Origin: Sulfuricella sp. T08
GTDB lineage: Bacteria > Pseudomonadota > Gammaproteobacteria > Burkholderiales > Sulfuricellaceae
Length of the DNA stretch: 64,000 nucleotides
Direction: 5' to 3'
Assembly (NCBI RefSeq): GCF_000971475.1
Contig: NZ_DF967533.1
Location: 124,001 to 188,000 of the forward strand
Of this stretch, positions 1 to 64,000 are shown in pieces. The notes beneath the pieces were generated by a model. It saw nothing but the letters and a program-made list of their open reading frames with translations. It did not search any database and was not told the origin of the DNA. Made by a program: the position numbers and the translations under genes. Within the stretch, counting starts at the first letter, position 1; each line of letters begins with the position of its first letter.

Positions 1-159
1 GTCCTTGCATTTCGGATCACTCAGGCGACCAGTGATAGCCCGCCGTGTCGAAAGCTCTGTATACAGTTCCCACGCACACTGACGGTCGAGGTCTGACAAG
101 TCAGCCTTCAATTTGATCAGTTTCAAATCCAACTCGAACGAACCTCTTTCCAGAATCAT
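1..159 (-). CDS. Unknown protein, N-terminal part only (runs off left edge)
   Basis: An open frame starts with ATG at 159, only 4 bases after the stop of the upstream TIR gene, and runs without a stop through all 53 codons to the window edge. The visible peptide begins MILERGSFELDLKLIKLKAD and continues with a charged segment containing RQCAWELYTELSTRRA, which looks helical and soluble, with no signal peptide. I do not recognise the family. The tight spacing makes it the last visible gene of the hsd-TIR operon, so it may belong to the same defence module; that is inference. The C-terminus and total length are unknown. Confidence 0.6.
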   Translation of the reverse strand, partial: MILERGSFELDLKLIKLKADLSDLDRQCAWELYTELSTRRAITGRLSDPKCKD

Positions 160-163
160 GGCA

Positions 164-712
164 TCACCCGTTACGTTGCTTAATATCAAATGGATTGTCG
201 ATCAGCGCTTTCGACAAGTTCGTGGCAGCGTTAACCATCTGGGTTAGTCGCTGCGCGGTCAGATTGTCCCAATGCTCAAATGATGCATAGCGGGAGCAAA
301 CATTGCGATGAAATCGTTCAGGCACAACAATCTTGCCGTCGTTAGTTTTTTGGTGATTGGGCAACACGATGCCAACCAAGCCATGTTGCTTATCCAGCGT
401 TGCCTTGATCTCCCAATCCACATACTTCCGTTGGTGCGTCTGTGCACCAATCAGCACGACCGTGCAGGATGTGCCCGTAATGTGCTTATCTCGGATGCGT
501 TGCATCACATATTGAGCATTACCACTATCAATGCCACGATCAAGGGAGTTGTCGAACACCGCCTCATATTGATCATGGAAGAAGCGCGAAAACCCATCGT
601 AATAGGCTTGGTCATTGCCATGGTGATAACTGACGAATATTTTCCGACGCACCGGCTGCATCATTGATGACAGCAGGCCGTTCATGTTTGAGTTACCAAA
701 GTAGTCAGCCAT
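164..712 (-). CDS. TIR-like domain protein of the MTH538/DUF1863 (ThsB-like) type
   Basis: The 182-residue protein has a short leader and then a TIR-like fold: first strand RKIFVSYHHGND (residues ~23-34), a segment FDNSLDRGIDSG, a hydrophobic strand CTVVLIGAQT, and YVDWEIKATL, whose Glu sits where the catalytic Glu of NAD-processing TIR domains lies. This pattern matches the MTH538 TIR-like family that includes ThsB of Thoeris anti-phage systems. There is no membrane segment. It follows the membrane TIR gene with 3 intervening bases and ends just before the partial ORF at 1-159. Likely role, by inference: sensing infection and producing an NAD-derived signal, or cleaving NAD. No ThsA-type partner is visible, but the operon continues beyond the left edge. 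Confidence 0.8.
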   Translation of the reverse strand: MADYFGNSNMNGLLSSMMQPVRRKIFVSYHHGNDQAYYDGFSRFFHDQYEAVFDNSLDRGIDSGNAQYVMQRIRDKHITGTSCTVVLIGAQTHQRKYVDWEIKATLDKQHGLVGIVLPNHQKTNDGKIVVPERFHRNVCSRYASFEHWDNLTAQRLTQMVNAATNLSKALIDNPFDIKQRNG

Positions 713-715
713 CGC

Positions 716-1171
716 CTACTTACCAAACAAGGCAAGACCGGCGACCAACAGGCCCAGAATGAACAGCCCCTTTTGCTTTTCCGACTTGATAGTCTCGGCA
801 ATTCGTCCTATGGCAGCCGCAGCTTCCTGCTGGCTCACACCGCCAAGATTGACTGCCTGATATTGGCGCATCCAGCCTGGCAACGATTCGGGCGGTTGAT
901 CCCATACAATGGGCACCAGTTTCTTGTTAGCACCAATAGCCACTCCCATCTCCTGCATGACCCACTTTGACTCGCTCGCGGCACGGCTGGCAAGGCACAA
1001 CACCCAAGTTGATGCGCGCAGATTCTCCATAATTGCAGGCATCCACTGTTCACCCGGCTGTATCGACATCGAGGCAAGATACACGCTCAACCCTTCTTGT
1101 GACATATGGCGGTGCAGGAACTCCGCTAACGGGAGGTCTGCCTTTGCGTGGGAAATAAAAACATCCGGCAT
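716..1171 (-). CDS. TIR domain protein with C-terminal membrane anchor
   Basis: A 151-residue protein with an N-terminal TIR domain: PDVFISHAKAD (residues 2-12, box 1), YLASMSIQPGEQW (BB-loop region), and SKWVMQEMGVA, whose Glu is the expected catalytic position of NAD-hydrolysing TIR domains. The last ~20 residues (GLFILGLLVAGLALFG) form one transmembrane helix, so the TIR domain should face the cytoplasm at the membrane. Its start codon overlaps the previous gene's stop by one base (TAATG). Known TIR effectors deplete NAD in plant, animal and bacterial immunity; that role is inferred here. The anchor and the neighbouring second TIR protein are notable. Confidence 0.82.
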   Translation of the reverse strand: MPDVFISHAKADLPLAEFLHRHMSQEGLSVYLASMSIQPGEQWMPAIMENLRASTWVLCLASRAASESKWVMQEMGVAIGANKKLVPIVWDQPPESLPGWMRQYQAVNLGGVSQQEAAAAIGRIAETIKSEKQKGLFILGLLVAGLALFGK

Positions 1172-1947
1172 TAGAAAAGTTTCCTTAACTCATCAATCTG
1201 TTTAAGGCCGATGGCGGCGATTTCTGGGTCTCTGTATTTCCCGAACCAAGTATTGATTGCATCGAGAAATCCAACGCTGTTTTTCATTTGATTGAGCGAA
1301 AGGCCCTTGTGATGTATCAGACAAACCAGCACCGGATGAGAGAAATGCAAAGCACCATCGTTCAGTATTCCCGTCAGCAGTTTCTCGCTCATGAATGGCC
1401 CGATCGTGAAACGCTTTTCGGTTACGACCAGTTCAAAGCCTTTGAAAGTCGCGTGTGTGCCATAGGTCGATAGGAACTTATATCTTTCACCTCGTCCTTT
1501 TTCCTCGAAACCGTCTCGCTTGTCGAGAACGCCCCGAATTTTGTAGGGCTTGAACTCATCGACCTCGCCATTGCGCCACGCCGCAATACTTTGGGGGCTA
1601 TAATCAAAATAATCGAGTAAGAAGCCAACCTCAACAACATCGCGCAGGAAGGAAACGGATCCCTGGTAATAGCCACTAAGTAGCAATTTCAAAAAACATG
1701 ATCCGGAGTTGAAAAGGCGGATGCCGAGACCGTAGATAACCTGCTCGTCGTCTGACAGTTTTTTGGGTGCATTGACGTGTGCGGCGTGGAGCATATCAAG
1801 GCAGGAATGCATCATCTCCACATGGTCTTTCAGCGATTCACTTGTATTGATGCAGAGCGACGATTCCGTTCGGATGCGCTCCTCTTCCCCATGAAGACCT
1901 TGGAGGTTTTCTGGAAGATATGGCGTGATAATCAGGCTGTCCGTCAT
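1171..1947 (-). CDS. Unknown protein encoded between hsdS and the TIR genes
   Basis: A 258-residue soluble protein whose start overlaps the hsdS stop by 4 bases (ATGA) and whose stop overlaps the next TIR start. No catalytic motif is evident. The middle is helical with many aromatic and aliphatic residues (around FNSGSCFLKLLLSGYYQG, residues ~78-95) and a later HFSHPVLVCLIHH segment (~200-212). The helical centre recalls HEPN/DUF5677-like proteins, but I cannot confirm the HEPN R-x4-6-H motif. The strict coupling to hsdS and the TIR genes suggests a role in the same defence operon, as sensor, regulator or effector. Function unknown. Confidence 0.7.
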   Translation of the reverse strand: MTDSLIITPYLPENLQGLHGEEERIRTESSLCINTSESLKDHVEMMHSCLDMLHAAHVNAPKKLSDDEQVIYGLGIRLFNSGSCFLKLLLSGYYQGSVSFLRDVVEVGFLLDYFDYSPQSIAAWRNGEVDEFKPYKIRGVLDKRDGFEEKGRGERYKFLSTYGTHATFKGFELVVTEKRFTIGPFMSEKLLTGILNDGALHFSHPVLVCLIHHKGLSLNQMKNSVGFLDAINTWFGKYRDPEIAAIGLKQIDELRKLF

Positions 1948-3095
1948 CAGGAAAATACCTGTGCCAGCAAGGCATCAAAGGTGGCTTTGGCCTTGTCGGT
2001 GGCGGTGGATTGTTGGAATTGAATCGCCTGCATGGCCTCTGCATGTTCGGAAAAAATCTCTTGTAATCTCACCGGTGGCAAGGGGAACTGATACTTGAAT
2101 AGTGCCACTCTGTTCAGTTTTGGCATTGATGCGCGCACAGATTCGGCTGTCGCATATTCGGTAAAAGCCTTGCTCAACAGTAGTGATAGCAGAAAGGTCG
2201 GTCGCAGTGTTATGCCACAACGCAGTGGATACATATCTGCACTGCAATAGCCTCCGGTCTGCACCAAGGTCGCCTTCGCCAAATAGGGACGAATCTTTGA
2301 ATAGAGAGCATCGCCCGCATCAAACCAATACTTGCCGCTCTTTGGGAGAACATCACGCACGGTCGGCATGGAGATTAGTTTTCCGCTCATGCTCTCAATT
2401 GAATCGGCCCCAATGCACAACATGTCGGCCTCTGCGGCAAGGTCAGGCGTTCGCACTACGGATGGAATCCCGACATGCTTCCCCAAGGATTCGACCGGCC
2501 ACCCCCTCGGATTCGTCGCCGGGTCGCCGAACATATCGAGAAAAATCCCCGGCACCAGTTCTGCTGCCTTCCGTTCCGCCTCGCGCCGCAGCCGCACGAT
2601 GCCCTCGGCGCGGGAGAGAATATCGACGATGCGGCGTTGTTCGGAGAGTGTAGGAACCTGAACCTGCCAGTTTTCTACTTCCGATTTCCGAATAGACGGC
2701 GGGTTTGAGTCAGAGGCGAAATCGCTGATATTTTTTGCTAAAAAAAGAAAATAGAGAAAGTCTGGTTCAAGTAACTCGGGTTTGGGGATAACCGCCATTA
2801 CGTTGTTATCAGCGCAAGATGGTTGCGTCAGTTGTCGCTTTTTGTTGGTGCCGATTGCAGCGCCAATTTTTGGGAATATGAGAGATCCAGCCGGAAATGC
2901 TTTTGCCCTCAATTTGCCGCGCACTTCGTCCGAGACGCTATTATTCCAGCGTTGGATTTCGCGCTCGTTTCCTGCAAGGTTCATGTCGCTAACTTTGAGG
3001 AATGGAAATACTGCGTCTTGGGTTCCTTGATACTGCAAAGGAAAACCCGCACCAGAATCCACCTTCGCGACATCTGCTAGCCGACACTCCATCAT
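1947..3095 (-). CDS. hsdS: Type I restriction-modification specificity subunit HsdS
   Basis: HsdS chooses the bipartite DNA target of a type I RM complex by pairing two target recognition domains (TRDs) with HsdM and HsdR. The 382-residue protein shows TRD1 (~1-150), a conserved spacer with LSEQRRIVDILSRAE and IFLDMFGDP (~150-190), then TRD2 (~195-350) ending in a helical repeat. TRD1 opens with RLADVAKVDSGAGF, typical of the family. Its start overlaps the hsdM stop by 4 bases, indicating translational coupling, and its stop overlaps the next gene. Length is normal, slightly short. Target sequence cannot be read from the protein. Its surroundings look less GC-rich than the nuo region, in line with transfer. 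Confidence 0.95.
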   Translation of the reverse strand: MMECRLADVAKVDSGAGFPLQYQGTQDAVFPFLKVSDMNLAGNEREIQRWNNSVSDEVRGKLRAKAFPAGSLIFPKIGAAIGTNKKRQLTQPSCADNNVMAVIPKPELLEPDFLYFLFLAKNISDFASDSNPPSIRKSEVENWQVQVPTLSEQRRIVDILSRAEGIVRLRREAERKAAELVPGIFLDMFGDPATNPRGWPVESLGKHVGIPSVVRTPDLAAEADMLCIGADSIESMSGKLISMPTVRDVLPKSGKYWFDAGDALYSKIRPYLAKATLVQTGGYCSADMYPLRCGITLRPTFLLSLLLSKAFTEYATAESVRASMPKLNRVALFKYQFPLPPVRLQEIFSEHAEAMQAIQFQQSTATDKAKATFDALLAQVFS

Positions 3096-4753
3096 GCAGC
3101 CCGCTCCGCCAACACCACACGCAACGCCTCCACCTCTTCCACAATTTCCGCCTCAATCGCTGCCAACTCATCCAGCAACTCGCGCGGGTCGCGGTGCTCA
3201 ACGGCGGCCTGGGACATAGGCCGATAGCGCCCAGCGGAAAGATTGAAGTCGTTGGCACGGATTTCGCCAGCGTCGGCGAACCACCAGTTGTGGGGCCAAG
3301 GCTGCCCCTCGATACGCCCGCACGGCGGGCTACTCGGGGCGAACGGAGCTTTCCAGGTTTGCCACTTAGCCCAATTTTGTTCGCGGCCTTTGTAAGTTTC
3401 TGTCAGCCCCGGTAGGTCGTCTGCCTCGATGGGTGTGTCGTGGTTGGCATCCATTTTGTAGCCGTCGTTGTCGGCATGGAGGAACTGCACTTTTTCAGTG
3501 CTGCCGCCTTTGCGGAAAAACAGCACCGAAGTCTTCACGCCGGAGTAGGGCTGGAATACGCCACCGGGTAGGGACAGCACCGCCTCGACCCGGTTATTCT
3601 CGATCAATTGCCGCCGCAGTTCCTTGTGCGCGGTGGTGGAACCGAATAGCACGCCCTCGGGCACGATCACGCCGCAGCGTCCGCCGGGCCGCAGGCTGTC
3701 CATCATGTATTTCAGGAACAGTAACTCGGTGGCGGTGCTGGTGCCAACCTTCACTTCCTCGACGACTCGATCCTTATCCACCCGACCGGCGAATGGCGGA
3801 TTGGCGAGCACGACATGGAAGCCCTCGGCGGGCAAACCCAGTTCAGCCTTGCGTTCATTGTCCAGGGTGGTGGTCAACACATTGCGCAGCAGGATGCGGA
3901 CATTCACCAGTCCGCGCAGGGTCAGGTTCATGGTGGCGAGCCGCACCATTTTTGGGTCAACATCGTTGCCGAAGAAGGTGGCGGTTTGTAGTGCGGAGAC
4001 CTGTGCCGCCGAGAGTTTGTCGCCCAGGCCGCGCTTCTGCATCTTGCCGTCGAGTTCTGCCTCATGAATCGCGCCAGGCGAGGAGTTCGCCAGCCGGATG
4101 TGATTGTAGGCCGCCACTAAAAAACCCGCCGTGCCCGCTGCCGGGTCGTAGATGGTTTCCCCTACCTTGGGGTCGATGATCTCGACGATGGTGCGGATGA
4201 TGTGGCGTGGCGTGCGGAACTGGCCCAATTCACCTGCCTGCTTGATCTGCCGCAGCACATGCTCGAACAGATCGCCCTTGGTGTCGGCATCCGACTGGTC
4301 GAGCCGCAAGCCATCGACCAGACTAATAACCTGAGTCAGCACGGTCGGCTCGTCGATGGAAAGACGCGCGCCGCTCATAAAATTGTGGGCACCCCGTTCG
4401 CCCAGTTCGGCGACGAAGGCGAACACCTCGTCGCGCACGAATCGCACCAGCGACTCGCCCGATAAACCCTTGGCCCACACTGACCAGCGGAAACGGTCGC
4501 GCGGAATGGTGTCGCCGCTGCCTTGGGCATTGAGCGGATTGCGCAGTTTCCAGTCGCCCTCGAACAGGCTCTCGTAGGGCAGTTTCAGCACCTTGGCTTT
4601 GAGTTTGTTCTCGGTGTCGATGCCCTCGATCAGATAGAAGAAGAACAGGAACGAGAGCTGCTCGGCGTTGCTTACTGGATCAGGATAGCCGCCGCCGAAG
4701 AGGTAGTCGCGTATCTGGTCGATAGACCGCCGCATGTCGGGGGTCAGGGGCAT
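3092..4753 (-). CDS. hsdM: Type I restriction-modification DNA methyltransferase HsdM
   Basis: N6-adenine methyltransferase subunit of the type I complex. The start was set at 4753 (MPLTPDMRRSID) because a good ribosome site (AGGAAAA) precedes it and the family N-terminal helical domain begins there; the open frame continues upstream only through a palindromic repeat. The product is 553 residues with the SAM-binding motif DPAAGTAGF (~203-211) and catalytic NPPF (~318-321). Residues ~469-483 (APFAPSSPPCGRIEG) are encoded by a palindromic repeat of the same family found just upstream, so the element is translated in frame between TRD-contact sequence and the C-terminal helices. hsdS overlaps the 3' end by 4 bases. 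Confidence 0.95.
   Translation of the reverse strand: MPLTPDMRRSIDQIRDYLFGGGYPDPVSNAEQLSFLFFFYLIEGIDTENKLKAKVLKLPYESLFEGDWKLRNPLNAQGSGDTIPRDRFRWSVWAKGLSGESLVRFVRDEVFAFVAELGERGAHNFMSGARLSIDEPTVLTQVISLVDGLRLDQSDADTKGDLFEHVLRQIKQAGELGQFRTPRHIIRTIVEIIDPKVGETIYDPAAGTAGFLVAAYNHIRLANSSPGAIHEAELDGKMQKRGLGDKLSAAQVSALQTATFFGNDVDPKMVRLATMNLTLRGLVNVRILLRNVLTTTLDNERKAELGLPAEGFHVVLANPPFAGRVDKDRVVEEVKVGTSTATELLFLKYMMDSLRPGGRCGVIVPEGVLFGSTTAHKELRRQLIENNRVEAVLSLPGGVFQPYSGVKTSVLFFRKGGSTEKVQFLHADNDGYKMDANHDTPIEADDLPGLTETYKGREQNWAKWQTWKAPFAPSSPPCGRIEGQPWPHNWWFADAGEIRANDFNLSAGRYRPMSQAAVEHRDPRELLDELAAIEAEIVEEVEALRVVLAERAA
3304..3346. repeat. Palindromic repeat (family 1) inside hsdM
   Basis: The core is GCCCGC-ACG-GCGGGC flanked by CTCGATAC on one side and TACTCGGG then CGAACGG on the other. 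It is the same element as the copy at 4787-4829 and related to the array at 4844-4962. Its length and phase preserve the hsdM frame, adding about 14 residues. Confidence 0.8.
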
Positions 4754-4786
4754 AAATACTTTTCCTTTTTTGATTTGTTCATCATG

Positions 4787-4829
4787 TCCCTCGATACGCC
4801 CGCTTTGCGGGCTACTCGGGACGAACGGA
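4787..4829. repeat. Palindromic repeat (family 1) just upstream of hsdM
   Basis: Same arrangement as the hsdM-internal copy: CTCGATAC, then GCCCGC-TTT-GCGGGC, then TACTCGGG and CGAACGG. An outer TCCC...GGGA pairing extends the stem. It lies 34 bases upstream of the hsdM start, with the ribosome site between, in inverted orientation to the array at 4844-4962. Confidence 0.8.
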
Positions 4830-4843
4830 GGTGAAGAGGTTGG

Positions 4844-4962
4844 CCATTCGTGGTGAATAGCGCGCACCGCGCATAATTACAACCGTTCATGGTGAGTAGC
4901 GCGCACCGCGCATAGTTACAACCGTTCGTGGTGAGTAGCGCGCATCGCGCGTGTATCGAACC
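4844..4962. repeat. Three tandem 39-bp copies of a palindromic repeat abutting the GIY-YIG gene
   Basis: Units begin at 4844, 4883 and 4922, each starting CC(A/G)TTC(G/A)TGGTGA and carrying a GCGCGCA(C/T)CGCGC palindrome. The third unit is the most complete: CCGTTCGT, GGTGAGTAG, CGCGC-ATC-GCGCG, TGTATCGAACC. Compared with the hsdM copies, CGTTCG, GAGTAG and GTATCGA are shared while the stems differ on both sides (GGT...ACC against TCCC...GGGA), i.e. compensatory change. The array begins immediately after the GIY-YIG stop codon. It is not CRISPR: there are no spacers. Confidence 0.85.
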
Positions 4963-4963
4963 A

Positions 4964-5263
4964 TCATCCCAACTTCTTCTTCGTGAAATCTTTTTTCGCC
5001 AACTGGGATACCCTCCCCCAATCGCTCTGCATCATGGCTTCCTTCTTTTTCCGGCTCCAACCCTTGATCTGCAATTCCGCAGCCAAGGCTTCTTCGCGGG
5101 TGGCACATTCCTGTGACCACGCAAGCTCGACCGGCAAACGTTCCGCCGTGTATCCGCCACATGCGCCGGTTTGATGTTCACCCAAGCGTTTTTCAAGGTT
5201 ATCGGTGTGCCCTGTGTAGTAAGAACCGTCAGCGCAGCGAAGGATGTAAATCCAGAATATCAT
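4964..5263 (-). CDS. Small GIY-YIG nuclease domain protein
   Basis: A 99-residue protein consisting of one GIY-YIG domain: the two signature strands appear as IYIL (residues 4-7) and YYTG (15-18), followed by the Arg-containing helix NLEKRLGEHQTG and a basic C-terminus (GWSRKKKEAMM, KKDFTKKKLG). The start at 5263 was chosen because ATGA overlaps the hsdR stop, implying coupled translation, and because it gives the standard N-terminus. Single-domain GIY-YIG proteins include the YhbQ/UPF0213 group, and some are reported to cut single-stranded DNA at genome repeats. The gene is inserted between hsdR and hsdM and its stop touches the repeat array at 4844-4962, so a repeat-directed nuclease is a reasonable inference, but activity is unproven. 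Confidence 0.88.
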   Translation of the reverse strand: MIFWIYILRCADGSYYTGHTDNLEKRLGEHQTGACGGYTAERLPVELAWSQECATREEALAAELQIKGWSRKKKEAMMQSDWGRVSQLAKKDFTKKKLG

Positions 5264-7413
5264 TGCATCAACCCGCATCGGCCATCACGGCTTGAAATAT
5301 CTGGCGACTCCGACTTTTCATGGCCGAAAACGGCGGCGTTGAGGCTGTCGATCAGGGCTTCGAGGCGTTCCTCGCCGCCGAAGACACGCACCGCCTGCGG
5401 GTAGCCGCCCAACTGCGAAAAAGGATGGAAAGCGAAGTGGCCGGTGCTGAATTCGTCCATGCTTCCGGCGTTAGCACGCAACTGGCTGCCTATCATGCGC
5501 AACCAACTTTCCTCGCCGGGGTTGATGTCCTCCCGTGCTAGCAGCCATGCCTCGAAGCGGGTGCCCAGTTCGGCGGCTTTCTGTTCCGATGCTTCGGGGA
5601 AAACCATGTTGCCGTTTTCGTCGATGCTGATCCACTCCCGTGTTGTCGGGTCGATGTGGTCGTCAATGTCCAGTGCCAGCAGGCGGCGCGGCTCGTATTT
5701 CTTCTTGGATGGTGTCTTGGCAACGATCACTCCACCCTCGGCCATCGGGTCGTCGTCGCCGTGGTAGTCGCACACGCCAGTGAAGTCGAACATGGTGAAG
5801 ACGGGTTTACCTGTTGCCTTGCGCGTGCCACGCCCGCGCATCTGCTGGTAGAGGATGGTTGAGCGGGTGAAGCGGGCGAAAATCAGGCTGACTACCTCGG
5901 GGCAGTCGAAGCCGGTGTCGAGCATGTTCACTGAAACCAGAATCTTGGGGAACGGCTCTTTCTTGAAGCGGCGTATTTTGCTCATGCCGTCGAGGGTATC
6001 GTCGCTGCCCATACCGGAGACTACATAATCCGCATAGCGGATCTCAGGCGAGGGTTTCAGATCGGCAAACTGGGCATCGAAGAGTTGGGCCAGTGTCTCG
6101 GCGTGCCGCTTGTTGACGGCGAAGACGATGGTTTTGCCGAACAGGGGTTTGCGTTGCACGCCCTTGCTGTCGATGAAGCCGTTGTCCAGCACTTGGCGGA
6201 ATTCGCGCACGATGGCACGGTTACGTTCTGGAATGGTGAAACGGCGTTCCAGTGCGGAAGGATCAACCACCAGGGAGTCTATGCCCTGAAACAGTTTCTC
6301 GAACTCGATGCGGGTGTCGGTGTCCATTGATGGCCAGTCCAACTCATCGCGCTTGACCTCGAAACCACCCTCGGCAGCAGTCTTGACGGTCTGGGCCTTG
6401 TAAATCTGATACGGGGCGAGATAGCCCTCGCGGATCGCGTCTTTGAGTTTATAGGAGAAGGTGGGCTTCTCGACCTCGAAGAAGCGCAGGGTGTCGCGCA
6501 CGAACAGCGTGTCTTCCTCGTCGCTGTTCGGGTCATCCAGATCGGCAACGCAAGGCGTGGCGGTGAGGCCGACCTGTGTGCCGTCAAAGTGCAGCAGCAC
6601 TTTTTTCCATTGGCCGTAGATGCTGCGGTGGCACTCGTCACTGATGACCAGATCGAAGTAGCCCGGCGAGTAGTCAGCGTAGATGTTCACCATGGATTGC
6701 AGCGTGGTGATGGTGATTTGCTTTTCGTCCTGGAATCGCCGCCCGGCCCGCAGCACATAGGCCGGATAATCCGGCAGGTGCTCGGCGAAGGCGTCCTCGG
6801 TCTGTTTGGCGAGCGGGATGCGATCTACCAGAAACAACACGCGGGTGATGGCGTTGGCCTCGAACAGCCGTTTGATGAAGGCGGCAGCAGTGCGCGTCTT
6901 GCCGGTGCCGGTCGCCATTTCGACCAGGAGTTTACGCCGCCCCTGTTCGATCTCATGGCAAAGGGTGTCGATACACTCGATCTGGTAATCGCGCTCGACG
7001 ATACGGGTATCTATGTTGACGGTGAGCGGATCACGACGCAGCAGACGGGTAGCGAAACGGCGTTCGAGGTCGTCCTGTTTGAAGAAAGTCTTGACCGGGT
7101 GGGGAAAGGCTTCGCGTTCCCACTCCCAAAACCGCACTTCATCACCATTGGTGAGGAATATATAGGGCACGCCCAGTTGGCGGGCGTAACCCTTGGCCTG
7201 TTCGGCGGCATCGCCCGGGCTGATAGAGAAGCGCTTTGCCTCGATGACGGCCATGGAGCGGCCATGACGGTCGCACAGCACATAGTCGGCGCGAGTACCA
7301 TCCTCTACAAACACTTCATAGCGGACGCTGTTCTGGTCTTGGGTATTCCAGCCCTGGCTGGCAAGTTGGGCGTCGATGAGGACGCGTGAGAAGGCTTCGT
7401 TGGTTTTTGTCAT
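5260..7413 (-). CDS. hsdR: Type I restriction endonuclease subunit HsdR
   Basis: ATP-dependent translocase and nuclease of the type I system, EcoEI-like by size. From the start at 7413 (MTKTNEAF) it has 717 residues. The N-terminal nuclease domain shows ADYVLCDRHG then VIEAKRFS (Asp ~43, Glu-x-Lys ~58-60), a PD-(D/E)xK pattern. Helicase motifs follow: ATGTGKT (~167-173), DECH (~259-262), LTATP, and a C-terminal helicase half with QQMRGRGTRK. No strong ribosome site precedes 7413; an upstream ATG at 7467 is in frame but adds 18 atypical residues. It ends overlapping the GIY-YIG gene. All key motifs are present, so the enzyme should be active. Confidence 0.95.
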   Translation of the reverse strand: MTKTNEAFSRVLIDAQLASQGWNTQDQNSVRYEVFVEDGTRADYVLCDRHGRSMAVIEAKRFSISPGDAAEQAKGYARQLGVPYIFLTNGDEVRFWEWEREAFPHPVKTFFKQDDLERRFATRLLRRDPLTVNIDTRIVERDYQIECIDTLCHEIEQGRRKLLVEMATGTGKTRTAAAFIKRLFEANAITRVLFLVDRIPLAKQTEDAFAEHLPDYPAYVLRAGRRFQDEKQITITTLQSMVNIYADYSPGYFDLVISDECHRSIYGQWKKVLLHFDGTQVGLTATPCVADLDDPNSDEEDTLFVRDTLRFFEVEKPTFSYKLKDAIREGYLAPYQIYKAQTVKTAAEGGFEVKRDELDWPSMDTDTRIEFEKLFQGIDSLVVDPSALERRFTIPERNRAIVREFRQVLDNGFIDSKGVQRKPLFGKTIVFAVNKRHAETLAQLFDAQFADLKPSPEIRYADYVVSGMGSDDTLDGMSKIRRFKKEPFPKILVSVNMLDTGFDCPEVVSLIFARFTRSTILYQQMRGRGTRKATGKPVFTMFDFTGVCDYHGDDDPMAEGGVIVAKTPSKKKYEPRRLLALDIDDHIDPTTREWISIDENGNMVFPEASEQKAAELGTRFEAWLLAREDINPGEESWLRMIGSQLRANAGSMDEFSTGHFAFHPFSQLGGYPQAVRVFGGEERLEALIDSLNAAVFGHEKSESPDISSRDGRCGLMQ

Positions 7414-7454
7414 GATGGGCGCTGCCCGGTTTATCCGCATCGGCAACCCACATT

Positions 7455-8012
7455 CTATGACACCCACCTATTTTCGACAATTTTCTCTGCCCAGAACAGG
7501 CCGATGATGGTCTTCACGTCGCTGATGCGCCCGTCACGCACCCATTCCATCGCGGTGTCCAGCGGCAACTGAACGTTCTCCAGGAACTCGTCCTCGTCGC
7601 GGCAGTGGCCGTGCTCACTCAATCCTTGCGCCAGATAGATCAGTATCCGCTCGTCCGAATAGCCGATGCAGGGGTGGATGGTTGTCAGGAATCGCCACGT
7701 CTCTGCAGCATAGCCGGTTTCCTCCATAAGCTCGCGCTGGCCGCAGACAAGTACGTCCTCACCGGAATCGATTTTGCCGGCAGGTAGCTCATGGAACTCG
7801 CGGCCCACCGGATAGCGGAACTGCCGTACCATCAGCACATCACCATTATCCAGCACTGGAACCACCACCACCGCGCCAGGATGGACGATGTACTCGCGCG
7901 TGGTGGTATTGCCGTTGGGTAACATCACCTGGTCCTCCCGCACATGCAGTAGGCGGCCGTCGTAGACGTTGCTGGTGGACAACTGTTTTTCGGTTAAATC
8001 AGGGGCATCCAT
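7455..8012 (-). CDS. Nudix hydrolase, ADP-ribose pyrophosphatase-like
   Basis: A 185-residue Nudix protein that likely hydrolyses ADP-ribose or related nucleoside diphosphate sugars. The Nudix box is complete: GKIDSGED followed by RELMEETGY (G-x5-E-x7-RE-x2-EE-x-G). The preceding FRYPVGREFHELPAGK segment is typical of NudF-type ADP-ribose pyrophosphatases. The start at 8012 (MDAPDLTEK) is preferred to 8087, which adds 25 residues without family character. It lies between nuoN and the RM island. Its possible link to TIR chemistry (ADP-ribose is a TIR product) is tempting, but a Nudix gene after nuoN is common in betaproteobacteria, so it is more likely housekeeping. Confidence 0.88.
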   Translation of the reverse strand: MDAPDLTEKQLSTSNVYDGRLLHVREDQVMLPNGNTTTREYIVHPGAVVVVPVLDNGDVLMVRQFRYPVGREFHELPAGKIDSGEDVLVCGQRELMEETGYAAETWRFLTTIHPCIGYSDERILIYLAQGLSEHGHCRDEDEFLENVQLPLDTAMEWVRDGRISDVKTIIGLFWAEKIVENRWVS

Positions 8013-8115
8013 GAAATCTCTATGCAGGCTAGATGAAGTGCGAGGTAAACGGGGAACTGACCAGAATAGCGGCCCAACGGCCACCATCCAGGCTAACTAA
8101 TGAAGATGAGTACAG

Positions 8116-9564
8116 TCACAGCAGCGAGTGCTGGATGCTATAGGCGCACAACGCCATCAAGGGCTGCGGCAGGATACCCAGCGCCAGCACGGCCATTCCG
8201 TTCATGCTCATGAGCACACCGGCGTCGGGTTGTGAAGAAATTGGCGACTGATCTTCAGGCGCATCGAAATACATCAGCTTGACGATACGCAGGTAGTAAA
8301 AAGCGCCGATCACCGACATCAGGACGGCGAATACGACTACCCAGACGAAGCCGGCCTGCAACGCCGCCTGCAGCACGGACAGCTTGGCGTAGAAGCCCAC
8401 CGTCGGCGGCACGCCGGCCATGGAGAACATCAGCAGCAACATCATGAAGGCATACCACGGACTGCGCTGGTTCAAGCCCTTGAAATCGTCGATGTTTTCC
8501 GCCTCGAAGCCCTTGCGCGATAGCAGCAGAATCATGCCGAAAGTACCCAGGCTCATCAGCACGTATGACAGGACATAAAACATTGAACCGCTGTAGCCGT
8601 TCAGGCTGCCGGAAAGGATTCCGAGCAGCAGGAAGCCCATATGGGAGATGGTAGAATAGGCCAGCATTCGCTTGATGTTGGTCTGGGCGATGGCAGTTAT
8701 ATTGCCGATCGCCATCGACAGCACGGCCATGATAATCAGCATGCCCTGCCAGTCATGTGCTATCCCCTGCAGGCCTTCGACCAATAGACGCATGACGAAG
8801 GCAAAGGCAGCAATCTTTGGCGCCGAGCCGATGAACAGTGTCACTGCGGTAGGCGCGCCCTGGTAGACATCAGGCACCCACATATGGAACGGCACTGCGC
8901 CAAGTTTGAATGCCAGACCGGCGACGATGAACACCAGGCCGAACACCAGCATTGTCCTGCTGCCGGCGCTTTGCTGGACCGCGGCAGCAACCTTGCTCAG
9001 TTCCAGGCTGCCGGTCGCACCGTAGATCATCGACATGCCGTAGAGCAGCAAACCTGAAGCCAGCGCACCCAGCACGAAATACTTCATCGCCGCCTCGGTG
9101 GCCTGCGCCGAATCGCGCTGTAGCGCTACCAGCGAATACAGGCTCAGGGACAACAGTTCCAGGCCGAGATACAGGGTCAGGAAGTGGCTGGCCGAAATCA
9201 TCACCATCATGCCGAGCATGGCGAACAGCACCAGCACAAAAAACTCACCGCTGAACAGGTTGCGCAACTGGATATAACTGCGTGAATAGACCAGCATCGC
9301 CGCCACGGCAAGGTAGGTCATCATCTTCAGCACGTCGGCCATGACGTCGTCGACGAACATGCCATTGAAAGTATGAACCACATCCTGACCACTAGTGCTC
9401 ACAGTAATCCAGGCTGCACCGAGCAGCGTGAACTGGGTCAGGGCATAGCTGATGAAACGGTTTTTGCCTGACAGGAACAGGTCCACCACCAGGATCAGCG
9501 ATACCATGATCAGCACGAAGATTTCCGGCAGTGCAGGCGTCAGGTTGGGCATGGCGAATATCAT
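8116..9564 (-). CDS. nuoN: NADH-quinone oxidoreductase subunit N
   Basis: Antiporter-like proton-pumping membrane subunit of complex I, 482 residues when started at 9564 ([14 protein letters not shown]). About 14 hydrophobic segments span the protein. The conserved helices include the Lys-bearing [13 protein letters not shown] region (~252-264), and [17 protein letters not shown] (~295-311) is a signature of the NuoL/M/N family. The longer open frame to 9801 overlaps nuoM and is not family-like. It is the last gene of the nuo operon, 33 bases after nuoM. Confidence 0.96.
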
Positions 9565-9596
9565 CTTGGGTCTCTCAGTTAACTTGCTTCGCGCTC

Positions 9597-11078
9597 TTAA
9601 AGCTTGCTTTGCGCCACATGCGACAGCAAGTTGTTCACCGAATGGTGCATCACCTCGGTAAACGGCAACGGGTACAGCCCCATACCGAGCACCGCAACGG
9701 CTAGCAATCCCAGCACCAGGAACTCGCGCGACGAGACATCCTTGAGATGCTCGACATGGTCGTTGGCGACAGCGCCAAACACCACCCGCTTCACCATCCA
9801 CAGCGTGTAGGCGGCGCCGAAAATCAGCGTCACTGCGGCTAGAAAGGCGTACCAGAAATTGGCCTTGACCGCGCCCATGATCACCATGAATTCGCCGACG
9901 AAACCGCTAGTCCCCGGCAAGCCGGAATTAGCCATGGCAAATAGCACGAAAAAGGCGGCGAAGATTGGCATTTTGTTCGCCACGCCGCCGTAGTCGGCAA
10001 TCATGCGGCTGTGCATGCGGTCGTAAAGCACGCCCACGCAAAGGAACATCGCGGCAGAGATGAAGCCGTGGGAAATCATCTGCACTAGCGCGCCCTCGAT
10101 ACCATAGGCATTGAAGATGAAGAAACCGAGGGTGACGAAGCCCATGTGCGAAATTGAGGAATAGGCAATCAGCTTCTTCATGTCCGTTTGCGCCAGCGCC
10201 ACAAGACCGATGTAGACCACGGCGACCAGCGACAGGGTGATCATGAAGCCGGACAGGGCATGGCTCGCATCCGGCACGATCGGCAGGGAGAGGCGCAGGA
10301 AGCCGTAGGCACCCATCTTCAGCATGATCGCCGCCAGGACCACCGAGCCGCCGGTCGGCGCTTCAACGTGAGCATCAGGCAACCAGGTGTGCACCGGCCA
10401 CATCGGCACCTTGACCGCGAACGCCATGAAGAAAGCGAAGAAGATCAGGATCTGCTCGGTCAGGGTCAGCGGCAGACGATGAAAATCCAGGATCTCGAAA
10501 GTGCCGCCCTTGGTGTACAGGTAAATAAACGCCACCAGCATCAGCAGCGAGCCGAGCAGGGTGTAAAGGAAGAACTTGACCGCCGCGTAAACCCGGTTCG
10601 GACCGCCCCAGATTCCGATGATCAGGAACATCGGAATCAGCATCGCCTCCCAGAACACGTAGAACAGCACTGCATCTAGCGCGGCGAATACGCCATTCAT
10701 CAGGCCGGACATGAAGAGGAAGGCCGCCATATACTGCGCCACACGTTTTTCGATCACCTTCCAGCCGGCGATCACGACCAGCACGGTGGTGAAGGTAGTG
10801 AGCAGGATGAACAGTACCGAGATGCCATCCACGCCGAGATGGTAGGTGACCTTGAAGGTCTCGATCCAGGGGCTGATTTCGACGAACTGCATGCCTGCCT
10901 GCAGGTTGTCGAACTGGGTATACAGCGGCAGGCTCAGCGCGAAGCCGGCAAGTGCGCCGATCAGCGCCAGAACACGGGCGAGCCCGGCGTTGCGGTCGCT
11001 GCCGGTGGCGAGCACGGCGACGCCGGCCGCGATCGGCACCCAGATAACCAGACTCAACAATGACAGGCCTGCAATCAT
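9597..11078 (-). CDS. nuoM: NADH-quinone oxidoreductase subunit M
   Basis: Proton-pumping membrane subunit of complex I with 493 residues from the ATG at 11078 ([13 protein letters not shown]). Family marks: [13 protein letters not shown] with its conserved Glu, [19 protein letters not shown], and [17 protein letters not shown], all antiporter-family motifs. About 14 membrane helices. The start lies 8 bases after the nuoL stop. A longer in-frame extension exists but overlaps the nuoL 3' end and lacks family character. Confidence 0.97.
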
Positions 11079-11086
11079 GCTTATTC

Positions 11087-13069
11087 TTATCCCTTCACAA
11101 ACAGCGTCATCAACACGAACACGCCGATGATCATGGCGAAAGTGTAGTGGTAAATGTAGCCCGACTGGAGACGGCGGGTCAGTGTGGAAAACCAGCCGAT
11201 CAAACGCGCCGTGCCGTTGACGAAGAAGCCGTCGATCACAGCGACATCGCCGCCTTTCCACAGGCTGCGCCCGATTAGTCTCGCACCGCCGGCGAAGAAC
11301 CAGTCATTGAACTCGTCGAAGCCGTATTTGTGTTCCAGCACTGTGTAAATCAGGCTGAAACGCTGTTTTATCGCCTCGGGGATATCCGGCCGCTTCATGT
11401 AGAAGAACCATGCCGTTCCCGCACCGCTGAGCGCCAGCCAGAACGGCAAGGAGGTCAGCGCATGCACCGCCATACCAAATGCACCATGAAATTCATGCAT
11501 CAGCTCTTCCATTGCCGGATGGTTTCCGGAGACAAAAATCGAGCCCTGGAAATAGTCGCCGAACAACATCGGCTGGATGGTGATATAGCCTATCACCACT
11601 GAAGGGATCGCCAGCATGATCAGCGGCAAGGTCACCACCCAGGGCGACTCGTGCGGCTTGCCGCCGTGTCCATGTTCGCCATGGCCATGGCTGGCATGTG
11701 TTTGGAAACGCTCCTTGCCGTGGAACACCAGGAAATACATGCGGAAGGAGTAGAAGGCGGTGACGAACACCCCCGCCACTACGGCGAAATAGGCAAACCC
11801 GGAACCCGGCAGGTGCGAGAGCCCGACCGCTTCAATGATGCTGTCCTTGGAGTAGAAACCGGAGAAAAAAGGCGTACCGATCAGTGCCAGCGAGCCGATC
11901 AGGGAGGTGATCCAGGTGATCGGCATGTACTTGCGCAGGCCGCCCATGTTGCGGATATCCTGGTCATGGTGCATGCCCATGATCACCGATCCGGCGGCAA
12001 GGAACAGCAGCGCCTTGAAGAAGGCATGGGTCATCAGATGGAAGATCGCCACCGAGTAGGCGGAAGCGCCCAGCGCCACCGTCATGTAGCCGAGTTGGGA
12101 CAGGGTGGAATACGCCACCACGCGCTTGATGTCGTTCTGGATCACACCGAGGAATCCCATGAACAGGGCGGTAATCGCACCGATCACCATGACCACTGAC
12201 AGCGCCGTTTCGGACAGCTCGAACAACGGCGACATCCGCGCCACCATGAAGATACCCGCAGTCACCATGGTGGCGGCGTGGATCAGTGCAGAAATCGGGG
12301 TCGGGCCCTCCATCGAATCAGGCAGCCAGACGTGCAGTGGAAACTGGGCCGACTTGCCCATCGCACCGATGAACAGCAGGATGCAGATCACCGTCATCAG
12401 CATCCACTCCTGACCCGGAATCAGCGTTATCATTTGACCCGCCATTTCCGGGGCACGCGCAAACACCGCCGCGTAGTCCAGCGTGCCGAAGTTCGCCAGC
12501 ACCATGCCGATACCAAGCAGGAAGCCGAAATCGCCCACGCGGTTGACCAGAAAAGCTTTCAGGTTGGCGTAAATCGCTGTCGGACGTGTGTACCAGAAGC
12601 CGATCAGCAGGTAGGACACCAGTCCCACCGCCTCCCAGCCGAAGAACAGCTGGACGAAATTGTTCGACATCACCAGCATCAGCATCGAGAAGGTGAACAG
12701 GGAAATGTAGCTGAAGAAGCGCTGGTAGCCAGGATCCTCTCGCATGTAGCCGATGGTGTAGATGTGCACCATCAACGAAACGAAGGTAACCACCAACATC
12801 ATCACGGCAGTGAGGCGGTCAATCAGAAAGCCGATCTCAAAGCGGGTATCGCCCGTAGTGAGCCAAGTGTAGACGCTACCGTTGAAGGTGTGGCCGGCAA
12901 GCACGTCCTGGAAGATCACGACCGAAGTGACAAAGGAGATCGCCACACTGAGGATGGTCACCCAGTGCGAAGCGGCACGCCCGATCAACCAGCCGAACAG
13001 ACCGGCGATCACCGCCCCGGCCAGTGGTGCCAGAGGTACCAGCAGATAGAGTTTTTGCATTTCAGTCAT
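11087..13069 (-). CDS. nuoL: NADH-quinone oxidoreductase subunit L
   Basis: Largest proton-pumping membrane subunit of complex I, 660 residues. Conserved features include FFGWEAVGLVSYLLIGFW, HVWLPDSMEGPTPISALIHA and NDIKRVVAYSTLSQLGYM, and a C-terminal lateral-helix region. A loop near residues 448-466 is rich in His and Gly (HASHGHGEHGHGGKPHE), a common variable feature of NuoL. The start at 13069 (MTEMQKLYLL) lies just after a repeat hairpin at 13078-13159, and only a weak ribosome site is visible. Confidence 0.97.
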   Translation of the reverse strand: MTEMQKLYLLVPLAPLAGAVIAGLFGWLIGRAASHWVTILSVAISFVTSVVIFQDVLAGHTFNGSVYTWLTTGDTRFEIGFLIDRLTAVMMLVVTFVSLMVHIYTIGYMREDPGYQRFFSYISLFTFSMLMLVMSNNFVQLFFGWEAVGLVSYLLIGFWYTRPTAIYANLKAFLVNRVGDFGFLLGIGMVLANFGTLDYAAVFARAPEMAGQMITLIPGQEWMLMTVICILLFIGAMGKSAQFPLHVWLPDSMEGPTPISALIHAATMVTAGIFMVARMSPLFELSETALSVVMVIGAITALFMGFLGVIQNDIKRVVAYSTLSQLGYMTVALGASAYSVAIFHLMTHAFFKALLFLAAGSVIMGMHHDQDIRNMGGLRKYMPITWITSLIGSLALIGTPFFSGFYSKDSIIEAVGLSHLPGSGFAYFAVVAGVFVTAFYSFRMYFLVFHGKERFQTHASHGHGEHGHGGKPHESPWVVTLPLIMLAIPSVVIGYITIQPMLFGDYFQGSIFVSGNHPAMEELMHEFHGAFGMAVHALTSLPFWLALSGAGTAWFFYMKRPDIPEAIKQRFSLIYTVLEHKYGFDEFNDWFFAGGARLIGRSLWKGGDVAVIDGFFVNGTARLIGWFSTLTRRLQSGYIYHYTFAMIIGVFVLMTLFVKG

Positions 13070-13077
13070 AGTATCTC

Positions 13078-13159
13078 GTGATGAGTGATGAGTGATGAGG
13101 TATGGGCGCCCGGTTTACCGGATTTTCTCCCATCATTCATTACCAGTCCCTCATTACCC
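13078..13159. repeat. Short-repeat hairpin between nuoK and nuoL
   Basis: On the transcribed strand a purine-rich arm (GGTAATGAGGG, GGTAATGAATGATGG) is followed by a pyrimidine-rich arm of repeated CATCACT heptads (CATCACTCATCACTCATCAC) ending 9 bases before the nuoL start. The left arm covers the nuoK stop codon. An imperfect hairpin is expected. Confidence 0.65.
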
Positions 13160-13459
13160 TTTTAAATGATCCAGCTCGGCCACGTTAACGGTGTTCAGGT
13201 TGCGGAACAGCGCCACCAGTATCGCCAGGCCGATGGCCGACTCGGCCGCGGCTACAGTGAGTATGAAGAACACGAAAACCTGTCCGGCGGTGTCGTGCAA
13301 ATAATGCGAAAAAGCGACGAAGTTCATGTTCACCGCCAGCAGCATCAGTTCAATAGCCATCAGCAGGACGATCAGGTTCTTGCGGTTAAGGAAGATGCCC
13401 ACCACGCTGATGGCAAATAGCAGCGCGCCGAGGATCAGATAATGGGTCAATGTCAGCAC
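13154..13459 (-). CDS. nuoK: NADH-quinone oxidoreductase subunit K
   Basis: A 101-residue, three-helix membrane subunit of complex I (normal length). The conserved acidic residues lie in [16 protein letters not shown] (~33-48) and [15 protein letters not shown] (~68-82), the part of the proton path next to the quinone module. It starts 1 base after the nuoJ stop. Its stop codon falls in the left arm of the downstream hairpin. Confidence 0.97.
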
Positions 13460-13460
13460 T

Positions 13461-14063
13461 TTATTCCCCTTTTTTCTCAGCCGGCATCGAGATCAGACGC
13501 ACTCGGTCTTCGCGCTTGACGCTCACCTGCCAAGCCGGATCCTGATGCTTGGTTTCGGGGCGACGACGCATCGTGATTGCGATTGCGGCAACGATTGCCA
13601 CCAGCAGGATCACCGCGGCGAGTTCAAACGGGTAGACGTAGTCGGTATAGAGCAGGCGGCCCAGTTCCTTGGTGTTGCTGTAGTTGGCGGCATGCGACTC
13701 CGGACTGGTTACAACGCTACGGCCAACCACTGTCATCACCAGCGTCATTTCGATTGCCATCAGGATACCGACGAAAGCTGCCAGCGGCAGGTTGTCCCAG
13801 AAGCCCTGACGCATCTTATCGATGTTCAGGTTGAGCATCATCACCACGAACAGGAACAGCACCATCACCGCGCCGATGTAGACCAGCACCAGGGTAATCG
13901 CCAGGAACTCGGCCTCCAGCAACAGCCACAGCCCAGCCCCGGTAAAGAACGACAGCACCAGGAACAGGGCGGCATGCACCGGATGGCGCGCGGTCACCAC
14001 GCGTAACCCTGCAAACAGCAGGATGCTCGCGAGGAAGTAAAAAACTAACGTTTCAAAGCTCAT
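13461..14063 (-). CDS. nuoJ: NADH-quinone oxidoreductase subunit J
   Basis: Membrane subunit of complex I with 200 residues and five hydrophobic helices. The family signature [19 protein letters not shown] (~61-79) includes the helix 3 region that changes shape during turnover. The C-terminus is a polar tail rich in charged residues. It is separated from nuoI by 45 bases with no other feature. Confidence 0.97.
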
Positions 14064-14108
14064 TTAGCCATTCCAGTAAAAACCGTTTCACCGCAGGTTA
14101 ATCTTTTC

Positions 14109-14597
14109 TCAACGGTACTTCGCATCTGCCGCCCTGTCCTGGGCGATTTGTGCTTCGTATTTGTCGCCCACGGCCAGCAGCATGTCCTTGGTGTAGTAAA
14201 GATCACCGCGTTTTTCGCCGTGGTAATCGAAAATCCGGGTTTCGACGATTGCATCCACCGGACAAGCTTCTTCACAAAACCCGCAGAAAATGCACTTGGT
14301 CAGATCGATGTCATAGCGCGTGGTGCGCCGGGTGCCGTCATCACGCTGCTCCGATTCGATGGTGATCGCCAAGGCCGGGCACACCGCCTCGCACAGTTTG
14401 CAGGCGATGCAGCGTTCCTCGCCATTGGGATAGCGGCGTTGCGCATGCAGACCACGAAAGCGCGGCGACATCGGTGTGCGCTCCTCGGGGAACTGCACCG
14501 TGATCTTGCGTGAGAACATGTGACGCCCAGTCACCGCCATGCCCTTGAGCAGCTCGATAAGCAGGAAAGTCGAAAAGAAGCTTTTGATCTTGTTCAC
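14109..14597 (-). CDS. nuoI: NADH-quinone oxidoreductase subunit I (two 4Fe-4S clusters)
   Basis: A 162-residue peripheral-arm subunit that passes electrons to NuoB. It has two ferredoxin motifs, [12 protein letters not shown] (~62-73) and [12 protein letters not shown] (~101-112), which bind clusters N6a and N6b. The N-terminal amphipathic helix anchors it to the membrane arm. It starts 10 bases after nuoH. Confidence 0.97.
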
Positions 14598-14607
14598 GCT
14601 TTTCGCC

Positions 14608-15645
14608 TCAATGGAACAGGTAGCCGAAGGGGGTCTGCATGGCAGCGCTAACCACCACGATCCACACCAGGGTCACCGGGATAAACACCTTCCAGCCCAG
14701 GCGCATGATCTGGTCATAACGGTAGCGCGGGAAGGTGGCGCGAAACCAGAGGAACAGGAACAGCACAAACAACACCTTGGCCAACAACCAGAAGATGCCC
14801 GGAATCCAGTTGAAAGGCGCAAAATCGAACAGCGGATTCCAGCCGCCGAGGAACATCAGCGAGGTCAAGGTCGCAACCAGGATCATGTTGGCATATTCGG
14901 CCAGGAAGAAGATGGCGAAGGACATGCCGGAATATTCGACATGAAAACCGATGATTTCGGATTCACCCTCGACCACGTCGAACGGCGCGCGGTTGAGCTC
15001 GGCCAGGCCGGAAATCAGGTAAACGATGAACAGGGGAAACAATGGCAGCCAGTACCAGTTGAATACCCCACCCTGCTGAGCCTTGACGATCTCCCCCAGA
15101 TTCAGGCTCTGCGCCGCCATCAGCACGCCGACCAGAGCGAAGCCCATGGCGATTTCGTAGGAAACGATCTGCGCCGCGGCACGCATCCCGCCGAGGAAGG
15201 CATACTTGGAATTGGATGCCCAGCCCGCCAGCACGATGCCGTACACACCCATCGAAGTAATCGCCATGATGTAGAGCACGCTTGCATTGATATTCGCCAG
15301 CACCAACTCTGGCGAGAATGGCACCACCGCCCAGGCAGCTAGCGCCGGACCGATGGCCAATACCGGAGCGAGAAGAAATATCCCCTTGTTGGCACCGGCG
15401 GGAATCACGATTTCCTTCATCAGCAGCTTCAGTCCATCCGCGATCGGCTGCAACCAGCCCTTGGGACCGACGCGATTGGGGCCGATGCGCACCTGCATGT
15501 AGCCGATGATCTTGCGTTCAGCGTAGGTCAGATAGGCCAAGCCCAGCATCAGCGGCGCGACGATGGCGACGATCTTAGCCATGCTGTACACCAGCGGCCA
15601 GGCAAAGCCGAAAAATCCTTGAAGCGTCATGACTAATTCGTTCAT
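14608..15645 (-). CDS. nuoH: NADH-quinone oxidoreductase subunit H
   Basis: Membrane subunit that forms much of the quinone-binding chamber, 345 residues with about eight helices. Signatures: [20 protein letters not shown] (~42-61) and [19 protein letters not shown] with its acidic loop (~218-236). Length and motifs are complete. It lies 3 bases after nuoG. Confidence 0.97.
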
Positions 15646-15648
15646 GGT

Positions 15649-17940
15649 CTACCCCACCTGCCCTAGCGCGATCTCGTCCAGCATGCCGCCGAGCATGGCG
15701 GTGGCCGGATGTCCGGCTGCTACCCGCACACACCCCTTGGGCAACAGGTCATCGCGCATCGCCTTGAGAACGACGCTGCCTGCACCCTGGCTGACGCTGA
15801 CGTCAGCACCCTCGGCAACGCCCACGCTGGCTAGCGTTTCTGCATTCATCCATGCACCCTGCAGAGCTGCTGCGGCAGTATTCTGCAGCGCGGCAGCGCG
15901 ACGCACGATTGGATCAGCTTGGTAGGCCTGCACTTCGCCGATGCGCTGCAAGCCACCCTTTGCGCCAGCCGGCTTGGCAATAAATGCTTTCAGCGAGTTG
16001 TTCAACTTCGCCGTAATGTCGCCATTCAGTACTTCGGCGCGAACCTGCTCGGCGCTGTCGTAATCAAAGCCCGCCACTTCCATCAGGTTGCCCAGCACGC
16101 GTAGCACTTTCCATCCGGGACGGGTTTCACCCAGCGGCTTCGCCACGGCGTTGAAGCTCTGTGCCCGGCCTTCGGTGTTGACGAAAGTACCGGAGGTTTC
16201 AGTGAACGGCGCCACAGGCAGCAGCACGTGGGCGTAATCCAGTGCCTTGTTCTTGTAGGCGCTCAAGACGACGACCAGTTGCGCCGCTTGCAGCGCGGCC
16301 AGCGTTTTGCTCGGATTGTAGGTATCCAGCTCCGCTTCGACGCCGAGCAAAATATAGGCACGGCGCGGGTCATCGAGCATCTGCGCGACATTCATGCCTC
16401 CCTCGCCGGGCATCGCACCGGCCAGATGCGCGCCGACGCTGTTTGCCGCCTCGCCGAGGAAACCAAGTTTGGCACCGGCCAACTCCGCCACCTGTTGCGC
16501 CAGAGCATGCAGCTCAGCGTAGCGTGGGTGATGCTGCGCCAGATTGCCGAGCAGAACAGCCTTGCGCTCGCCCTGTTTGAGACTGGCGGCAATCGCTTGC
16601 GCTGCCGTATCGGCGGATTCGCCAGCCAGTGCGCATCGCACCTGATCCAGCGTTGCCACCATCGCGTCGGGCGCAACGATCGCCTTGTTGGCGACACGGC
16701 ACAGCAGGTCGTCATCCACCGGATTGATCAGGTTCAGCTCTGCGCCGCGCTTGACGGCCTGGCGCAGGCGATGTGCCAGCAGCGGATGGTCGGCGCGCAG
16801 CGTGCTGCCAACGATCAGGACGCTATTCAGCTGGTCCAGTTCGGCAATCTTCATTCCCATCCAAGGCGCGCCCTGCATTGCGGCATCGGCGCTAAAGTCG
16901 GACTGGCGCAGGCGGTGATCGACATTGGCGCTGCCGATGCCGCGCAGCAGTTTCTGCAGCAGGTAAAGTTCTTCCAGGGTGGCATGGGGAGTAGCCAGCG
17001 CGGCTATCTGTTCCTCGCCCTGCTCGTCGCGGATGCGCTTGAGTCCGGAGGCAACGAATTCCAGTGCCTCAGGCCAGTCGCACTCGTGCCACTCGCCATT
17101 GCGCTTGATCATCGGACGCCGCAACCTGTCTTCAGAGTTCAGGCCTTCATAGGCGAAACGGTCCATGTCCGACAGCCAGCACTCATTGATCTCTTCATTG
17201 TCACGCGGCAACACGCGGAAAACGCGATTGTCCTTGGTCTGCACGCTGAGATTGGCACCCAGACCATCGTGGGGACTGACTGAGGGGCGCGTAGTCAGCT
17301 CCCAGGCCCGCGCACTGTAGCGGAAAGGCTTGCTGGTCAGTGCGCCGACCGGGCACAGGTCGATAATGTTGCCGGACAGCTCGGAATTGATTGAACGTTC
17401 GATAAAAGTTGTGATTTCGGCGTGCTCGCCGCGGCCGACCTGACCCATCTCCATCATGCCGCCGATTTCCTGGCCGAAGCGCACGCAGCGGGTACAGTTG
17501 ATACAGCGCGTCATGTCGGTGGTAATCAGCGGGCCGATGTTCTTGTTGAACACCACGCGTTTTTCTTCGGCGTAGCGCGAGGCGCTCGCGCCGTAACCAA
17601 CCGCCAGATCCTGCAAATCACATTCGCCGCCCTGATCGCAGATCGGACAATCGAGCGGATGGTTGATCAGGAGGAACTCCATCACCGCCTTCTGCGCCTT
17701 GATCGCCTCCTCGGAGCGCGTCATCACCTTCATGCCCTCGGTTACCGGCGTGGCGCAGGCCGGCATTGGCTTCGCCGCCTTCTCGACCTGAACCAGGCAC
17801 ATGCGGCAGTTGGCGGCTACGGAAAGCTTCTTGTGGTAACAGAAGCGCGGAATATAGATCCCCTCCGCATCAGCCACATCCATGATGGTGCTGCCGGGTT
17901 CAACCATTAGCTGTTTGCCGTCTATTTCGATATTTAGCAT
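15649..17940 (-). CDS. nuoG: NADH-quinone oxidoreductase subunit G
   Basis: Large iron-sulfur subunit of the peripheral arm, 763 residues from the ATG at 17940 (MLNIEIDGKQLM); the open frame upstream overlaps nuoF and was discarded. It has an N-terminal 2Fe-2S domain (FCYHKKLSVAANCRMCLV, with later CATP), a CPICDQGGECDLQD segment for the His/Cys-ligated cluster, CINCTRCVRFGQEI, and a molybdopterin-oxidoreductase-like domain that carries no active cofactor in this family. It begins 5 bases after the nuoF stop. Confidence 0.96.
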   Translation of the reverse strand: MLNIEIDGKQLMVEPGSTIMDVADAEGIYIPRFCYHKKLSVAANCRMCLVQVEKAAKPMPACATPVTEGMKVMTRSEEAIKAQKAVMEFLLINHPLDCPICDQGGECDLQDLAVGYGASASRYAEEKRVVFNKNIGPLITTDMTRCINCTRCVRFGQEIGGMMEMGQVGRGEHAEITTFIERSINSELSGNIIDLCPVGALTSKPFRYSARAWELTTRPSVSPHDGLGANLSVQTKDNRVFRVLPRDNEEINECWLSDMDRFAYEGLNSEDRLRRPMIKRNGEWHECDWPEALEFVASGLKRIRDEQGEEQIAALATPHATLEELYLLQKLLRGIGSANVDHRLRQSDFSADAAMQGAPWMGMKIAELDQLNSVLIVGSTLRADHPLLAHRLRQAVKRGAELNLINPVDDDLLCRVANKAIVAPDAMVATLDQVRCALAGESADTAAQAIAASLKQGERKAVLLGNLAQHHPRYAELHALAQQVAELAGAKLGFLGEAANSVGAHLAGAMPGEGGMNVAQMLDDPRRAYILLGVEAELDTYNPSKTLAALQAAQLVVVLSAYKNKALDYAHVLLPVAPFTETSGTFVNTEGRAQSFNAVAKPLGETRPGWKVLRVLGNLMEVAGFDYDSAEQVRAEVLNGDITAKLNNSLKAFIAKPAGAKGGLQRIGEVQAYQADPIVRRAAALQNTAAAALQGAWMNAETLASVGVAEGADVSVSQGAGSVVLKAMRDDLLPKGCVRVAAGHPATAMLGGMLDEIALGQVG

Positions 17941-17945
17941 GTCAT

Positions 17946-19211
17946 TTAAACCATGCACTTCTTGTGCTGGATGTGGTACTCGAATTCGTTGCGGAAATGC
18001 TTGAGCATGCCCTGCACTGGCATCGCCGCAGCGTCGCCCAAAGCGCAGATAGTCCGCCCCATGATGTTGCCGGCCACCGAGTCCAGCAGGTCGAGATCTT
18101 CCGGCCGTCCTTGGCCATGCTCGATGCGGTGGATAACGCGGTACAGCCATCCGGTGCCTTCGCGGCAGGGCGTGCACTGGCCGCAGGACTCCTCGAAATA
18201 GAAGTAGGACAGTCGCTCCAGCGCGCGCACCATGCACACCGTGTCGTCCATCACGATCACCGAACCCGCGCCGAGATAGGAACCGGCCTTGGCGATGGAA
18301 TCATAGTCCATGGTCAGGTCCATCATGATTTCTCCCGGCAGCACCGGCACCGAGGAACCGCCCGGAATCACCGCTTTAAGCTTGCGCCCATCCTTCACCC
18401 CGCCCGCCATTGCGAGCAGTTCGCTGAATGGCGTGCCCATGCCGATCTCGAAGTTGCCGGGGTTGTTAACGTGACCGGAAACGGAAAAAATCTTGGTACC
18501 GCCGTTGTTCGGCTTGCCGAGTTCGAGGAATTTCTGGCCGCCATGCTTGATGATGTAGGGAATCGAGGCCAGGGTCTCGGTGTTGTTGATCGTGGTCGGC
18601 TTTCCGTACAGACCGAAACTCGCTGGGAACGGCGGCTTGAAGCGCGGCTGGCCTTTCTTGCCCTCGATCGATTCGAGCAGCGCGGTTTCCTCGCCGCAGA
18701 TATAGGCACCATAGCCCTGGTGAGCATGGATGTCGAAATCGAAGCCGCTGCCGAGAATGTTCTTGCCGAGCAGGCCGGCGGCGCGCGCCTCGTCCAGGGC
18801 CTCTTCAAAGCGCTCGTACTCCGCCCAAATCTCGCCGTGAATGTAATTGTAGCCCGCCTTCGCACCCAGCGTGTAGCCGCCGATGATCATGCCCTCGATC
18901 AACTCGTGCGGGTTGAGGCGTAGGATGTCTCTATCCTTGAAGGTGCCCGGCTCGCCCTCGTCGCTGTTGCAGACCAGATACTTGTCGCCGGGGTAGTTCT
19001 TCGGCATAAAGCTCCACTTCAGGCCGGTAGGAAATCCTGCACCGCCGCGGCCGCGCAGCGCCGAAAGTTTTACCTGCTCGATGATCGCCTCGGGCGTCAT
19101 CTTTTCGGCCAGCACCTTCTTCAGCGCGTCGTAGCCGCCAACGGCAAGATAATTCGCCAGCTTCCAGGATTCTGGCAGGTGGATGGAGTGGAATATAACT
19201 TTATCGCTCAT
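17946..19211 (-). CDS. nuoF: NADH-quinone oxidoreductase subunit F (NADH/FMN binding)
   Basis: The subunit that oxidises NADH. From the ATG at 19211 ([11 protein letters not shown]) it has 421 residues. [17 protein letters not shown] (~51-67) binds [24 protein letters not shown] is the nucleotide region, and [16 protein letters not shown] (~337-352) supplies three Cys of the N3 4Fe-4S cluster. The start lies 2 bases after the nuoE stop; the longer frame to 19430 overlaps nuoE. Confidence 0.97.
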
Positions 19212-19213
19212 GG

Positions 19214-19687
19214 CTACTCCAACCCCGCCAGAATGCGGTCGGCCTCTTCGGGTGTCAGCCTGGCGCACATCCGCACATTGTTGACGGTGGCCACCGGTCC
19301 ATCGCCGCAGACCCCCATGCACTCGCCTTCCTTGAGGGTGAACTTGCCGTCCGGCGTGGTTTCTCCGAAGCCGATGCCAAGTTTCCTTTGCAGATGATCG
19401 ACCGCCGATACTGCACCCATCAGGGTACAAGGCAGATTGGTGCAGACCGTGATCTTGTACTTGCCGACCGGTTGCAGGTTGTACATGTTGTAGAAGGTCG
19501 CCACTTCCTGCGCCGCAATCGGCGGCATGCCCAGATAGCCGGCGACAAATTCGATGGTTTCCGGCGCGAGCCAGCCCTTCTCGTCTTGAGCGATGCGCAG
19601 CGCTGCCATCACCGCCGACTGTTTGTGTCCGGATGGATACTTGGCGATCTCGCGATCAATTTTTTTGAGCGATTCAGGCGATAACAT
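19214..19687 (-). CDS. nuoE: NADH-quinone oxidoreductase subunit E
   Basis: A 157-residue thioredoxin-fold subunit with the N1a 2Fe-2S cluster. The ligands are CTNLPC (~82-87) and [10 protein letters not shown] (~122-131). The start at 19687 ([11 protein letters not shown]) overlaps the nuoD stop (TAATG), so translation is probably coupled. It sits beside NuoF at the tip of the peripheral arm. Confidence 0.97.
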
Positions 19688-20946
19688 TAGCGGTCTATCT
19701 CCCCGAATACGATATCGAACGTGCCCATCAGCGCCACCACGTCGGCAATCATGTGGCCGCGTGCCATTTCGTCCATCGCCGACATGTGTGAGAAGCCCGG
19801 GGCGCGGATCTTGAGGCGGTATGGCTTGTTGGCGCCATCGGAAACCATGTAGATGCCGAATTCGCCCTTGGGATGTTCCACTGCCGCATAGCACTCACCT
19901 TCAGGAACATGCATGCCTTCGGTAAACAGCTTGAAGTGGTGGATCAGCTCTTCCATGTTCTGCTTCATTCCCTCACGCGCAGGCGGCGCCACCTTGTGGT
20001 TGTCGGTGATCACCGGCCCGGGATTGACGCGCAACCAGTCCACGCACTGCTTGATGATGCGGTTGGACTGGCGCATTTCTTCCATGCGCACCAGGTAGCG
20101 GTCGTAGCAGTCGCCGTTGACGCCGACCGGGATGTCGAAATCCACTCTGTCATAAACTTCGTAGGGCTGCTTCTTGCGCAAGTCCCATGCCAAGCCAGAT
20201 CCGCGCAGCATCGGGCCGGTCAGTCCCAGCGCCAATGCGCGTTCCGGCGTAATCACGCCGATGCCGACGGTGCGCTGCTTCCAGATGCGATTGTCGGTAA
20301 GCAGGGTTTCGTACTCGTCGACGCAACCGGGGAAGCGGTTGGTAAAATCTTCGATGAAATCCAGCATCGAGCCGTGGCGGTTGGCATTCATGCCGTCCAC
20401 CTGCTTCGCGTTGTGGACCGTCATTTTCGCGGTTTCATACAGCGGCATGCTGTCGGGCAGATCGCGGTACACCCCTCCCGGGCGGTAGTAGGCGGCGTGC
20501 AAACGCGCGCCCGAGACCGCCTCGTAGATATCCATCAAGTCTTCGCGTTCGCGGAAAGTGTAGAGGAAAATCGTCATCGCGCCGATGTCCAGACCGTGCG
20601 CGCCCAGCCACAGCAGGTGGTTGAGGATGCGGGTGATCTCGTCGAACATGACGCGGATGTACTGGGCGCGGATCGGCACTTCGATGCCGAGCAGCTTTTC
20701 GGTCGCCATCACGTAGGCGTGCTCGTTGCACATCATCGACACGTAGTCGAGGCGATCCATGTAGGGCATCGCCTGGAGGAAAGTCTTGTGCTCGGCGAGC
20801 TTCTCGGTGGCGCGATGCAGCAAACCGATATGTGGATCGGCGCGCTTCACCACCTCGCCATCCAGCTCCAGCACCATGCGCAGCACGCCGTGCGCCGCCG
20901 GATGCTGCGGCCCAAAATTCAGCGTGTAGTTTCGAATATCAGCCAT
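19687..20946 (-). CDS. nuoD: NADH-quinone oxidoreductase subunit D
   Basis: A 419-residue quinone-site subunit related to [NiFe] hydrogenase large subunits; length is normal. [14 protein letters not shown] (~12-25) carries the loop His that contacts quinone, and [13 protein letters not shown] (~38-50) follows. The ATG at 20946 has a strong ribosome site (GGAGG, 6 bases upstream) that comes from an inserted segment. Upstream, at 21030-21064, there is a second, diverged copy of the gene's first 33 bases, so the original start was probably a GTG overlapping the nuoC stop. Confidence 0.97.
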
Positions 20947-21064
20947 GCTGAACCTCCAAAACGGAACGCTTAATTTCAGTGCAGGCTAACGTGAGCATAG
21001 CGAACGTTAAGGCCGTAGGCCGGCCGAAGCTAAAATTCAACGTGTAGTTACGGATATCAGCCAC
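20939..21064 (-). other. Duplicated nuoD 5' end with inserted segment, forming a 41-codon leader ORF
   Basis: The transcribed strand reads GTGGCTGATATCCGTAACTA at 21064 downward, then repeats almost the same bases at the real nuoD start. Over 33 bases the copies differ at four positions, all synonymous or start-codon changes. Between them lies a palindrome-rich insert (GGCCGGCC, GGCCTACGGCC, and arms AACGTTCGC...GCTCACGTT). The first copy opens a 41-residue frame ([14 protein letters not shown]...) that overlaps the nuoC stop and ends inside the nuoD start region, so it could couple translation. Whether it is translated is unknown. Confidence 0.75.
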
Positions 21065-21644
21065 CGTAATTCTCCTCGCGCACGATGCGCGGTGTCAGCT
21101 CGCGCGGATCGATACTCACCGGCTGGTAGATCACGCGGCGCTGCTCCGGGTCGTAGCGCATCTCGACGTTGCCGATAAGAGGGAAATCCTTGCGGAAGGG
21201 ATGGCCGATGAAGCCGTAATCGCTGAGGATGCGGCGCAGATCGGGGTGCCCGGTAAAAATAATACCGAACAGGTCGAAGGCCTCGCGCTCGAACCAGTTG
21301 GCGCCCGGCCAGATTTCGGATACCGAATCCACCACGGGGAAATCATCGTCACTGACAAACACCTTGACTCGCAGCCGGCAATTGTTTCTGACTGAAAGCA
21401 GGTGAGTGACCGCGCAAAAACGCGGACCCTGCCAGCGACCATCGCCATAGGTGCTGTAATCAACGCCACACAGGTCGGTCAGCTGCTCGAAATGCAATTC
21501 TGGATGGTCGCGCAGGGTGCGCGCAACTTCCAGCCAATGTTCCGGACTGATTTCTATCGCCAACTGATTGGCATGCTCGGAGAATCTGACCACTTTGTCG
21601 GCCAGCACGCCTTGCAGATTTTGTTTGAGGGTTTCCAGTTTCAT
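21057..21644 (-). CDS. nuoC: NADH-quinone oxidoreductase subunit C
   Basis: A 195-residue 30-kDa-type subunit of the complex I connecting module. The conserved signature [21 protein letters not shown] appears at ~116-136 and is followed by [20 protein letters not shown]. It ends EENYGG, overlapping a GTG that belongs to a duplicated nuoD start. It follows nuoB by 6 bases. It is a separate gene here, not fused to nuoD as in enterobacteria. Confidence 0.97.
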
Positions 21645-21650
21645 CGACGT

Positions 21651-22127
21651 TTATCGGGCAATGGTATGGGTGCGCCTGATCTTTTTCTGCAGCTGGATCA
21701 GGCCGAAGAGCAGAGCTTCCGCCGTGGGCGGGCAGCCGGGCACATAAACGTCCACCGGCACGATACGGTCGCAACCGCGCACCACCGAGTAGGAATAATG
21801 GTAATAACCGCCGCCGTTGGCGCAGGACCCCATCGACAACACCCAGCGCGGCTCGGCCATCTGGTCGTAAACCTTGCGCAATGCAGGCGCCATCTTGTTG
21901 GTCAGGGTGCCGGCCACGATCATCACGTCGGACTGACGCGGGCTGGGGCGAAACACGATGCCGAAGCGGTCCAGGTCGTAGCGCGAAGCGCCAGCCTGCA
22001 TCATCTCTACGGCGCAGCAGGCGAGGCCGAAAGTCATCGGCCACATCGAACCGGTGCTGGCCCAGTTGAATACCGTATCGAGCGAAGTGGTGACGAACCC
22101 CTTCTCAAGGACGCCTTCTATTCCCAT
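21651..22127 (-). CDS. nuoB: NADH-quinone oxidoreductase subunit B (N2 cluster)
   Basis: A 158-residue subunit that holds the terminal N2 4Fe-4S cluster next to the quinone site. Ligand motifs are ACCAVEMM (adjacent Cys pair ~36-37), GSCANGGG (~101) and VPGCPPT (~131). The start at 22127 ([10 protein letters not shown]) is the family start and overlaps nuoA by 10 bases; an upstream in-frame ATG at 22148 adds only seven residues. Confidence 0.97.
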
Positions 22128-22474
22128 TCCAGAGCCCCTTTCTTCCACTCGTAAACAAAACCGACCACCAGGATGCCAAGGAAAATCATCATGGCGAAGA
22201 AACCGAACAGGCCGATTTCCTGTAACACTACAGCCCAGGGAAAGAGGAAAGCGATTTCCAGATCGAAAAGGATGAACAGAATTGCGACCAGATAGTAGCG
22301 CACATCAAACTTCATGCGCGCATCTTCGAAGGCCTCGAAGCCGCATTCATAGGGAGAATTTTTTTTGTCGTCGGGACGATGAGGTGCGAGCAGACCGCCC
22401 AATGCCTGTGGAATAACCCCAACGGCGAGGCCAACCAAAACAAACAGCAAAATCGGAAAATAATTTTCCAGCAT
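22118..22474 (-). CDS. nuoA: NADH-quinone oxidoreductase subunit A
   Basis: A 118-residue, three-helix membrane subunit and first gene of the nuo operon. Signatures: [15 protein letters not shown] (~42-56; the exposed loop Cys) and [13 protein letters not shown] (~71-83). Upstream (22475-22607) the DNA is very AT-rich, with TATAAT on the transcribed strand at 22562-22567 as a possible -10 but no convincing -35. The tRNA-Leu gene lies 133 bases upstream on the same strand. Confidence 0.97.
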
Positions 22475-22607
22475 GCAGCCCTCACCATCTGAACCAGGCT
22501 AGGCGCCCCATCATGGCAAACGCCCAATTGATTTATTAGTTATTTATTATTTACTAATTTAATTATAACCCCCTTCAACAGAAAGGCGAGCTATTTTTAA
22601 AATAATC

Positions 22608-22692
22608 TGGTGCCGATGAGCAGACTCGAACTGCTACGGCTTGCGCCACCGCCCCCTCAAGACGGCGTGTCTACCAATTTCACCACATCGGC
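22608..22692 (-). tRNA. tRNA-Leu (anticodon GAG)
   Basis: An 85-base tRNA with an encoded CCA end. The acceptor arms GCCGATG and CATCGGC pair fully, the D-arm has TGGTAGACAC, the anticodon stem CCGTC/GGCGG closes a seven-base loop TTGAGGG giving anticodon GAG, a long variable arm marks a class II tRNA, and the T-arm contains GTTCGAGTC. It reads CUC and CUU Leu codons. The secG-tRNA-nuoA arrangement is common in betaproteobacteria. Confidence 0.95.
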
Positions 22693-22709
22693 GTTCAAAA
22701 ACAGGGATG

Positions 22710-23078
22710 TTACTTAGGGATTTCTCCCGACTTCGACCCGTCAACACCAGCCGGGGCCGGCACAACGGGCACTACTTGCTTGGCAGCATCAACCGGGGCG
22801 GCAGGCTGCATCAGACTATGCGACTCCATCACCCCCACATGCCTGGTCTTGTGGCTAGAAAAATAGGTCAATGTCAGGCTGGTCAAAAAGAAAAGTGTAG
22901 CAAAAATCGCTGTGGCGCGGCTCAGGAAATTAGCCGATCCGCTGGAGCCGAACAGGCTGCCGGATGCGCCACTACCGAACGCAGCACCCATATCCGCACC
23001 TTTGCCGTGCTGCATCAGCACCAGGCCGATTGTACCCAGTGCCGCAATTATATGTATTACCCAAACCAGTGTTTCCAT
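22710..23078 (-). CDS. secG: Preprotein translocase subunit SecG
   Basis: A 122-residue auxiliary subunit of the SecYEG protein-export channel. It has two hydrophobic helices (~2-20 and ~55-72) around the conserved cytoplasmic loop LMQHGKGADMGAAFG and GSGASGSLFGSSG. The C-terminal tail is Pro/Ala-rich and typical of beta- and gammaproteobacterial SecG. It lies 19 bases after tpiA and 17 before tRNA-Leu. Confidence 0.93.
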   Translation of the reverse strand: METLVWVIHIIAALGTIGLVLMQHGKGADMGAAFGSGASGSLFGSSGSANFLSRATAIFATLFFLTSLTLTYFSSHKTRHVGVMESHSLMQPAAPVDAAKQVVPVVPAPAGVDGSKSGEIPK

Positions 23079-23097
23079 TATTACCTCATGTTACAGT

Positions 23098-23853
23098 TTA
23101 GCGCTTTGCCGCGTGGCAGATCGCCAGAAATTCCTGCGCATCCAGAGAGGCGCCACCAATCAGGCCGCCGTCGATATCCGGCATGCCGAACAACTCAACC
23201 GCATTCGACCCTTTGACGCTACCGCCGTACTGAATGACCAGCCCGTCAGCGACATTCTTGCTCTGGGACGCAATCTTGCTGCGAATAAAGGCATGCACCG
23301 CCTGCGCCTGCTCCGGCGAAGCCGTCTTGCCGGTACCGATTGCCCAGACTGGCTCATAAGCCACTACCGCTTTGGACAATGCGGCCACGCCGAGTTTCCC
23401 GGTCACCGCGTCAAGCTGGCGTGCCACCACGGCTTCGGTTACGCCGGATTCGCGCTCCTGCAGGCTTTCACCTACACACAGAATCGGCGTCAGGCCGGCC
23501 TTCTGCGCCGCCTCGAATTTCAGCGCCACCGTGGCATCGTCCTCGCCATAAATGGCGCGGCGCTCGGAATGACCCACCAACACGTACTTGCAGCCGAAAT
23601 CCAGCAACATTGAGGAGGAAACCTCGCCGGTAAAAGCGCCCTTGTCGTGCTGACTCAGGTTCTGCGCACCCCAGGCAATCGCGGTATCCTTCAATGAGGA
23701 TTGCGCCTGAAACAGATATGGGTAAGGCACGCACACCGCGCAACCCATACCCTGAACGCCGGCCATGCCAGCGATGACAGCCTCCAGCAGCGCCTTGTTC
23801 TGCGCCAGGCCGCCGTTCATCTTCCAGTTACCCGCAACCAACTTTTCCCGCAT
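23098..23853 (-). CDS. tpiA: Triosephosphate isomerase
   Basis: Interconverts dihydroxyacetone phosphate and glyceraldehyde 3-phosphate in glycolysis, in the cytoplasm. The 251-residue TIM-barrel protein has AGNWKMNGG (catalytic Lys ~12), GHSERR (catalytic His ~96), [12 protein letters not shown] (catalytic Glu ~168) and the phosphate-binding [10 protein letters not shown] near the end. The start [11 protein letters not shown] is standard. It is divergent from the CheB-CheR gene. Confidence 0.97.
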
Positions 23854-23970
23854 GGCTGTTTTTCTCGTTTTTGCAAAGCGGCTAATGATACTGTTTCAGG
23901 CAGGCCCGGTCAATCCTGGTTAATCGACCGCAACGGCACGAGTTCTTGTTATTTTTCCAGTAGAGAAGTA

Positions 23971-26952
23971 ATGTTAATCAATTTCTCCAAACAACTTGAC
24001 CGAACCTGGCCCATGCCCAAAAAATCCAATTCTCACCCCCATTCCGCCGAGCAGAAACCGGATGTCACACTGGCCCACGATAGGGATCAGACATTTCCGG
24101 TGGTAGGCGTCGGCGCCTCGGCCGGCGGACTGGACGCCTTCACCAAACTGCTGAAGAACCTGCCCGCAGACACCGGCATGGCTTTCGTTCTGGTACAGCA
24201 TCTCGATCCCAAGCATGTAAGCCTGCTGCCCGAGCTACTCGGCCGCGCCAGCTCCATGCCGGTGGCCGAAATAACCGACGGCACGCGGATAGAACCGAAT
24301 CACGTTTACGTGATGCCGCCCAATTACAGTTTAGCCCTGCTGCACGGCGTGCTGCACCTGATGCCGCGACCGGACGGTCTCGGTAAGCACCTGCCGATCG
24401 ACGATTTCCTGAGCTCCCTGGCGGAAGACCGGAACAGCAACGCGATCGGGGTGATCCTGTCGGGCACGGCGTCGGACGGGACGCTCGGCATGAAGGCGAT
24501 CAAGTTTGCAGGCGGCATCACCTTTGCCCAGAGCGAGGATTCCGCCGAATACGACGGCATGCCGCACAGCGTCATTTCAGCCGGCCATGTCGATTTCGTC
24601 CTGACGCCGGAGGAGATCGGCAAGGAACTGGTACGTATCGCACGCCACCCCTACCTGCGCCCCGAGGAAACCGGCCCCAGGGGAGAGCTGGTGTCCGGTG
24701 GTGGCGACAACCTGAACAAGATTTTCGTGCTGCTACGCTCGCGCACCGGCAACGACTTCACCTATTACAAGCACAGCACCATCCGGCGCCGCATCAAGCG
24801 GCGCATGGTACTGCACCAGCTGGAAAAAATTGAGGATTACGTCAAGTACCTGCAGAAGCAGCCGGGCGAACTGGACGCCCTGTTCCAGGACATACTGATC
24901 AACGTCACCAGTTTTTTCCGCGATCCCGAAACCTTCGATGCGCTGCAGCAGGAAGTCTTCCCTGCCCTGATTGAAAAACGCTCCGCCGAGCAGCCGCTGC
25001 GCATCTGGGTGCCGGGCTGCTCCACCGGCGAGGAGGTGTATTCGGTAGCGATCGCGCTGCTCGAATTCCTCGGCGACCGCGCCAGCAGCTTTCATATCCA
25101 GATATTCGCCTCCGACATTGACGACAAGGCCATCGACATCGCGCGCCAGGGGATCTATCCGGAAAGCATCCGCGACGTCATTGCGCCGGGGCGATTGCAG
25201 CGCTTTTTCATCAAGACGCCGAGCGGATACCAGATCAGCAAGATCATCCGCGACATGTGCGTGTTTGCGGTGCAAAGCGTGGTCAAGGATCCGCCTTTCT
25301 CACGTCTCGACCTGATCTGCTGCCGCAATCTGATGATCTACCTCGGCGCGGTACTGCAGAAGAAAGTGTTGCACACCTTCCACTATGCCCTGCGGCCGGG
25401 TCGTTTCCTGATGCTGGGCACCTCGGAAACCATCGGCAGTTTCGCCGATCTGTTCGCCACGGTGGACAAGAAGAACAAGATTTACGTCAAAAAATCGGTG
25501 GCCTCCCTGCCGGGCTATGATTTCAGCATCCTGCCCCACGCCCCGATGTCTGCCGCTGACCAGGCTAACCCAGCGCGCGCACCGTCCGCACTCGACATCC
25601 AGCACGAAGCCGAACGCCTGATACTGACCACCTACGCCCCGCCGGGCGTGATCATCAACCAGGACCTGCAGATTCTCCATTTCCGCGGCCAGACCGGCCC
25701 CTATATCGAGCCCTCGCCCGGCAGCGCCAGCCTCAACCTGCTCAAGATGGCGCGGCAGGATCTGGTCCTGGAACTGCGTTCGGTGGTGAACCAGGCCATC
25801 AAGGAGCGCAACAAAGTACGCAAGGAAGGCGTGCGCATCCGCAACGACGGCGGCTACCGGATGGTGAATCTGCAGGTGCTGCCGCTGTCGGAAGAAGGGC
25901 CCGCCGAACCGCACTATCTGGTCCTGTTCGAGCCCGGCAGCGAAGCATTAGCCTCAGCGCAGCCTGACGCGGCGACCCCCGATGCCACCAACCTGCGCAT
26001 CCAGGCACTGGAGCAGGAACGGCTCTCGAGCCGGGAATACATGCAGTCGATCATCGAGGAGCAGGAAGCGACCAATGAGGAACTGCAATCCGCCAACGAG
26101 GAAATCCAGTCCGCCAACGAGGAGTTGCAAAGCACCAACGAGGAACTGGAAACCGCCAAGGAAGAGCTGCAGTCCACCAACGAAGAACTCTCCACGATCA
26201 ACGATGAGCACGAGAACCGCAACCAGGAACTGATGAGTTCCAACAACGACCTCGCCAACCTGCTGGCGAGCGTGGAACTGGCGATCGTGATCCTGAGCGA
26301 TGACCTGCGCATCCGGCGCTTCACGCCGACCGCAAAAGCGCTGTTGAACCTGATCGACGCCGACATCGGGCGGCCAATCGGCAACATCCGGCCTAACGTC
26401 AACATCCTTGATCTGGAAAAACAGGTGCGTGAAGTTATCGACACCATGTCCGCCCAGTCGTCCGAGGTGCAGGACCGGGATGGCCGCTGTTATACCCTGA
26501 GCATCCGTCCCTACAAGACCCTGGACAATCGCATCGAGGGCGTGGTGATGTCGTTCATCAACATCGACAGCACCAAGGAGGCCGAACGGATACACCGGAT
26601 TCTGCAGCAGGAACGACGCCTGGCCGCAGTGGTGCGCGACTCCAGCGATGCGGTCACGGTGCAGGATTTTGCCGGCCGCATCCTGGCCTGGAACCGTCGT
26701 GCGCAAGAGATGTACGGCTATACTGAAGAAGAGGCTCTCCAACTTAACATCAGTGTGTTGACCTCCCAAAAAAACCAGGAGGAAATGCGCGACCTGATCG
26801 AGCGCCTCAAGCGTGGTGAACATATACCGCCCTTCAAAACCACACGCATCACCAAGGACGGTCGCGAAATCAATGTTTGGCTGACGGTTTCGGTATTACT
26901 GGGTGAATCCGGCAATCCCACTTCCCTCTCCACCACCGAAAAGGAATTCTGA
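23971..26952 (+). CDS. CheB-CheR fusion protein with PAS domains
   Basis: A ~993-residue fusion of chemotaxis-type receptor methylesterase and methyltransferase with sensory domains. In order: CheB domain (~40-230; catalytic Ser in GVGASAGG, His in VQHLDPKH, Asp in GTASDGTLG), CheR domain (~260-510; SAM motif VPGCSTGEEVYSVA, then ICCRNLMIYL), a heptad coiled coil of repeated NEELQS units (~695-766), and two PAS domains (~766-873, ~876-990). It has no kinase domain; the next gene, overlapping by 1 base (TGATG), supplies it. The start at 23971 has a purine-rich site; 24013 is an alternative. No chemoreceptor is nearby, so the substrate is unclear. Confidence 0.9.
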   Translation: MLINFSKQLDRTWPMPKKSNSHPHSAEQKPDVTLAHDRDQTFPVVGVGASAGGLDAFTKLLKNLPADTGMAFVLVQHLDPKHVSLLPELLGRASSMPVAEITDGTRIEPNHVYVMPPNYSLALLHGVLHLMPRPDGLGKHLPIDDFLSSLAEDRNSNAIGVILSGTASDGTLGMKAIKFAGGITFAQSEDSAEYDGMPHSVISAGHVDFVLTPEEIGKELVRIARHPYLRPEETGPRGELVSGGGDNLNKIFVLLRSRTGNDFTYYKHSTIRRRIKRRMVLHQLEKIEDYVKYLQKQPGELDALFQDILINVTSFFRDPETFDALQQEVFPALIEKRSAEQPLRIWVPGCSTGEEVYSVAIALLEFLGDRASSFHIQIFASDIDDKAIDIARQGIYPESIRDVIAPGRLQRFFIKTPSGYQISKIIRDMCVFAVQSVVKDPPFSRLDLICCRNLMIYLGAVLQKKVLHTFHYALRPGRFLMLGTSETIGSFADLFATVDKKNKIYVKKSVASLPGYDFSILPHAPMSAADQANPARAPSALDIQHEAERLILTTYAPPGVIINQDLQILHFRGQTGPYIEPSPGSASLNLLKMARQDLVLELRSVVNQAIKERNKVRKEGVRIRNDGGYRMVNLQVLPLSEEGPAEPHYLVLFEPGSEALASAQPDAATPDATNLRIQALEQERLSSREYMQSIIEEQEATNEELQSANEEIQSANEELQSTNEELETAKEELQSTNEELSTINDEHENRNQELMSSNNDLANLLASVELAIVILSDDLRIRRFTPTAKALLNLIDADIGRPIGNIRPNVNILDLEKQVREVIDTMSAQSSEVQDRDGRCYTLSIRPYKTLDNRIEGVVMSFINIDSTKEAERIHRILQQERRLAAVVRDSSDAVTVQDFAGRILAWNRRAQEMYGYTEEEALQLNISVLTSQKNQEEMRDLIERLKRGEHIPPFKTTRITKDGREINVWLTVSVLLGESGNPTSLSTTEKEF

Positions 26953-28619
26953 TGGCCGAAGGCGAAAAAAAGCGTATCGACCCTGCTGCTATGAGCAAAT
27001 CGGAACTGGTCGACCAACTCAATCAGCTTCAGGCAAATCCCAAGACCGGTCTAGATCAGAGCGAGGCGCAACTGCTGCACGAGCTGCAAGTCCACCAGAT
27101 CGAACTGGAAATGCAGAACCTCGAGTTGCGGGAAGCGCAGCAGCGGCTGGAAGAAGCACGCGACCGCTATGCCGACCTGTATGATTTCGCCCCGATAAGT
27201 TACCTCACGCTGGAAGGGACCGGGCGCATCCTGGAAATCAATCTGACCGGGGCGTCGATGCTGGGCGACGAGCGCGCCAATCTCATTGGCAAACCCTTTT
27301 CCGCCCGCCTGGCCCTCAAAGACAGTCAGCTATTCTTCCTCTATCTGAATCGGGTATACCATTCTGTCGGTGGCAGCAATATCGTCACCGAGGTGAAAAT
27401 CAAGCGCGGCGATGCAGAGGTCGACGTCCGCCTCGAAAGCGCCCCGATGAAGAGCACTGCCGGACGGGACCGCACCTGCCGCATGGTCATGACCGACATC
27501 AGCGAACAGAAGCGCACCAAAGGGGCGCTGAAACAGACTCTCCTGGCGCAGGAAGCGCTGCTCAACACGATACCGGCCAAGGTATTCTTCAAGGATAAGG
27601 ATCTGCGCTACACCGCTGTCAGCCAGGGGTGCCAGGAATTCTTCGGCCGCCCGGTAGCAGACATTCTGGGCAAGACGAATTTCGACCTGATCCCGCGCAA
27701 GCAGGCCGAAGGACTTCAGCGGATGGAACTCTCCGTGCTGCTTTCCGGCTTGCCGGAAAGGAATATCGAGCATATGGTGACCGATTCCAAGGACAACCAG
27801 CTCTTCTTCACTATTTCGCTTGCCCCTTATTTCGGCCCGGATGGCAAGACTGCCGGCCTGGTCGGAGTCAGCGTCGACGTTACCCCGATCAGGGAAGCGG
27901 AACACCTCTCGCAAGACCTGCTGCAACAGAACCGCCTGCTCACACAGCAACTGTTCAGTCTGCAGGAAGAGGAACGGCGCCACCTTGCCCGGGAACTGCA
28001 CGATGAGCTCGGTCAATGGCTGACTGCAATCCAGGCGGAGGCCGAGGCGATACGCAGTAGTTCCGGCGTCGAACGGGAACCGGAAATTTATGCCAATGCC
28101 AAGGCCATCGGCAAGAGTGCTGCCGAGGTCCAAAGCGTGATACGCCGCATATTGCGCCGTCTGCGCCCTGCCCTGCTCGACCAGCTCGGCTTGGCAGACA
28201 GCCTGCAGGAGCTGGCAACACAGTGGCGCCAGCACCACCCGAAAATCGTTTGCGACCTGGACCTGGACGGTGATCTCGGCGACATACCGGAACCCCTCAA
28301 TATCACCCTGTACCGCCTCGTACAGGAAGCGCTCACCAACATCGCCAACCATGCCCAGGCCAGTCATGTTAAGGTGTGGCTGCGCCGCGTTCCGGGCGTA
28401 GTGTCAGAGCCGGAGCATCTGCTGCTGACGGTGCAGGATGACGGCAAGGGCATGACCCCCAATCTGCCGCTCAAGGGCTTGGGAATGCTGGGAATGCGGG
28501 AACGGGTGATTGCGTCAGGGGGTGAATTCATGTCGCAGAGTGCGCCGGGGCAAGGGGTATGCATCGAAATTCGGCTACCCCTGGTTGCGCCGAGGAAAGA
28601 AAGAAGAAAACATGAGTAA
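26952..28619 (+). CDS. PAS-containing sensor histidine kinase (HisKA_3 type)
   Basis: A 555-residue soluble kinase: an N-terminal coiled-coil region (~15-65), two PAS domains (~71-190 and ~200-320), a NarX/UhpB-type dimerisation domain with phosphorylated His ~350 in LARELHDELGQWL, and a C-terminal ATPase domain with EALTNIANHAQA, DDGKGM and GLGMLGMRERV. It has no membrane helix, so the signal is cytoplasmic or passed on by the CheB-CheR-PAS partner, with which it overlaps by 1 base. It overlaps the response regulator gene by 8 bases; these two should form a phosphorelay pair. Confidence 0.92.
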   Translation: MAEGEKKRIDPAAMSKSELVDQLNQLQANPKTGLDQSEAQLLHELQVHQIELEMQNLELREAQQRLEEARDRYADLYDFAPISYLTLEGTGRILEINLTGASMLGDERANLIGKPFSARLALKDSQLFFLYLNRVYHSVGGSNIVTEVKIKRGDAEVDVRLESAPMKSTAGRDRTCRMVMTDISEQKRTKGALKQTLLAQEALLNTIPAKVFFKDKDLRYTAVSQGCQEFFGRPVADILGKTNFDLIPRKQAEGLQRMELSVLLSGLPERNIEHMVTDSKDNQLFFTISLAPYFGPDGKTAGLVGVSVDVTPIREAEHLSQDLLQQNRLLTQQLFSLQEEERRHLARELHDELGQWLTAIQAEAEAIRSSSGVEREPEIYANAKAIGKSAAEVQSVIRRILRRLRPALLDQLGLADSLQELATQWRQHHPKIVCDLDLDGDLGDIPEPLNITLYRLVQEALTNIANHAQASHVKVWLRRVPGVVSEPEHLLLTVQDDGKGMTPNLPLKGLGMLGMRERVIASGGEFMSQSAPGQGVCIEIRLPLVAPRKERRKHE

Positions 28620-29271
28620 CAAGCTCGCGACCCCGACATCGATTAAGGTCATGCTGGTGGACGACCATCCCGTAGTACGAGACGGCTATCGCCATCTGCT
28701 GGAAAACACGCCGGATATCCGGGTAGTGGCGGAAGCCAACGACGGCGAAGAGGCCTGTGCGCTCTATGAGCAACACATGCCCAACGTGGTGATTCTCGAC
28801 CTCAGCATGCCCGGCATCGGCGGTCTGGAAGCCCTGCGCCGCATTAAAGCCAAAGATCCGGCGATACATATCCTGGTATTCAGCATGCATGACAGCGAAA
28901 CTCTGGTCCTGCGCTCGCTGGAGGCAGGTGCCACCGGCTACCTCACCAAGCAAGGTGGCGTGTCACAAATGGTGGAAGCGGTACGCCAGGTGGCGCAGGG
29001 GAAATTGTTCGTTGACTCAAAGTTTGTCCCGGACCTGATGCACCACCGCCTTTTTGCCACGGAAGACCCCTTGCATGCCCTTTCCACACGTGAATTTCAA
29101 ATTTTCCAGATGTTGGCGGAAGGGCATTCGGTATCCGACATCGCCGTCATGCTTTCGATCAGCCCCAAAACCGTCGGGGTACACCACGCCAATATCATGA
29201 GGAAACTCAGGCTGCAAAACGCTGCCCAGCTTGTCCGGCTGGCAATCCGTTGCAACGTCGTCAAACCCTGA
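28612..29271 (+). CDS. LuxR/NarL-type response regulator
   Basis: A 219-residue transcription regulator. The receiver domain has the acidic pair in VDDHP (~16-20), the phospho-acceptor Asp in VVILDLSMPG (~60) and the conserved Lys in TGYLTK (~110). The C-terminal LuxR helix-turn-helix begins LSTREFQIFQMLAEG and includes ISPKTVGVHHANIMRKL. The start at 28612 sits inside the kinase gene's end with a purine-rich site (GAAAGAAAGAAG). It lies just before pstS, but its targets are unknown. Confidence 0.93.
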   Translation: MSNKLATPTSIKVMLVDDHPVVRDGYRHLLENTPDIRVVAEANDGEEACALYEQHMPNVVILDLSMPGIGGLEALRRIKAKDPAIHILVFSMHDSETLVLRSLEAGATGYLTKQGGVSQMVEAVRQVAQGKLFVDSKFVPDLMHHRLFATEDPLHALSTREFQIFQMLAEGHSVSDIAVMLSISPKTVGVHHANIMRKLRLQNAAQLVRLAIRCNVVKP

Positions 29272-29303
29272 CGTCGGACCGTGATTTTGAAACGATTTGC
29301 CAT

Positions 29304-29337
29304 TTGTAATAATTCTGTAATATTCCCCCTCTATGAT
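29304..29337 (+). promoter_or_regulatory. Putative Pho box and -10 element upstream of pstS
   Basis: TTGTAAT-AATT-CTGTAAT (29304-29321) is a direct repeat with 11-base periodicity close to the PhoB consensus CTGTCAT-N4-CTGTCAT. A TATGAT -10 hexamer follows at 29332-29337, 10 bases downstream, the spacing used by PhoB-dependent promoters that lack a -35. It would place the pst genes under phosphate-starvation control. Confidence 0.75.
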
Positions 29338-29396
29338 GGCGATCAGCCAACGGGGGAAACGCCCTGTTTTCTTTGAACCTACTTAGGAGAGCATCG

Positions 29397-30443
29397 ATGA
29401 AATTCAAACATGGCCTGACACTGGCCGCCTCCGCAGCACTGGCCCTGGGTTTGAGCTCTGTCGCCTTTGCTGGCGACATTACCGGCGCTGGCGCCACCTT
29501 CCCTTATCCGATTTACGCCAAATGGGCGGAGGCTTACAAGGCCAAAACCGGCACCAGCATGAACTACCAGTCCATCGGTTCAGGCGGTGGTATCAAGCAG
29601 ATCAAGGCCAAGACCGTGGACTTCGGCGCTTCCGACAAGCCACTCAAGCTCGAAGAACTGGAAAAGGACGGCCTGATGCAATTCCCGGCGGTGATGGGCG
29701 GCGTCGTACCGGTCATCAACCTGGCAGGCATTACTGCCGGTCAAATCAAGCTGAACGGTTCAGTGCTGGCCGACATCTTCATGGGCAAGATCAAGAAGTG
29801 GAACGACCCCGCCATCGTCGCACTGAACAAGGACGCCAAACTGCCTGACGACTTGATTACCGTGGTACACCGTTCCGATGGTTCCGGCACCACTTTCATC
29901 TTCACCAACTACCTGTCCAAGGTCAGCCCGGAATGGAAGACCAAAGTGGGCGAGGAAGCTTCGGTTTCCTGGCCTGCCGGGGTAGGCGGCAAAGGCAATG
30001 AGGGTGTAGCCTCCTACGTAAAACAGATCAAGGGCTCGATCGGTTACGTCGAGTTCGCCTACGCGCTGCAGAGCAAGATGACCTACACCCAGTTGCAGAA
30101 CAAGGACGGCCAGTTCGTTCAACCCGTTGAGGAATCCTTCAAGGCTGCCGCCGCCAATGCCCATTGGGACAAGGCACCGGGCTTCTACGAAATCCTCACC
30201 GACGAACCCGGCAAGGCCAGCTGGCCGATCACCGGCGCAACCTTCATCCTGATGCACAAGGTTCAGGACAAGCCGGCAAACGCTGCAGAAGTCCTGAAGT
30301 TCTTCGACTGGGCCTATACCAATGGCGACAAGATGGCGCTGGATATGGACTACATCCCGATGCCCGACAGCGTCGTGAAACTGGTCAAAGGCGCATGGAA
30401 AGCCCAGATCAAGGATGCCAGCGGCAAGGCAGTGTGGAACTGA
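29397..30443 (+). CDS. pstS: Periplasmic phosphate-binding protein PstS
   Basis: Captures phosphate in the periplasm and delivers it to the PstCAB importer. The 348-residue protein starts at 29397 (MKFKHGLTL), after a ribosome site TAGGAGAG, and has a Sec signal peptide (hydrophobic ~8-24, cleavage after VAFA). Phosphate-binding motifs: GAGATFPYPIYAKW, QSIGSGGGIKQI, FGASDKPL and HRSDGSGTTFIFT. A Pho box lies upstream and a terminator downstream, so pstS may be expressed more strongly than pstC-B. Confidence 0.96.
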   Translation: MKFKHGLTLAASAALALGLSSVAFAGDITGAGATFPYPIYAKWAEAYKAKTGTSMNYQSIGSGGGIKQIKAKTVDFGASDKPLKLEELEKDGLMQFPAVMGGVVPVINLAGITAGQIKLNGSVLADIFMGKIKKWNDPAIVALNKDAKLPDDLITVVHRSDGSGTTFIFTNYLSKVSPEWKTKVGEEASVSWPAGVGGKGNEGVASYVKQIKGSIGYVEFAYALQSKMTYTQLQNKDGQFVQPVEESFKAAAANAHWDKAPGFYEILTDEPGKASWPITGATFILMHKVQDKPANAAEVLKFFDWAYTNGDKMALDMDYIPMPDSVVKLVKGAWKAQIKDASGKAVWN

Positions 30444-30470
30444 TTTAGCGCATCAAGTGCCCTGACAATC

Positions 30471-30498
30471 AGACCCCGTCGCAACGCGGGGTTTTTTT
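30471..30498 (+). terminator. Intrinsic terminator after pstS
   Basis: ACCCCG-TCGCAA-CGGGGT-type stem (GACCCCGTCGCAACGCGGGG) followed by a run of seven T, 28 bases after the pstS stop. It should end or reduce transcription before the two small genes and pstC. Confidence 0.85.
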
Positions 30499-30545
30499 GT
30501 GAGGACATTCAAGCCCCAGGTCATTCCGCTTTATGAGGAGCCAAG

Positions 30546-30758
30546 ATGAATATCAATGAAATAATCCATAGCCAACTCGAAGCAGCCATTACCGGTTTAT
30601 CCCGCGCCCGTGATGGCCTCGTCGGCATGAAACCCGGCGAGACTCGGGAAGTTGGCCGGCAAATCGAGTCAGCCGTTTTTTATCTGGAAGATATCCAGTA
30701 TAATTGGGCATCCTGGGAACGAAGCCGTGCCACTAAGCCCACTTCGGAGGCTTTATGA
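30546..30758 (+). CDS. Small unknown protein between pstS and pstC
   Basis: A 70-residue acidic, probably helical cytosolic protein (MNINEIIHSQLEAAITGLSR at the start) with ribosome site GAGGAG 6 bases before ATG. No signal peptide, membrane helix or Cys pair. It ends in ATGA overlap with the next small gene, so the two are translated together. I do not recognise the family. Position in a pst locus suggests a phosphate-related or unrelated inserted function. Confidence 0.65.
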   Translation: MNINEIIHSQLEAAITGLSRARDGLVGMKPGETREVGRQIESAVFYLEDIQYNWASWERSRATKPTSEAL

Positions 30759-31012
30759 ACAACCTGAAGAAACTCGAGAAACGCATACTGAAAAGCCCGG
30801 GCGAGCCCGCTTCGCAGGTTTTCATGGAACTGGTCAAGGCACTCGAACACAAGCTGGACTTCAACTTGGCAACGATTTACGATCTCGATTATGATGACTT
30901 CCAGTTGACACTGGATGTTTTGAAGGACTGGCGACTCGACCGCTACGCGAAAACCCGTGAGCGCCTGAAAGCGCTTCCTGATTTACAGCAAAAATATAGG
31001 CGCCCGGACTGA
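30755..31012 (+). CDS. Small unknown protein, coupled to preceding gene
   Basis: An 85-residue protein (MNNLKKLEKRILKSPGEPAS at the start) with a charged, mixed composition and a YDLDYDDFQLTLDVL segment; no signal peptide or membrane helix. Its start overlaps the upstream stop (ATGA). Family not recognised. The following 102 bases before pstC hold a TATAAT at 31101-31106 but no clear -35. Confidence 0.65.
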   Translation: MNNLKKLEKRILKSPGEPASQVFMELVKALEHKLDFNLATIYDLDYDDFQLTLDVLKDWRLDRYAKTRERLKALPDLQQKYRRPD

Positions 31013-31114
31013 ACGCTCACCCCGGAGAATATCGGGCTTTCGTCCGGAAAGATGCTATTCCCTAGCGGACACACAAAAGAGCGAGGCGTCCTGAATCTGA
31101 TATAATTTACCCCC

Positions 31115-32074
31115 ATGTCCAAATTATTCCCCGACACCCGCCTGAAACGACAGCACCTGCTGGATCTGGCCTTCCTCAACATCACGCGATTATTCGCCTT
31201 TCTGGTATTCGCCATCCTTGCCGGGATCGTGGTAACCCTGCTGATAGGCAGCCTTCCCTCCATCAAGGCGTTCGGCTTCGGTTTTCTGTTCAGCCCGGAA
31301 TGGAACCCGGTGACGGATCAATTCGGCGCACTGGTGCCTATCATCGGCACCCTGGCCACTTCGGTTATCGCTCTGCTGATCGGCATCCCGGCCAGCTTCG
31401 GCATCGCCCTGTTCATCACCGAGATGTCGCCGCGCTGGCTCAAACGCCCGCTCGGCATCGCCGTGGAGTTGCTGGCCGGCATCCCGAGCATCATCTACGG
31501 CATGTGGGGCCTGTTCGTCTTCGCCCCGGACTTCGCCAAAATCGAACCCTGGCTCACCGACCACCTCGGCAACGCTGCTCTGATCGGCCCGCTGTTCCAG
31601 GGACCTCCGATGGGCATCGGCATGCTCACCGCCGGCCTGATCCTGGCGATCATGGTGATCCCCTTTATCGCTTCGGTGATGCGCGACGTGTTCGAGATCG
31701 TGCCGCCATTGCTCAAGGAATCCGCTTACGGCCTCGGCGCCACCACCTGGGAAGTCGTCTGGCACGTAGTCCTTCCCTACACCAAGATCGGTGTGGTCGG
31801 CGGCATCATGCTCGGCCTCGGCCGCGCGCTGGGCGAAACCATGGCGGTGACCTTCGTCATCGGCAACGCCCATGAGCTCAGTGCTTCCCTGCTGATGCCG
31901 GGCAACAGCATTTCCTCGGCACTCGCCAACGAATTCACCGAGGCGGTCGGCCCTCTCTACACCTCGGCATTGATCGAGCTGGGCCTGATCCTGTTCCTGA
32001 TCACCTTCATCGTGCTCTCGCTGTCCAAGCTGTTGCTGATGCAGCTTTCCAAGCGCGAAGGCAAGCAGTCCTAG
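31115..32074 (+). CDS. pstC: Phosphate ABC transporter permease PstC
   Basis: Inner-membrane permease half of the PstSCAB importer, 319 residues with six helices. The N-terminus is cytoplasmic, and the BPD permease motif EAA-like loop reads [20 protein letters not shown] (~208-227), with [17 protein letters not shown] following. The ATG at 31115 has no obvious ribosome site and lies only 9 bases after a TATAAT, so a very short leader is possible. pstA follows by 10 bases. Confidence 0.96.
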
Positions 32075-32084
32075 GACCCTCACA

Positions 32085-32930
32085 ATGCTCTCCCTTTACG
32101 CACGCAGACGCCTGATCAACAATTTCAATCTGACCATTGCCCTGCTCACCATGGTGTTCGGGCTGTTCTGGCTGGTCTGGATCCTCTGGACACTGGTCGC
32201 GCAAGGCTTTCACGGCCTGAGTCTCGCCATGTTTACCCAGATGACGCCGCCGCCAGGCAGCAACGGCGGCCTGCTCAACGCCATCGCCGGCAGTTTCGTC
32301 ATGACCATGATCGCTGCCCTGATCGGCACTCCGATCGGCATCCTCGCCGGCACCTATCTGGCGGAATTCGGCCAGAGAGGCTGGCTCGCACCGATCACGC
32401 GCTTCGTCAACGACATCCTGCTGTCCGCGCCATCCATCGTCATCGGCTTGTTCGTCTACGAAGTCTATGTGGCGAGCGTGGGCCACTTCTCCGGCTGGGC
32501 GGGCTCGCTCGCGCTGGCCCTGATTGTCATCCCGGTAGTGGTGCGGACCACCGAGAACATGCTGCGGCTGGTGCCGAACAGCCTGCGCGAGGCCGCCGCC
32601 GCCCTCGGCGCGCCGCAATGGAAAGTGATCATGCTGGTCACCCTGCGGGCATCCACAACCGGCATCCTGACCGGCATCCTGCTGGCGGTGGCACGCATCA
32701 GCGGCGAAACTGCACCGCTGCTGTTCACCGCCCTGAACAATCAGTTCTGGAGCAGTAACATGAACCAGCCGATGGCCAACCTGCCGGTGGTGATCTTCCA
32801 GTTCGCCATGAGCCCCTATGAGGATTGGCAGCGTCTGGCCTGGGCAGGTGCCTTGCTGATCACTTTCATGGTGCTGATACTGAATATTCTGGCGCGCATT
32901 GTTTTCCGCCAGAAGACCCCGTCGCATTAA
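32085..32930 (+). CDS. pstA: Phosphate ABC transporter permease PstA
   Basis: Second permease of the phosphate importer, 281 residues and six helices. The conserved coupling loop is [20 protein letters not shown] (~168-187), followed by [19 protein letters not shown]. Length is normal. It pairs with PstC and is driven by PstB, which starts 31 bases downstream. Confidence 0.96.
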
Positions 32931-32961
32931 ACGCCGCTTATCCGGTTAACAGGACCCAACA

Positions 32962-33729
32962 ATGAACGAAATTACCAACCCCAAGATCATCCTCAAGGAC
33001 CTGAATTTTCATTACGGCAGTTACCACGCCCTGAAGTCCGTCAACCTGAGCATTCCGGAAAAGAAAGTCACCGCCTTCATCGGTCCGTCCGGCTGCGGCA
33101 AGTCCACCCTGCTGCGCACCTTCAACCGCATGTACGAGCTTTACCCCAAGCAGAAAGCCACGGGTGAAATCATTCTGGATGGCGAGAATATCCTCGATGC
33201 CCAGCAGGACCTGAACAGACTGCGCGCCAAGGTGGGCATGGTATTCCAGAAACCGACGCCGTTCCCGATGTCGATTTTCGACAACATCACCTTCGGTGTG
33301 AAGCTCTATGAAAGCCTGAGCAAGCGCGACATGGCAGATCGCGTCGAATGGGCGCTGCGCAAGGCCGCGCTGTGGAACGAGGTAAAGGACAAACTCAAGC
33401 AGAACGGCACAAGCCTGTCCGGCGGCCAGCAGCAGCGGCTGTGCATCGCCCGCGCCATTGCCGTGAAACCCGAGGTGGTGCTGCTCGACGAACCAGCCTC
33501 GGCGCTGGACCCGATCTCCACCGCCCACATCGAAGAGTTGATCCACGAGCTGAAGAAGGACTACACGATCATCATCGTCACCCACAACATGCAGCAGGCG
33601 GCTCGAGTATCCGACTACACCGCCTACATGTATCTGGGTGAACTGATCGAGTTCGGCAATACCGACATGATCTTCACAACGCCGAAAAAGACCGCGACGG
33701 AAGACTACATCACTGGCAAGTTTGGCTAA
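32962..33729 (+). CDS. pstB: Phosphate ABC transporter ATP-binding protein PstB
   Basis: ATPase that powers phosphate import, 255 residues. Walker [10 protein letters not shown] (~39-47), Q-loop [15 protein letters not shown], signature [14 protein letters not shown] (~152-165), Walker [14 protein letters not shown] and the switch His in [11 protein letters not shown] are intact. No phoU gene follows; a repeat hairpin and the convergent glmM gene come next. Confidence 0.97.
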
Positions 33730-33755
33730 TCAAACCGAGCGCCCTTCACGTTTTC

Positions 33756-33794
33756 TCCCTCTCCCCCTGTGGGAGAGGGTTGGGGAGAGGGGTA
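33756..33794. repeat. Palindromic repeat (family 2) downstream of pstB
   Basis: CCCTCTCCCCC, then GGGAGAGGGTTGGGGAGAGG: two adjacent stem-forming units of a CCCTCTCC/GGAGAGGG element. The same family occurs inside hemH at 51898-51935 in the other orientation. It lies between the convergent pstB and glmM and could help end transcription, though no T-run follows. The rest of the 33730-33901 gap shows nothing recognisable. Confidence 0.75.
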
Positions 33795-33901
33795 GCCGGC
33801 ACCTCCAAACGAAACCAACATTTAGAAGGAAGATCAGGTTTGTTGGGTTACGCGATAAAACCGCTAACCCAACTACATGTCGATATTTCGCTTAAGTAGC
33901 G

Positions 33902-35260
33902 TTACCCCGCCGCCTGGCGCACTGTATCGGCAATCGCTTCGGCCCAGTGCTGGACCTTTTGACCGGACTTGCCTTCCACCATCACCCGCAATAACGGCTC
34001 CGTGCCGGATGCACGCAGCAGCACCCGGCCGGCGCCATCCAGTTCCTGTTCAGCCTCCGCCAGCCTTGCCTGAACCTGTGGGCTTGCGCTGAAATCGAAA
34101 CCTTTGCACACCGGCACATTGATCAGTACCTGGGGATACAGCGTCAGGTCCTTGGTAAAATCGCCCAACGTGGTCTTTTCCACGCGCAACGCGTGCAACA
34201 CCTGCAGCGCAGAAACGATGCCATCGCCGGTACTGTGCCGGTCGAGACAGAGAATATGGCCAGACCCCTCGCCACCCACCTGCCAGTCACGCTCGTCCAG
34301 CATTTCCAGTACGTAGCGGTCGCCTACCTTGGCGCGGGCAAAAGGGATATTCAGCTTCTCCAGGGCATGCTCCATGCCGAGGTTGGTCATGAGTGTACCT
34401 ACCACGCCGCCCTTGAGCAGACCATGCTGGTGACGATACTTGGCAATCACGTAAAGCAGACGGTCGCCATCGAATACCTCGCCGGAGGCATCCACCATCA
34501 TCAGGCGGTCGCCATCGCCATCCAGGGCAATACCAAGATCGGCACGGTGCTGTTTCACCGCATCCTGAAGGGCCTGCAAATGGGTAGCGCCGCATTCATG
34601 GTTGATATTCAGGCCGTCGGGAAGATTGCCGATGCTGATCACTTCAGCGCCGAGTTCGTGGAATACCGGTGGCGCGACGTGATAGGTGGCGCCGTGGGCG
34701 CAATCCACAACGATTCTCAACCCACGCAAATCGAGCTCGGTGGGAAAAGTGCTCTTGCAGAATTCAATGTAGCGTCCGGCAGCGTCGTTAAGCCGACGCG
34801 CCTTGCCCAGTTTCGCCGATGGCATGGTTTGCATCGGGTCTTCCAGCGCCTTCTCGATGGCGCGCTCGGTCTTGTCCGGCAGCTTGGTGCCGGCCGCAGA
34901 AAAGAACTTGATGCCATTATCCTCGAACGGGTTGTGCGAGGCACTGATGACGATGCCTGCCTGGGCGCGCAGAGCACGGGTGAGATAGGCAACCGCAGGG
35001 GTCGGCATCGGTCCGGTCAGCAGCACATCCACCCCGGCCGCGGAAAGCCCGGCCTGCAGGGCGGATTCCAGCATGTAGCCGGAAATACGGGTGTCCTTGC
35101 CAATGACCACTGCCGGATGATCGCCCTGCGGCAGCCTCCTCTCCTGCGCTGCCAGCACTTTGCCGGCAGCATAGCCCAGACGCATCACAAAATCCGGAGT
35201 GATCGGTGCTTCACCCACCTTGCCTCGAATTCCATCGGTACCGAAATATTTTCTAATCAT
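33902..35260 (-). CDS. glmM: Phosphoglucosamine mutase
   Basis: Converts glucosamine 6-phosphate to glucosamine 1-phosphate for peptidoglycan and lipopolysaccharide precursors. The 452-residue cytoplasmic enzyme has [12 protein letters not shown] near the start, the catalytic phospho-Ser in [17 protein letters not shown] (~103), the Mg-binding DGDGDRLMM (~245-253), and substrate loop GEGSGH. It overlaps folP by 8 bases. ftsH-folP-glmM is a common proteobacterial order. Confidence 0.97.
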
Positions 35261-36080
35261 TGTTTTCCCTTATAGCATTCACAACCTGCAAGGCTTCTTT
35301 GCTGGCCTTTACATCGTGCACACGAATAATTCTAGCACCCTTCATTGCCGCAATCACTGCCGCAGCGACACTGGGAATTAGCCGTGCATCCACATCCAGA
35401 CCGGTGATCTGACCGAGCATGGACTTGCGCGACAGGCCTGCCAGCAGCGGCACCCCCAGTACCCGGAAGCGGTTGAACTCACGCAGCAGTATGACATTAT
35501 GCTCCAGCGACTTGCCGAAACCAAAACCGGGATCGACCACCAGCCGCTCGCGGCCGATGCCGGCGGCCTGTGCGGCGGCCAATCTTGCTTCCAGAAAAGC
35601 CATGACATCCGCCACGACATCCGCATAGCGGGGAGCAAGCTGCATGGTCTGCGGTGTGCCCTGCCTGTGCATCAGGCAAATGGCCACATTCGAGCCGGCC
35701 ACCGCTTCCAGCGCACCATCGCCTTGCAGCGCATTGATGTCGTTGATCATATCCACGCCGGCATCGATAGCTGCACGCATCACCTCGGTTTTGCAAGTAT
35801 CCACCGACAGAGGCACGTTGCTGCCCTGCAGCGCCTTGATGATCGGCAGCACCCGTCGCAGTTCCTCGTCAATATCGACAGGCTGCGCGCCGGGACGCGA
35901 CGATTCACCACCGACATCGAGGATGTCCGCCCCCTCCTCCAGCAGCCGAAAGGCGTGTACTATCCTGGCAGCGGTGGACGCATGGCGACCACCATCGGAG
36001 AACGAGTCGGGCGTGACGTTGACGATGCCCATGATCAACGGGCGATTGAGAGGGAGGGTAAAGCGGCCGCAGTGGAGCAT
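35253..36080 (-). CDS. folP: Dihydropteroate synthase
   Basis: Joins p-aminobenzoate to the pterin pyrophosphate in folate synthesis; target of sulfonamides. From the ATG at 36080 ([11 protein letters not shown]) it has 275 residues, with [14 protein letters not shown] (~18-31), [15 protein letters not shown], and DPGFGFGKS near 200. The open frame continues to 36323 through a repeat hairpin and antisense to ftsH, so that extension was rejected. No clear ribosome site precedes 36080; the repeat ends 5 bases upstream. Confidence 0.95.
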
Positions 36081-36084
36081 ATTG

Positions 36085-36176
36085 GGTGAGGCGTGAGGGG
36101 TGAGGCGTGAGGGGCAAAACCTGCGGCGGCGTGAATTTGTTTTTTCGCCTAACCCCTCACCTTCTAACCCCTCACC
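36085..36176. repeat. Short-repeat hairpin between ftsH and folP
   Basis: On the transcribed strand a purine arm (GGTGAGGGGTTAGAAGGTGA, GGGGTTAGG) precedes a loop and a pyrimidine arm (CCCCTCACGCCTCACC twice) ending 4 bases before the folP ATG. The 3' boundary leaves no room for a normal ribosome site. Confidence 0.7.
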
Positions 36177-36180
36177 AAAA

Positions 36181-38073
36181 TCAGGTTTCCTGCGCCGTAT
36201 GGGGAGTAGGCGCTGCGGGTGCAGCCGGTGCACTATCCGTAGGCGGATTCGGTTTGCTCTGGCTCGGCTTGGGCGGACGTGGCGCATTGCCTTCCATGAT
36301 GTCGGCGATCTGCTCGGCGTCAAGGGTTTCCCACTCCAGCAGCGCCTTCGCCATCACCTCGATCTTTTCCCGGTTTTCCTCGATCAGATGGCGCGCCACG
36401 GCATACTGTTCATCCACGATGCGGCGGATTTCGGCATCCACCTTCTGCATGGTGGTCTCGGATACGTTTTTGTGGGTGGTCACGGAGCGGCCGAGAAATA
36501 TCTCGCCATCGTTCTCGCCGTAGACCATCGGCCCCATCGCATCGGACATGCCCCACTGCGTTACCATGCGGCGAGCCATCTCGGTGGCGCGCTCGAAATC
36601 ATTGGAAGCGCCGGTGGTCATTTGCCCCATGAAAATTTCCTCGGCAATGCGGCCCCCGAAAAGTACCGAAATATTCTGCAGGAGATGCTCGCGATCCATG
36701 CTGTAGCGGTCTTCAGTCGGAAGCTGCATGGTCACGCCCAAGGCGCGGCCGCGCGGGATGATGGTGACTTTGTGTACCGGATCGGTCTTCGGCAGCAACC
36801 TGGCCACGACAACGTGGCCGGATTCGTGGTAAGCCGTGTTCATGCGCTCATGCTCGGGCATGACGATGGAGCGGCGTTCCGCACCCATGATGATCTTGTC
36901 TTTGGCCTTTTCGAAATCCTCCATGTCCACCAGACGTTTGTTGAAACGTGCGGCAAACAACGCAGCCTCGTTCACCAGGTTGGCCAGATCCGCGCCCGAC
37001 ATGCCGGGTGTGCCGCGTGCCAGAATATCCGCCTTCACGTCTGGCGCCACCGGCACCTTGCGCATGTGCACCATGAGAATCTGCTCGCGACCGCGAATAT
37101 CCGGCAGGGGAACTACCACCTGGCGGTCGAAGCGACCGGGGCGCAGCAGCGCCGGGTCGAGTACATCGGGGCGGTTGGTGGCAGCGACCACGATCACGCC
37201 AGCGGTGCCTTCGAAGCCGTCCATTTCCACCAGCAGCTGGTTCAGGGTCTGTTCGCGCTCGTCGTTGCCGCCGCCCATGCCTGCGCCACGCTGACGGCCG
37301 ACTGCGTCGATCTCGTCGATGAAGATGATGCAAGGGGCATTTTTCTTGGCCTGCTCGAACATGTCGCGCACCCGTGCCGCGCCGACACCGACGAACATTT
37401 CGACAAAGTCGGAGCCGGAAATACTGAAGAACGGCACTTTGGCCTCGCCGGCAATCGCCCGGGCCAGCAGGGTCTTGCCGGTACCGGGGTTACCCACCAT
37501 CAGCACGCCACGCGGAATACGGCCGCCCAGCTTCTGGAACTTGCTCGGGTCACGCAGAAACTCCACCAGCTCGGACACTTCCTCCTTGGCCTCGTCGCAT
37601 CCGGCGACATCGGCAAAGGTCACGGTATTGGTGGTCTCATCCAGCATGCGCGCCTTGCTTTTTCCAAAGGAGAACGCACCGCCCTTGCCGCCGCCCTGCA
37701 TCTGGCGCATGAAGAAAACCCAGACGCCGATCAGGAGCAGCATCGGGAACCAGGAAACAAACAGGTTCATCAGGAAAGAGGGCTCTTCTTCCGGTTTAGC
37801 TTCCACCACCACGCCGTTCTTGAGCAGGTCGCTCACCATCCAAGGGTCGGATGGCGCATAAGTGACGAAGCGCTTGCCGTCGGCCCTCACGCCTTTCAGC
37901 ACATGACCCTCGATCGACACCCTGGCGATCTGGCCCTGCTTCACTTCGTCGAGAAACTGGGAATATTCCAGTGGTGCCTGGACAGCCTGGCGCTGGCCGA
38001 AGTGATTGAACACCATCATCAGCACCAGCGCGATCACCAGCCAGACTGCAATATTTTTCATCAGATTATTCAA
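36181..38073 (-). CDS. ftsH: ATP-dependent zinc metalloprotease FtsH
   Basis: Membrane-bound AAA+ protease that degrades unneeded or damaged membrane and regulatory proteins. 630 residues: N-terminal helix (~6-22), periplasmic domain, second helix (~103-120), Walker A GNPGTGKT (~196-203), Walker [12 protein letters not shown] arginines in RPGRFDRQV, and the zinc site HESGH (~419-423). The C-terminus is a Pro/Ala/Ser-rich tail. It follows rlmE by 44 bases, the usual rlmE-ftsH pair. Confidence 0.97.
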
Positions 38074-38117
38074 AACCGCTCCTCAAACCCACAATATACA
38101 AACAAATTCTAAACCCT

Positions 38118-38744
38118 TTATTCGGCTCGTGTCAGATCTTTTGCGAGCAGAAAGGTTTCATTGGTTCGACCGCGCGAGGCTTTCGGCTTGCGCGTCGCCA
38201 CCTGCTTGAAATGTCCGCGCATTGTCCGGATGTACTCATCGAAGCCATCTCCCTGAAATACTTTGACCAGGAAACTGCCGCCCGGTTTCAAATGCTGCAA
38301 GGCAAACTCCAGAGCCAGCTCGGCAAGGTGCATCGCCCGTGCCTGGTCAACGAGTCCGACACCACTGAGATTGGGGGCCATATCGGAAATAACAAGATCC
38401 ACCGGACGACCATCAAGCGCCTTGACCAGCTCGGCCAGCACGGTATCTTCGCGGAAATCACCCTTAATAAAGGTCACGCCAGCCAGGGGCAGCATTTCCA
38501 GAAGGTCGAGTGCGATCACTTTTCCCTGGCCCGCCAGCTTCTGCGCCACCACCTGCGACCAACCCCCAGGCGTTGCACCCAGGTCAACCACCCTCATGCC
38601 GGACTTGAGCAGGTGGTCGCGCTCGATAATTTCCAGCAGTTTATACGAGGCGCGCGAACGGTAACCTTCGTGCTTCGCCAGTTGGACGTAGGGGTCGGTA
38701 ACGTGCTCCATCATCCAGGCCTTGCTGGTTTTAGTGCGCTTCAT
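38118..38744 (-). CDS. rlmE: 23S rRNA 2'-O-methyltransferase RlmE (RrmJ/FtsJ)
   Basis: Methylates the ribose of U2552 in 23S rRNA during large-subunit assembly. From 38744 ([12 protein letters not shown]) it has 208 residues. The SAM site is [13 protein letters not shown] (~53-65), and the catalytic K-D-K-E tetrad is met by the early Lys in RASYKLLE, the Asp of [10 protein letters not shown], the Lys of [10 protein letters not shown], and the C-terminal Glu. It is divergent from yhbY with a 35-base gap. Confidence 0.96.
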
Positions 38745-38779
38745 CGGGTAAACTGCGAACCTTTCCAAGGATGCTAAAT

Positions 38780-39082
38780 ATGATGCTATCACTCACTCCG
38801 GAGCAAAGGCGTTTTCTGCGTGCCCAGGCTCACAACCTGAATCCCGTGGTGACGATCGGCGACGCTGGCCTCACCGAGGCGGTCATGAAGGAACTCGAGC
38901 GCAGCATCGCCAGCCATGAACTGATCAAGGTCAAATCGCACAGCCGCGACAAAGCGACGCGCGACAGCCAGCTTACTGAAATCTGTGAAACATTGAACGC
39001 CGCCTCGGTACAGCACATCGGCAAGATTCTGATCGTTTACAGGCAGGCCGAAAAACCCAAGCTGGTACTGCCGAAGGATTAA
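38780..39082 (+). CDS. yhbY: YhbY-type CRM-domain RNA-binding protein
   Basis: A ~100-residue CRM-domain protein associated with 50S ribosome assembly. The RNA-binding GxxG-like loop reads [10 protein letters not shown] (~26-35), and the start of the domain is [16 protein letters not shown]. The start at 38780 has AAGGA 8 bases upstream; 38771 and 38783 are alternatives. Its stop codon overlaps the stop of the convergent DUF4149-like gene. The pairing with rlmE is common in proteobacteria. Confidence 0.93.
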
Positions 39083-39534
39083 CTCTTTCGTGGCGCCAGG
39101 ACCAGAACCAGACCGAGCAGACTTTCGATCAGGTAGCCGATGCTGGATACCCCATGCCAGCGGGCGAAGCGGTCGCGGAACATGCTTTCCATCACTTCCT
39201 TCGGCAATGCCTGCGCTTTCAGGCCCGCCAGTATCGGCTGGATGCCAAAGTGAATGGCCACGGTGAGCAGCAACATCACCAGCACAGCCCAGAAAAATCC
39301 CTGCTTCAGCGCGCTGCCACCAAATACCGACAGGCGGTGTATCAGCAGATAAACACCGCACCCCATGCCAACATAGGCAATCCAGGTGAACATTTTTCCC
39401 GCCAGCATACCGGCCAGCATCTTGTCGCCTAGCGAGGAGAACAGAACCGGTGCGGCCAGGTAACCGATAGCCCACAAGCCGCCCACCCACAAGGTGATGG
39501 CGAAGAAGGAAAACTTATCGGCGAAGCGATTCAT
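39079..39534 (-). CDS. DUF4149-like integral membrane protein
   Basis: A 151-residue protein with four hydrophobic helices (about 10-30, 48-66, 80-98 and 128-146). The opening FAITLWVGGLWAIGYLAAPV and the late RFARWHGVSSIGYLIE match the DUF4149 family of betaproteobacteria, which is commonly found beside greA and carB; function is not known. It starts one base inside the greA stop, so it is probably translated together with greA. Confidence 0.85.
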   Translation of the reverse strand: MNRFADKFSFFAITLWVGGLWAIGYLAAPVLFSSLGDKMLAGMLAGKMFTWIAYVGMGCGVYLLIHRLSVFGGSALKQGFFWAVLVMLLLTVAIHFGIQPILAGLKAQALPKEVMESMFRDRFARWHGVSSIGYLIESLLGLVLVLAPRKS

Positions 39535-40010
39535 TAAATGTATTTCACATCCAGCACTTCATATTCGCGCACTCCACCTGGAGCCTGCACCTCAGCGACA
39601 TCGCCGGCGTATTTTCCAATCAGTGCGCGAGCAATCGGCGAACCGATGGAAATCTTGCCCTGCTTGATGTCGGCCTCATCGTCGCCGACGATCTGGTAGG
39701 TCACGGCTTCACCGCTTTCCAGATCCTCCAGATCGACGGTGGCGCCGAACACGCAACGCCCTTCAGCATCGAGCAGCTTGGGATCGATGATCTGGGCATT
39801 GGACAGCTTAAACTCAACCTCGGCAATGCGCCCCTCGACAAAGCTCTGGCGTTCCTTGGCCGCATCGTATTCGGCGTTCTCGGACAAGTCACCGTGCGAC
39901 CGGGCCTCAGCAATGGCCGCGATCACGCTCGGACGCTCGACAGTCTTCAAGTTATGCAGTTCGGCGCGCAGCAATTCAGCGCCGTGTGTTGTCAGTGGAA
40001 CCTTGCTCAT
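39534..40010 (-). CDS. greA: Transcription elongation factor GreA
   Basis: Rescues arrested RNA polymerase by stimulating cleavage of the transcript. The 158-residue protein has an N-terminal coiled coil (~12-75; [20 protein letters not shown] carries the tip acidic residues) and a C-terminal domain with [16 protein letters not shown]. Length and motifs are complete. It follows carB by 47 bases in the common carA-carB-greA order. Confidence 0.97.
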
Positions 40011-40057
40011 TTTTCCCTCGGATTTCTTGGATTACCAGTTTGAAGCCAGGCAACAGC

Positions 40058-43000
40058 TTAAAACGCTTTGGGCAACCTGGCGTGCAGGCCCTGCAGGTCA
40101 TACACCTGCAGTTCCTTCATGTGCTTAATTCCGGCACAGGCGGCGCGGGCTCCTGCCAGCGTGGTGTAGTAGGTGATCTTGTTCTGCAAGGCGGCATTGC
40201 GCATGGCGTAGGAATCATGCACGCCACGCTTGTCCTCTACGGTATTGACGATCAGGTTGATGTCGCCGTTCTTGATCATGTCCACGATGTGAGGGCGACC
40301 TTCATGCACCTTGTTCACCGGCGTCACGGTCAGGCCTGTTGCGGCAAGGGCCGCCGCCGTACCACGCGTGGCGACCAGGCTGAAACCCTGCTCCGCCAGG
40401 ATCCTGGCAATATCCATGACCTTGTCCTTGTCGCTACCGCGCACGCTGATGAAGGCGCGGCCGCTGGAGGGCAACTTCACCCCGGTAGCGAGCTGCGACT
40501 TGACGAAGGCTTCGGCAAAAGTCGCGCCTACGCCCATCACCTCGCCGGTGGACTTCATCTCCGGGCCAAGGATGGTATCCACGCCCGGGAACTTGATGAA
40601 CGGGAACACGGCTTCCTTGACGGAATAGTAAGGCGGCACCACTTCGCGGGTAATGCCCTGCTCCTTGAGGGTGCGCCCGGCCATGCAGCGCGCAGCAATT
40701 TTCGCCAGTTGCAAACCGGCGGCCTTGGACACGAACGGCACGGTACGCGAGGCACGCGGATTGACTTCGAGAACGTACACCGTCTCACCCTGGATGGCGA
40801 ACTGCACGTTCATCAGGCCGACCACCTTGAGCGCCTTGGCCATCAGCACAGTCTGGCGCCGCATTTCGTCCTGGATTTCCGGCGACAGACTATACGGCGG
40901 CAGCGAGCAGGCGGAATCACCGGAATGCACGCCGGCTTCTTCGATGTGCTCCATCAACCCGCCAATCAACACGTCGGTTCCGTCGCTAATCGCATCCACG
41001 TCCACTTCGGTGGCATCGTTGAGGAAGCGATCGAGCAGCACCGGCGAATCGTTGGAAACCTTCACCGCCTCGCGCATGTAGCGTTCCAGGTCAACCTGCT
41101 GGTGAACGATTTCCATGGCGCGCCCGCCCAGCACGTAGGATGGCCGTACCACTAACGGGTAGCCGATTTCCTCGGCCAGCCTGATAGCTTCTTCCGGCGC
41201 CCTGGCCGTCCGGTTAGGCGGCTGCTTCAGGCCCAGTTCCTGCAGCATCCGCTGGAAGCGCTCGCGATCCTCGGCAGCATCTATCATGTCAGGCGAGGTG
41301 CCAATAATTGGCACACCGTTGGCCTCGAGATCGCGCGCCAGCTTCAGTGGAGTCTGTCCGCCGTACTGGACGATTACGCCGAAGGGCTTCTCCACCGCAA
41401 CCACCTCGAGTACATCCTCCAGGGTCAGCGGCTCAAAGTACAGGCGATCGGAAGTATCGTAGTCGGTCGAGACGGTTTCCGGATTGCAGTTGACCATGAT
41501 AGTCTCGAAACCGTCCTCACGCATCGCCAGCGCGGCATGCACGCAGCAGTAGTCGAATTCGATGCCCTGGCCGATGCGGTTCGGCCCGCCGCCCAGCACC
41601 ATGATTTTCCTCTTATTGGACGGCTCGGACTCGCATTCCTCCTCATAGGTGGAATACATGTAGGCAGTGTCGGTCGCGAATTCGGCGGCGCAGGTATCCA
41701 CGCGCTTGTAGACCGGGCGCACGCCCAAGCTATGGCGATGAGCGCGTACGGCGTGCTGACTCACTCCCAGCAGTTTTGCCAGACGCAGGTCGGAGAAACC
41801 GCGCCGCTTCAGCACCCGCATTTCATTCACATTAAGCAAGTCCAGGCTGCGCCCGGATAGTGCCTGTTCACGCGCGACCAGATCGGCCATTTGCGCCAGA
41901 AACCAGGGATCAACGTGTGTCAGGTTAAATATCTCAGCCTGGCTCATGCCACAGCGCATCGCGTCGGCAATATACCAGATGCGGTCCGGGCCGGGATTGC
42001 CCAGTTCGGCTTCGATGGTTTCCCTGTCTGTAGTCTTCTCGTCCAGCCCGTCGTTGCCGGTCTCCAGTCCTCGCAGCGCCTTTTGCAGCGATTCCTGGAA
42101 GGTGCGGCCGATCGCCATCACCTCGCCCACCGACTTCATCTGGGTGGTAAGGCGACTGTTGGCACGGGGGAATTTCTCAAAGGCGAAGCGCGGAATCTTG
42201 GTAACGACGTAATCGATCGAAGGCTCGAACGAAGCCGGGGTGCGTCCACCGGTGATGTCGTTCTGCAACTCGTCGAGGGTATATCCCACCGCCAGCTTGG
42301 CTGCCACCTTGGCGATCGGAAAACCGGTCGCTTTGGACGCCAGGGCGGAGGAACGCGACACGCGCGGATTCATCTCGATCACCACCATGCGGCCGTCATC
42401 AGGGTTAATGCCGAACTGCACGTTGGAACCGCCAGTTTCTACGCCGATCTCGCGCAGCACGGCCAGCGAGGCGTTGCGCATGATCTGGTATTCGCGGTCG
42501 GTCAGCGTCTGGGCCGGCGCGACGGTAATCGAATCGCCGGTGTGCACGCCCATCGCATCGAAGTTTTCGATCGAGCAGATGATGATGCAGTTGTCTTTCT
42601 TGTCGCGCACCACCTCCATCTCGAACTCTTTCCAGCCGATGACGGATTCCTCGATCAGCAGTTCCTTGGTCGGCGAAGCGTCCAGGCCGCGCTCGCAGAT
42701 TTCGAGAAACTCTTCCTTGTTGTAGGCGATGCCGCCGCCGCTGCCGCCCATGGTGAAGGAAGGCCGGATGATGGTGGGATAACCGACCATCGCCTGCACC
42801 TGCAATGCCTCTTCCAGACTGTGGGCGATCGCCGCACGCGGGCAGTCGAGGCCGATCTTCTCCATCGCCTTCTTGAATTTCTCGCGGTCTTCGGCCTTGT
42901 CGATGGCTTCCTTGGTAGCTCCGATCATCTCCACGCCGTACTTTTCCAATACGCCGTGCTTGGCCAGGTCGAGCGCACAGTTCAGCGCGGTCTGACCGCC

Positions 43001-43270
43001 CATGGTGGGCAGCAACACGTCAGGACGCTCGACAGCGATGATTTTCTCCACCACCTGCCAGGTAATCGGCTCGATGTAGGTGACATCCGCCATCTCCGGA
43101 TCGGTCATGATGGTGGCCGGATTGGAATTGACCAGGATGACCTTGTAGCCCTCCTCGCGCAGCGCCTTGCATGCCTGCGCGCCGGAATAGTCGAACTCGC
43201 ACGCCTGGCCGATAACGATCGGGCCGGCGCCAATGATCAGGATGGATTTAATGTCGGTACGTTTTGGCAT
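40058..43270 (-). CDS. carB: Carbamoyl-phosphate synthase large subunit
   Basis: Makes carbamoyl phosphate for arginine and pyrimidines using ammonia from CarA. From 43270 ([17 protein letters not shown]) it has 1,070 residues: two ATP-grasp halves (~1-550 and ~551-935; [12 protein letters not shown] and later [12 protein letters not shown] mark the repeats) and a C-terminal allosteric MGS domain (~940-1070; [17 protein letters not shown]). The longer frame to 43324 runs through a repeat hairpin. No ribosome site is visible before 43270. Confidence 0.97.
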
Positions 43271-43275
43271 TATTT

Positions 43276-43345
43276 GGTGAGGAGTGGGGGGTGAGGAGTG
43301 AAGGGAAAACCCGCCACGCCTCACTCCTCACTCCTAACTCCTCAC
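43276..43345. repeat. Short-repeat hairpin between carA and carB
   Basis: On the transcribed strand GTGAGGAGTTAGGAGTGAGG plus AGTGAGG (includes the carA stop) is followed by a loop and TTCACTCCTCAC, CCCCCACTCCTCACC, ending 5 bases before the carB ATG. The purine arm holds several Shine-Dalgarno-like GAGG motifs that would be paired in the hairpin. Confidence 0.75.
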
Positions 43346-44472
43346 TTCTGTTGTTGCATCAGACCGATGAAACGGTCGAACAAGTAATCCACATCGTGCG
43401 GCCCCGGGCTCGCCTCGGGGTGTCCCTGGAAGCTGAATGCCGGCACGTCGGTGCGAGTGATACCCTGGTTGCTGCCGTCGAACAGCGACTTGTGCGTCAC
43501 GCGCAGGTTGGCTGGCAGCGTTGCCTCATCAACCGCAAAGCCGTGGTTCTGGCTGGTGATCATGACGCGACCGCTGTCAAGATCCTGCACCGGGTGGTTG
43601 GCTCCGTGGTGGCCAAATTTCATTTTACGGGTCTTGGCGCCGGAGGCCAGCGCCAGCAATTGGTGGCCAAGGCAAATGCCAAAGGTCGGAATACCCTTGA
43701 CTAGCACTTCCTTGATCGCATTAATCGCGTAGTCGCAAGGCTCGGGATCGCCCGGGCCATTGGACAGGAACACGCCATCCGGCTTGAGCTTGAAAACCTC
43801 TTCGACGGGAGTCTGGGCAGGCAGCACGGTCACCTTGCAGCCGCGCTCGGCCAACATGCGCAGGATGTTGCGCTTGACGCCGTAATCATAGGCGACCACA
43901 TGGAAGCGGGGTTCGGTTTGGGTTTTGAAACCGCTACCGAGCTGCCACTCGCCTTCTTGCCAGTCATAGGACTGGGCGCTACTCACCACCTTGGCCAGAT
44001 CCATGCCGGCCAAGCCGGGGAAGCCGCGCGCCAGTTCGATGGCCTTGGCCTCATCAATATCGCCAGCCATCAGGCAGCCACTCTGCGCACCCTTTTCGCG
44101 CAGCAGGCGCGTCAGCTTGCGGGTGTCAATATCGGCGATGGCGACTACATTATGGCGCTGTAGATAAGCGCCCAGATCCTCGCTGCTGCGCCAGTTGCTG
44201 GACTGGATCGGCAAATCGCGGATCACCAGGCCGGCAGCATGAATCTGCGACGATTCGGCATCTTCGGCATTGGTGCCGGTGTTGCCGATGTGCGGGTAGG
44301 TCAGGGTGACGATCTGGCGGCAGTAGGAGGGATCGGTAAGAATTTCCTGATACCCGGTCATCGCGGTATTGAACACCACCTCGCCGACGGTATGACCGGT
44401 AGCGCCGATGGAAATGCCGCGAAATACTGTCCCATCAGCAAGCGCGAGAATGGCGATCTGGTGGTGCGGCAC
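43342..44472 (-). CDS. carA: Carbamoyl-phosphate synthase small subunit
   Basis: Glutaminase subunit that feeds ammonia to CarB. 376 residues: N-terminal domain, then a class I glutamine amidotransferase domain with nucleophile Cys in [15 protein letters not shown] (~265) and catalytic His/Glu in [13 protein letters not shown] near the end. A putative promoter lies 77-105 bases upstream (44549-44577), and a hairpin leader is in between. Confidence 0.97.
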
Positions 44473-44548
44473 GGAGGCTCCTTGAGATTAAAGCGGATAT
44501 GCAAAGCGGGGTAGGCTCACGCCCTCCCCGCTCTTCAAAACTTTTGGG

Positions 44549-45862
<1,314 letters not shown>

Positions 45863-46030
45863 AAAAATCCCGACAAAAAACAATAAAGTGGCGGCATTAT
45901 AACACCCCAGAAAGCGCTGGAAAGGGAAGGATAAACATTATATGATTAAATCCAGAAAATGCCTTTAACCCCTTTGATATTTGTGGTTAGTCGGCTTTTA
46001 AATTTAAACGATTAAATTGAGGATCGATTC

Positions 46031-46456
46031 ATGGGCGACTCGCAGGACCTGAAAAACGCCGGACTCAAGGCCACCACCCCCCGCCTGAAAATCCTCAACC
46101 TGTTCGAGACCAGCGACGTGCGCCACCTCACCGCCGAGGATGTGTACAAGATTCTGCTCGCCGACGACGAAGATGTCGGCCTGGCCACGGTATACCGGGT
46201 GCTGACCCAGTTCGAACAGGCGGGCCTGCTGATCCGCCACCACTTCGAAGGCGACAAGGCGGTATTCGAACTCAACCAGGGCGGCCACCACGACCACTTG
46301 GTGTGCATGCAATGCGGCAAGGTGGAAGAATTCCACGACCCTGAAATCGAGAAGCGCCAGGACAAGATCGCCAAAGAACGCGGCTTTTCCATCCGCGAGC
46401 ACTCGCTGTATCTGTTCGCTGAGTGTACCAAGCAGAACTGCCCGAACAAGACTTGA
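46031..46456 (+). CDS. fur: Ferric uptake regulator Fur
   Basis: Iron-responsive transcription repressor, 141 residues. The N-terminal winged helix ([15 protein letters not shown] to [15 protein letters not shown]) precedes the metal-binding part [20 protein letters not shown] (~87-106) and a C-terminal CTKQNCP pair. Both His clusters and zinc Cys are present. No convincing Fur box stands out in the 168-base gap to bamE. The next gene begins in the Fur stop (TGATG). Confidence 0.96.
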
Positions 46457-46875
46457 TGAAAGACACCCTGCAGCCCGGCCTCGCCTACGAATTCAAGTTC
46501 CTGGTGCCGGAGACCAAGACCGTGCCGCAACTCTTCCCCGAGGCACCGGAATTCCAGGAGATGCCGGAAGTGTTCGCCACCGGCTTCATGGTCGGACTGT
46601 GCGAATGGGCCTGCATCCAGGCTGTCAACCCGCATCTGGACTGGCCCCGCGAGCAGACTGTCGGCACTCACGTCAACCTCAGCCACCTTGCCGCCACCCC
46701 GCCCGGGCTGACGGTTTCAGTCAAGGTCCGGCTGGAGAAAATCGAGGGACGCAAGCTCAGCTTTCACGTCGAAGCCGACGACGGTGTCGACAAGATTACC
46801 GAAGGCACTCATGAGCGCTTCGTGATCGACGCAGCAAAATTCAACGCCAAAGTCGCCGCCAAGGGACAAATTTAG
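46456..46875 (+). CDS. FlK-like thioesterase (hotdog fold)
   Basis: A 139-residue hotdog protein resembling FlK-type thioesterases: Thr and Glu in ATGFMVGLCEWAC and His in GTHVNLSHLAATPPG match the Thr-Glu-His triad of fluoroacetyl-CoA thioesterase. The substrate is not evident; most such genes are annotated only as thioesterases. Start at 46456 overlaps the fur stop, so the two are translated together. The following 76 bases before norE show no strong signal. Confidence 0.78.
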   Translation: MKDTLQPGLAYEFKFLVPETKTVPQLFPEAPEFQEMPEVFATGFMVGLCEWACIQAVNPHLDWPREQTVGTHVNLSHLAATPPGLTVSVKVRLEKIEGRKLSFHVEADDGVDKITEGTHERFVIDAAKFNAKVAAKGQI

Positions 46876-46951
46876 CGGCGACTAGCGCACCATTTAACCG
46901 TAGCTCAGTCCAACCGGCAGTGAGTTCAATCGAAACCTTTCCGTCAAAACC

Positions 46952-47545
46952 GTGTTACTGACCGCCACCCACTCCGAGCAGGACCCGATCGAAGGCCGCA
47001 TCCCGGGCAACAAGGGAATCTGGGCCGGCATCCTGAGCGAGATGACCGAATTCGCGCTGCTGTTCGTCGTCTACTTCATCGCCCGCGCCCACTTCCCGCA
47101 AGCCTTCCACGAAGGCCCACTGCAACTGAGCCTGTTCGCAGGCACCTTCAACACCGTGCTGATGATCTCCGGCAGTTATTTCGTCGCCAACGCGGTGATC
47201 GCGATCCGGCAGAATCGGCCCGAAGTCAGCCTGCGCTGGCTGGTTCTGGTGCTATTCGCCGCCTGCGGCTACTTCGTCACCAAGTATTTCGAGTTCCGCT
47301 GGAACGTCAGCCAGGGCATCACCGGCCGCACTGGCATCTTTTTCACCGTCTACTACTACCTGACATTTACCCATATGGTGCATGTTGGCTGGGGCATCAT
47401 GGGGCTGCTGTGGGTGATGGCGCGCACCAAGGCCGGCGCCTACATCCCGACCGAACATGAAGGCATGGAAGCCTTCGCCTCCTACTGGCACGCCACCGAC
47501 CTGGTGTGGCTGATCATCTTCCCGCTGCTGTACCTGCTGCGCTGA
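46952..47545 (+). CDS. norE: Cytochrome c oxidase subunit III family protein (NorE-like)
   Basis: A 197-residue membrane protein with five hydrophobic helices, GTG start at 46952. The family has IPGNKGIWAGILSEMTEF at the start, and the late EGMEAFASYWHATDLVWLII segment is typical of subunit III proteins, including NorE of denitrifiers. NorE accompanies nitric oxide reductase, but norC and norB are not in this window, so the pair with 47559-47843 is an orphan here. An alternative is a subunit III of another heme-copper oxidase. Confidence 0.75.
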   Translation: MLLTATHSEQDPIEGRIPGNKGIWAGILSEMTEFALLFVVYFIARAHFPQAFHEGPLQLSLFAGTFNTVLMISGSYFVANAVIAIRQNRPEVSLRWLVLVLFAACGYFVTKYFEFRWNVSQGITGRTGIFFTVYYYLTFTHMVHVGWGIMGLLWVMARTKAGAYIPTEHEGMEAFASYWHATDLVWLIIFPLLYLLR

Positions 47546-47558
47546 ACAGGCCGACATC

Positions 47559-47843
47559 ATGACCCACAAACAAACCCTGAACCTGCTGTGGCTTCTGCTG
47601 GTGGCGCTGACTCTGGGCGGCGCCTTCCTCGGCGAATCCTCCGAGCCCGGCCTCGCAGTCACCCTGGTCATCTGCCTGACCATGGCCTTCAAGGGCAGAC
47701 TGGTGATCGATCACTTCATGGAGCTGAAAACTGCGAACCGCACGATACGCAACCTGATGCGCGCCTATTTCTACGTGCTGCCGCTGGTGACGGTGCTGGT
47801 GTATGTGTTCAGCGAACACTTCGCCAGATTTACAACGCTGTAA
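47559..47843 (+). CDS. norF: NorF-like (cytochrome c oxidase subunit IV family) membrane protein
   Basis: A 94-residue protein with three hydrophobic segments (~8-24, ~30-46, ~66-86) and the polar central loop RLVIDHFMELKTANRTIRN, the general form of NorF/subunit IV proteins. It follows norE by 13 bases and is convergent with recN. The name is tentative, as the family has low sequence conservation. Confidence 0.65.
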   Translation: MTHKQTLNLLWLLLVALTLGGAFLGESSEPGLAVTLVICLTMAFKGRLVIDHFMELKTANRTIRNLMRAYFYVLPLVTVLVYVFSEHFARFTTL

Positions 47844-47862
47844 GAAGGCGCCAGTTGACTAC

Positions 47863-49515
47863 TCAACCCCCTAACATCTCTGCCGCGTGTTTGCGGGTGG
47901 TTTCGGTGACTTCGACGCCGCCCAGCATGCGCGCCACTTCCTCGATGCGCGCCGCCGGCTCCAGCACTTGGATGCGGCTGACTACACCGCCGTCCTGGCT
48001 GGATTTGCTGACTTGCCAATGATGGTTACCCTGCGCCGCCACTTGGGGCAGATGGGTGACGCACAGTACCTGGCGCTCGGCACCGAGCTGCTTGAGTAAC
48101 TGACCGACGATTTCCGCCACGCCCCCGCCAATACCCACGTCCACTTCGTCGAAGATCAGGGTGGGCACCAGCGACACCTTGCTGGTGATGACCTGGATGG
48201 CCAGGCTGATACGCGACAGCTCGCCGCCGGAAGCCACCTTGACCAGGGGCTTGGGCGGCAGGCTGGCGTGGGCGCTGACCTGGAACTCGATTTCTTCGAG
48301 GCCGTGCGCATTGCCTTCAAATTCGGTCAGCGCGATCTCGAAACGTCCGCCCGCCATGGCGAGGGACTGCATCGCGGCGCTGACCTTCCCGCCCAAATCC
48401 TGCGCCGCGTCTTTCCTGGCTGCGCTCAGCTTGCCGGCGAGATCGAGATACTGCGCCTGAGCCGTCTGTTCGCGCTGAGCCTCGTCGCCGCCGCTGTCGA
48501 AGCCGCGCAATTCATCCAGTCGACCACTCTTATCTGCCAGCAACTCAGACAGTTGGTCTGGGGCGACACGGTATTTGCGCGCGGCATCGTGAACATCCCC
48601 CAGCCGCTGCTCGCACTGGGCGAGCCGCTCCGGGTCGAGATCCAGGCGCTGCAGATAATGGCGCAGGCTGTAGGCAGCCTCGCGCAGTTGCACCTCGGCC
48701 GGCTCCAGCAGCTCCAGCACTTCCTTCAATCCGGAATCATACTCGACCAGGTTGTTGAGGCGCGCAATCACACCATTGACCTGCGCCAGGCAAGCCACGT
48801 CATTCTCCGACAAGACTTCCAGTCCATACTGCGCACCTTCCATCAGGCTGGCGGCGTGGGTCAGCCGGCCGTGTTCGGCCAGCAATTCTTCCCATTCCGG
48901 GCCGGAAAAATTCAGCGCCGCAAGCTCTTTCACCTGCCATTCCAGGCGCTCCAACTCCTCGGCGTAGGCGGCAGCATTCTTTTCCCGCTCCAGCCGCGCC
49001 TTCTTCAACGCCTGCCATTCCTTCCAGGCTGTCGCCGTTTCCCTGGCCTGACGCCCCAGGCCGGCGTAGGCGTCGAGCAACTCGCGCTGGGCAGCCACCT
49101 TGAGCAGAGATTGATGGGCGTGCTGGCCATGAATGTCCACCAGAAATTCGCCGGTCTCGCGCAATTGCTGCAATGTGGCGGAACGGCCGTTGATGAAGGC
49201 ACGCGAGCGGCCGCCTGCATCCACCACGCGGCGCATCAGGCATACGCCAGGATCGCCGCCGAGCTCGTGCTCGTCCAACCAGGATTGAAGCTGGGGAAGG
49301 GTGCGGGTATCGAATTCGGCTTCGATCTCGGCGCGATCCGCACCGGCACGCACCACCCCGGCATCGGCACGTTCGCCCAAGGCCAGCGACAGGGCGTCGA
49401 TCAAGATGGATTTACCTGCTCCGGTTTCGCCGGTAAGCACGGTAAAGCCGGGCTGAAATTCCAGCTCGAGGCGGTCTACGATGACGAAATCACGAATATT
49501 GAGGGTCAGTAGCAT
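47863..49515 (-). CDS. recN: DNA repair protein RecN
   Basis: SMC-like ATPase that acts early in double-strand break repair. 550 residues: Walker A TGETGAGKSILIDALSLALG (~28-47), coiled-coil arms in the middle (~160-360), the signature KVASGGELSRISLAI (~429-443) and Walker B PTLIFDEVDVGIGG (~453-466). Length is normal. Its start follows a repeat hairpin after nadK with no evident ribosome site. nadK-recN next to hrcA is common in betaproteobacteria. Confidence 0.96.
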   Translation of the reverse strand: MLLTLNIRDFVIVDRLELEFQPGFTVLTGETGAGKSILIDALSLALGERADAGVVRAGADRAEIEAEFDTRTLPQLQSWLDEHELGGDPGVCLMRRVVDAGGRSRAFINGRSATLQQLRETGEFLVDIHGQHAHQSLLKVAAQRELLDAYAGLGRQARETATAWKEWQALKKARLEREKNAAAYAEELERLEWQVKELAALNFSGPEWEELLAEHGRLTHAASLMEGAQYGLEVLSENDVACLAQVNGVIARLNNLVEYDSGLKEVLELLEPAEVQLREAAYSLRHYLQRLDLDPERLAQCEQRLGDVHDAARKYRVAPDQLSELLADKSGRLDELRGFDSGGDEAQREQTAQAQYLDLAGKLSAARKDAAQDLGGKVSAAMQSLAMAGGRFEIALTEFEGNAHGLEEIEFQVSAHASLPPKPLVKVASGGELSRISLAIQVITSKVSLVPTLIFDEVDVGIGGGVAEIVGQLLKQLGAERQVLCVTHLPQVAAQGNHHWQVSKSSQDGGVVSRIQVLEPAARIEEVARMLGGVEVTETTRKHAAEMLGG

Positions 49516-49529
49516 AATGATCGTGGAAT

Positions 49530-49588
49530 GGGTAATTTGTGAGGGGTAATGAAAAAACCACTTTCCATTACCCCTCTCTCATTACTCC
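49530..49588. repeat. Short-repeat hairpin between nadK and recN
   Basis: On the transcribed strand GGAGTAATGAGAGAGGGGTA (purine arm) is followed by a loop and CATTACCCCTCACAAATTAC (pyrimidine arm). It ends 14 bases before the recN start. Same layout as the hairpins at nuoK/nuoL, ftsH/folP, carA/carB and dnaK/dnaJ. Confidence 0.65.
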
Positions 49589-49589
49589 T

Positions 49590-50462
49590 TTACAGTTTTT
49601 CCCCCCAGTGCAGCTTCTGGCGCAGCATGTCGTAGTAGCTGTGACCGAAAGGGTGGAGCAGGCGCACCATCTGCTTGGATCGGCGCACGATCACCCAGTC
49701 GTTTTCCTGCAAGTCGAAATGGCGCTGACCGTCGAAATGCACGCGCGCGTCGTCAGCATGAAGCAGCAGGAGTTCGATGGTACTTTCACTGTTGACCGCG
49801 ATCGGGCGGTTGCTCAGAGTATGCGGACAGATCGGCACGAGCACCACCGCTTCCAGCGTAGGATGCAGGATCGGCCCGCCGGAGGACAGCGCATAAGCCG
49901 TGGAACCGGTCGGGGTGGAAATGATCATGCCGTCGGAGCGCTGGCTATAAACGAACTGGCCGTCGACAAACACTTCCAGTTCGATCAGGCGCGCCGTCGC
50001 GCCTTTGCTGACCACTGCGTCGTTGAAAGCGCAGGCTTCATGGACGTTCTCCCCCTGGCGGCGGATGGTCACGTTTAGCAGAAAGCGCGCTTCGCTGAGG
50101 TAATCGCCGGCGAGGATTTCCGCCATGGTTTCCAGCATGGTATCGACTGAAACGTCGGTCAAAAATCCGAGCCGACCCTGGTTGATGCCGACCAGCGGCA
50201 CGCCGAAAGTGTACAGGGAACGGGCGATATTCAGCATAGTGCCATCGCCGCCGAGCACTACGGCCAGATCGGCCTGCTCCCCGATCTGTTCCAGGTCTGC
50301 CAGGGGATAGTCGGTCACGCCGGTGCTTTCTGCCGTCTGCCGCTCCACCAGCACGGTGTGTTCCTGTTCGACGAGAAACTTGGCCAGACGCAGCAGCGAA
50401 TCACCGATCTCCGGGCTATTGTATTTGCCTATCAGGGCAATGGTTTTGAAGAGCTGACTCAT
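49590..50462 (-). CDS. nadK: NAD kinase
   Basis: Phosphorylates NAD to NADP. 290 residues with the conserved GGDGTMLNIARSL (~71-83; catalytic Asp), NQGRLGFLTDV (~95-105) and SRPTGSTAYALSSGGPI-type loop (here STPTGSTAYALSSGGPIL, ~181-198). Divergent from hrcA with 78 bases between, as usual in this clade. Confidence 0.96.
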   Translation of the reverse strand: MSQLFKTIALIGKYNSPEIGDSLLRLAKFLVEQEHTVLVERQTAESTGVTDYPLADLEQIGEQADLAVVLGGDGTMLNIARSLYTFGVPLVGINQGRLGFLTDVSVDTMLETMAEILAGDYLSEARFLLNVTIRRQGENVHEACAFNDAVVSKGATARLIELEVFVDGQFVYSQRSDGMIISTPTGSTAYALSSGGPILHPTLEAVVLVPICPHTLSNRPIAVNSESTIELLLLHADDARVHFDGQRHFDLQENDWVIVRRSKQMVRLLHPFGHSYYDMLRQKLHWGEKL

Positions 50463-50510
50463 GCCGTGAATTAAACCATAATAAAACTTTTGATGGTACT
50501 ATGACTCGAA

Positions 50511-50530
50511 GTGCATAACACATAATGCAC
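50511..50530. promoter_or_regulatory. Inverted repeat upstream of hrcA
   Basis: GTGCAT-N8-ATGCAC lies 10 bases before the hrcA ATG, in the divergent nadK/hrcA region. TTGATG at 50490-50495 could act as a weak -35. It is not a CIRCE element (TTAGCACTC). An operator or leader hairpin is possible. Confidence 0.3.
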
Positions 50531-50540
50531 ATCCAAATAT

Positions 50541-51560
50541 ATGATCGACAAACGCGCGCAAATCCTGCTTAAAACCCTGGTGGAACGCTATATCAGCGAA
50601 GGCCAGCCCATCGGCTCACGAACCCTGTCGAAGTTCTCCGGCCTGGATCTGAGCCCGGCTACCATCCGTAACATCATGGCCGATCTGGAAGAAATGGGTT
50701 ATATCATCAGCCCGCACACCTCTTCCGGCCGCATACCCACTCCGCTCGGCTATCGCTTCTTCGTCGACTCCCTGCTCACCGTGCAACCGCTCGGCGCGGT
50801 CGAAGTGCATCAACTGGAAAACCAGCTTCACCCCAGCGATCCGCAGAAGCTGATCGCTTCTGCCTCGCAACTGCTATCCGACCTGACCCAGTTCGCCGGC
50901 ATCGTGATGGCACCGAAGCGCCGCAGCATCGGCTTTCGCCATATCGAATTCGTGAATCTTTCCGAAAAACGCATACTTTTGATCCTGGTCACTACCGACG
51001 ACAACGTGCAGAACCGCATTATCGTCAGCGAGAAATCCTATTCCGCCTCGGAGCTGACCCAGGCGGCCAACTTCATCAACCAGCACTACGCCGGTTGCAC
51101 CCTGGAAGAGGTGCGCAGCAGAATGCAGGTCGAACTGAAACAGTTGCACCACGACATGACCACGCTCATGACTCTGGCGATGGAGGCCGGCGGCGCTGCA
51201 TCGAACGAAGGCGCCGACAGTTACGTACTCTCTGGCGAACGCAAGCTGCTGCATGTGCAGGACCTGTCTTCCAATATGGCGTCCTTGCGCAGGCTATTCG
51301 ACGCCTTCGATCAGAAAACCACCCTGCTGCAGCTTCTGGACATCAGCCAGCACGCCCAGGGCGTGCAGATATTCATCGGTGGCGAATCCGGCCGCATGCC
51401 GCTAGACGAATGCAGCCTGGTGACCGCACCCTACGAGGTGAACGGCCAAGTCGTCGGCACCGTCGGCGTAATCGGCCCAACCCGGATGGCCTACGAACGT
51501 ATCATTCCGATCGTGGACGTCACCGCCAAGCTGCTGTCCAGCGCGCTTTCCTACCACTGA
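50541..51560 (+). CDS. hrcA: Heat-inducible transcription repressor HrcA
   Basis: Repressor that binds CIRCE sites of chaperone genes. 339 residues: N-terminal winged helix ([38 protein letters not shown]) and C-terminal GAF-like dimerisation domain with [18 protein letters not shown] found no CIRCE site before grpE or dnaK in this window, so its targets (commonly groESL) lie elsewhere. hemH follows by 12 bases. Confidence 0.96.
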
Positions 51561-51572
51561 GGGCTCGTAATC

Positions 51573-52736
51573 GTGTCTTACCGCACCGAACCGGCTTACC
51601 GCCATGGCACGCCCAGCCGAACCGGCGTTCTCCTGATCAATCTCGGCACGCCCGATGCGCCCACCGCTGCGGCAGTTAAACCTTATCTAAGGGAATTCCT
51701 CGGCGACCCGCGCGTGGTGGAAATTCCCCGTGCGCTGTGGTGGCTGATTCTGAACGGCATCATCCTCAACACCCGGCCGAAGAAATCGGCGGAAAAATAC
51801 GCCCAGATCTGGACCAAAGAAGGCTCGCCGCTGCAGGTTCATACCCAGCGGCAGGCCAAGCTGCTGCGGGGCTATTTGGGTGAATTGTTGAAACCGACCC
51901 TCTCCCCAACCCTCTCCCACGAAGGGGAGAGGGGGCAAACGCCTATCCCTCCGGAAAACGGAGGGATAGGCTCTGTTTTGATCGAATTCGCCATGCGCTA
52001 CGGCAATCCTTCGGTTGCGTCGGCGCTGGAAAAACTCAAGCAGCAGAACTGCGGGCGCATCCTGATTTTCCCGCTCTACCCGCAGTACGCCGCCAGCTCC
52101 ACGGCTACGGCCATGGACGCAGTGTTCGACATCTTGCGCAAGATGCGCAACATGCCGGAAATCCGTACCGTCCGGAGCTTTCACGACCACCCCGGATACA
52201 TCGCGGCATTGGCGCAAAGCGTGCGCGACGACTGGATGCAGAATGGTCATCCCGACAAGCTGGTCATGAGCTTTCACGGCGTACCACGCTACACCCTGGA
52301 CAAAGGCGACCCCTACCACTGCGAATGCCAGAAAACCGGCCGGCTGCTGGCAGAAGCACTGGAGCTGAAACCGGATCAATACCGGATCAGCTTCCAGTCG
52401 CGCTTCGGCCGTGCCGAATGGCTCAAGCCCTACACCACGGCAATCCTGGAAGAACTCGGCAAGCAGGGCGTAAACCGGGTGGATGTCATCTGCCCAGGCT
52501 TCGTCGGCGACTGCCTCGAAACCCTGGAGGAGATTGCACTGGAAGGCAAAGCCTCCTTCCTCGGCGCCGGAGGCAAGGAGTTCCGTTACATTCCCTGCCT
52601 GAATGAACGCGATGACTGGATTCGCACCCTGAGCGATATCGTCACCGCAAACCTGCAAGGCTGGATAGCGACGGAAGAGAAAGAAGCCTGCGCCGCTTCT
52701 CGCAACCGTGCGCTGGCGATGGGTGCAAAAGACTAA
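51573..52736 (+). CDS. hemH: Ferrochelatase carrying an in-frame palindromic insertion
   Basis: Inserts iron into protoporphyrin to make heme, last step of the pathway. 387 residues from a GTG start. Family marks: [14 protein letters not shown] (~18-31), the catalytic His in [18 protein letters not shown] (~235-252), and the Glu in [14 protein letters not shown] (~275-288). Residues ~109-133 ([15 protein letters not shown] and [12 protein letters not shown]) are encoded by two palindromic repeats at 51898-51971 and have no counterpart in normal HemH, which is about 20-25 residues shorter. All motifs downstream remain in frame, so it is probably functional. Confidence 0.95.
51898..51935. repeat. 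Palindromic repeat (family 2) inside hemH
   Basis: CCCTCTCCCCAACCCTCTCC then CACGAAGGGGAGAGGG: the same CCCTCTCC/GGAGAGGG element found downstream of pstB. It is translated in frame as [13 protein letters not shown]. Confidence 0.85.
51941..51971. repeat. Perfect 13-bp inverted repeat inside hemH
   Basis: Arms GCCTATCCCTCCG and CGGAGGGATAGGC with loop GAAAA; a strong hairpin. It is translated in frame as [10 protein letters not shown]-type sequence, 5 bases after the family 2 element. It has no other copy that I noticed in the window. Confidence 0.9.
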
Positions 52737-52919
52737 AAGCCTTCAATTTCAAGATCAAGCCGCCCTCTCCTCAAGCTGTTTGAAAAACATCCGGCGTATC
52801 TCACTAACGCACTGATATTTTTATAAATATCTTAATATTTTCAGTGCACGCACCATCAAGTTCCGCTCCAAACCGCCGATAAACTTAAACAAGTTTCCAC
52901 CTTCGGCACGGAACAAATC

Positions 52920-53996
52920 ATGAAGATCGAAAGTTCGAACCTCCTGCTAAGCAGCCAGCATAGTTCCATCGACAAGCACACGGCCAAGGAGTCACTCAGA
53001 ATGTGGGTCGGCGACCAGCGGCCCGATTTCGAAGGGCGATCACGCCAGCGACAGAATCCGGCCCCGGCTGCAGACAGCGTCCGGCTTTCGGCGGAAGCCC
53101 TGGCTGCCGCCCATGCTGATACCACCAAGCAAGTGGCTGCGGTCGACCCGGAAAAAGACCTGGAAAACGATCCCCGCTACCAACTGATCATACTGATGGT
53201 AGAGGCGTTAACCGGAAAGAAAATCAAGCTGACCAAACTTGAGGATGTCCAGCCGGCTGTCGAGCCCGCGAACATTCCTGACCCCAACAAGGCCGCGTCT
53301 CAGCAACAGCAACAAACGAGACCAGCGGGATTCGGCATCGAATACGACCGCCATGAAACCCTTTACGAAGCGGAACAAACCAGTTTCTCCGCGCAAGGCG
53401 TGGTCAAGACTGCCGACGGCAAGGAAATCAGCTTCGACCTCCAGCTTTCGATGAGCCGCGAACACTATGAGGAAAGCAACGTCAGCCTGCGCCTGGGTGA
53501 TGCAAAAAAGAAAGACCCGCTGGTGATTAATTTTGGTGGCACCGCGGCACAGCTCACCAGCACCAAATTCAACTTCGACCTCAATGCAGACGGATCGGCA
53601 GACCAGATTTCATTTGTCGCCCCTGGCAGCGGCTTCCTGGCGCTGGACAAAAACGCGGACGGCAAGATCAACAACGGTAGCGAGCTGTTCGGCCCTGCCA
53701 GCGGCAACGGCTTTTCCGAACTAGCCGCCTACGACCAGGACAAAAACGGCTGGATCGACGAAAATGACGCGGTTTACCAGAAACTGCAAATCTGGACCAA
53801 AGATGCCGGTGGCAAAGACACCCTGAGCAACCTGGCGCAGAAGAACGTCGGCGCGATCTATCTCGGCAATATCAGCACGCCATTCGACATCAAGAACGGC
53901 CAGAACCAACTCGACGGCCAAGTCAAATCATCCGGCGTCTATCTCAGTGAAGACGGCGGCGCCGGGACAGTGCAGCAAATTGATCTGGCGGTATAG
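52920..53996 (+). CDS. Unknown protein with EF-hand-like calcium loops
   Basis: A 358-residue protein with no classical signal peptide. The first ~150 residues are polar and Gln/Ala-rich (disordered-like, SQQQQQTRP). The C-terminal ~140 residues contain DLNADGSADQ (~221), DKNADGKINNGSELFG (~242-257) and DQDKNGWIDENDA (~272-284), Asp-rich loops like EF-hands. The same pattern, FLALDKN-ADG then NGSELFG, ends many RTX/calcium-binding exported proteins. It may be exported by a non-classical or type I route, unproven. The 183-base gap upstream (52737-52919) is AT-rich with no clear promoter. Confidence 0.75.
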   Translation: MKIESSNLLLSSQHSSIDKHTAKESLRMWVGDQRPDFEGRSRQRQNPAPAADSVRLSAEALAAAHADTTKQVAAVDPEKDLENDPRYQLIILMVEALTGKKIKLTKLEDVQPAVEPANIPDPNKAASQQQQQTRPAGFGIEYDRHETLYEAEQTSFSAQGVVKTADGKEISFDLQLSMSREHYEESNVSLRLGDAKKKDPLVINFGGTAAQLTSTKFNFDLNADGSADQISFVAPGSGFLALDKNADGKINNGSELFGPASGNGFSELAAYDQDKNGWIDENDAVYQKLQIWTKDAGGKDTLSNLAQKNVGAIYLGNISTPFDIKNGQNQLDGQVKSSGVYLSEDGGAGTVQQIDLAV

Positions 53997-54006
53997 GATC
54001 CAGGGG

Positions 54007-56700
54007 CTAGCTCCTGTTGTGTTGAGCCAGCCAGAGTTCAAATTCCTCACGCGGCATGGGTTTGGCGAAATGGTAGCCCTGCAGGTAATCCACCCCCAAC
54101 TCGCGTAACCTGGCTGCGGCTTCTTCGTCCTCTACCCCTTCTGCAACGGTCTTCAGATTCAGTGCACGCGCCAGGTTGATGATTGCCTGTGTCATGCTCG
54201 AACCGCGCGGATCGTTAAGGCGGCGCACAAAGGAAATGTCGATCTTGAGTTCGTCCACGTGCATTTCATGCAGCTGCGAAAGCGAGGAATAACCGGTACC
54301 GAAATCGTCGATGGCAATGCGAAAACCCGCCTCCTTGAGCTCCTGCAGGCGCTCCGCGGCATGCTCCACGTCCAGCAGCGCAATGCTTTCAGTCACCTCA
54401 AGGATGATGCTCCCTGGGGAAAGTTGATGTTTGGACACCTCTTCCAGCAGTTGCTCGGTGAAGTAGGGCTTAAAAAGCTCCCGCTTCGACACGTTCACTG
54501 CAATGCTCAAAGTCAGGCCCTGACGTTGCCAGCTTTCGGCGGCAGTCAAACTGGCAAGCCATACCTGCTGACCCAACTCCCGGATCATTCCGATACTTTC
54601 CGCTATCGGAATGAAGGTGGCAGGACCGATCCAGCCCAGCTCGTCATCATGCCAGCGCGCCAGCACCTCCACGCCACTGCACGCACCGGTAGAAGCTGCG
54701 ATAATCGGCTGGAACCAGGCCTGAATAAGCTGGGATTTAACGGCATTGGCCAGGCGATTCTGAATGTAGAGTTCCTTCTTGCCGATGCCCTGGCTGGTCA
54801 TGTCGCGGAAGAAGCACACCTGATTTCGACCCTGGGACTTGGCGTAGAACATTGCGCGGTCAGCCTCGGAAAACAGGGTTTCAACCTCCTCCCCATCATC
54901 GGGATAAATCGCCACGCCCATGCTGAAAGTCACGGGCAAGTCGGCACCGTCCACTTGCAGCGGCGATTGCATGACTTCCCTCACTTTTTTAATCGTGTCC
55001 CGAATTGAGTCCTCTGACTCCATGTCGGGGAGCAGCAGCACAAACTCGTCCCCGCCCCAGCGTGCCAGGGTATCGCCTGCCCGAAGCTGGGTCTTCATTA
55101 CCTCGGAAAAAGCCTGCAACAGCTTGTCGCCCACTTTGTGACCAAGGGTATCGTTGATATTCTTGAAATGATCGAGATCGATAAAGCACACCCCCACCTT
55201 GTGCACCGTACGCGAAGCCAAGCGCAAGGCGACCTTGAAACGGTCCTCCAGCAGCACCCGGTTCGGCAGTTCAGTCAGGGCATCATGGAGGGCCATGTGA
55301 GAGATTTGCTTCTCTTGCAGATAAGTCTGGGTGACATCGCGCAGCACCCCGCGCAGGCCGGCCACCTTGCCCAACTCATCCCAATGACTGACGAAGCGAC
55401 ACTCCAGCCAGGAGTCGTGCACCAACCCGTCTATCTCACCCAGCCGCAAACGCAGTCCCATGTGGCTTTTCACACCCCTGAACAACCCATCACACTGGGT
55501 ATGCAAGGCCTCTAGGTCATCGACATGAATGAACTCATCCAGCCTGCGCCCTACTGCATCGTCACAATGAGCCAGGGTGGACCAACCCGGACTGGCGCGC
55601 TGGATGCGCCCATCGCAATCCAGCTCCAGCACAGCCTCTTCCAGCAATGCCAGAGTATCAAGATAGGCCTTTTGCTCGCGTTCCCGGGTATCGACTGTTT
55701 GCATCAGACTTCGCAATGAGAGCGCCAGATCACCGATTTCATCTTTTCGGCTTTGCGCCGGCTCGAGCTCGGTCTCAGCCAGCCTCAACCTGCCGCTACC
55801 GGTAAAGCGTTTGGCCGCAGCTTCCACACTTTCCACACGCAGGACGGTGCTCTGCAGCCAGCGCCCCAGACCGAGCCAGAGCAGAATAGCAACGAATACC
55901 ACGGCCATGACCGGGCGCAGCAGGAATTCAGGCAGGGGGTAACTGACGTAGATTTCACGCTGGATAAACAGTTGCAGCTTTTCACTGCCGGGCCAGGACA
56001 AAGCCGTTTCTATATAGTGCGGCTTGAAGCTGGATAAAATCCTGCGATCAAAAGAAGTCGCGTCTTTGGGTAAGACACTCGAAGAAGCCAGCAGAGCGCC
56101 ATCGAATTTCAGGTGCAAGTGGGTTTCCGGGATTTCCAGTTTCTTCAGCATGGAGTTGTTAAGGGATTTCAGCAGCAGCAAGCTGCCCTGACCTCCCTGG
56201 CCTAACCATAGAGGCCGCTGAAACACCTGGTAGAACTCGCCATGGTCGGCCGCATACAGCCAACCCAAGGAGAGTGCGGAAATATTATCCAGAGCATGGG
56301 CTTCCGTGCCGTATCGAAACAAGACTTTTCCCTGCCCATCCAGTATCAGAAGGTTGGAAAACTCGATGAATTCCCATTGTGCATTAAGAAGCGCATTCAG
56401 TTTCGCCCAGCGCAGATCGGCAGAGTCTTCCAGAATACGGGAAAACTCGATGCGCGCCTTGATCTGTTCCGCCTCGGTTTGCCATTCGGATTCAAGGCGC
56501 GGCAACTGGTCAAGGTAATAGCCTTCGATGAGCGCCTGTTTCTGCGATGCCTCACGCTGGTAGAAAGTGGCATAACTACTAAGACCGATCAGCAGTATGC
56601 CGATCATGGAGATGACAAGTACTAACGCCAGCCTGGATATCGCTTGCCCGTGTAGCGTGCCTTTTTTTGCCGAAAAATTGCGCAGATACCGGAGAATCAA
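54007..56700 (-). CDS. Membrane GGDEF-EAL protein (cyclic di-GMP turnover)
   Basis: An 897-residue cyclic di-GMP enzyme. Layout: helix ~21-45, periplasmic sensor ~46-257, helix ~258-285, HAMP-like linker, PAS ~355-480, GGDEF domain with intact WGGDEF (~550) and a RAGD inhibitory I-site five residues before it, and EAL domain from ~680. EAL catalytic residues are present: EVLAR, IAVNVS, ILEVTES, DDFGTG, LKIDI, AEGVED and LQGYHF. It could make and break c-di-GMP. Its ATG overlaps the stop of the upstream binding-protein gene by 4 bases, so the two may be functionally coupled. Confidence 0.93.
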   Translation of the reverse strand: MILRYLRNFSAKKGTLHGQAISRLALVLVISMIGILLIGLSSYATFYQREASQKQALIEGYYLDQLPRLESEWQTEAEQIKARIEFSRILEDSADLRWAKLNALLNAQWEFIEFSNLLILDGQGKVLFRYGTEAHALDNISALSLGWLYAADHGEFYQVFQRPLWLGQGGQGSLLLLKSLNNSMLKKLEIPETHLHLKFDGALLASSSVLPKDATSFDRRILSSFKPHYIETALSWPGSEKLQLFIQREIYVSYPLPEFLLRPVMAVVFVAILLWLGLGRWLQSTVLRVESVEAAAKRFTGSGRLRLAETELEPAQSRKDEIGDLALSLRSLMQTVDTREREQKAYLDTLALLEEAVLELDCDGRIQRASPGWSTLAHCDDAVGRRLDEFIHVDDLEALHTQCDGLFRGVKSHMGLRLRLGEIDGLVHDSWLECRFVSHWDELGKVAGLRGVLRDVTQTYLQEKQISHMALHDALTELPNRVLLEDRFKVALRLASRTVHKVGVCFIDLDHFKNINDTLGHKVGDKLLQAFSEVMKTQLRAGDTLARWGGDEFVLLLPDMESEDSIRDTIKKVREVMQSPLQVDGADLPVTFSMGVAIYPDDGEEVETLFSEADRAMFYAKSQGRNQVCFFRDMTSQGIGKKELYIQNRLANAVKSQLIQAWFQPIIAASTGACSGVEVLARWHDDELGWIGPATFIPIAESIGMIRELGQQVWLASLTAAESWQRQGLTLSIAVNVSKRELFKPYFTEQLLEEVSKHQLSPGSIILEVTESIALLDVEHAAERLQELKEAGFRIAIDDFGTGYSSLSQLHEMHVDELKIDISFVRRLNDPRGSSMTQAIINLARALNLKTVAEGVEDEEAAARLRELGVDYLQGYHFAKPMPREEFELWLAQHNRS

Positions 56701-57728
56701 AGTTTATTCCCCGACCACTGGTAGGAGACCAGGGAATGAACATCGAGATCCGCCGACAAGGGCACGCTGGCGGCCCGCAGGAAATTCACTGTTTCTCCGA
56801 CCTGTTTGCGCGAAAAACGGCCGTCGGAACTGAATATGTCGGGAACCCTGGCGAGTGTGGCAATCAGTTCACGCCGCTCATTTTCATTCGCCACTCCGAG
56901 CTTGCCGACAATGGCTTCAGGGGTGGCCGCATGCATCCAGACCAGAGTACGCTGCACCATTTGCACCATCAGCTCGGTGCGCTGCGGGTTCTCACGCACA
57001 GACTCGGCGGAAGCTGCCACGACGGAACGTGGGTGCGCCAAGCCGGGTATCCTTGCCATGGCCACGGGTGTGTTCATATCGAGAAGTATCCGGCCGGCAT
57101 CCCTGCGAACCAGCTCGCTGACAAATGGCTCTTCGCAGAACACGGCATCCACCGCTTGTCCGGCCAGAGCGCCGTACACTGCATCGATATTTTGCGCGTT
57201 TGGTACCCAGCGCACCTCGCTCGGCTTCACCCCATAGCTGGACAACACGACCTCTGCCAGAGTATTCAGGTAAGTCTTGCTGGCAACGCTGCCGGCAGAG
57301 ACGCCGATACTGCGGCCTTTCAGATCGCCGACTTTCCTGATCTTGCCGGCCAGATCCTTGCGTACCACCAGCGCATAGGGCGGCATCTTGCCGCTTAGCG
57401 GCACCACCGCCAAGACCTTCTCCCCCTTCGAGGCCAGCACAGGAAGAACGGAAAATCCCACCGCAGCGAAGTGGGCATTTCCCGCCAAAGCGTCTTCGAA
57501 AGAGCGCACGCCACTGGGAAAATATCGGATAGACAGATGAACGCCAAGAGCGCGGTCGATACCGAGCGCCGGAATGAGCTCGACCGGCATGAAAGCCAGA
57601 GCACGGGGCCCGGGAATGTTGATGCGTATCACTGGCTGGCCAGGTTCAGCAGCCCAGGCACGCGGCAGACAAGGCAAAGCCGCCAGGACTGCCATCGCCT
57701 TGAGGGCAGACCTTCTCGAAGAATTCAT
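56697..57728 (-). CDS. Orphan periplasmic ABC-type binding protein (NMT1/SsuA-like)
   Basis: A 343-residue periplasmic protein with a twin-Arg-type start (MNSSRRSALKAMAVLAALP) and cleavage near AWA-AEP. The two-lobed solute-binding pattern is seen in VRSFEDALAGNAHFAAVGF, LKGRSIGVSAGSVASKTYL and DAVYGALAGQAVDAVFCEEP, like nitrate/sulfonate/taurine or NMT1-type proteins. No ABC permease or ATPase is adjacent. It lies between two GGDEF-EAL genes and overlaps the next one by 4 bases, so it may feed a ligand signal to those membrane proteins rather than to a transporter. That is inference. Confidence 0.85.
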   Translation of the reverse strand: MNSSRRSALKAMAVLAALPCLPRAWAAEPGQPVIRINIPGPRALAFMPVELIPALGIDRALGVHLSIRYFPSGVRSFEDALAGNAHFAAVGFSVLPVLASKGEKVLAVVPLSGKMPPYALVVRKDLAGKIRKVGDLKGRSIGVSAGSVASKTYLNTLAEVVLSSYGVKPSEVRWVPNAQNIDAVYGALAGQAVDAVFCEEPFVSELVRRDAGRILLDMNTPVAMARIPGLAHPRSVVAASAESVRENPQRTELMVQMVQRTLVWMHAATPEAIVGKLGVANENERRELIATLARVPDIFSSDGRFSRKQVGETVNFLRAASVPLSADLDVHSLVSYQWSGNKL

Positions 57729-57811
57729 ACCGATCTCTACCCCCCTTTTATTTTCTACTCTTCAGTTATTACGTGGATATCCGCAGCAATTACGAACCCG
57801 GGAAGCTTGCT

Positions 57812-60571
57812 TCAGGCCATATCGCAAGACCCTGCCAAACACTGATCCATTGGGCAAGGCTTGTGAATTCCATAACCCTGAGCGTAATCAACGCCAAGCT
57901 CTCGCAGCTTCTCCAGGATAGCGTCATTTTCCACATACTCGGCAATCGTCTTGATCCCCATGACGTGACCGACCGTATTGATCGCCTGCACCATGGCGTA
58001 ATCCACCGTATCATCCACCATATCCTTGACGAAAGCGCCATCAATTTTCAGGTAATCCACTGGCAGAAATTTCAGGTACATGAAAGAAGACAAGCCGCTG
58101 CCGAAGTCATCCAGGGCAAAGCGGCAGCCTTCGGCCCTGAGTGCTTTGATCAGTGCAGCAGCATGCTCGAGGTTGGCTACAGCAGCGGTTTCGGTGATCT
58201 CGAAGCAAATCAGGCGCGGTGGCACCTGATGCATGGCGAGTTGTTCACTGATGAACTGCTCGAGATTTTCCTCACTCAGTGAAGCGCCGGACAAATTGAT
58301 GCAAAAAACCTCGCCAGCCTGCCCCGGACGCTCGCGCAGATGCTGCCCGATGGTAGCCAGGCCATGGTGGATCACCCAGCGGTCAACCGCCGGCATCAGG
58401 TTGTAACGCTCCGCGGCCGGGATGAAGTCCATCGGCTGCACCAGCACTCCTTCCTCGTCCAGCAACCGCAGCAGGATTTCACAATGTCGTTCCTGCATTC
58501 CGTCTAGCGGAGCAATCTTCTGGCAATACAGGACAAAGCGGTTCTCCTCCAGTGCCTGGCTGATGCGCGACACCCACTGCATTTCACCGTGGCGCCGAGC
58601 CAGTTCCAGGTTACCGGGCCGAAAAACCTGCACCCGGTTGCGCCCTTTTTCCTTGGCGGCATAGCAGGCGGCGTCGGCCTCGCTCATGAGTTCCTCAATG
58701 CTGACGCTGTCGGCGTCGATGAGGACCAAACCAATACTCGCCCCCAAGTCGAAGGGGCGCCCCTCCCAGCTGAAGCGAAAATCCTTGACCACCTGGCGCA
58801 GGCTTTCCGCGATTTTCAGTGCCCGGTCGAGGGGGCAATTCTCCAACAGCACGCCGAACTCATCCCCGCCCAGGCGCGCGAGGGTGTCGGACTCGCGCAT
58901 GCCTTCCTGCAACAGATAGGTAAGCTGGCGCAGCAGCTTGTCGCCCACCGCGTGACCACAGGTATCATTGATCACCTTAAACTGATCCAGATCGATGTAG
59001 CAGAAGGCATGTCCCTGCCCGAGATTCCTGGCGCGCACCAGCAGTTCAGCCAGACGCCGCTCGAACTCGCGCCGGTTAACCAGGCCGGTAAGCGCGTCGT
59101 GGGTGGCGTGATAAGACAGCAGGTGCGGCGTGTGACGCATCTGCGTCACATCGTAGAACACCATCACAGCGCCGATGATGGCGCCTTCCCGGTCGCGGAT
59201 CGGCGCCGCCGAATCCTCGATGATGTACTCCTTGCCATCCCGCGCAACCAGCACCACATTGCTCGCCAGCCCGACCACCTTCCGTTCGCGCAGGCACTGC
59301 TCCACCGGGTTGGGCTCCGCTACGCGCGTCACGCCATCGATCAGTACACACACTTCGGTCAACAACTTGCCGTAGGCATCCTGCGTCTTCCAGCCGGTCA
59401 GCTGCTCGGCCACCGGATTGAGGTATTCCACCCGCGCGGCACCATCGGTGGTAATCACTGCATCGCCGATGGAATGCAGCGTCACCTCGGCGAGTTCCTT
59501 CTGCTTGAACAGCGAGTTGGCGGTCTGACGCACCTTGGTCATGCTCCAGATCGCCAGCATCAGGGCCGCAACCAGCATGACGGCGTGGCGTAGCATGTTC
59601 AGCAGGGTCTCGCGCATGGCCTGTGCCGCAAACTCATCGGCGACCAGGCTCACCGCGCTGGAGACAGCCAGGATGGAATCGATCGCCTGGGTCGAGCGCT
59701 CGAACCATTCAGTGCCACTTAGGGAATAACCGCCATTGTCGACCTCCCGATAAACCTGACGACGCACCGATTCGTAGCGGCCGAGGAAGGATTGCTCCAT
59801 CTCCCTCACTGCATGAACGATACGGGGATCGGTGCTCTTCAGTCCGGCGACCACCTGGATATCGAAAATACTGCGATCGACCACGCCGCGATTCGCCTTC
59901 ATCTCGTCCAGCACAGCCGGCGGCAAAGGCAGCCGTGCACTGATGTAGTAGCCCAGCATGGCGCGCTCGCGCCCGGCGTGCTCGCTCGCCAGCCACACCC
60001 AGCGCTTGAGAGAGAGGTTGAGCTGGGCCACGTGACGCGGTGTATCCACCGGCAGGAACGCCGCCTCGCGCAAGCGCGAAGAAACCCCGATGAAGTGGCT
60101 GATCACTTTCTGCCACTCAATTGCGGTATAGGTACAGGCTTCGCCTTTCAGACACGAATCAGCACGACTGCGCGCCTGAATCAAATTCACCTGTTCGCGC
60201 TCTGCCTGACGGATGGCATCGACAAACTCGGAATCCGGGTTCCCGCGTATCGCCAGGTCGCGTGCCAGAACGAGTGCCTGGTTCCAACTGATATCGCCTT
60301 TTTCGCGTAGACCGGCAATGCTCTTCAGGATCACCGGAGAGGCTGGAACAGGGCTGCCCAGTGCGCTGGCGGTCAGACCGCGCTCCACCGCCTCGCGACC
60401 AGCAGCCCTGAACAGGTGATCCGCCATTGCATTGGCCTGACCCATATCACGCACGGCACGGTAGTTGGAATAAGAATCCCAAACCACCTCCCCGGTGAGC
60501 ACCAGGACGAAGAAGGCCAGCGCGACGAGAGAAAAATTGATGATTTTGGAGTGCGAAAAACTACGAGCCAT
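57812..60571 (-). CDS. Membrane GGDEF-EAL protein with large periplasmic sensor
   Basis: A 919-residue cyclic di-GMP enzyme. Helix ~10-30, periplasmic region ~31-326 (contains AVERGLTASALGSP, reminiscent of the NIT nitrate/nitrite-sensing domain and its short ERGLT motif), helix ~327-345, PAS ~360-473, GGDEF with LGGDEF (~567) and upstream RESD I-site, EAL with EILLR (~699), INLSGA, FEITETA, DDFGSG, LKIDG, AEYVEN and AQGYGI. Both catalytic sites look intact. The NIT assignment is tentative. It precedes the orphan binding protein by 83 bases on the same strand. Confidence 0.92.
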   Translation of the reverse strand: MARSFSHSKIINFSLVALAFFVLVLTGEVVWDSYSNYRAVRDMGQANAMADHLFRAAGREAVERGLTASALGSPVPASPVILKSIAGLREKGDISWNQALVLARDLAIRGNPDSEFVDAIRQAEREQVNLIQARSRADSCLKGEACTYTAIEWQKVISHFIGVSSRLREAAFLPVDTPRHVAQLNLSLKRWVWLASEHAGRERAMLGYYISARLPLPPAVLDEMKANRGVVDRSIFDIQVVAGLKSTDPRIVHAVREMEQSFLGRYESVRRQVYREVDNGGYSLSGTEWFERSTQAIDSILAVSSAVSLVADEFAAQAMRETLLNMLRHAVMLVAALMLAIWSMTKVRQTANSLFKQKELAEVTLHSIGDAVITTDGAARVEYLNPVAEQLTGWKTQDAYGKLLTEVCVLIDGVTRVAEPNPVEQCLRERKVVGLASNVVLVARDGKEYIIEDSAAPIRDREGAIIGAVMVFYDVTQMRHTPHLLSYHATHDALTGLVNRREFERRLAELLVRARNLGQGHAFCYIDLDQFKVINDTCGHAVGDKLLRQLTYLLQEGMRESDTLARLGGDEFGVLLENCPLDRALKIAESLRQVVKDFRFSWEGRPFDLGASIGLVLIDADSVSIEELMSEADAACYAAKEKGRNRVQVFRPGNLELARRHGEMQWVSRISQALEENRFVLYCQKIAPLDGMQERHCEILLRLLDEEGVLVQPMDFIPAAERYNLMPAVDRWVIHHGLATIGQHLRERPGQAGEVFCINLSGASLSEENLEQFISEQLAMHQVPPRLICFEITETAAVANLEHAAALIKALRAEGCRFALDDFGSGLSSFMYLKFLPVDYLKIDGAFVKDMVDDTVDYAMVQAINTVGHVMGIKTIAEYVENDAILEKLRELGVDYAQGYGIHKPCPMDQCLAGSCDMA

Positions 60572-60730
60572 TAAGATTAACCTAATTGATTAATATCAAC
60601 ACATCACTCCCAAACAACAGGTTGTTCTGCACGATGCCATAGAACCCAAACGCTTGCAACCGAACCAGGCCACCAGCCATACAAATCCGGCCTCTCAGAG
60701 CATAAACCAAAAAAACCTCACTACCCCTCT

Positions 60731-60758
60731 CTTGAAAATAAAACATTGCACCCAATAT
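60731..60758 (+). promoter_or_regulatory. Sigma-32 heat-shock promoter upstream of grpE
   Basis: CTTGAAA (60731-60737), 13-base spacer and CCCAATAT (60751-60758) match the sigma-32 consensus (CTTGAAA, then CCCCATNT, 13-16 apart). It lies 30 bases before the grpE ATG and should drive grpE-dnaK-dnaJ. No CIRCE was found, so HrcA probably does not act here. Confidence 0.8.
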
Positions 60759-60788
60759 GGTTTTGCATCGTTATCAGGAGAACGTCAC

Positions 60789-61373
60789 ATGCAGCCAGAA
60801 GATCAAAAAAACAAAATCGAGCAGGAAGAGTTTCTCGAAAATCTCGGCGAATCTTCAGCCATGGGCGATGCCTTCCAGGCGGGAATCGAAGGCGAAGCGG
60901 CCGAAGTCATGCCCAGCCTGGAAGAAATGCTCAAGCAGGCTGAACTAAACGCTCAGGAACATCACGATGCCTGGCTGCGCGCCAAGGCCGACACGGAAAA
61001 CATCCGCAAGCGCACCCAGGTGGAAATCGCCAACGCCCACAAGTTCGCCGTCGAGGGTTTCTCGTCCGAGCTGCTGGCCGTCAAGGACAGTCTAGAAGCC
61101 GCCATCAAGGTGGAAACCGCCGATCTGGCCAGCATGAAGAGCGGTGTCGAGCTGACCCTCAGACAACTGGTATCGGTATTCGAGAAATTCAATCTGAGCG
61201 AAATCGACCCGACCGGCGAAAAATTCGATCCCCACAAACATCAGGCCATCAGCATGGTGGAAGCCGACGCTGCTCCCAATACGGTAGTCAGTGTCCTGCA
61301 AAAAGGTTATCTGCTGCATGACCGGGTACTGCGCCCGGCGCTGGTAATGGTGGCCAAGACCAAAGAGTCTTGA
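60789..61373 (+). CDS. grpE: Nucleotide exchange factor GrpE
   Basis: Releases ADP from DnaK. From 60789 ([15 protein letters not shown]) with a strong ribosome site AGGAG, 194 residues. A long N-terminal coiled coil (~35-110) leads to the C-terminal beta domain with [14 protein letters not shown] and [18 protein letters not shown]. The open frame to 60654 is an upstream extension without family character. It is the first gene of the chaperone operon. Confidence 0.96.
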
Positions 61374-61441
61374 AATAGTCACTAGCATCCCCATCTGGGA
61401 AACAAGGTTAATTCTTAATCATTCGTTACAAAGGAAGAAAC

Positions 61442-63358
<1,917 letters not shown>

Positions 63359-63367
63359 AACCCATTA

Positions 63368-63448
63368 ACCGCGGAGGACGCGGAGGACTCAGAGGAAAAA
63401 CCCGCTTCATGCCTGGGGTTCCTCCGCGTCCTCCGCGTCCTCTGCGGT
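63368..63448. repeat. Short-repeat hairpin between dnaK and dnaJ
   Basis: CCGCGGAGGACGCGGAGGAC plus TCAGAGG (purine arm), loop, then CCTCCGCGTCCTCCGCGTCC plus TCTGCGG (pyrimidine arm) ending 11 bases before the dnaJ ATG. The GCGGAGGAC unit recurs twice per arm. Such GGA-repeat hairpins are known from other bacterial genomes. Confidence 0.8.
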
Positions 63449-63459
63449 GAGAGAGCCAT

Positions 63460-64000
63460 ATGTCCAAACGCGACTTTTACGAAATTCTCGGCGTCAACAA
63501 GGACGCCAACGACGACGAGATCAAGAAGGCCTACCGCAAGCTCGCGATGAAGTTCCATCCGGACCGCAACCCGGACAATCCGAAGGCGGAGGAGCATTTC
63601 AAGGAAGCCAAGGAGGCTTACGAGATCCTGTCTGACGCGAGCAAGCGTTCCGCCTACGACCAGTACGGCCATGCCGGTGTCGACCAGCAGGCCGGCATGG
63701 GCGGCGCGGGAGGGTTTGGCGGCGGTTTCGCCGATGCCTTTGGCGACATCTTCGGCGACATCTTCGGCGGTGCCGGCGGTGGCCGTGGCGGACGATCCAA
63801 CGTCTACCGCGGCGCCGACCTGCGCTACAACCTGGAAATCTCGCTGGAAGATGCCGCACGCGGCACCGAAACCAAGATTCGCATCCCCACCATGGCAGAG
63901 TGCGACACCTGCCACGGTAGCGGCGCCAGGGCCGGCTCCAAGCCGGAAACCTGCCCCACTTGCGCCGGCCACGGCCAGGTACGGATGCAGCAGGGATTCT
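63460..64000 (+). CDS. dnaJ: Chaperone DnaJ, N-terminal part (cut by window edge)
   Basis: Co-chaperone that stimulates DnaK. 180 codons are present, from ATG at 63460. J domain ~1-70 with HPD in [11 protein letters not shown] (~33) and the Gly/Phe-rich linker ([16 protein letters not shown]), then the start of the zinc domain with CDTCHGSG (~145) and CPTCAGHG. The rest lies beyond the window. The ATG follows a repeat hairpin, with GAGAG as the ribosome site. Confidence 0.97.

Follow-up and report, generated by a model that had tools for sequence, protein, structure and literature searches.

A small GIY-YIG nuclease gene of Sulfuricella sp. T08 and the palindromic repeats that adjoin it probably form a cognate nuclease-hairpin pair (we put the probability at roughly 0.7), which would act like the Ssn nucleases and behave as a small mobile module, with the type I restriction operon as one landing site. 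The reading builds on several direct observations, namely the linkage of gene and repeats among relatives, a covarying hairpin stem, conserved residues of catalytic type, the presence or absence of the unit at two sites, and differing hairpins beside paralogous nucleases. Most of the relatives examined have hairpins of matching design next to the gene, which makes the enzyme and its repeats look like movable partners that co-evolve. The window (the whole stretch of 64,000 nucleotides that was analysed) holds the following features in this region.

1947..3095, minus strand: hsdS, type I specificity subunit
3092..4753, minus strand: hsdM, type I methyltransferase subunit, its start set by relatives
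about 3302..3349, minus strand: hairpin element lying in frame in hsdM, of the same family as the array and the inverted unit
4787..4829, minus strand: inverted single hairpin unit, CCGTTCG-TCCC-GAGTA-GCCCGC..GCGGGC-GTA-TCGA-GGGA
4844..4960, plus strand: three tandem direct units of 39 nt, the third keeping the full hairpin scheme
4964..5263, minus strand: gene for a single-domain GIY-YIG nuclease (99 aa when started at the ATG overlapping the hsdR stop)
5260..7467, minus strand: hsdR, type I restriction subunit, its stop overlapping the nuclease start

As an earlier note on this DNA had described, the operon contains a 99-residue, single-domain GIY-YIG gene that begins in the hsdR stop (overlap ATGA, 5260-5263); taken from its first ATG, the open reading frame spans 4964-5278 on the minus strand (104 aa). 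GIY-YIG (PF01541, E 1.7e-19, 70.4 bits against a curated cut-off of 22.6) was the only Pfam match of the encoded protein at E ≤ 0.001, so that it does not class as a Y1 HUH transposase, and no NCBIfam or PADLOC model matched at the limits used. By sequence, its nearest relatives of solved structure are two members of UPF0213 (PDB 1zg2 and 1ywl). Among 24 aligned sequences Y11, Y21, R31 and E68 are invariant and H35 is conserved in at least 90%; we take these to be the catalytic-type positions of GIY-YIG enzymes. The nuclease stop codon occupies 4964-4966 and is adjoined by the end of the repeat array at 4960-4962. Since hsdM starts at the ATG at 4753, both the array and the inverted unit are placed between the nuclease and hsdM. 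The order hsdR-GIY-YIG-repeats-hsdM is common to five loci, the window and four others (L015, L016, L017 and L018, with L015 and L095 counted as one record at 100% identity over 2372 bases), which bears out the earlier description of a module inside a restriction operon. Beside this operon, positions 164-1171 hold two adjoining TIR-domain genes, one of them matching ThsB_TIR, and the TIR genes and the type I operon are likely a defence cluster; a 258-aa open reading frame near the TIR genes (1171-1947) matched nothing in Pfam, NCBIfam or PADLOC within the limits applied.

The array consists of units at 4844-4882, 4883-4921 and 4922-4960, with 100, 90 and 77% identity to the first, and TRF gave a period of 39, 2.7 copies and a score of 180, in agreement with the earlier report of three 39-nt units by the nuclease stop. 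The further claim of a single palindrome family stands with one qualification: the inverted relative is real (4787-4829) and, like the third array unit, displays the scheme in full, but units one and two have lost TCGA and do not satisfy the strict pattern. The family can be written CGTTCG-aaaa-GAG-tip-TCGA-a'a'a'a', with TA-hairpin-GTA as the tip in the window, where three copies only keep the full scheme, namely the third array unit, the inverted unit and the element within hsdM. The genome has a single such array, and about ten more family members, mostly inverted pairs, were found in stretches fetched from elsewhere in it. The 13-nt core of the repeat gave 30 matches in this genome against 46 for the reversed pattern, i.e. 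no overall enrichment, and the longer canonical pattern was therefore used here; its short-tip form has seven exact copies, often in inverted pairs, against none for the reversed control, and there are variant copies besides. Single units fold modestly better than shuffles, which is weak evidence, coming as it does from single-sequence folding (array units were matched by 18-31 of 200 shuffles and the two other units by 8 and 10 of 200), and the case for a hairpin structure is made by covariation among relatives. An Rfam search returned a single match up to E 0.5, to mir-275, which at 20.6 bits is under the cut-off of 56 and was taken as chance. Neither a hairpin nor the core was matched in the 7 kb stretch that holds the genome's second GIY-YIG gene (42% identity).

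Relatives of the nuclease were gathered by protein sequence alone and the best 80 of 263 were kept. Of these best 80, 77 carry the core, CGTTCGNNNNGAG, at no more than 500 bp from the gene and 3 carry the reversed pattern there, a difference which argues that the link between gene and repeat is not a matter of local chance. In the same set the density of the core was 2.27/kb near the gene and 0.14/kb farther out. Whole-genome density was counted for the genomes of 40 of the 80 loci, and from it 1.3 core copies would be expected near the gene and 8.6 at 0.5-5 kb, against 115 and 46 seen. The earlier note had suggested that the nuclease and the repeat family may belong together and had proposed asking whether repeat copies cluster near GIY-YIG homologues; the 77 of 80, the nearly 90-fold local excess and the strict hairpin near relatives (below) uphold both. 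Across whole genomes the core is commoner than the reversed control in 31 of the 40 nuclease-bearing genomes and not commoner in 9, and with these nine and our own genome showing no core excess, dispersal of the repeat is often weak. In a test for a viral origin seven stretches matched a pattern, none of them encoding a relative, and such an origin is unsupported.

The repeats beside different relatives share a common scheme, which runs NNN[TC]GAG, then a tip that varies, then TCGA, and closes with bases complementary to the first four; the tip is a short CYTG, CGAAG, or an extra hairpin (such as GGTG..GCC, GGAG..GTC or GTAG..GTA). We report a strict form with Watson-Crick stems, at no more than 500 bp from the gene, because the loose hairpin pattern also matched coding sequence. 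This strict hairpin was present at 73 of the best 80 of 263 relatives, at 24 of 29 loci of a phylum sample (398 proteobacterial genomes, 36 of which matched; window's own locus excluded; 40-62% identity), at 10 of 10 second copies and at 3 of 5 plasmid loci (5 of 27 plasmid records were fetched), against 1/80, 1/29, 0/10 and 0/5 for the reversed control. Near distant homologues of the order sample (at most 46% identity) it was found in 2 of 24, with none for the control. Altogether 112 of 124 relatives have a strict hairpin within 500 bp and 12 do not, and it occurs in 29 of 32 clusters at 70% identity (the window, L169 and L180 were left out before clustering, the latter two giving no clear gene reading in the segment used). 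The stem is immediately preceded by TCG or TCA in 280 of 325 hairpins.

Covariation was examined in a set chosen without regard to complementarity (CGTTCG....GAG[CT][CT]TGTCGA...., 119 copies from 51 loci). Stems were fully complementary in 106 of the 119 copies, whereas 1000 shuffles averaged 33 and reached at most 47; only 16 different arm pairs, of which 7 are complementary, underlie these copies, and the figure therefore comes from few and related sequences. A stem that covaries while TCR, GAG and TCGA stay fixed is what one would expect selection to leave if a protein read both the structure and the sequence of single-stranded DNA. At L099 (1279-1900), with a nuclease at 49% identity, the adjoining repeats are of the GTTCCCTGAGCGAAGTCGAAGGG and CCGTTGGCTGAGCGAAGCCG types and have no CGTTCG core; a search with this nuclease found one further relative (L137) in 274 genomes, with no repeat visible by eye in 2.2 kb. 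On a Methylobacterium plasmid (L142, 1501-1792), a frame-shifted relative of the nuclease is still flanked by two hairpins.

The type of hairpin follows the nuclease lineage to some degree. When the tip types of 97 labelled loci were mapped onto a rapidly built tree of nuclease segments, 15 changes were required, against a mean of 29 and a minimum of 26 in 300 shuffles (L169, L180, L142, L172, L170 and L164 were left out beforehand), although this signal across taxa is confounded by ancestry, and in the sphingomonad family alone the 5 changes are no better than shuffles (mean 7.0, minimum 4). Comparison of paralogues within a genome is a cleaner contrast than tree parsimony. Nine genomes with at least two nuclease copies were examined, and in eight of these hairpins lie beside at least two copies: the types differ in six (G640, G626, G754, G449, G708 and G443) and the tip type is the same in two (G452 and G728). 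The CGAAG type goes with one nuclease clade (L152, L174, L177 and L178) in four of the six genomes, and L139 has this type outside that clade.

Repeats also occur without the nuclease. In a sample of 120 genomes of the order, the canonical repeat was present in 20 and a close nuclease (E ≤ 1e-30) in 5, all five of which are repeat-positive. The earlier note had counted repeats in genomes without a GIY-YIG homologue, at the same density, as evidence against a pairing, and such genomes were found in part: 15 of the 20 repeat-positive genomes are without a close homologue and 6 of these without any match at E ≤ 1e-5, among them G049, whose 71 canonical copies are the highest count. Since 15 of 20 lack it, the nuclease is not needed to keep the repeats and may not have spread them; in such genomes the nuclease may have been lost, another factor may move the repeats, or they may be kept for other reasons. 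Contigs C1 of G049 and G038 carry 71 and 46 canonical hairpins and no close relative of the nuclease, and several of the hairpins in the stretches read are inverted pairs between genes.

We considered whether the hairpins could be ordinary dispersed intergenic elements, REP- or terminator-like, that owe their movement to something else (a RAYT/Y1 transposase, for instance), with the nuclease merely settling in repeat-rich intergenic spots. The many repeats far from any close nuclease, including the inverted intergenic pairs in G049 and G038, would fit this explanation, as would the higher share of genomes with Y1_Tnp among those that have the repeat (17 of 20, compared with 60 of the 100 others). 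However, the repeat-positive genomes G026, G036 and G074 have no Y1_Tnp match, which speaks against a Y1 transposase as a necessary partner, and in our own genome the four listed Y1 places (of nine counted) are on contigs C7 and C78, apart from all of its listed repeats. Chance settling does not account for a local excess of nearly 90-fold, nor for the differing hairpins of paralogues, and we regard this explanation as unlikely.

Presence and absence of the unit could be followed at two sites, the first being the restriction operon itself. The orthologous operon is found at 4 of the best 80 of 263 relatives (HsdM-like sequence occurs in the fetched flanks of 12 of the 80, these 4 included), and a search of 274 genomes of the class turned up three further operons (HsdM identity 65-81%) in which hsdM comes straight after hsdR with no nuclease between. 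Two of these (L135 and L136) gave neither a core nor a strict hairpin match in the stretch; in the third (L134) the core matches twice, both times outside the space between hsdR and hsdM and once in native coding sequence of hsdM, and its one strict hairpin match looks like chance. Elsewhere relatives are located at nrdR/methyltransferase, at rnc/era (L141, no hairpins) and at further sites. A tie to restriction-modification defence, suggested earlier, is accordingly not supported as a general one, given unrelated sites such as nrdR and the three operons without the gene. That the nuclease is a type I restriction accessory (an extra effector or control gene) beside which the repeats are incidental is in our judgement the least probable of the explanations weighed: the ATGA overlap with hsdR and the gene order kept in the window and in L015 to L018 are what it would lead one to expect, but linkage to hsd genes is not consistent, as seen from the 4 of 80, the three operons and the relatives at nrdR, rnc/era and other places. 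A distant GIY-YIG gene in genome G038 (L124, 1945-2454; 33% identity, no CGTTCGNNNTGAG in the stretch) is also flanked by hsdM-like and hsdS-like open reading frames, named by eye from sequence; this arrangement would favour the accessory explanation, and it also raises the possibility that small GIY-YIG genes enter type I operons repeatedly.

The second site, nrdR/RNA methyltransferase, was followed in the family of G640, where nrdR was present in 55 genomes and 30 loci were read. The nuclease is present in 6 of the 30, with hairpins in all six, and different genomes carry different hairpin types at this same site. At the 24 nuclease-free loci the methyltransferase lies within 126 bp in 19 and at 834 bp in one, and was not found within the stretch in four. 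One nuclease-free locus (L196) retains a solo hairpin, as after loss of the unit; a hairpin match at L192 falls in coding sequence and was taken as chance. At 115 loci 300 bp or more could be read on each side; of these, 70 have hairpins on both sides, 33 on one side and 12 on neither, and the nearest hairpin is inward-facing in 57 of 78 cases upstream and 66 of 95 downstream (L180 was left out before this orientation count). In 16 pairwise comparisons of related loci by eye, some pairs differ by unit-size, repeat-containing inserts, and no clean target-site duplication was seen.

Repeats have also entered hsdM. HsdM of the window has 553 residues, against 540 in the same-operon relatives L016 and L017, and the difference of 13 residues coincides with the in-frame repeat; L018 shares this insertion and carries additional repeats. 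Core matches within hsdM number 4 in L018, 5 in L015 (whose hsdM was read in part, some stretches being N), 0 in L016 and 1 in L017, the last, judged by position, probably being native coding sequence. In L018 (5467-7347) and L015 (from 5578), the in-frame repeats translate to peptides such as PVRPELVEG. A restriction operon can thus host a module whose repeats become peptide insertions in its own methyltransferase. These copies bear on another explanation, in which the hairpins regulate expression of the nuclease or the operon through termination or mRNA stability and arose by local duplication without the nuclease. The tandem 39-nt array and the unit-sized differences between close relatives do resemble local duplication, but in-frame hsdM copies and dispersed copies are hard to account for in this way, as are differing hairpin types among genomes at one nrdR site, and we hold such a purely regulatory origin to be very improbable.

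We return to a cognate pair that moves as a module. Its gene product would be a small GIY-YIG endonuclease with the cognate site 5'-TCR-NNN[TC]-GAG-(tip)-TCGA-(complement)-3'. The hairpin would form while DNA is single-stranded, during replication, transfer or uptake, and we infer that the nuclease binds it there and nicks it. Such cleavage may in turn drive the gain of repeats or of the module, in that repair or transfer of the nicked ends would copy hairpins or the whole unit to new places, mostly close by. The module, comprising the nuclease and flanking, mostly inward-facing hairpins over a few hundred bp, would enter intergenic spaces (here that of hsdR/hsdM) and co-diversify with its hairpin, and single hairpins would scatter nearby, the in-frame hsdM copy included.

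Dispersed hairpins with a GAG...TCGA core are present in many of the proteobacterial genomes examined, and no assigned mobiliser for them was found in the literature, as far as it was accessible. We advance, as a tentative proposal that may well prove too broad, that this clade of small GIY-YIG proteins is the trans-acting partner of a very large, so far ownerless class of hairpins of the above scheme in alpha-, beta- and gammaproteobacteria, a nuclease-based counterpart of the REPtron in which each lineage would recognise and multiply its own hairpin via single-stranded DNA and enter operons, type I restriction systems among them, as a unit. If each nuclease lineage does recognise its own hairpin, the repeats would gain a candidate partner and specificity could be read from paired sequences; the lineages would also provide a set of orthogonal, structure-specific single-strand nucleases to test. 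In the portion of the literature that could be consulted, no description was found of the nuclease-hairpin pairing, the common scheme, its covariation with lineage or the unit-like presence in operons, and the Ssn work may already contain part of the present findings.

Among known systems, the UPF0213/YhbQ-like GIY-YIG proteins (PDB 1zg2 and 1ywl) are related in sequence and of similar size, about 100 aa, but 22 of the 24 distant homologues in the order sample (at most 46% identity) have no strict hairpin within 500 bp. GIY-YIG homing endonucleases are encoded by mobile passenger genes that lie by their likely target, and the present gene likewise behaves as a mobile passenger beside a likely target; unlike theirs, that target would be the element's own hairpin family, and the locus shows no recognisable intron, intein or homing site in a host gene. 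REPtrons consist of RAYT (TnpA-REP) transposases with REP/BIME palindromes, and here, too, inverted hairpins lie on either side of the gene and others, single or in pairs, are scattered over the genome; the encoded protein, however, belongs to the GIY-YIG nucleases instead of the Y1 HUH transposases, and three repeat-positive genomes have no Y1_Tnp match. Ssn of Neisseria meningitidis and its homologues (Nat Commun, 2025) are reportedly site-specific GIY-YIG nucleases that cut single-stranded DNA at their own repeats; Ssn is said to be a single-domain GIY-YIG protein tied to a short, many-copy genomic repeat, with many homologues having cognate sequences of their own. The likeness, drawn from anatomy, lies in a single-domain GIY-YIG protein with an associated dispersed repeat, which is found here too, with modest dispersal in our own genome. 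In contrast to Ssn, the element described here is defined comparatively, as a covarying GAG/TCGA hairpin, its gene resides in a type I restriction-modification operon, and it displays unit-like presence and absence together with in-frame copies in hsdM.
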